Assembly: GCA_017882525.1 (NCBI GenBank)
Contig: JADGPI010000030.1
Location: 1-32,814, forward strand
Reading direction: 5' to 3'
Length of the DNA stretch: 32,814 bases
Source: Thermoleophilia bacterium
GTDB lineage: Bacteria > Actinomycetota > Thermoleophilia > RBG-16-64-13
A model generated the notes under the pieces. The model had not been told where the DNA came from. It was given only the letters and a program-made list of their open reading frames with translations, and did not search any database. Shown here one piece after another: positions 1 through 32,814 of this stretch (positions are counted from its first letter, which is position 1; each line of letters opens with the position of its first letter). The translations under genes and the position numbers were made by a program.

Positions 1-2
1 CG

Positions 3-590
3 CGCGAGGAGGGTCTTGCCCGTTTCGGCTTGGACCCCTCACGACCTGTGCTCCTTGTGTTCGGGGGGAGCCTGGGAGCGCACAGCCTGAACGAGGCCAC
101 GGTCGCGGCGTTCGCTCGTTCCTCGGGGCCTCTCCAGATCATTCACGTCACCGGAGAGCGCGACTACCCGAGTGTGGCCAAGAACCTCTCGAGTCCGGAT
201 GCGAATCCGAATTACCAGGCCTATCCTTTTTTGGACGACTTTCCCAAGGCTCTGGCTGTGGCTGATGCCGCCGTCTCGCGCGCCGGGGGGTCCGTCGCGG
301 AACTGCTCGCGCGCGGGGTGCCTTCACTGCTGGTGCCGTATCCTCTGGCCGCCGGAGACCATCAGACGAAGAACGCTGAGACGGTCGCGGCTGCCGGGGC
401 GGCGATCGTGACACGGGACACTGAATTGACGCCCGATCTGCTCGTGAATCAGGTGAAGATCCTCCTCGATCCGGATGTGAATTCCTCCATGCGGAAAGCC
501 GCGCTAGGGCTGGCTCGACCGGAAGCAGCTACCCGCATCGCCGACGCCATAGTAGAATTGGCCTCCGCCAAAGACGGGGAGAAGAGATGA
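3..590 (+). CDS. murG: UDP-N-acetylglucosamine--N-acetylmuramyl-(pentapeptide) pyrophosphoryl-undecaprenol N-acetylglucosamine transferase, C-terminal part (truncated by left edge)
   Basis: The frame is open to the window edge (REEGLARFGLDPSRPVLLVFGGSLGAHSLNEA...). MurG C-domain motifs FGGSLGA and SRAGGSVAELLARGVPSLLVPYPLAAGDHQTKNA. Overlaps the murC start (ATGA). Confidence 0.95.
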   Translation, partial: REEGLARFGLDPSRPVLLVFGGSLGAHSLNEATVAAFARSSGPLQIIHVTGERDYPSVAKNLSSPDANPNYQAYPFLDDFPKALAVADAAVSRAGGSVAELLARGVPSLLVPYPLAAGDHQTKNAETVAAAGAAIVTRDTELTPDLLVNQVKILLDPDVNSSMRKAALGLARPEAATRIADAIVELASAKDGEKR

Positions 591-1990
591 CTGAGACCGG
601 CTCCGCGGACACCTCCACACTCGAACCTGAGCAGCTGCACAGTCTTCACTTCATTGGCATCGGCGGCGCCGGCATGAGTGGCATCGCTTTGGTGCTCCAC
701 AAGCGCGGATACCTAGTGACCGGGTCCGATCTCAAGCCTTCCCGGTATGTGACATTGCTGGAGAAGGCGGGCGTCCCCGTGTCTATCGGGCACCGGTCCG
801 GCAATCTCGATCATCCGGATGTCGTGGTCATCTCTTCTGCCATCCCTGCGCACAATGTGGAACTGCAGGAAGCAGCGCGCAGAGGAATCCGGGTTGTGAA
901 ACGGGCCCAGGCTCTGGCATGGGTCATGGCGTCGGGGCGCGGCATCGCGGTATGCGGCACCCATGGCAAGACCACCACCACGTCCATGATCAGCAGGGTC
1001 CTGGTGGAATGCGGGTATGACCCGACTTTCCTGGTGGGAGGGGAGTTGAACGATCTGGGTTCCAACGCGCGCCACGGGGACGGCGAGTTCGTGGTCTGTG
1101 AGGCGGACGAATCGGACGGGTCGCTGTTGCTCCTTCGCCCTGACGTGACCGTGCTCACGAATGTGGAGCTCGATCATCACAGCCATTATTTGCACATCGA
1201 GGACGTCGAGGAGGTCTTTCGAGACTTCCTAGACAAGTTGCCGGCCGGGGGGCTGCTCGTATACTACGCCGGCGATCCGCGGGTGGTGGCTCTAGCCAAG
1301 GAGACGGGTTGCCGCACATGCTCCTTCGGCCTCGGCGATGAAGCCGACTATCACGCTCGGGAAGTCGTTTTTCGCCGCCTGGGAAGCAGCTTCGAGGTGT
1401 GGCGTCACGGGGACCTGCTGGGCACGGTGGAGCTCGAGGTCCCGGGAGAGCACAACGTTCTCGACGCCTTGGCCTGCTTCGCCACCCTCTCTGAGCTTGG
1501 AGTATCGACTGCGGACCTGGTGGCCACCCTCCGCACTTTTACCGGCGCCGTTCGCCGCTTCCAATGGAAGGGAGAAAAGAACGGGGTGTCGGTCTTCGAC
1601 GATTATGCTCACCATCCCACCGAGCTCAGAGCGACCTTGCGCGCCGCCCGCGAAGGTGAGTGGAAACGGGTGATCGCCGTATTCCAGCCGCATCTTTACT
1701 CGCGGACCGAGTTCCTTCATCAGGAGTTCGCCGAAGCCCTTCTGGACGCGGATGTAGCCGTGGTGACAGATGTGTACGGAGCGCGGGAAGACCCGCTTCC
1801 GGGGGTGAGCGGCAAGCTCATCGTGGACAGCCTGCTCAAGCTGGACCGTTGCTCGCCGGTGGCGTATCTGCCCCGTCTTTCCTCGGTGGTCGACTATCTG
1901 GGAGAGTTGGCTGAGCCGGGCGACCTCATCCTCACCCTTGGCGCGGGAGACGTGCACCGCGTGGGTGAGCGCTACCTGGCCGTCAACTAG
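587..1990 (+). CDS. murC: UDP-N-acetylmuramate--L-alanine ligase
   Basis: 467 aa; HFIGIGGAGMSGIA, GTHGKTTTTSMI, DDYAHHPTE motifs of Mur ligases; follows murG. Confidence 0.97.
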   Translation: MTETGSADTSTLEPEQLHSLHFIGIGGAGMSGIALVLHKRGYLVTGSDLKPSRYVTLLEKAGVPVSIGHRSGNLDHPDVVVISSAIPAHNVELQEAARRGIRVVKRAQALAWVMASGRGIAVCGTHGKTTTTSMISRVLVECGYDPTFLVGGELNDLGSNARHGDGEFVVCEADESDGSLLLLRPDVTVLTNVELDHHSHYLHIEDVEEVFRDFLDKLPAGGLLVYYAGDPRVVALAKETGCRTCSFGLGDEADYHAREVVFRRLGSSFEVWRHGDLLGTVELEVPGEHNVLDALACFATLSELGVSTADLVATLRTFTGAVRRFQWKGEKNGVSVFDDYAHHPTELRATLRAAREGEWKRVIAVFQPHLYSRTEFLHQEFAEALLDADVAVVTDVYGAREDPLPGVSGKLIVDSLLKLDRCSPVAYLPRLSSVVDYLGELAEPGDLILTLGAGDVHRVGERYLAVN

Positions 1991-2004
1991 TCCTTCGCTG
2001 ATCG

Positions 2005-2997
2005 ATGGGATCAGGGGTTCCGCAGGCAAGAGATTTCGTGGCCGTTCCAGGTCTGAGGGTGTGGGAGAGGGCCCCCCTCGCTCCCTTCACCACCATCACC
2101 ACCGGCGGTAGCGCAGGCCTCCTTCTTTCGGCTGTGACTCAGGAAGCGCTCGCGTCCGCCCTCCGGGTGTTGCGGCAGCACGAAGCTCCGTGGTTTTGCC
2201 TTGGAGGTGGGTCGAACCTGCTCGTGGCGGATCGCGGGTACCCCGGTGTCGTCGTGAGATTGGATGAAGGCTTTCAGTACGTGGAGGGCCTGCCTTCGGG
2301 GGCTTGGGATACGACCTGCCGGGCGGCTGCTGCAGAACCTGTCCCGATGGCGGTGATCACCGGCGCGGGCGCCTTTCTCGCCAGGTTGGCCGCGGTGGCG
2401 GCCGAAGCCGGGCTATCCGGTCTCGAGTGGGCTTGTGGCATCCCGGGCACGTTGGGTGGTGCGGTAGCCATGAACGCGGGGGCGCACGGTTCATCGGTCT
2501 CCGACGTGATGGACGCGGTGGAACTGACTTCAGAAACAGGTGTCCGCTGGGTGCCGCGGGCTGACCTCGATTGCGGATATCGTCATTGCGCCTTGCCCGC
2601 CGGCTCCGTGGTGACCGCCGTCCGCCTGTTCCTCACGCCGGGTGATCCCGTGGACATCCTGCAACGCCATCGAGCGCTCCTTCGCGCCCGGCGCACCTCC
2701 CAGCCCAGAGGGGCACGCACGTTCGGGAGCGCCTTCAAGAATCCACCCGGGGACTCTGCGGGACACCTGCTCGAGAAGGCCGGCCTCAAAGGAGTACGTC
2801 ATGGCGGCGCCGAAATCTCCAGGGTCCATGCGAATTTCATCGTCAATGTTGGAGACGCGACCACCGGAGACGTCTTATGTCTCATGAGCCTCATGCGCGA
2901 AGCCGTGTTCCGCTCGAGCGGAGTGCTGCTCGACCCCGAAGTAAAGCTGCTGGGTGCCGCGTTTCCGTGGTCCGAGGACCAAAGGGGTAATGGATAG
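2005..2997 (+). CDS. murB: UDP-N-acetylenolpyruvoylglucosamine reductase
   Basis: TTGGSAGLLL, LGGGSNLLVADRGYPGVVVRL, GLEWACGIPGTLGGAVAMNAGAHG, GSAFKNPPGDSAGHLLEKAGLKG motifs. Confidence 0.96.
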   Translation: MGSGVPQARDFVAVPGLRVWERAPLAPFTTITTGGSAGLLLSAVTQEALASALRVLRQHEAPWFCLGGGSNLLVADRGYPGVVVRLDEGFQYVEGLPSGAWDTTCRAAAAEPVPMAVITGAGAFLARLAAVAAEAGLSGLEWACGIPGTLGGAVAMNAGAHGSSVSDVMDAVELTSETGVRWVPRADLDCGYRHCALPAGSVVTAVRLFLTPGDPVDILQRHRALLRARRTSQPRGARTFGSAFKNPPGDSAGHLLEKAGLKGVRHGGAEISRVHANFIVNVGDATTGDVLCLMSLMREAVFRSSGVLLDPEVKLLGAAFPWSEDQRGNG

Positions 2998-3772
2998 CAA
3001 AGTAAGGGAGCGCCGCCGGTCCGTGAACTTGCAGCGCGGGCGCAGACGAGGCGGGCTCATTGTGGCCTTCGTAGCGCTGCTGGTCGTGATGGCCCTGTTC
3101 TTGTGGCTCCGATCTTCGAGCGTGTTCGCCGTGCGGCAGGTGTTCGCGCCGGCACTTCAGCACGTTTCCACCGAGCAGGTCCGAGAGGCGGCAGCCGGCG
3201 CCAGCGGTGTGAGTCTGCTACGGGTCTCCACCCGGCAGGTCGAGCAGAAGCTGGCCGCGCTGCCGTACGTCCGTTCGGCGAAGGTCTACCGCCATTTCCC
3301 CAACGCACTCGAAGTGTCCGTGCAGGAATACCACGCATCGGCCAGGGTGCAGGCCTCCGATGGGAGCCTTTGGCTTGTCGCCGATGACGGCAAGATCCTC
3401 TCAGCGGCCGGGGACGCCGCCCAGTCGGACACGGGGAAGCTGCCCTTGGTGGTGCCGGCCTCTTCTTTCGCGGCTCGGGCGGGCTCGCGCCTCCCGACGG
3501 TCATCGCCCAAGCCCTTGGCGTCACGACCCTTCTTGGCGCGGCGGATGTCAGCAAGTCGCTACCCACGGTGGCCAAGATAACCGTGAGCGCCGGCGGGCA
3601 AGTGGTGGTGGTGTTCCAGGGTGGCGCTGAACTTCGCCTGGGCGACCCGGTGGAGCTCAAGGACAAGTTGATGGTGTCGATCGGGATCATCGAGCAGTAC
3701 TTGAGGGATGGGAAGCAATTGCTCTATGCGGACGTCAGCGTGCCCTCCCGGGCTGTGGCCAAGCCCAAGTGA
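2990..3772 (+). CDS. ftsQ: Cell division protein FtsQ/DivIB (POTRA domain)
   Basis: Basic N-terminus, one TM segment (LIVAFVALLVVMALFLWL), POTRA-like LLRVSTRQVEQKLAALPYVRSAKVYRHFPNALEVSVQEY; between murB and ftsZ. ATG at 2990 preceded by AAAGGGG, overlapping the murB stop. Confidence 0.88.
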   Translation: MDSKVRERRRSVNLQRGRRRGGLIVAFVALLVVMALFLWLRSSSVFAVRQVFAPALQHVSTEQVREAAAGASGVSLLRVSTRQVEQKLAALPYVRSAKVYRHFPNALEVSVQEYHASARVQASDGSLWLVADDGKILSAAGDAAQSDTGKLPLVVPASSFAARAGSRLPTVIAQALGVTTLLGAADVSKSLPTVAKITVSAGGQVVVVFQGGAELRLGDPVELKDKLMVSIGIIEQYLRDGKQLLYADVSVPSRAVAKPK

Positions 3773-3957
3773 GAGTGGTATTGTGCATTTCAGCAGGATT
3801 ACCGGCGAGGAAGACGTAATTCCGGCTATTGCATTGGAATGACTCTGAATCTGCGTTAGGGCCGGTCGCCGTGAAACGGTAAAGTGGCGATTGAAGGCTT
3901 AATGCGCAGGCTCAAGTTGGAGTCCCGTGATTCGATAATGTTGGAGGTTCGGGAACG

Positions 3958-5046
3958 ATGGGCGACACCGGGTCCAGCTATCTTGCGGTGATCAAGGTCG
4001 TGGGTGTGGGTGGAGGTGGCACCAACGCGGTGAACCGCATGGTGGACGCCGGACTGAAGGGCGTTGAGTTTATCGCCGTCAACACAGATGCTCAGGCGTT
4101 GCTCATGTGCGACGCAGACGTGAAACTCCATATCGGCGCCAAGATCACCCGGGGGCTGGGCGCTGGGGCGAATCCGGAAGTAGGCCGCGCTGCGGCCGAA
4201 GAGAGCCGGGACGAGATCCGCGAGGTGCTGAAAGGCGCCGACATGGTCTTTGTCACCGCCGGCAAGGGCGGCGGCACCGGCACGGGTGGCGCCCCCGTGA
4301 TCGCCGAAATCGCTCGGGAGTTGGGTGCTCTCACCGTGGGCGTGGTCACGAAGCCGTTCAGCTTCGAGGGTAGAAAGCGGGCCAGCCAGGCTGAAGCGGG
4401 GATCGACCAACTTTCGAAGAAGGTGGATACCCTCATCATCATCCCGAACGATCGTCTCTTGCAGGTAGTGGAAAGACGGACCTCCATCATCGAGGCGTTC
4501 CGAGTAGCGGACGACGTGCTGAGACAGGGTGTGCAGGGCATCACCGACCTCATCACCGTGCCCGGGCTCATCAACCTCGATTTCGCCGACGTCAGGACGA
4601 TCATGCGCAATGCAGGCTCCGCGCTGATGGGTATCGGGATGGCGAGCGGGGAGAACAGGGGCGTGGAGGCAGCCAAGTCGGCTATCTCCTCGCCGCTCTT
4701 GGAAGCATCCATAGAGGGCGCCACCGGGATCCTGCTCAACATCAGCGGCGGACCGGACATGGGACTTTTCGAAGTCAACGAAGCCGCCGAGGTCATCGCG
4801 AACGCGGCGCATTCCGATGCGAACGTTATCTTCGGCGCCGTCATCGACGAGTCTCTGGGGGATCAGATGCGGGTGACGGTGATCGCCACCGGCTTCGACC
4901 GCACGAGTCACGCAGAGAAAGAGACCGACAAGTCGATAGAACAACCGACGCCGAGTCTCCCGAATCTCCCTCCGCGCGACGCCTACAAGTTCGACATGGA
5001 CGAGGACATCCTCGACATCCCCAACTTCCTGAAGAAGAAGGACTAG
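3958..5046 (+). CDS. ftsZ: Cell division protein FtsZ
   Basis: [15 protein letters not shown], tubulin signature [23 protein letters not shown]-terminal peptide [19 protein letters not shown] ribosome-binding site upstream of ATG. Confidence 0.98.
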
Positions 5047-5054
5047 CGTCCCGG

Positions 5055-5996
5055 TTGTCGATCGAGGGAAGCGGGGGCCGTGTGCTGGCGGCGCTTGAGG
5101 AAAGGATCGACCCAGCGGCTCGCGTGAAGCTGGCACCCCAGGAGGTGGACGGGGTGGCCTTGCTGAGGGCTGATCTTCCGGGTCCTTTCCGCGCGGTCTT
5201 CACCACTCGTCACGGCGGGTGCAGCACGAGTCCGTACGCCTCTTTCAACTTGAACCCTCGCTCCGAAGATGCGCCCATTGCCGTGGCGGGTAACCGCGCG
5301 CGGCTCGCTAGCGCTTTGGCGCACCTTGAGGGCCAGACCTCGAGGACTGGACCCAAGCTTCTGGGCGAGACGGACGAAGCTCCAGGCATCCGTCCCGACG
5401 CTCCCGCGTACCGGCTGGTGAGCCCCAGGCAAGAGCATGGCCTCAGAGTGATGGGCACGGCGGAATACGTCCGCTACTCATCCGGGGAGCCGTGTGACGG
5501 GCTGACCATCCATCCGCTCCTCGACCGCGGGTTGGCTGCATTGCTGGTGTTCGCCGATTGCGTACCTGTCGTGCTGGTGGGTGAGGTGGACATGGCTGTT
5601 GCGCACGGCGGCTGGCGGGGCGTCCTGGAGGGAGTGGTCCAGCAAGCGGCCCGGGCGATGACTGGTCCCCCTGGCCTCGCTATCATCGGGCCGAGCATCG
5701 GTCCTTGCTGCTTCACAGTGGGGGAGGAAGTGGCTCGGGCTTTCGTCAGCCGGTACGGTGCCGACATGGTCCGGCGCAGCTCCGACGGCGAGCCGCGAGT
5801 GGACTTGTGGGCGGCCGTGGGTGCCGCACTCGCCGAAGTGGGGATCAGGGCAGATCAGGTGACCAATCCCCGTCTCTGCACCTGCTGTAACGTCGACCTC
5901 TTCTATTCCTACCGGCGCGAGGGGCTCACCACAGGCCGCCACGGTGCTGTGGTGTGGGCGGTCCCGCCGGGCCCCGGGCTGGATGGACCGCTATGA
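5055..5996 (+). CDS. pgeF: Multicopper polyphenol oxidase/purine nucleoside phosphorylase family (YfiH/YlmD/PgeF, laccase domain)
   Basis: FTTRHGGCSTSPYASFNL, FADCVPVVL, AVAHGGWRGVLEGVV, IGPSIGPCCFTVGEEV motifs; located between ftsZ and yggS. Confidence 0.9.
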   Translation: MSIEGSGGRVLAALEERIDPAARVKLAPQEVDGVALLRADLPGPFRAVFTTRHGGCSTSPYASFNLNPRSEDAPIAVAGNRARLASALAHLEGQTSRTGPKLLGETDEAPGIRPDAPAYRLVSPRQEHGLRVMGTAEYVRYSSGEPCDGLTIHPLLDRGLAALLVFADCVPVVLVGEVDMAVAHGGWRGVLEGVVQQAARAMTGPPGLAIIGPSIGPCCFTVGEEVARAFVSRYGADMVRRSSDGEPRVDLWAAVGAALAEVGIRADQVTNPRLCTCCNVDLFYSYRREGLTTGRHGAVVWAVPPGPGLDGPL

Positions 5997-6688
5997 ACAT
6001 GGACGTCGACAGGGTCCGAAGCAACCTGGCAAATGTGGAAGAGCGCATACGGAGGGCGTCTTCCCGGGTAGGCCGGATCGATGCTCCAAGACTCCTGGTG
6101 GCCACCAAATACGTGGGCGCTGAAGACATGGGCGTGCTCCAAGCGGCAGGAATCCGCCTGGTGGGGGAGAACAGGGCAGAGGAGTTGGAGAGTAAATGGC
6201 AGGAGTGGGGCGGCGCTTTCGAGTTCCACTTCATCGGCCACCTGCAGAGCCGGAAGGCGCGGCAGGTCTTGCCGTGTGCGACCCTCATTCACTCGGTGGA
6301 CTCGATCAAGCTCGTCGAAGAGCTGGAAAAAAGAGCGGAGCGGCCGGTGAACGTCCTATTGGAGGTGAACGTGAGTGGCGAGAATACCAAGTATGGTATC
6401 CTGCCCGCGCACGCGGAGGCCTTTCTGCAAGAGGCCTCGGGCTTTCAAAAGGTCAGGTTCGTGGGCTTCATGACCATGGCTCCCTTCGCTCAAGACCCCG
6501 AAACCGCGCGGCCGGTCTTCCGGTGTCTGCGACAACTTCGGGACCGGCTGGCTCCTGGGTTCGCCGGCCGCTACGTACTATCCGAACTTTCCATGGGAAT
6601 GAGCGACGACTACGAAGTGGCCGTCGAGGAGGGTGCGACGATTATCAGGATCGGGACCGCGCTTTTCTCTAACGCGCAAGGAGGTTGA
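5993..6688 (+). CDS. yggS: YggS/PROSC family pyridoxal-phosphate homeostasis protein
   Basis: LLVATKYV, VGENRAEELESKW, FHFIGHLQSRKARQVL, LEVNVSGENTKYGI, LSMGMSDDYEVAVEEGATIIRIGTALF. Confidence 0.94.
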   Translation: MNMDVDRVRSNLANVEERIRRASSRVGRIDAPRLLVATKYVGAEDMGVLQAAGIRLVGENRAEELESKWQEWGGAFEFHFIGHLQSRKARQVLPCATLIHSVDSIKLVEELEKRAERPVNVLLEVNVSGENTKYGILPAHAEAFLQEASGFQKVRFVGFMTMAPFAQDPETARPVFRCLRQLRDRLAPGFAGRYVLSELSMGMSDDYEVAVEEGATIIRIGTALFSNAQGG

Positions 6689-6689
6689 G

Positions 6690-7229
6690 ATGGCTCTCGG
6701 AAACGTCTGGCATAAGACCATGGTCTACTTCGGACTCGCCGACGAGGGCGAGGAATACGAGGAAGAGACCTTGAACGCCCAACCCGACATAGAGTCTACG
6801 TACCGGGAGCGTGCGAACGTGAGGAAGATCGAGCGGAACAGCCGGCGCCGCGGATCCACCGACTTCGACGACATCTTCTCCGAAGGAGATGCGTACAGGG
6901 CGGGGCGCGGCGCGTCGATCAGGTCGGTCCCTGCCGCGGTGGAGGCGCCGCCGGTGAGAGTGCACCTTGTCATGCCGAAGAACTTCAACGACGCCCAAGT
7001 CATCGCCGACAAGTTCAAGACGGACATCCCTGTCATTCTCAACCTCCAGTCCAGCGAGACCGAGCTCGCCAAAAGGCTCATCGACTTCGCCAGCGGGCTC
7101 ACGTATGCCCTGGATGGTGGGATGCAGCGCGTGGCCGACAAGGTCTTCCTTCTCACGCCGAAAAACGTGGAAGTATCGGCCGAGGAGCGGCAGCGTCTGG
7201 TGGAGAAGGGGTTCTTCAACCAGTCCTAG
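6690..7229 (+). CDS. sepF: Cell division protein SepF
   Basis: HKTMVYFGLADEGEEY N-terminus, core VHLVMPKNFNDAQVIADKFKTDIPVILNLQSSETELAKRLIDFASGLTYALDGGMQRVADKVFLLTPKNVEVS; AAGGAGG ribosome-binding site upstream of ATG 6690. Confidence 0.95.
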   Translation: MALGNVWHKTMVYFGLADEGEEYEEETLNAQPDIESTYRERANVRKIERNSRRRGSTDFDDIFSEGDAYRAGRGASIRSVPAAVEAPPVRVHLVMPKNFNDAQVIADKFKTDIPVILNLQSSETELAKRLIDFASGLTYALDGGMQRVADKVFLLTPKNVEVSAEERQRLVEKGFFNQS

Positions 7230-7328
7230 CTCGGACTCGTCCTTGGTCACGCTGGTGGGGGAGGTTTTCGGAACTCTTCTCCCTGACATCTGTCGCCTCG
7301 TAAACCGCGACGCTTAGGAATCGCTGCA

Positions 7329-8138
7329 ATGACAGTCACCATCGGAGTGGTCGGCACCGGCAACATGGGCTCCGCGCTCGTCAAGGGCTGGATGCGCGCT
7401 CCCTTGCCCGGCGTCGAGATCGTCGTGTACGACAAGATCGAGGAGAGTGCCCGCCACCTCGCCAGCGGCGTCTCGGTGTTGGCGGTTGGCTCGCTTGAGG
7501 AGCTTGCGAGAAGGGCTGAGGTCATCGTCGTGGTGGTCAAGCCCAAGGACACCGGGGAGGTGCTCGCCTCTCTGTCTCAGGTCTTGCGTCCGGATCAGGT
7601 GGTGGTCTCTTCCGCTGCCGGCCTGGGGTTGTCCCGGCTGAGAGCCCTTTTGGGGCCCGGACCAGCGCTTTTCCGGATGATGCCGAATCTGGGCGTGCAA
7701 CTGGGCGCCGGGGTGGTCACCCTGTGCGCTGAGCCGGCGGCGACCTCTGAGGACGTGGGGCGGGTTCGGGCGCTCTTCGAGTGTATGGGGATCGTGGAGG
7801 TGTTACCGGAGGGGATGCTGAACGCCGTCACCGCGGTCGCGGGGTCGTCCATCGGCTTCCTCGCGCTTGCCCTGGAGGGCATCGAGGACGGGGCGGTAAG
7901 AGTCGGCATGCCGCGAAAGACGGCTAGGACCTTCGTTCGCCAGACGGCGCTGGCCACTGCCCAGCTCCTCGTCTTGCAGCCGGGGTCGGCGGCCGAACTC
8001 AAGGATCAGGTGGCCTCTCCCGGGGGCACGACTATCGCCGGCCTGGCCGTTCTCGAGGACCAAGGGGTTCGTGGAGCGTTCCTTCGGGCCATAGAGGCGG
8101 CGACGGACCGGGGGCGCCAGCTTGAGGACGAGAGCTAG
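7329..8138 (+). CDS. proC: Pyrroline-5-carboxylate reductase
   Basis: IGVVGTGNMGSALVKGW Rossmann motif, FRMMPNLGVQLGAGV, ALATAQLL, KDQVASPGGTTIAGLAVLEDQGVRGAFLRAIEAATDR. Confidence 0.95.
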   Translation: MTVTIGVVGTGNMGSALVKGWMRAPLPGVEIVVYDKIEESARHLASGVSVLAVGSLEELARRAEVIVVVVKPKDTGEVLASLSQVLRPDQVVVSSAAGLGLSRLRALLGPGPALFRMMPNLGVQLGAGVVTLCAEPAATSEDVGRVRALFECMGIVEVLPEGMLNAVTAVAGSSIGFLALALEGIEDGAVRVGMPRKTARTFVRQTALATAQLLVLQPGSAAELKDQVASPGGTTIAGLAVLEDQGVRGAFLRAIEAATDRGRQLEDES

Positions 8139-8215
8139 CTTGTCATGGTTGAATGGTCGATTATGGAAATAGCGTCGGCTCAAGTGCTGGCGAGCCCAAG
8201 CGAAGGGGGAGGGAA

Positions 8216-9082
8216 GTGAAGATCACGCCTCTCGACATCCGCCGCAAGGAATTCAAGCGGTCCATGCGGGGCTATTCGGACGAGGAAGTGGATGTGTTCC
8301 TCGACGAGGTGGCGGACGAGTTCGAGCGCATATATCAGGAAAACGGGGAGATGAGCGAGCGCCTCGCGAGCCTGGAAGAGCAGATCGCGGGATACGTGAG
8401 CATCAAGGAGACCCTGGAGAAGACCCTCATCTCCGCGCAGATGCAGGCGGACGAGACAAGAACCAACGCGCGCAAGGAAGCGGAGCTGATACTGCGCGAC
8501 GCCGATCTCAAGTCCCGTCAGATCGTCAACGACTCCTACGGCGAGACCCAGCGCGTGCAGCAGGCTCTCATCCAGCTCAAGCACCTGGAGGAAGACTTTC
8601 GTTTCAAGTTCCGTTCCCTCCTGGAGGCCCATCTGAAGTTGGTGGAGGACGCTCCCATAACGGTGGCGTCCGTAGGGCCGGCAGGAGTGGGACTCGAGGC
8701 GTTGGTCATGCCGCCAGCAGTGGTGGTCCCATCGTTCACCGAGATGGCTGAGGCGGAGTCCGACCAAGGTGACCAAACGGCCGAGGTGGAGGCTGAGCCC
8801 TCGCTCGAGTCGGAGGCTGAGCCCGAGTCGCCGACGGGCGTTTCCCAGGAGGCCGAGACCGGCCCCGAGCCGGAGGCTGAAACGATCACCGAGGAGGTGG
8901 CCGCTCCGCCGGATCCGACAGCCTCGACGGCCGACGAACTGGAGGCCGACGCTGTGCAAGACCAGGCTGGGCAAGCGCCCCTGGGTGAATTCCAGTTCGG
9001 CCAATCCCTTGGAGGGGGCGAAGAAGATTTCTTCGTCCTCGGCCGGGAAAAAAAGGAACAGGATCGAGATTTCGAGTGGTAG
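8216..9082 (+). CDS. divIVA: DivIVA/Wag31-family cell division/polarity protein with long acidic C-terminal tail
   Basis: VKITPLDIRRKEFKRSMRGYSDEEVDVFLDEVADEFERIYQENGEMSERL; coiled coil, then an E/P/A-rich tail. GTG at 8216 is the likely start (GGGGGAGGGAA upstream). Confidence 0.93.
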   Translation: MKITPLDIRRKEFKRSMRGYSDEEVDVFLDEVADEFERIYQENGEMSERLASLEEQIAGYVSIKETLEKTLISAQMQADETRTNARKEAELILRDADLKSRQIVNDSYGETQRVQQALIQLKHLEEDFRFKFRSLLEAHLKLVEDAPITVASVGPAGVGLEALVMPPAVVVPSFTEMAEAESDQGDQTAEVEAEPSLESEAEPESPTGVSQEAETGPEPEAETITEEVAAPPDPTASTADELEADAVQDQAGQAPLGEFQFGQSLGGGEEDFFVLGREKKEQDRDFEW

Positions 9083-9089
9083 CAGTGCC

Positions 9090-9419
9090 ATGGTAGATTC
9101 TCCTCAGGGGGATCTGACCATCCGGCAGGGTTCGAGCGGGTTGTTGGTGGGCGTTCGCGTGAGTCCCGGATCGCGGCGGACCGTTGTCCGCGGGATCTAC
9201 GGCGAGCGGCTCAAGATCGCAGTGAGCGCCCCGCCGGAGGATGATCGCGCCAACAGGGAACTGGTGGGCGCGGTGGCGGGTTGGCTGGGATTGTCTCGCG
9301 AGAACGTGACGATCGTTGCTGGGCACGTCAGCAAGGATAAGACCCTGGCGTTCAAGGGTATAGAAGAGTCGGAGTTGCGGAGCAGATTGGCCACCTTGGC
9401 CCAGGAGCATGGCGGATAG
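9090..9419 (+). CDS. DUF167/YggU family protein
   Basis: VGVRVSPGSRRTVVRGIYGERLKIAVSAPPEDDRANRELVGAVAGWLGLSRENVTIVAGHVSKDKTLAFKG; internal ATG of the longer ORF 8769..9419. Confidence 0.9.
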   Translation: MVDSPQGDLTIRQGSSGLLVGVRVSPGSRRTVVRGIYGERLKIAVSAPPEDDRANRELVGAVAGWLGLSRENVTIVAGHVSKDKTLAFKGIEESELRSRLATLAQEHGG

Positions 9420-9433
9420 GGGAGCCCGGTCTT

Positions 9434-9793
9434 ATGGATCGCGAAGCTTTGAAACGGCAGTTATTTGAAGAGAGAGAGCGGCTTCAGCACGAGATCACCG
9501 AGCTCGACGCCGAACTCTCAGAATCGCTGGAGGACTCGTCCGAAGAGAGCCCATACGACCAACACATGGCTGAGACCGCGGCCGTGACTCTCGATCGAGA
9601 GATAGATCTCACCCTTGAGGAGAATGCGCGGGCCGCGATCGCGCAGATCGATCGTGCGCTCCAGAAGCTAGAGGACGGCAGTTACGGCCATTGTGACAAG
9701 TGCGGCAAGGAGATCGGCGGAGAGCGACTGAGTGCCGCTCCCTTCGCGAGTCTTTGCATCGACTGCAAGCGCCTTGAGGAACGAAGCCGCTAG
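9434..9793 (+). CDS. TraR/DksA-family C4 zinc-finger protein
   Basis: Coiled-coil N-terminus, then YGHCDKCGKEIGGERLSAAPFASLCIDCK (four Cys). Confidence 0.92.
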   Translation: MDREALKRQLFEERERLQHEITELDAELSESLEDSSEESPYDQHMAETAAVTLDREIDLTLEENARAAIAQIDRALQKLEDGSYGHCDKCGKEIGGERLSAAPFASLCIDCKRLEERSR

Positions 9794-9811
9794 TTTGCCG
9801 GCCCGGATCTC

Positions 9812-10333
9812 ATGACTCGTAGGCGACCCTTCGCTGGTCCTCGGGGCCGGTTCGTTCTCAAGTGGCTGATCCTCGTGGCCTCCGCCGGCATAGCCGTCGG
9901 CCTGGACCTACTTACAAAGAGCATTGCGGAGGCGCACCTGGTCTTGGGCGAGACGCACAAGATCTTGCCCTTCCTCTATCTGCAGCGGACCGCCAACACC
10001 GGCGTGGCGTTCGGACTGTTGGGAGGCCGGGGTTCCTTCATCATCGTGGCGAACGTGATCGCTATCCTCGTGGTCATCTTCTATGTGGTCATGGAAAAGC
10101 GTCCGGCAGTGGCAGGCGTCGGCGGCGGGTTGATCGTGGGAGGAAGCCTGGGCAACATGGTCCAACGCCTGGCCTACGGCGAAGTCACCGACTACTTGAA
10201 GTTCCCCCACTGGCCCAATTTCAACTTGGCAGACGTCTTCATCATCTTGGGGATTGCCGTCATCTTCCTTGGGGTGATCGTGGAGGGTGTTCATGTCGTT
10301 CGAGCCGGGCGCAAGGGAGCTTCGACCTCCTGA
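9812..10333 (+). CDS. lspA: Lipoprotein signal peptidase (signal peptidase II)
   Basis: DLLTKSIAEAHL, RTANTGVAFGLLGGRG, GGSLGNMVQRLAYGEVTDYLKFPHWPNFNLADVFI; TM segments. Confidence 0.93.
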   Translation: MTRRRPFAGPRGRFVLKWLILVASAGIAVGLDLLTKSIAEAHLVLGETHKILPFLYLQRTANTGVAFGLLGGRGSFIIVANVIAILVVIFYVVMEKRPAVAGVGGGLIVGGSLGNMVQRLAYGEVTDYLKFPHWPNFNLADVFIILGIAVIFLGVIVEGVHVVRAGRKGASTS

Positions 10334-10348
10334 GTGAGGTGGGGGGCG

Positions 10349-11296
10349 ATGGCTGAGTCATTCCTGTCGTTCGTCGTGAGTCCGGATGAGGTGGGCGCGC
10401 GCCTCGACGTGGTGCTGGGGCAGCGACCGGAGGTGGGTAGCCGCTCCCGCGTGGGCGAACTGATCCGAATCGGTGCGGTGACCGTCGACGGTATCGCGCG
10501 CTCCAAGAGCTATCGTCTCGGTGAGGGCCAGGTCGTGGCGGCGGTTCTTGCGGAGCCGGCTGCGCCCTCGCTCGCGGTCGAGGACGTGGCGCTCAGCATC
10601 TTATACGAGGACGAGTCGCTCCTTGTTGTCGACAAGCCTGCAGGCATGCCGGTCCACCCTTCAAAAGGCCACGCGGCTGGGACTCTTGTGAACGCTCTCT
10701 TGGGCCATGGGATCGGAGGAGGCGAGGAATTCCGCCCGGGCATCGTGCACCGGCTGGACAAGGACACCACGGGTTTGCTGGTGGTAGCCAAGTCGGTAGA
10801 GGCTCACCGCAGGCTCGTGCATATGATGAAGGAGCGCAAGATCGACCGGCGGTATCTGGCTCTCGTCCACGGCGGTTTTGCTTCAGAGAGTGGGACGATC
10901 GAGGCGCCCATCGGACGTGACCCCTCCAGCCGCAAGTCGATGGCCGTGGGCGGAACGGCTGCACGGGAGGCGCGCACCCATTTTCGGGTTCTGGAGCGTC
11001 TCGGCGATTTCACCCTGGTGGAAGCGCGGCTCGAGACCGGTAGGACCCATCAGATCCGCGTTCATTTCCAGGCTATTGGGCATCCGGTGGTGGGCGACCC
11101 TACTTACGCGCGCCGGGACGCGCTGGAGATCGGCCGGCAGTTCCTCCATAGCTACCGTCTGGCCTTCTCGCATCCCATGACGGAACAGCCCCTCAGCTTC
11201 GAAGCGCCTCTGCCCGCCGACCTGGCCGAGGTTCTACGCGGACTCCGCGGGCGGACGGCTGCCGGACAGGGAGGAGAAATCTCCCCCGGCGAGTAG
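10349..11296 (+). CDS. rluD: 23S rRNA pseudouridine synthase, RluA/RluD family
   Basis: S4-like N-terminus; DKPAGMPVHPSKGHAAGTLVNALL, PGIVHRLDKDTTGLLVVAKS, LETGRTHQIRVHFQAIGHPVVGDPTY. Confidence 0.94.
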   Translation: MAESFLSFVVSPDEVGARLDVVLGQRPEVGSRSRVGELIRIGAVTVDGIARSKSYRLGEGQVVAAVLAEPAAPSLAVEDVALSILYEDESLLVVDKPAGMPVHPSKGHAAGTLVNALLGHGIGGGEEFRPGIVHRLDKDTTGLLVVAKSVEAHRRLVHMMKERKIDRRYLALVHGGFASESGTIEAPIGRDPSSRKSMAVGGTAAREARTHFRVLERLGDFTLVEARLETGRTHQIRVHFQAIGHPVVGDPTYARRDALEIGRQFLHSYRLAFSHPMTEQPLSFEAPLPADLAEVLRGLRGRTAAGQGGEISPGE

Positions 11297-11379
11297 TAAG
11301 AAGACACGTGGGCACGCCACCCGGTTGTCGAATCCTCGAAACGTCCCCCGGGGTTCTCTCCAGCGCAAAAGGAGGCCTC

Positions 11380-12168
11380 ATGTTGAACGCACAAGCAGTC
11401 GCCGTGGCCAAGGACGCGTCCTTCCGACGCTTGAGGCTGTGGAACATGGTGGCAGGGCTGTTCCACCTGGCTCAGGCCATCGTAATGGTTCTGATCTCCA
11501 ATTCCGCGAGTCTTGCGGTCACGACCATGTACTCCAAGTACACCGGGGGGAAGCCGGAACCACTGCTGAAGACGATCGCGGATCCGCGGATCGGCATCAT
11601 GGTGTCTGTTTTCCTGTTCATGTCGGCCATCGCGCACTTCGCGATCTCGACTCCAGGCGGATATCGGTGGTATGTCCGCAACCTCAAGCAGCACGTCAAC
11701 TACGCGCGCTGGATCGAGTATGCCTTCAGTGCGTCCTGGATGATCGTGATAATCGCGATGATCACCGGGATGTCCGACCTTTCCAGCCTGCTGCTCATCG
11801 GTTTCCTCAACATGACGATGCTTCTGTTCGGGCTACTGATGGAGCGTCTCAACAAAGCCAATGAGAGAGTGGACTGGCTTCCGTTCTACTTCGGCTGTAT
11901 CGGCTGGGTCATCCCGTGGGCGACGATCGTCCTGTTCATCGCTGGGGCGAACGGCACGGGCGGTGGCAAGGTACCAGGCTTCGTCTACGGGATCATGGCG
12001 TCGCTGTTTGTCTTCTTCAGCATCTTCGCGCTCAACATGATCCTGCAATACAAGCGGGTCGGGAAATGGCGGGACTATCTCTACGGAGAGAAGGTGTACA
12101 TCGTCCTCAGCCTGACGGCCAAGGCGCTGCTGGCCTGGCAGGTCTTCTCGGCGGTGCTCCGAGGATAA
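11380..12168 (+). CDS. Heliorhodopsin
   Basis: 262 aa from ATG 11380 (AAAGGAGG ribosome-binding site). Seven hydrophobic segments; motifs recalled from heliorhodopsins: AGLFHLAQ, FLFMSAIAHFAIS, RWIEYAFSASWMIVIIAMITG, LPFYFGCIGWVIPW, VPGFVYGIMASLFVFF, LQYKRVGKWRDYLYGEKVYIVLSLTAKALLAWQVFS. Candidate retinal Lys248 at 12121-12123, candidate counterion Glu113 at 11716-11718. Confidence 0.95.
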   Translation: MLNAQAVAVAKDASFRRLRLWNMVAGLFHLAQAIVMVLISNSASLAVTTMYSKYTGGKPEPLLKTIADPRIGIMVSVFLFMSAIAHFAISTPGGYRWYVRNLKQHVNYARWIEYAFSASWMIVIIAMITGMSDLSSLLLIGFLNMTMLLFGLLMERLNKANERVDWLPFYFGCIGWVIPWATIVLFIAGANGTGGGKVPGFVYGIMASLFVFFSIFALNMILQYKRVGKWRDYLYGEKVYIVLSLTAKALLAWQVFSAVLRG

Positions 12169-12171
12169 GGC

Positions 12172-12203
12172 CGGTCGCGTGTTTCAGCGTAACGATGCGA
12201 CCG
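12172..12203. terminator. Possible bidirectional hairpin between convergent heliorhodopsin and putA genes
   Basis: CGGTCGC (12172-12178) and GCGACCG (12197-12203), 7-bp perfect inverted repeat with an 18-nt loop in the short convergent intergenic region; no clear U-tract. Confidence 0.35.
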
Positions 12204-12210
12204 TCGAAGT

Positions 12211-15200
12211 CTATGCCGGCTCGAATCCCTCTGGGGGGGCGAAGCCCCGTCGGAGGGTGTTCTCGGTGACGGTTCGAGGCTCCAAGAACTGCAACAGGTA
12301 ATCGGGTCCACCGGCCTTGGAGCCCACGCCGCTCATGCGGGATCCGCCGAAAGGTTGCCGGCCTACCATGGCTCCGGTTATCTTCCGGTTGATATAGAGA
12401 TTGCCCACCCTGAACTCCGCATAGGCGCGCTTGATGTGTTCGGGGTCGCGCGAGAATAGGCCACCGGTGAGTCCGTACCGCACCCCGATCGCCAACGAGA
12501 GGGCCTGGTCGAAGTCGTGGGCCTTCGACACGGCAAGCACCGGGCCGAATATCTCTTCCTGGGCGATCGCCGCTTCGGGAGGCACTTCGGCGAATATGTG
12601 AGGTCTCACGAAGTACCCGGCAGGGTCCCCGTCTCCTGGGCCGCCGGTGGCCGGGGTGCCGAGAACCAGCCTGGCCTCGTTCTTGCCCTTTTCGATGTAC
12701 TCGAGGATCCGGTCCCTTGCCTCTGCCGTGATGACCGGTCCTACTCGCATACTGGGGTCGGCAGGGTCGCCGACCCGGAGACTGGCTGCAGCAGCCACCA
12801 ACCGTTCCAGGAAAAGGTCGTACACCGGTTCGAGGACGATCGCCCGGCTACACGCCGAGCACTTCTGGCCGGCGTAGTGGAACGCGGAGATCACCACACC
12901 TTCCACCGCGGCGTCGAGATCGGCATCGGAGTCCACGATGATGGCGTTCTTGCCTCCCATCTCGGCCACGACCTTTTTGATGTTCCTCTGGCCCGGCTGG
13001 ACGTTGGCGGCCTCGCGCAAGATGGACAGCCCCACCTCCAGGCTGCCGGTGAAGGCTATGAGATCGGTGCGCCTGTCTCTGACCAGGGCGGCGCCCACGA
13101 CGCCGCCCGGTCCGGGAAGGAAGTTGAGCGCGCCTTTGGGCACGCCGGCCTCGTGCAGTATGCGGACCATTTGGGCTCCCAGCACCGGCGTGGGGTTTGC
13201 GGGCTTGAACACGACGGAATTGCCGGCGACCAGGGCCGCCGAAGTCATCCCAACGGGAATCGCTAGGGGGAAGTTCCACGGAGCGATCACCGCTGCCACT
13301 CCCCGCGGTTCGTAAAAATAGAAGTCGCGCTCTCCGGGCACATCGCTGAGCGACCGTGGGCTGGCGAGCCGGAGCATCTCCCGACTGTAGTACTCGATGA
13401 AGTCGATGGCCTCCGTGACGTCGCCGTCGGCTTCTCGCCACGGTTTCCCCGCTTCGATCACTTCGAGCGCGGCCAGTTCGAACCGCCTGTCGCGCATGAG
13501 GGAGCCCGCCCGCAGAAGGATGGTGGCCCGCTCGCGAGGCGTCGTGTCACGCCACGCAGGGAAAGCAACGCGGGCTGCCGCTAGCGCGGCGTCCACCTCG
13601 ACGGACCCGGCGGCCGCTACGGTGCCGACCACGGTGCCGGGGTGAGCCGGATCGACCGATATGCTGACGTGACCTGTCTCAATGGACTTCCCGTCTATCA
13701 GCAGCGGATGGTGTGACCCGAGGCCGGCCCGGACAGTGTCTAGGGCGCTCAACATGGCATCGCGGGCCCACTCCTTGGAGAAATCGGCGTGCGGCTCGTT
13801 TTGGAAGGGCGGCAGCTCCTGCGACGTCGCGGGGCCGAGAGGACTTTCGTGCGGGCTAGTGGCTTGGGAGGGACGAAGTTCTTCCGCGTGTGAAGTCATG
13901 GCGTACTCCGGACTTGGTCGGGGAGGGGCGAGCAATCGAGCGTGCGAGTCGTGCTCGGTGAACGTGTGACGGAGAAAGGACTCGTTGGCCGTGTTCTCAA
14001 GAAGGCGCCTAACGAGGTAGCCCATCCCCGGGATAAGCTCGCCCACCGGCACGTACTCACGCACCCGCACTCCCAGGCTTACGGCTGCCGTACGAACCGG
14101 ATCGGCCATGCCGTGCAAGACCTGTAACTCCAGAGCGTTGTCGGGTAGACCTCGATCCCTGGCGTAGGCGAGTCCGTAGGCCATGCTCCGTACGTTGTGT
14201 GTGCCGAGCGCCGGATGCAGAGATTCGGAGTTATCCACTAAGAACCGGGTCAGGTGCTCGAACTGGGCGTCGGAGTCCATCTTGTGGACGAAGACGGGGA
14301 CGGGCCAATGCTCTTGGTGGGCCAAGACCGTCTCGTAATCCCAGTAGGCGCCCTTGACCAGACGCACGTTGATCGGAGTGCCCCGTTCGTGAACGAGGTC
14401 TCTCAAACCACTCAACACGCTCTCGCTGTCCCGGAGGTATGCCTGGACGCCGACCCCCACGTGAGGGTAGTCCCGGAACTCGTCCTCCCGCAGGAGTCGA
14501 GCGAACACCTGGTAGGTGAGGTCGCGGAGGGCCGACATCTCGAGATCCAGGCTCAAGAATGCGCCTCGTTCTTTGGCCGATCGGAGAATGGGTCTCAGTG
14601 CGGCGAGGATCGCTGTGGTGGACCCCTGCGGGTCCATCGGGTCTATCTGTGAATAGAGGGAACTCGTCTTGAGAGAAACGTTGACCCGCGGCACTTGGCC
14701 CCAGGGGTCGCGGTCCAGCCGAGGATTCGGCGGCCACGAGCCCACCGCCCCAGACAGGGCTCGCAGCGAGTCAAGGTACCGAAGACCGTATGCTTCGGCT
14801 TCGGCCTCGCTGAGGCAGGCTTCCCCGAGGACGTCCAACGTGAACGCGCTCCCCGACCTCCAAAGCCTCTCGAGCACCGGAAGGGCCTCGCCGGCATCGC
14901 GGCCTGCGATAAGGCGGCGGGCCATGGACCTCATTCCCCGGCCCACCACCATCGCAGCCGCTTGGCGGGGTAGCCGGCCGCGTCCGGCCGTGGAAAACGA
15001 CCAGCGCAGGATACGGCTCGGCATGATCACTTCTTTGAAATAGCTCTGCAGGTGGTCAGAAACCGCGTGGGAATCGTGAAGGGTCGGAAACACGTCGACA
15101 AAACGAAAGAGCTGGGTCTTGAATCGCTCGTCCCGCATCGCCCATGCCAACGACGAACGTTGCCACCAATCTCCGCGCAGCGGCGACGACCGATGCTCCT

Positions 15201-15318
15201 CGATGGCGGCGAAGAGTCTTTCGCCTATCTCTCGGGTACCGGCTTCTTCCGAAACCGAGTGTTTAGCGAGTCCTTCCGTGGTTCCCTCCGCACCCTGGTC
15301 CGGGTTCTTGGTACCCAA
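12211..15318 (-). CDS. putA: Bifunctional proline dehydrogenase / L-glutamate gamma-semialdehyde (P5C) dehydrogenase
   Basis: 1035 aa; PRODH half (VNVSLKTSSLYSQIDPMDPQGS, RLVKGAYWDYE, LGTHNVRS, LQVLHGMADPVR, VREYVPVGELIPGMGYLVRRLLENTANESFLR), then ALDH half (APWNFPLAIPVGMTSAALVAGNSVVFKPA, FTGSLEVGLSI, EMGGKNAIIVDSDADLDAAV, QKCSACSRAIV). Confidence 0.95.
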   Translation of the reverse strand: MGTKNPDQGAEGTTEGLAKHSVSEEAGTREIGERLFAAIEEHRSSPLRGDWWQRSSLAWAMRDERFKTQLFRFVDVFPTLHDSHAVSDHLQSYFKEVIMPSRILRWSFSTAGRGRLPRQAAAMVVGRGMRSMARRLIAGRDAGEALPVLERLWRSGSAFTLDVLGEACLSEAEAEAYGLRYLDSLRALSGAVGSWPPNPRLDRDPWGQVPRVNVSLKTSSLYSQIDPMDPQGSTTAILAALRPILRSAKERGAFLSLDLEMSALRDLTYQVFARLLREDEFRDYPHVGVGVQAYLRDSESVLSGLRDLVHERGTPINVRLVKGAYWDYETVLAHQEHWPVPVFVHKMDSDAQFEHLTRFLVDNSESLHPALGTHNVRSMAYGLAYARDRGLPDNALELQVLHGMADPVRTAAVSLGVRVREYVPVGELIPGMGYLVRRLLENTANESFLRHTFTEHDSHARLLAPPRPSPEYAMTSHAEELRPSQATSPHESPLGPATSQELPPFQNEPHADFSKEWARDAMLSALDTVRAGLGSHHPLLIDGKSIETGHVSISVDPAHPGTVVGTVAAAGSVEVDAALAAARVAFPAWRDTTPRERATILLRAGSLMRDRRFELAALEVIEAGKPWREADGDVTEAIDFIEYYSREMLRLASPRSLSDVPGERDFYFYEPRGVAAVIAPWNFPLAIPVGMTSAALVAGNSVVFKPANPTPVLGAQMVRILHEAGVPKGALNFLPGPGGVVGAALVRDRRTDLIAFTGSLEVGLSILREAANVQPGQRNIKKVVAEMGGKNAIIVDSDADLDAAVEGVVISAFHYAGQKCSACSRAIVLEPVYDLFLERLVAAAASLRVGDPADPSMRVGPVITAEARDRILEYIEKGKNEARLVLGTPATGGPGDGDPAGYFVRPHIFAEVPPEAAIAQEEIFGPVLAVSKAHDFDQALSLAIGVRYGLTGGLFSRDPEHIKRAYAEFRVGNLYINRKITGAMVGRQPFGGSRMSGVGSKAGGPDYLLQFLEPRTVTENTLRRGFAPPEGFEPA

Positions 15319-15355
15319 CTGGCGCCAAAGAGCAACGTGCTAGACTTCAGCAATC

Positions 15356-16087
15356 GTGCAAGAAACCGGGCAAAAACCACCTCTGAACACCGTTCTGACC
15401 TCCTCAGGCGCAGGTTTGGCGGATCCCGGGGACTCTAGTCGATCCATCGCGTTCTTCGACTTGGACGGCACGCTCATCGTGGGCCAGACGCAACTGCTCT
15501 TGGTACTTTTCCTACGCAGGCAGAAAGTGGTGAGCCTAGCCTTCCTGCTTGGGACCGGTCTTTGGTTCGCTGCATACAAGGCCAGGCTGGTTCGCGTCAC
15601 GAGGGAAGCTCGCGCAAGAGGGGCAAGGGTCCTGGCCGGATTGACCGAGGCCGAAGTCGCGGGGCTTATGAGCCGTTTCGCGGAAGAGGTCATGACCCCC
15701 CGGTTGCATCCCGGAGCGGTCGCAGCCCTGCACCGCCATCGGGAGCAAGGAGATCGGGTCGTGGTGATTTCCGCCGCGCTCGAGCCGGTGGTGAAGGCGC
15801 TGTGCGATCGTCTCGGCGTGGCGGACTATGTCGGCGCTTCGTGTCAGATTCGAGAGGGTAGGTACACCGGAGATCTGGACGGTCCCACGCCGTACGGTGA
15901 AGAGAAGGCGCGAGTGGCCCAGAGCTTCGCCCAGCGCTTGGAGGTCGACCCCGCCGATTGCTGGGCTTACGCCGATCACGAGACCGACCTGCGCCTCCTG
16001 CAGTCTGTGGGCCACCCGGTGGCCGTGAACCCCAGACCCGGCCTTCTGAAGGCCGCTCTTGAAGGCGGTTGGCTCGTTCTTCCTTAG
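15356..16087 (+). CDS. HAD-IB family hydrolase (SerB-like phosphatase)
   Basis: FFDLDGTLI, VVISAALEPVVKALCDRLG, GEEKARVAQSFA, CWAYADHETDLRLLQSVGHPVAVNP motifs. Exact start uncertain. Confidence 0.88.
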   Translation: MQETGQKPPLNTVLTSSGAGLADPGDSSRSIAFFDLDGTLIVGQTQLLLVLFLRRQKVVSLAFLLGTGLWFAAYKARLVRVTREARARGARVLAGLTEAEVAGLMSRFAEEVMTPRLHPGAVAALHRHREQGDRVVVISAALEPVVKALCDRLGVADYVGASCQIREGRYTGDLDGPTPYGEEKARVAQSFAQRLEVDPADCWAYADHETDLRLLQSVGHPVAVNPRPGLLKAALEGGWLVLP

Positions 16088-16120
16088 ACGTTTCGCACCC
16101 AGTTTCAAGGAGGCAGATAG

Positions 16121-18160
16121 ATGGCCGATGTTTTCCCCGATAGCCTGGCGCAAAAGTGGGACCTGGACGAACTCGCCGTCGCCACGATCCGGACGCTGTC
16201 TATCGACGGAGTCCAGAGGGCCAATTCGGGTCATCCTGGGATGCCGCTGGGCGCGGCCCCGATGGCGCACGTGTTGTGGAGCAGGCACCTACGTTTCGAC
16301 CCGGCCGATCCGCACTGGCCCGACCGTGACCGTTTCGTCCTCAGCGCCGGTCACGGGTCCATGCTGCTCTATTCCTTGCTGCACCTCGCCGGATTCGGTC
16401 TGACGATCGAGGAACTCGGAGACTTCAGGCAATGGGGCAGCCGCACGCCCGGACATCCCGAGTATGGGCATACGCCAGGAGTGGAGACGACCACCGGTCC
16501 TTTGGGGGCAGGTTTCTCCAACGGAGTGGGCATGGCCATCGCGGAAGCCTTTCTTGCCGCGACCTTCAACCGGCCCGGCCTACCGCTCGTAGACCACCGG
16601 ACCTTCGCCATCGTCGGCGACGGCGACCTGATGGAGGGGGTGGCGTCGGAAGCGGCCTCGCTGGCCGGCCATCTCGGACTCGGCAAGCTGATCTACCTGT
16701 ACGACGACAACCACATCTCCATCGAAGGCAGCACCGACCTGGCTTTCTCGGAAGATGTCGGGCTACGCTTTGAAGCCTATGGGTGGCACGTGTCCGAAGT
16801 GGCAGATGGGAACGACCTAGACGCGATCGACGAGGCCATCACTGTGGCGTGCGCCGAATCCTCGAGACCCTCTCTGGTCATGGTCCGCACGGTGATCGGC
16901 TGCGGGAGTCCCAACAAGGCCGGTAAGGCGGAGTGCCACGGGTCGCCACTTGGAAGTGACGAGGTGAAGTTGACGAAGGAGGCCTTGGGTTGGCCCGCCG
17001 ATCTCTTCTTCGCGGTGCCGGAGCGGGTCAAGGCGCAGTATGGCGGGGTGGCTGCGAAGGGCGGGGCCGCTCACGCGGAGTGGCTGAGGCTCTGGGCCGA
17101 GTACGAGAACAAGCATCCCGAGGCCGCCGCTCAGTGGAAGGCCGCCTCGGCAGGCGAACTTCCCAAAGGCTGGAAGGACGAGCTACCGAGCTTCGCCGCG
17201 GGGGAGAAAGTCGCCACGCGGTCGGCGTCCGGGAAGGTCCTCAACGCCATCGCTGGGGCCATCCCGACCTTGATCGGCGGGTCGGCCGACCTGGCGCCGT
17301 CCAACAACACCTATCTTGCGGGGCTCGGGGATTTTCAGCGCGAAAATCCGGGAGGCAGGAACCTGCGCTTCGGCGTGCGCGAGCACGGCATGGCCGGGAT
17401 CCTCAACGGTATGGCCGCCCACGGCGGCGTGTTCCCGTTCGGGGGCACTTTCTTCGTGTTCGCCGATTACATGCGGCCTGCCATGCGGTTGGCGGCCATT
17501 TCGAAGCTCCCCGTGACCTTTGTGCTCACGCACGACAGCATCGGACTAGGTGAGGACGGCCCCACCCATCAGCCGGTCGAGCACCTTGCTTCGCTACGAG
17601 CGATCCCAGGGCTCCTTGTGATCAGACCCAGCGACGCGGCAGAGACGGTCGTGGCGTGGCAGGTAGCGCTGGAACAGCGCCATGCCCCTGTCGCACTGGT
17701 GCTTACCAGGCAGAACGTGCTGGTTCTCGACCGCTCCGTGCTCGCCCCCTCCGAGGGGTTGCGAAGAGGCGGCTACGTACTGCAGGACGCCCCGTCGGGC
17801 CGCCCAGATGTCATTTTGATCGGCACCGGCTCCGAAGTGGAACTGGCTCTGGAGGCGGCTGCCACTCTCGCCGCCGAGGGTATCGCCACCCGGGTGGTCG
17901 CGCTCCCATGCTGGGAGCTGTTCGAAGCGGAAGACCCGGCCTACCGCGAGACGGTCCTTCCCCGGGACGTCAGGGCCAGAGTGGCCGTTGAAGCCGCTTC
18001 GCCGTTCGGGTGGGAGAGATATGTCGGCGATGAGGGTATAACCGTAGGGTTAGACCACTTTGGAGCGTCAGCTCCGGCGGACGTTCTCTACCGGGAGTTC
18101 GGCATCACCTCGGAGAGGATCGCCGAAAGCGCGCGGCGGCTGGTGAGGCGACTCGCCTAG
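16121..18160 (+). CDS. tkt: Transketolase
   Basis: [94 protein letters not shown]. Confidence 0.98.
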
Positions 18161-18175
18161 CGCACTGGATCTGAG

Positions 18176-18201
18176 GGTGCCGGCCGCTGGCGGCCGGCAC
18201 C
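18176..18201. repeat. Perfect 12-bp inverted repeat (hairpin) in tkt-tal intergenic region
   Basis: GGTGCCGGCCGC-TG-GCGGCCGGCACC; each arm is the exact reverse complement of the other; no U-tract follows. Confidence 0.85.
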
Positions 18202-18239
18202 GCAATCTGTCACCCGACAGGCAGGAAGAGGGAGGAGTC

Positions 18240-19427
18240 ATGGGCGGCAACCCCCTGGCGGAGCTCGTCACCCTGGGCCAGAGCGTCTGGTTGGACGATA
18301 TTGGCCGCGACTTCATCCGTTCCGGCGAGTTGAAGAAGCTGATCGACGAAGATGGGGTGGTCGGTCTTACCTCGAATCCCACCATCTTCTTCAAGGCTAT
18401 CACCAAAGGAGCCGCGTACGACGAGGAGACCCGCCGGCTCGCGGAGAGCGGCGCAAGCACGAGCGATATCCTCGAGACGTTGATGGTGGACGACATCCGG
18501 CTGGCCGCAGCCGAGCTGCTGCCGGTCTTCGAGCGTACGAAGTTGCTGGATGGCTGGGTAAGCATCGAAGTCGCGCCGGCGTTCGCTCACGACACGCAGG
18601 GGACCGTGTCCGAGGCCAAAAGGATCCGGGCGCTGGTCGACCGCCCCAATGTGTTCGTCAAAGTGCCCGGCACCGCGGAAGGGGTAGGAGCGATCCGGGA
18701 GCTGGTCGGGCAGGGTCTTTCGATCAACGTTACCCTCATCTTCTCCTTGGACCGCTATGTGGAAGTGCTGGAAGCCTACCTTTCTGGCCTGGAGCTCCTG
18801 GCGGCGAGGAGGGCGGCCGGCGACCAATTGCCCGGTCTGCCCGACGTTCACAGCGTGGCGAGCTTCTTTGTCAGCCGGGTGGACACTCTGGTGGACAAGC
18901 TACTGGACGAGAGACGTCGGTCGCGAGCCGGGACCTCCGGGCCTGGGGTGCCCGGGGTGTCCGAGGAGCCGGGGGAGGCGTCGGTGCGGGGGAAGGCCGC
19001 CGTGGCCAACGCCAAGCTTGCGTACGAGCTGTTCCGCTCGACGTTCGCCGGGAGGCGGTGGGATGCCCTCGAGTCGCAAGGCGCGAATCGGCAACGCCCG
19101 CTGTGGGCAAGCACGAGCACAAAGAACCCGGCCTACAGCGACATCCTCTACGTGCAGGAACTTATCGGCCCGCACACCGTGAACACCATGCCCCTCTCTA
19201 CGATGGAGGCGTTTCGTGACCACGGGCGGCCTGTGGAGACGATAACCGACGGGTTGGACGCGGCACGGGCTGCGCTGGACGCCGTTGCGGCCGAAGGGAT
19301 AAGCATGACGGATGTGACAAGCCGGCTGGAAGTCGAGGGCGTGCTCGCATTCGCAGACTCGTTCGAATCCCTGTATGCGGCGGTCGACGAGAAGCGGGCG
19401 GCGTTTTTGGAGAAAGCCCAAGGCTGA
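18240..19427 (+). CDS. tal: Transaldolase
   Basis: QSVWLDDIGRDFIRSGELKKLIDEDGVVGLTSNPTIFFKAI, VFVKVPGTAEGVGAIRELVGQGLSINVTLIFSLDRY, LWASTSTKNPAYSDILYVQELIGPHTVNTMP; ATG 18240 after GGGAGGAG. Confidence 0.96.
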   Translation: MGGNPLAELVTLGQSVWLDDIGRDFIRSGELKKLIDEDGVVGLTSNPTIFFKAITKGAAYDEETRRLAESGASTSDILETLMVDDIRLAAAELLPVFERTKLLDGWVSIEVAPAFAHDTQGTVSEAKRIRALVDRPNVFVKVPGTAEGVGAIRELVGQGLSINVTLIFSLDRYVEVLEAYLSGLELLAARRAAGDQLPGLPDVHSVASFFVSRVDTLVDKLLDERRRSRAGTSGPGVPGVSEEPGEASVRGKAAVANAKLAYELFRSTFAGRRWDALESQGANRQRPLWASTSTKNPAYSDILYVQELIGPHTVNTMPLSTMEAFRDHGRPVETITDGLDAARAALDAVAAEGISMTDVTSRLEVEGVLAFADSFESLYAAVDEKRAAFLEKAQG

Positions 19428-19467
19428 GTCGGGTTTAGACCTCGGTCTGCTGGGTGAGTTAGGTTGC

Positions 19468-21072
19468 ATGACCGAGCTAACCCTCCCCGAGAACCCTTTT
19501 CGCCAGGGAATCGATCTCCGCCGGGTACCGGAGCCCTCCACCTTGGTGATTTTCGGCGCCACCGGCGACCTGTCGCGGCGCAAGCTGCTGCCTTCACTCT
19601 TCATGATGCATAAGCAAGGAGCCCTGCCGTCGGGGTTTTCCATCGTGGGCTTCGGCCGTCGCCCGTGGTCGGACGCGGACTTCAGAGCTTTCGTGAAGGA
19701 GTCCCTGGACGATTCACCGGGCCAGCAGCCCACGCGGGACGTATGGTCGGGTTTCGAGCAGATGCTTTTCTTTGCTCGGGGCGAGTTCGACGAGCCTGAA
19801 GCATACGGCGGACTTGCCGCCAGGCTGGCCGAAGTGGACAGGCAGCGAGCGCGCACGGGGAACCGCCTCTTCTATCTCGCGGTGCCGCCGAGCGGGTATC
19901 CACTCGTCATCGAGGGAGTTGGACGAGCGGGACTGGGTGACAGGCGCGGGGGCCCCGACATCGCCCGCTTTGACGCTGCGGAGAGCAACAGTCCGGCCCG
20001 GGTCCTGACCGAGGCAGGCTGGGCGCGGATAGTCGTCGAGAAGCCGTTCGGTCACGACTCACCAAGCGCTACGGAGCTCAACCGCCAGCTACAAGCCTGG
20101 TTCCGCGAAGACCAGATCTTCCGGATCGATCACTATCTGGGCAAGGAGACCGTCCAGAACATCCTGGTATTCCGCCTGGCGAACGGCATATTCGAGCCGG
20201 TCTGGAATCGGAACACAGTGGATCACGTTCAGATCACCGTGGCGGAGGACCTTGGCGTGGGCACCCGCGGTCCTTACTTCGAGGAGACCGGCACTCTGCG
20301 CGACATGGTGCAGAATCACGTTCTGCAGCTTCTCGCTCTCGTGGCGATGGAACCTCCCACCTCTTTCGCGGCGAGTGCGGTGCGGGATGAGCGGGCGAAA
20401 GTGCTGGGAGCGATAAAGCCCCTCGTCGGCAAGGCGGTCGACTCCGATGTCGTGCGTGGGCAGTACAAGTCAGGGTTCATTGCCGGTGACCCCGTGCCGG
20501 GTTATCGCGAAGAGCCGGGGGTGTCTGCGGAGTCGCAGACGGAGACCTTCGTGGCGCTCAAGGTCTTTGTGGACAGCTGGCGTTGGGCGGGAGTCCCGTT
20601 CTACCTACGGGCTGGGAAGCGCATGCCCCGGAGGGCGACCGAGATCGCCATCCAGTTCAAGCGGCCGCCCCTCCTCCTCTTCGGGGACGATCCGGCCCGG
20701 GAGCCGGAGCCGAATGTTCTCGCCATGAACATCCAGCCGGACGAGGGCATAACGCTCAAAGTGGGATCAAAACTCCCGGGGCCGACAATCGACATCCATT
20801 CGGTCCACATGGATTTCCGGTACGGCACGTCATTCGGCCGCCGGTCTCCCGAGGCCTACGAAAGGCTGTTGCTCGACAGCCTCCTCGGGGACGCCACGCT
20901 CTTCAGCCGCGAGGACAGTGTGCAGGAGGCGTGGCGCTTCGTGGACCCGATAGAGGAACGGTGGCGAGAAAGAGGCGCCGCGCCCATGGCATTCTACGAA
21001 GCCGGCGCCTGGGGGCCCAAAGAGGCGGCCAACCTGATAGCCCGGGAACATTGGGCGTGGAGAAGGCTGTGA
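19468..21072 (+). CDS. zwf: Glucose-6-phosphate 1-dehydrogenase
   Basis: LVIFGATGDLSRRKLLPSLF, RIVVEKPFGHD, FRIDHYLGKETVQNILVFRLANGIFEPVWNRN; follows tkt-tal. Confidence 0.97.
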   Translation: MTELTLPENPFRQGIDLRRVPEPSTLVIFGATGDLSRRKLLPSLFMMHKQGALPSGFSIVGFGRRPWSDADFRAFVKESLDDSPGQQPTRDVWSGFEQMLFFARGEFDEPEAYGGLAARLAEVDRQRARTGNRLFYLAVPPSGYPLVIEGVGRAGLGDRRGGPDIARFDAAESNSPARVLTEAGWARIVVEKPFGHDSPSATELNRQLQAWFREDQIFRIDHYLGKETVQNILVFRLANGIFEPVWNRNTVDHVQITVAEDLGVGTRGPYFEETGTLRDMVQNHVLQLLALVAMEPPTSFAASAVRDERAKVLGAIKPLVGKAVDSDVVRGQYKSGFIAGDPVPGYREEPGVSAESQTETFVALKVFVDSWRWAGVPFYLRAGKRMPRRATEIAIQFKRPPLLLFGDDPAREPEPNVLAMNIQPDEGITLKVGSKLPGPTIDIHSVHMDFRYGTSFGRRSPEAYERLLLDSLLGDATLFSREDSVQEAWRFVDPIEERWRERGAAPMAFYEAGAWGPKEAANLIAREHWAWRRL

Positions 21073-21089
21073 GCCCGGGTAACGGGAAG

Positions 21090-22331
21090 ATGACGAGCGC
21101 AACCCAGGGACATTGGGTGGCGTTGCGCGACGTTGAGCAAGAACTGCGCAGCGCCTGGATGATCGCGGACGAGGAAGTGAGACAGGCGAAAGGCGAGGGG
21201 ATGCTTCGCCTGCGCGAGGTCAATCTGGTGATATACGCGGGCGAGGAAGCGGCCGCTGGCCGCGCGAGAGCGAGCGCAGCCCGAGTCATGCGCGAGCACC
21301 CCGGGCGAGTGATACTCCTGACGCCTGGCAACGACCCGGTCCTCCTCTCAGAGCCCACCGAGGACTGTCACATGCACGGCGGCGATCCTGCTGCCTTCAT
21401 CTCCACGGCGTGCTTCAGAGACGAGGAATCCGGACGGCAGGTCTGCTCGGAAGAAGTGGTCATCCAGGGTCCGGGTGAAAAGTGGGCTCTTCCGGCAGCG
21501 GTCCTGCATCTGCTCGTGCCCGACCTTCCCGTCGTTACATGGTGGCTGGGAGATCTCGAGCCGTCCTCTCCTCACTTCCGCTGGCTTACGGGGGTCTCAG
21601 ACCAGCTGATCATGGACTCGGCGTCACTAGACAGCCCGGCGCGAGAACTGCGGGACCTGGTCGGGACCACGCCTGGCGACGGCGAACCACACCCTGCCGT
21701 CATCCGGGACCTCAGCTGGTTGAGGGCCGCGGCCTGGCGAAAGCTCGTGGCGGAATTGTTCCAAGGGCCGGAGAGGCGTTTGTTGCTGACGGACATCGAC
21801 CGCTTGGTCGTAGAGCACGATTCTGCATTTCTTCAGGCCCTCTTGTTTGTCAGCTGGTTCGGTTCGCGACTGGGATTCGTGACTGCCGGCGACGGATGGT
21901 GGCGGGAAAAGGGAGGATGGTGCATCCGGCTGGTGGGGAGCCGTGAAACGGACCGCCCGGGGCCTCGTGTGGACGCGGACCGGCGCCTCACTGTGGAACT
22001 TCGGGAGGTGGCAAAGGGCATCGAGGCGACCCCCGGCTTGGTCGCCGTGAGCGTGTTGACCAACAGCCCGGACCCCGGTGAAGACATCGAAGGAGCCCAG
22101 TCGATCTACCTTCGCCGCTGGCCGCACAGCTATTCCTGTGTCGCCTGTGTGACGGGGGGGCCGGCGGAGGCAATGTCCAAGGCTCTGGAACTACCTCCGG
22201 ACGAGGATTGGGAGCTCGTGTCGGCCGTGCTTGAAAGCCCGGGTCGCGACCCGCTGTTCGAGGAAGCCGCGCACGTGGCCGCGGACCTGCTTTCCTCCAC
22301 AGGGGCTCCCGGGTTGCCGAAGACGCCGTGA
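21090..22331 (+). CDS. opcA: Glucose-6-phosphate dehydrogenase assembly protein OpcA
   Basis: LREVNLVIYAGEEAA, HPGRVILLTPG, CSEEVVIQGPGEKWALPAAVLHLLVPDLPVVTWWLGD, LLLTDIDRLVVEHDSA; syntenic between zwf and pgl. Confidence 0.92.
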   Translation: MTSATQGHWVALRDVEQELRSAWMIADEEVRQAKGEGMLRLREVNLVIYAGEEAAAGRARASAARVMREHPGRVILLTPGNDPVLLSEPTEDCHMHGGDPAAFISTACFRDEESGRQVCSEEVVIQGPGEKWALPAAVLHLLVPDLPVVTWWLGDLEPSSPHFRWLTGVSDQLIMDSASLDSPARELRDLVGTTPGDGEPHPAVIRDLSWLRAAAWRKLVAELFQGPERRLLLTDIDRLVVEHDSAFLQALLFVSWFGSRLGFVTAGDGWWREKGGWCIRLVGSRETDRPGPRVDADRRLTVELREVAKGIEATPGLVAVSVLTNSPDPGEDIEGAQSIYLRRWPHSYSCVACVTGGPAEAMSKALELPPDEDWELVSAVLESPGRDPLFEEAAHVAADLLSSTGAPGLPKTP

Positions 22332-23098
22332 TCCAGGTCGTGCCTGGCCCGAAGCAAGTGGCGCAGGTGGGTGCGCACCTGGTGGCGGAGTATCTCGCGA
22401 GTCGCGCAAGGCAAGAGGCAGCCCAGGTCTCGCTCGTCTTGGCCGGCGGTCTGACTCCCGCCCGTCTGTATGCATTGCTTGCCGGCCAAGCAGGGTCTTC
22501 GGTTCCCTGGGCTCAGGTGAACGTGTTCTGGGGTGACGAGCGCTGCGTGCCGCCGGACGACCACCTCAGCAACTACCACATGGCGCTGACGTCGGGGCTG
22601 CTTGCCCGTTGTTTCGCCGGCATCTACCGCTTTGCGACAGAGCTTTCCCCCGAGGAGGCCGCACGCGTATACGAGGAGAAGCTGAGAGAACTCCACCAGG
22701 CACGGACGATAGACGTGGATGTCTACCCGCGTTTCGACGTGATCCTACTGGGATTAGGCGACGATGGACATATCGCTTCGCTTTTTCCCGGCACGTGCGA
22801 GGTCCGCGAGACCGTGCGCTGGGTGACGGCGACCGAGGAGCGCGGCGGTATCCGGCGGGTCACGCTTACCATGCCGGTGCTCGCCTCGGCCCGTCGACTG
22901 ATCTTCCTGGTCTCAGGAGAGAGCAAGGCCGAAGCACTCAGATCCACACTGTCCGTGATCCAGGGGACGGCCGCTCCTCGCACTCCCGCCCGTCTCCTGT
23001 TGGACATGGTGGCGGTCAAGGAGCTGGCGGGTTGGGGGCCGCCCGAGGTCACCTGGCTGGTGGACGAGCAGGCAGCTACGCTTCTCCCGTCGGGGTAG
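22328..23098 (+). CDS. pgl: 6-phosphogluconolactonase
   Basis: VLAGGLTPARLYALLA, VNVFWGDERCVPPDDHLSNYHMA, FDVILLGLGDDGHIASLFPGT; 4-nt overlap with opcA. Confidence 0.95.
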   Translation: MIQVVPGPKQVAQVGAHLVAEYLASRARQEAAQVSLVLAGGLTPARLYALLAGQAGSSVPWAQVNVFWGDERCVPPDDHLSNYHMALTSGLLARCFAGIYRFATELSPEEAARVYEEKLRELHQARTIDVDVYPRFDVILLGLGDDGHIASLFPGTCEVRETVRWVTATEERGGIRRVTLTMPVLASARRLIFLVSGESKAEALRSTLSVIQGTAAPRTPARLLLDMVAVKELAGWGPPEVTWLVDEQAATLLPSG

Positions 23099-23192
23099 TC
23101 AGGCTCTTGGGCGGTGATAGGTTTGCGGCTGTGGCCACGCTCGGATAGAATCCTACACCTAGCGATAGCATCCTCGTGGCAGGACAAAACGG

Positions 23193-23816
23193 GTGAGTCG
23201 CGCGGGCATGCCCAGGCTCCAGGAAAGGCTGGTGAGCGCCGTGGTGGAAGAAAACGGGGGTCAGGTGCGCAAGAGCAAGATCCTGATGGACGGGGAGCAG
23301 ATAGCGCGCACACTGGCTCGGATGACACACGAGATCGCCGAGCAAGTCCCGGAGCTGGACAACCTGGCGCTTGTGGGGATCCAGCGGAGGGGCGTCGAGC
23401 TCGCCGCGCGATTGGCCACGCTCTTCGCCAGTTTCTACTCGGTGAAGCCGGTCACCGGCGCCATCGACATCACGTTCTATCGCGACGATATCGACACCCG
23501 TTCCGCGGCCGCCCCATACGACCAGCCGGTAGTGCACTCCACCGACCTGCCCTTCGACGTGAACGGCAAGACTATCGTTCTGGTAGATGACGTGCTCTAT
23601 ACGGGCCGTACCATCAGGGCGGCCATCGACGCTCTGTTCGATTACGGCAGGCCGCTCTCCGTCCGGCTGGCCGTCCTGGTCGATCGTGGCCACCGCGATC
23701 TGCCGATCCGGCCGGATTTCGTGGGCAAGAACGTGCCCACCAGCCGCACGGAGCAGGTCTCCTTGCGTCTTGCCGAGACCGACGGCGCGGACGAAGTGAT
23801 CATCGAAGAGGAGTGA
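23193..23816 (+). CDS. pyrR: Bifunctional pyr operon regulator / uracil phosphoribosyltransferase PyrR
   Basis: ALVGIQRRGVELAARLA, GAIDITFYRDDI, KTIVLVDDVLYTGRTIRAAIDALFDYGRP, VLVDRGHRDLPIRPDFVGKNVPTS. Exact start uncertain. Confidence 0.96.
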   Translation: MSRAGMPRLQERLVSAVVEENGGQVRKSKILMDGEQIARTLARMTHEIAEQVPELDNLALVGIQRRGVELAARLATLFASFYSVKPVTGAIDITFYRDDIDTRSAAAPYDQPVVHSTDLPFDVNGKTIVLVDDVLYTGRTIRAAIDALFDYGRPLSVRLAVLVDRGHRDLPIRPDFVGKNVPTSRTEQVSLRLAETDGADEVIIEEE

Positions 23817-23895
23817 ACAGGCTCCAGCACCCCACCTTCTGAAGTAACAACGGCCGGAGCGGAGAGAGCCCCTGGAGTCGGACTGCCCGCCGCGA

Positions 23896-23901
23896 TACAA
23901 T
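23896..23901 (+). promoter_or_regulatory. Putative -10 element of pyrB promoter
   Basis: TACAAT in CGCGATACAATCG; a parallel CGCGATACCAT sits at the same relative position upstream of pyrC. The -35 (TGGAGT, 23873-23878) is weak. Confidence 0.45.
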
Positions 23902-23915
23902 CGTGCGACAGGAAG

Positions 23916-23947
23916 CCTTTTAAACGCGTCCCGAGAGACCGAAAGGG
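23916..23947 (+). promoter_or_regulatory. PyrR-binding RNA hairpin in pyrB leader (overlaps Shine-Dalgarno)
   Basis: CCTTT-TAAACGC-GTC-CCGAGA-GAC-CG-AAAGG: outer 5-bp stem, asymmetric bulge, inner GTC/GAC stem and a CNGNGA hexaloop, as recalled for PyrR binding loops; AAAGGG is 7 nt before the pyrB ATG. Confidence 0.8.
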
Positions 23948-23954
23948 TACCGAC

Positions 23955-24872
23955 ATGCACCTCATCTCCATCGATGATCTTTCAGCCGCCGACATCGAGA
24001 ATCTCTTCAGCCTGAGCGACGGTTTTCTCGAGATCGCCTCGCGCTCCATCAAGAAGGTCCCCTCTTTGCGAGGCCGGACGATTATCAACGTCTTTCTCGA
24101 GGCCTCCACACGGACACAGTCCTCGTTCGAGCTCGCCGGGAAGCGCCTCTCCGCGGACGTGATCAACATCAAGGGCTCGTCCTCCAGCGTCTCCAAGGGG
24201 GAGAGTCTAAAGGACACCATCCTCACCTTGGAGAGCTATCGGCCGGACGTGCTCGTGATGCGCCATCCCCAGGTGGGCGCCTCGCGAATGGCCACGCGCT
24301 ACACGAGCGCCTCGGTCATCAACGCCGGCGACGGCACGGGCGAGCACCCCACCCAATGCCTGCTCGACCTGTACAGCCTGCGCCGGGTATACGGCAGGCT
24401 GGACGGACTGAAGGTGGCCATAGTCGGCGACGTGCTGCGGAGCCGCGTGGCCCGGTCCGATCTGTTCGGCTTTCGCAAGATGGGCATCGACGTGCGGCTG
24501 GTCGGTCCGCCGACCTTGATGCCACCAGGGATCGAGTACTGGGACGTACCGGTTTACAACGATCTGGACGCCTTGGAGGACGTGGACGTCATCTACCTGT
24601 TGCGCATGCAGCTGGAACGGGCGAAGGGCAAGGTGCCGCCTGTGCCCAGCCTGCGGGAATACAGCCGCGTGTGGGGGCTTTCGCAGTACCGGGTGAAGCC
24701 GGGCCAGCGGGTGATGCACCCGGGGCCCATCAACCGAGGGGTAGAGCTCTCTGGTGATCTGGCCGACGACGAGCGCTCGCTCATCCTTCATCAAGTGGAG
24801 TCGGGGCTGGCCGTGCGCATGGCCATACTCCTCACCGCTGTGGCTCCGGCCGCGGAGGAAGCGACCGGCTGA
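23955..24872 (+). CDS. pyrB: Aspartate carbamoyltransferase catalytic subunit
   Basis: FLEASTRTQSSFELAGKRLSADVINIKGSSSSVSKGESLKDTILTLESY, INAGDGTGEHPTQCLLDLYSLRR, VMHPGPINRGVELS. Confidence 0.97.
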   Translation: MHLISIDDLSAADIENLFSLSDGFLEIASRSIKKVPSLRGRTIINVFLEASTRTQSSFELAGKRLSADVINIKGSSSSVSKGESLKDTILTLESYRPDVLVMRHPQVGASRMATRYTSASVINAGDGTGEHPTQCLLDLYSLRRVYGRLDGLKVAIVGDVLRSRVARSDLFGFRKMGIDVRLVGPPTLMPPGIEYWDVPVYNDLDALEDVDVIYLLRMQLERAKGKVPPVPSLREYSRVWGLSQYRVKPGQRVMHPGPINRGVELSGDLADDERSLILHQVESGLAVRMAILLTAVAPAAEEATG

Positions 24873-24921
24873 CGTTCGCTCAAGCATTTCGTTTGAAGAG
24901 TCGAGGGCAAGGAGTACCGGC

Positions 24922-25344
24922 ATGGCGATGAGGAAATCCGAGGCGACCTGGCGAGGGACGCTCAAAGAAGGCAGCGGGACCATGAAGTTGGCGAGCGGTC
25001 TCTATGAGGGGCCATACACGTTCTCTTCGCGCTTCGAGGAAGGGAAGGGCACCAATCCGGAGGAGCTGATCGGGGCGGCGCACGCCGGTTGCTTCTCCAT
25101 GTTTCTTTCCGGGTTGCTCACAGGCAAGGGGCACGCGCCGACCCGCATTTTCACCACAGCGACCGTGCATCTGGGCGCCGGACCGCTCATAAACAAGATC
25201 GAGTTGGTATGCCAGGCAGAGGTGCCCGGGGTGAGCGACCCCGAGTTTCAGGAGCTGGCGGCACAGGCCAAGGCGGGTTGCCCCGTCTCGAAAGCTCTGG
25301 CGGCGGTGCCTGAGATCACGCTGCACGCCGCATTGGTGAAGTGA
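24922..25344 (+). CDS. OsmC family peroxiredoxin
   Basis: NPEELIGAAHAGCFSMFLSGLL and second Cys in AKAGCPVSKAL; ATG 24922 within ORF 24754..25344. Confidence 0.92.
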   Translation: MAMRKSEATWRGTLKEGSGTMKLASGLYEGPYTFSSRFEEGKGTNPEELIGAAHAGCFSMFLSGLLTGKGHAPTRIFTTATVHLGAGPLINKIELVCQAEVPGVSDPEFQELAAQAKAGCPVSKALAAVPEITLHAALVK

Positions 25345-25383
25345 GTGACCGGCACAGCGGCTCGAGACCTGGCGGTTTGACCT

Positions 25384-26148
25384 GTGGTCTGGAACCCATT
25401 TCGGGGTCCGCCCGCGCGTGTGAGTGGCCCCCCGCGGTCTTCCAACGGGGCCTCTTCTTTCCACTTGTGGTGGCAGATGCCGCCTTCGGAGCCACTGGTG
25501 GAGGTTTCCTGCGTCCTCGAGGTCGCGCCGCCGCCGGCGGTGGGTCGGCTCTACTTCTGGGCACTCCAGGTGAGTTTTGTCGATGACCGCTCGGCCACGG
25601 GTGGCGGTCACACCGGTCTGCAGTGGAACCCCCGCTTCGCGGGAAGCACCGCCGTCAACTGGGGAGGCTACGCCGACCAATCCCGCGGCGGCGGGGTTCT
25701 TCCGGGATCGCCGCCCGAACTGCCCGGCTTTGCGGACGATCAGAACACCCGCGCTTTCTCGTGGCGATCTGGGAGGCCGTACCGTCTACGAGTGACCCGC
25801 TCGCCCGACCGCCCCGGGGCGTGGCGGGCGGATGTCACGGACCTGCAGGCGGGCGATATGACGGTGATCCGCGATCTCTTCGGCGGAGGCTCGCATCTCG
25901 TTGACCCAGTGGTGTGGTCCGAAGTGTTCGCCGACTGCGACGCGCCTTCGGTCACTGTCAGATGGGGCGACTTTCGGGCGCTCGACGAAAGCGGATCCCC
26001 GGTCCTGCCCACTGCGGTGGCGGTCAGCTACCAGAGCAAAACAGACGGGGGCTGCAGCAACACGACGGTCGACCGCGACGGTGACGCCATCGTTCAGATG
26101 ACTTCCGTGCCGCGGACGGTGCCCCAGGGAGCCGTGCTCAGCCTGTGA
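25384..26148 (+). CDS. Conserved hypothetical protein (beta-rich, Trp/Gly-rich; possibly ligand- or carbohydrate-binding)
   Basis: Open 254-aa GTG-start ORF that overlaps the next gene by 4 nt; FHLWWQMP..., GGGHTGLQWNPRFAGSTAVNWGGYADQSRGGG..., WSEVFADCDAPSVTVRWGDFRA. Family not identified. Confidence 0.65.
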   Translation: MVWNPFRGPPARVSGPPRSSNGASSFHLWWQMPPSEPLVEVSCVLEVAPPPAVGRLYFWALQVSFVDDRSATGGGHTGLQWNPRFAGSTAVNWGGYADQSRGGGVLPGSPPELPGFADDQNTRAFSWRSGRPYRLRVTRSPDRPGAWRADVTDLQAGDMTVIRDLFGGGSHLVDPVVWSEVFADCDAPSVTVRWGDFRALDESGSPVLPTAVAVSYQSKTDGGCSNTTVDRDGDAIVQMTSVPRTVPQGAVLSL

Positions 26149-26891
26149 GTCTCCCGCCGGTTGCCCGAGACTACTCGGTGCGGGAGAGTGCCCGCGCCAA
26201 GCACGCCAGGCTGCTTCTGTCCGCGCGCAACGGGTTAGTAGTGGTGGTGCCGAGAGGTTTCGACCGCAGATTGATCCCGGAGATACTGCGGAAGAAAGCC
26301 CGCTGGGTGGACCGGATGTGGGTGCGCCTCGAGGCACGGAGCCGGCTGATGGCATCTCGCTCGTCGGAAGTCTTACCTCACGCGGTATCGCTGCAGGCCA
26401 TAGGCCAAGAGTGGTGGATCGATTACCGACAGACGGAGTCGGGACGAGTCGTGGCAAGAGAGCGCCCAGATTCCGTGCTTCTCGTCTCGGGTGACGTGGC
26501 GGACCGAGAGGCGGTACGGGCGGCTCTTGGGCGGTGGATGAGCCGGAAGGCCAAGGACAAGCTCGTCCCGTGGTTGGAAGATGTGGCGGCCGAGCGGGGT
26601 TTCGTCCACGGGCCTGTAACCGTGAGGTCGCAACGCACTCGGTGGGCGAGCTGCTCGAACAAGAAGGGGATCAGCATCAATCTGAAGCTGCTGTTCCTGC
26701 CCGAAGACCTCGTGACGTACGTCTTCACGCACGAGCTTTGCCACACGCTCCGTATGGATCATTCCCGGCGGTTCTGGGCGCTCGTATGCAGGTTCGAACC
26801 GGAGTATCGAAGCAAGAACCGCAGATTGCGAGAGGGGTTCAAGTTCGTTCCCGCCTGGCTCGACCCGGACGGGGCGAAGCCCAGTTTGTAG
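26145..26891 (+). CDS. YgjP-like (DUF45) zinc metallopeptidase
   Basis: THELCHTLRMDHSRRFWALV (HExxH plus downstream His), RWASCSNKKGISINLKLLFLPEDLVTYVFTHE. Confidence 0.92.
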   Translation: MSLPPVARDYSVRESARAKHARLLLSARNGLVVVVPRGFDRRLIPEILRKKARWVDRMWVRLEARSRLMASRSSEVLPHAVSLQAIGQEWWIDYRQTESGRVVARERPDSVLLVSGDVADREAVRAALGRWMSRKAKDKLVPWLEDVAAERGFVHGPVTVRSQRTRWASCSNKKGISINLKLLFLPEDLVTYVFTHELCHTLRMDHSRRFWALVCRFEPEYRSKNRRLREGFKFVPAWLDPDGAKPSL

Positions 26892-26947
26892 GCGGAAGCC
26901 CGGTTTGGGCGCGTGAGCCCTGGCTATGGGCCGAAGACCCAGGACTT

Positions 26948-27676
26948 CTACGGCGGGGGGATCGTGGTGATGTTCCCAGTGGAACTCGAGATGGGAAGCG
27001 GACCCTCCACGAGTATAACTAAACGGGTGTACCTTTCGAAGCCAACGATCGTCGCCATTTGTGGCTTTGCGAGCACTGTGAAAGCGAACACCAGGACCTC
27101 GCGCCCATCGTCGCCCACCGCGACGGCGATAGGCTGGCTGGTGTCGGCACCCGCGGCGAAGCCGATGCCGCTCACGGCGTCGAGCTCGTCTAGACCCACT
27201 TGAACGGCCGAGCCCACGGATTGTCGCGCGGTCTGGTCGAGCACCTTCTGACCCTCGCCTCCTGAGTCGATCACGATCTGTCTTAACGCCTGCCAGAGAG
27301 CGGGGGTCGCCCGTCCGACGAAAGTGAGCGCGCGCACCCCTCCGGTGCCTCCCGGCAGCGTCGTTCCCGTGACTACCGTGGTTTGCGGGATGGCGCCACC
27401 GGACGTGTCGGTGGACACCGCGACCGTGGTGCCGGTCGCCGCGCCGGTGGTGGTCGAAATGGCGGGTTGGGATGTCGCGCTGGAGGCCGAGCCGGCCGTG
27501 GACGTCGTGGGGCCGCTTCCTCCGCAACCGCTGGAGGCCGCCGCCACCAAGGCGGCCGCGGCCATGGTTGCGGCGACCATCACGAGGCCCTTCCACAGCC
27601 GGGGGCTGGTGTCGGTCCCTCTTGCCGTCCGCGCGATCATCGCCATCGCTTGCAGCTCCTCTGTCGTTCTTGTCAC
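26948..27676 (-). CDS. Hypothetical lipoprotein with Ser/Thr-rich linker
   Basis: Hydrophobic segment and lipobox-like VMVAATMAAAALVAAASSGC, then low-complexity S/T/G/A linker and a globular domain (GGVRALTFVGRATPALWQALRQIVIDSGGEGQKVLDQT...). Start codon uncertain. Confidence 0.65.
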   Translation of the reverse strand: MTRTTEELQAMAMIARTARGTDTSPRLWKGLVMVAATMAAAALVAAASSGCGGSGPTTSTAGSASSATSQPAISTTTGAATGTTVAVSTDTSGGAIPQTTVVTGTTLPGGTGGVRALTFVGRATPALWQALRQIVIDSGGEGQKVLDQTARQSVGSAVQVGLDELDAVSGIGFAAGADTSQPIAVAVGDDGREVLVFAFTVLAKPQMATIVGFERYTRLVILVEGPLPISSSTGNITTIPPP

Positions 27677-27714
27677 GGGCCTTGGCCGGCCAGAATCGCT
27701 CTTAGCCGGGGCTC

Positions 27715-28116
27715 TCAGTCGGAAGGGATGACGTCGTCGTCTTTGCGCCGGTGAGCGTATCGGGGCCGGAAGACCTGTTCCCGCATGAGCCTCGCCAACT
27801 CATCCGGCTTGTCGAGCACACAATAGACGTCGTCGCCATTCTTGATCTTGAGGACCACGCAGCGGTCTTCGACTTGCACGTCGTAGATCGCATCTAGCGG
27901 GATGACGTCCGGCGCATCGCTTTTCATGCCGATGAGTACCGCTCCAGTAGTCAGCTGCAGCTCGCCGTTGTCCCAGACGACGCGCTCCTCCCCGGAGAAG
28001 GCCCGCAGGTCTTTCTCCAGGAGGTCACCGTAGTCGCCGAGCGGGCGTCCGCATTTGCCGCAGAGCTCGGCGTCCCCCTCGTTCTCAGCACCGCAGTTGT
28101 AACAGGTCGCGATCAA
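27715..28116 (-). CDS. Zinc-ribbon domain protein with a C-terminal beta-rich (PH-like?) domain
   Basis: CYNCGAENEGDAELCGKCGRPLGDYG (CxxC...CxxC), then VVWDNGELQLTTGAVLIGMKSDAPDVIPLDAIYDVQVEDRCVVLKIKNGDDVYCVLDKPDELARLM. TTG at 28116 preceded by GGAGGAGG is preferred over the track's 28266. Confidence 0.7.
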   Translation of the reverse strand: MIATCYNCGAENEGDAELCGKCGRPLGDYGDLLEKDLRAFSGEERVVWDNGELQLTTGAVLIGMKSDAPDVIPLDAIYDVQVEDRCVVLKIKNGDDVYCVLDKPDELARLMREQVFRPRYAHRRKDDDVIPSD

Positions 28117-28230
28117 CCCTCCTCCTTCTCTGCTTGGTCGGGCGAACCGGCAGAATTGAGATTTCCCGTTCCTCTCGGGAAATAGGCATGCAGACAGCGC
28201 GAGCGGCGTGACGGCAGCCATCCGTCCGGC

Positions 28231-28259
28231 TGGACCCTCTCGCCTATCCGCGATACCAT
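28231..28259 (+). promoter_or_regulatory. Putative pyrC promoter
   Basis: TGGACC (28231-28236), 17-bp spacer, TACCAT (28254-28259) in CGCGATACCAT, resembling CGCGATACAAT upstream of pyrB. Confidence 0.45.
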
Positions 28260-28266
28260 AAGGCAA

Positions 28267-28296
28267 CCTTTAAACGAGCACCGTGATGCCGAAAGG
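28267..28296 (+). promoter_or_regulatory. PyrR-binding RNA hairpin in pyrC leader (overlaps Shine-Dalgarno)
   Basis: CCTTT-AAACGA-GCA-CCGTGA-TGC-CG-AAAGG: same architecture as the pyrB leader; inner stem changed compensatorily (GTC/GAC to GCA/TGC) with the CNGNGA loop retained. Confidence 0.78.
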
Positions 28297-28303
28297 AATC
28301 TGG

Positions 28304-29730
28304 ATGGACACGACCCCTGGTCCCTCCGCGCCGAGACTGGCGTGCCGCACTTTTCCCCGTGAATCGTTCGTTGTTCCCGACGTGCACATCTTCGATCCTC
28401 AGCGCGATGTGGATGTTGTGGGCGACCTGCTGGTGGAGAACGGACAAGTGGCGGCGGTCGGTCCAGGCTCCAATCGTCCCGCGAGCGTGGAAGTGCTGCA
28501 CGACCTCGCTGGCTGCTGGGTCTTCCCGGGCTTCGTGGACCCTCACGCTCATCTGCGCACCCCCGGCTTCGAATACAAGGAGGACCTCGCCTCGGGTTCC
28601 CTGGCAGCCGCCTCCGGCGGATATGTAGCCGTGGTGGCAATGGCGAACACCGAACCCGTCATCGACTCCGGCCCGATTGCGGCGTGGGTGCTGGATCAGG
28701 CCGAGAAACAAGCGGTGGTGCGGGTCGGTCAGGTTGGTTCGGCCAGCAAAGCCCAGAAGGGCGAAGAACTATCCGAGATGCGCGAACTGGCGGATGCCGG
28801 CGTGGTGGCTTTCTCCGACGACGGCAAACCTATCAGCGACGCCGATCTTCTGCTTCACGTGCTGCGCTACGCCCGGGGTACCCGGAGGCCGGTGCTACTT
28901 CATCTGGAGAACAAGAGCCTCTCGCTGGACGGGGTCATGCACGAGGGCCGCTGGAGCGCTCGCCTCGGGTTGCGAGGCATCCCTCCGGCCGCCGAATCGG
29001 GGTCGCTGGCCCGGGATCTGGAGATCGTCCGCTATGTGGACGCCGAGGAGAAAAGGCTCGCGCGCCTTTCGGGCGCCGGCGCGGCAGGCGGGGCGGCTTC
29101 GCCGGTACGCCGCGCGCCGCTCGTGCACTTCCAGCATCTCTCCGCGGCGGACAGCGCCCGCCTTGTCCGGGCGGCCAAGGAACAGGGCGTGCCCATCACG
29201 GCCGAGGTCACCCCGCTCCACCTTCTTCTCACCGACGAGCGGCTCACGACCTTCGACCAGAATCTCAAGGTCAATCCGCCGATCCGCTCGATCGAGGACC
29301 GTGACGCTCTGGTGGCGGCGCTTGCCGACGGGACTATCGACTGCGTGGGTACCGACCACGCTCCCCACGCTCCCCACGAGAAAGAAGTGCCCATCGAGGA
29401 GGCCGCCAGCGGCAGCATCGGCCTGGAGACAGCGTTCGCGGCGCTGCACACCGGTCTGGTGCTCACCGGCAAGCTGAGCCTGGCTCGGTTGGTCGAAGCC
29501 ATGTCGGGTGGGCCCTGCCGGGTTCTCGGCCTCGAAGAACCGCGCCTGGCCGTTGGGTCCCCTGCCGACTTCTGTGTGGTCGACCTGGAAGAGCCCTGGG
29601 TGGTCACGACCGCGACTCTCCGCAGCAAGAGTCGCAACTCAGCGTTCCTGGGGGCGGAGTTCATCGGAAGGGTGCGCCTCACCGTGGTCGATGGCGCCCG
29701 GCGCTTCTCCCGCGGGCGAGGGGAGGCCTG

Positions 29731-29731
<1 letters not shown>
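28304..29731 (+). CDS. pyrC: Dihydroorotase
   Basis: [96 protein letters not shown] 28304 follows AAAGGA; the track start (GTG 28283) lies inside the leader hairpin. Confidence 0.95.
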
Positions 29732-30921
<1,190 letters not shown>

Positions 30922-30923
30922 CG

Positions 30924-30958
30924 CCCGGCCTTTTTCTCCCGCCCGGCAGGCGGCCGGG
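30924..30958 (+). terminator. Possible hairpin downstream of carA
   Basis: CCCGGCC (30924-30930) and GGCCGGG (30952-30958) form a 7-bp stem; the T-run lies in the loop rather than after the stem, so terminator function is uncertain. Confidence 0.3.
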
Positions 30959-30998
30959 GCGGCAAAAGCACAAGCAGCAGCGACCATCGGAGGCGACT

Positions 30999-31325
30999 AT
31001 GTCGAGAGTGCAGGGGGCGGGCGGCGCGCCCAACGTCGAGATCAAGGTCCGGCTTCCGGAGAACATGATGGCCGGGGTCTACGCCAACAGCATGATGGTG
31101 CAGCACACCGGCGACGAGTTCGTGATGGACTTCATAATGGCGGTGGGCGGCACCGGCAGCATCGTGGCCCGCGTCGTCACCAACCCTGCGCATATGAAGC
31201 GGGTGTTGCTCGCCCTACAGGACAACGTGAAGAAGTACGAGAGCATCCACGGTCCCATCCACATGACCGGCACCGAGCCGCCACTAAAGGTGGGATTCCA
31301 CCCAGCGGACGAGGCCCGGGCGTGA
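30999..31325 (+). CDS. DUF3467 domain-containing protein
   Basis: YANSMMVQHTGDEFVMDFIMAVGGTGSIVARVVTNPAHMKRVLLALQDNVKKYESIHG; matches the recalled DUF3467 pattern. CGGAGGCGACT ribosome-binding site. Confidence 0.85.
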   Translation: MSRVQGAGGAPNVEIKVRLPENMMAGVYANSMMVQHTGDEFVMDFIMAVGGTGSIVARVVTNPAHMKRVLLALQDNVKKYESIHGPIHMTGTEPPLKVGFHPADEARA

Positions 31326-31786
31326 TCGGGATCGGGGACAAGGCTCCCCTGTTCGTTGCGCCTGGCACCGACGGGGAAGTCGATCTGGGAATGTTGCTCC
31401 AAGAAGGTCCGGTGGTTCTGTACTTCTTTCCCAAGGCCTTCACTCCGGGCTGAACGCTCGAAGCGGTTGAGTTCAACCAACAACTGGCGGAATTCCGGGC
31501 ATTGGGCGCGAAAGTAGTGGCCACCTCGGTGGATCCGCTGGTCAGGCTGCGACGCTTTCGGGATACGTATTCGCTGGGGTTCCCTTTGGTCGGCGACAAG
31601 GACCGGAAGATAGGGGAGAGCTACGGCACGCTGAAAGGCGGTCCGAGCAGTTCGGACGAACGCGACACCGTGGTCCTGGGCAAAGACGGCACCGTTCTGC
31701 TAGCCTACCAACGGGTCGCCGCCAAAGGGCATGCGGCGCAGGTACTGGCCGACGTGAAGAAGCTGCGACAGGAAGGCCTGCTGTAA
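31322..31786 (+). CDS. BCP-like peroxiredoxin, predicted selenoprotein (in-frame TGA at 31451-31453 = Sec44)
   Basis: One frame from GTG 31322 to TAA 31786 apart from one TGA: MIGIGDKAPLFVAPGTDGEVDLGMLLQEGPVVLYFFPKAFTPGUTLEAVEFNQQLAEFRALGAKVVATSVDPLVRLRRFRDTYSLGFPLVGDKDRKIGESYGTLKGG...GKDGTVLLAYQRVAAKGHAAQVLADVKKL. TGA falls at the peroxidatic Cys of the FTPGCT motif. The track reports only the part from 31502. Confidence 0.85.
31465..31478 (+). promoter_or_regulatory. Candidate bacterial SECIS hairpin
   Basis: GGTTG-AGTT-CAACC: 5-bp stem and 4-nt loop with G as second loop base; 16 nt between the TGA and the loop. Confidence 0.6.
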
Positions 31787-31787
31787 C

Positions 31788-32814
31788 GTGATAGACGCAC
31801 ATCGGTGGAGCCGGCTGACGCTATTCGGCCTAGTTGCCTGCTTCTGCCTTATCAGCTTGGTGATCGCGCCGGGCCGGGCGAACGCCGAGTCGGACGTTCA
31901 GCCAGGGGTTCCCACGTACGACGTCGACGTGGTGGTCTTTGGAACCCAGACCTCCGGGATCGCCGCTGTGCGCGAGATCGCTCTGGCCGATCCGAGCCTA
32001 CGGGTGGCGCTGGTTTCCAGCGGGAATCTGCTCGAGACGCCTCTGGCTCAGGGGCTGAGCGTGGAAGACAGCCGGGACGGCAGCAATGTGTCGGGCGGCA
32101 TGTACAAAGAGTGGCGCGACGGCGTGATCAAGTACTACCGTCAGCGAGGCCTGAGTGCTTCCAACCCGAGCGGCCGCCTTACCTACGAGCCTGAGGTGGC
32201 AGCGACCGTGCTGTGGTCTTTCATCAAGGGTCCCGCGACTCCCAACGTCCTGTTCTTCTCTGCGAACCTTGTCGCGGCCAGCGACTCGGGCGCCCAACGC
32301 TATGCCACGGTGAATGTCGAAGGTGTGGGCGTTGTTCGGCTGAACACCCGCTACTTCATCGACGCGAGCGTGGAAGGCGACCTGGCCCGCATGCTGGGGG
32401 CGAGCTATCGCGTAGGGCGCGACGAACGCGTCTACGACGATGTCACGGGTCCGACGCCGGCCTATCCCAGCCCATCCAATGGCTTCGTCACGGCACCCCA
32501 GTATTTCTCACCGCTCCTGACGCTCAAGGCATACGCAGGGGGGAGTGCGCCCAAGGTGGCGAATCTTTCCAGCCCCTTGTACGATCCCCGCTCGTACGCG
32601 TCGCTGGGGCCGCTCAATCAGAAGAACGTGACGGCCTTCAAGACCAGCTGGACCATGACGGTGGCTGTCCTTCCCAACAGCAAGCGAGAACTGAACGAGA
32701 CCTGGAACGACTGGCCCGACGCGGGCCTCGCCTTCGAATGGGTCTTCCATCCGGAGAAACGAAAGGACATCCGGATCCGGGTCCTCGAGTGGTCCATAAA
32801 CCGCGTCCGCTATC
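31788..32814 (+). CDS. Exported FAD-dependent oxidoreductase, N-terminal part (truncated by right edge)
   Basis: GTG-start frame open to the window end and absent from the ORF track: signal peptide LTLFGLVACFCLISLVIAPGRANAES, dinucleotide-binding YDVDVVVFGTQTSGIAAVREIALADPSLRVALVSSG, RYFIDASVEGDLARMLGASYRVGRDERVYDD. Looks like the FAD_oxidored (PF12831-type) group. Confidence 0.75.
   Translation, partial: MIDAHRWSRLTLFGLVACFCLISLVIAPGRANAESDVQPGVPTYDVDVVVFGTQTSGIAAVREIALADPSLRVALVSSGNLLETPLAQGLSVEDSRDGSNVSGGMYKEWRDGVIKYYRQRGLSASNPSGRLTYEPEVAATVLWSFIKGPATPNVLFFSANLVAASDSGAQRYATVNVEGVGVVRLNTRYFIDASVEGDLARMLGASYRVGRDERVYDDVTGPTPAYPSPSNGFVTAPQYFSPLLTLKAYAGGSAPKVANLSSPLYDPRSYASLGPLNQKNVTAFKTSWTMTVAVLPNSKRELNETWNDWPDAGLAFEWVFHPEKRKDIRIRVLEWSINRVRY

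Follow-up and report, generated by a model that had tools for sequence, protein, structure and literature searches.

What is a heliorhodopsin-like gene doing between rluD and putA, and where would its retinal come from? The question is raised by a 32,814-nucleotide stretch of contig JADGPI010000030.1 from a Thermoleophilia bacterium (the window), in which a first-pass annotation had described a heliorhodopsin gene with its own ribosome-binding site, RluD upstream and a convergent PutA downstream. All of these elements could be confirmed. The open reading frame at 11380-12168 (forward strand) is complete, encodes 262 amino acids in an intact reading frame, and contains every motif named earlier: SLTAK248ALLAWQ, E113 in RWIEYAFSAS, H29 in LFHLAQ, H86 in AIAHF, and CIGWVIPW. 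Pfam profiles identify both neighbours. An rluD-type pseudouridine synthase gene (10334-11296, forward; PF00849, E 2.4e-38) lies 83 bp upstream, and putA, encoding proline dehydrogenase and aldehyde dehydrogenase (12211-15318, reverse; PF18083, PF01619, PF00171), converges on the gene and ends 42 bp from it. A putative Shine-Dalgarno-like site, AAAAGGAGG, is found at 11367-11375 (forward), 4 nt 5' of the ATG. An in-frame GTG at 11308 offers an alternative start giving a 286-aa open reading frame; we favour the ATG at 11380, which agrees better with the family alignment and with the ribosome-binding site. No promoter-like site was found upstream of the gene, so that transcription could continue through from rluD. 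Distant from the heliorhodopsin, the window also holds a small AhpC/TSA-family gene (31502-31786; PF00578).

The identification as a heliorhodopsin was upheld by the profile search that the first-pass annotation had suggested. PF18761 matches the protein with an E-value of 2.4e-91 (positions 1-242 of 242), the NCBIfam heliorhodopsin equivalog NF038020 scores 302.6 bits (positions 1-244 of 244; equivalog cut-off 100 bits), and the PDB heliorhodopsins 6is6 and 6su3 match at E-values of about 1e-62 to 1e-59, strengths at which the match is not due to chance. The closest solved structures are heliorhodopsins without exception, at about 40-45% identity. An AlphaFold2 model (pLDDT 88.8) has the predicted seven-helix fold of the solved heliorhodopsins, distinct from type 1, with TM-scores of 0.85-0.87 against them. 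In structure comparison these matches have E-values of 4e-21 to 4e-18, and the weakest solved heliorhodopsin among the matches listed is at least 13 orders of magnitude ahead of the best other rhodopsin (5.6e-05). The type 1 microbial rhodopsin profile PF01036 gave no match to the protein at E-values up to 10, which together with the far weaker matches to other rhodopsin structures agrees with the earlier statement that the protein is distinct from type 1 rhodopsins; the genome-wide search with PF01036 had no positive control and carries little weight. By two curated profiles, residue-level alignment and predicted fold, then, the gene is a heliorhodopsin. An inverted topology, with the N-terminus in the cytoplasm, is assumed from homology. 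A search for a phage origin returned no meaningful PHROGs match.

Two characterised proteins serve as references. TaHeR from a Thermoplasmatales archaeon (PDB 6is6, 7u55) is 45% identical to the window protein, with TM-scores of 0.85-0.87; both have the His/His pair, the Glu counterion and the Lys, and they differ in the loop between helices A and B. The actinobacterial 48C12 (PDB 6su3, 6uh3) is 43% identical, with TM-scores of about 0.85-0.86, and has a shorter N-terminus. The window protein and 48C12 share all 13 residues of the network and Schiff base that were compared (N16, H23, Q26, S76, H80, Y92, R104, E107, E149, E230, S237, K241 and W246), whose roles, along with the hydrogen-bond chain of heliorhodopsin, are described in PMC9726877 (in excerpt); N101, Y108, M115 and A240 are also shared in the alignment. 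Placed in an alignment of 167 heliorhodopsins, the proton and hydrogen-bond network histidines are His29 (codon 11464-11466; 48C12 His23) and His86 (11635-11637; His80), and the Schiff-base counterion in helix 3 is Glu113 (11716-11718; Glu107), a position that is Glu in 152 of 152 His/His and Leu/Leu sequences. The SxxxK motif of helix 7 is formed by Ser244 (12109-12111; Ser237) and the retinal Schiff-base lysine, Lys248 (12121-12123; Lys241), all five codons being on the forward strand. One sequence of the 167, that of locus L211 (genome G136), is alone in having no Schiff-base lysine, and its scrambled C-terminus looks like a frameshift; it and the gene on G078:C226 are apparently frameshifted heliorhodopsin genes of class relatives. 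At the two colour-tuning positions (148 and 213 in 48C12 numbering) 48C12 has Gln, whereas the window protein has Met (Met154 and Met220). Met/Met is the pattern reported in excerpts of PMC7807009 for heliorhodopsin maxima below 540 nm, and on this basis absorption below 540 nm is predicted.

The host genome is a 2.52-Mb MAG of 317 contigs, 93% complete and 6% contaminated. The host is an actinobacterium and a monoderm, and heliorhodopsins are to be expected in such a host according to PMC8612252 (in excerpt). Heliorhodopsins occur in 102 of 399 genomes surveyed in the actinobacterial class, and the window gene is one more in a well-populated actinobacterial set, of a kind already well known.

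In the tree the window protein has a single close relative, at 65% identity, in a member of the same family (genome G015), and is otherwise distant from all; the next neighbours include Thermoplasmatota and Chloroflexota sequences. The gene order lspA, rluD, (putA), HAD and transketolase is conserved in the family: rluD stands beside a convergent putA in five relatives (L147, L148, L218, L219 and L220) and runs into HAD or transketolase in four (L213, L214, L216 and L217). With the window heliorhodopsin as query, tblastn found no match in any of these nine rluD stretches. A gain at this site is the simplest explanation of the nine sites without heliorhodopsin, and the gene was probably gained between rluD and putA. 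Foreign base composition was considered and dropped as an argument. The GC content of the gene is 58% versus 64%, and its third-position GC (0.81) equals the high level of its neighbours, so that composition gives no support for a recent foreign origin.

A second heliorhodopsin is present in the same genome, on contig C286 (locus L103, 4054-4851, reverse), with DUF2177, DegV and DUF1295 genes as neighbours. Six family members have heliorhodopsins that match it at 69-81% identity, and it falls among these in the tree; on this identity and placement it is the family's usual heliorhodopsin, which makes the window gene the additional copy. Given the same identity, contamination is an unlikely source of this copy in spite of the 6% estimate, and two further observations count against it: its tetranucleotide correlation with the window is 0.867 (0.855-0.914 among the window's own pieces), and the adjacent DUF1295 gene is 74% identical to that of a family relative. 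The two proteins are 49% identical and both retain the Glu and the Lys, but the C286 copy has Leu at both network histidines, where the window protein has His/His. Two full-length heliorhodopsins per genome are rare in the survey; another case, G133, has His/His in both copies. DegV directly follows heliorhodopsin in L103 and in two Dehalococcoidia loci (L008, L013), and in three Chloroflexota MAGs (L006, L010, L014) heliorhodopsin sits amid putative folate/pterin genes, named from sequence only.

The first-pass annotation had seen no carotenoid, retinal-synthesis or photolyase gene in the window, and this observation now extends genome-wide. Searches of the MAG, with positive controls, found no phytoene synthase (PF00494), RPE65-type oxygenase (PF03055), photolyase of PF03441 type or catalase (PF00199). 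BCD/Blh (PF15461) was likewise not found, in a search without its own positive control, and the profile does find a member in one class relative. At 93% completeness these absences are provisional. Since phytoene synthase, BCD/Blh and RPE65-type oxygenase gave no hits in the genome, the retinal probably comes from outside, and the window protein might often be without chromophore. In the class survey BCD was found in 1 of 98 genomes and heliorhodopsin in 41 of 99, and heliorhodopsin without BCD is therefore the norm in the class.

Beyond what is directly established (the family, the residues, the predicted fold, the second copy, the insertion site and the lack of retinal-pathway hits), we read the window gene, with a probability of roughly 70%, as a classical His/His heliorhodopsin: a retinal-binding, non-pumping, light-dependent regulator, present as an accessory copy at rluD/putA and supplied with retinal from the surroundings. 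All-trans retinal would be bound at Lys248, Glu113 would serve as the counterion, and the protein would absorb green light. A slow photocycle would follow, in which the Schiff-base proton is kept inside, around Glu113, His86 and His29, and not pumped, and the resulting shape change would be handed to another protein to give light-dependent regulation. The copy itself would have been acquired between rluD and putA by a cell whose genome also holds the family's usual heliorhodopsin, and its retinal would probably be imported. Regulation would most likely be linked to light and oxidative stress, a role suggested by the G015 gene order and by PMC8612252 (in excerpt). In G015 (locus L115), the source of the nearest relative, catalase (PF00199), heliorhodopsin and AhpC/TSA follow one another on one strand; a PAS-HisKA-receiver kinase gene converges on them, and the gene of a response regulator-HD protein lies upstream. 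The excerpted text of PMC8612252 reports catalase beside actinobacterial heliorhodopsins and an enrichment of kinases, two-component and redox genes near heliorhodopsins; the G015 order is fitting for the sensory/oxidative-stress role published there. In contrast to the G015 copy between catalase and AhpC/TSA, the window copy is flanked by rluD and putA and no redox or signalling genes adjoin it, so that the oxidative-stress link comes from the relative's gene order and the literature; the missing PF00199 catalase in the host genome also counts against this link. A conserved operon partner was also sought among genes within six positions in about 80 named and family loci, and no widely shared neighbour emerged beyond small recurring sets such as the DegV arrangement; heliorhodopsin was unplaced in 19 loci in the neighbour clustering, and the shared-neighbour counts are lower bounds.

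The strongest competitor holds that this is a genuine heliorhodopsin that is physiologically idle, mostly apo-protein and retained by chance after a recent gain. The missing matches to phytoene synthase, BCD and RPE65 would suit this account, as would the isolation of the window copy from stress and signalling genes. However, all checked network residues are conserved and the reading frame is intact, and as BCD-less heliorhodopsins are the rule in the class, the absence of the enzyme is no mark of a dead gene; we regard idleness as unlikely. Much less probable still is a light-driven ion transporter akin to the viral heliorhodopsin V2HeR3, with which the fold and Schiff-base chemistry are shared. 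Proton-transporting viral heliorhodopsins are marked by a glutamate (E191) and a TM6 tryptophan (PMC9448325, in excerpt), but in the alignment, counted by hand, the window protein has neither, with Leu209 and Phe213 in their place. We would give equally little credence to direct regulation of the chromosomal neighbours, RluD on the same strand at 83 bp or the convergent PutA ending at 42 bp, because the order rluD, heliorhodopsin, putA recurs in no relative and the nine relatives' rluD sites are without heliorhodopsin.

The reading as a classical His/His heliorhodopsin leads to the histidine pair itself. At positions 23 and 80 (48C12 numbering) the 167 aligned heliorhodopsins comprise 124 His/His, 28 Leu/Leu, 8 Phe/His and 7 Ala/His sequences, and in none is His80 alone lost. 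A strict two-state rule, drawn from the first 105 sequences, failed at 167, where His23 alone is Phe in eight (the clade of L172, L173, L180, L189, L195, L197, L203 and L204) and Ala in seven (the clade of L176, L177, L178, L181, L183, L184 and L193). On a tree built without the columns of positions 23 and 80, the Leu/Leu distribution requires four changes, the same number as in a 115-row tree. An AU test rejected one common origin for all Leu/Leu sequences (p 0.001), and to judge from these sequences the double change arose at least twice. Three Leu/Leu sequences outside the main Leu/Leu clade (L009, L049 and L081), which also have Glu for Gln26, could represent one event or three (p 0.051).

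A role for His23/His80 as Schiff-base proton acceptor is favoured in PMC9726877 and doubted in PMC6951262 (both in excerpt), and naturally occurring Leu/Leu heliorhodopsins went unmentioned in the heliorhodopsin literature covered, which was partial and omits several key papers. Leu/Leu heliorhodopsins that keep the rest of the network are natural double mutants bearing on this dispute. We suggest tentatively, at somewhat less than even odds, that the network classes are chiefly His/His and Leu/Leu and that two heliorhodopsins differing in photocycle and partners may coexist in a single cell. If so, one copy would have an internal His proton store and the other would be without it, in the same cell. 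The genome described here, with one His/His and one Leu/Leu heliorhodopsin, provides a natural pair for spectroscopy, and comparison of its two copies would be more useful than the window gene alone.
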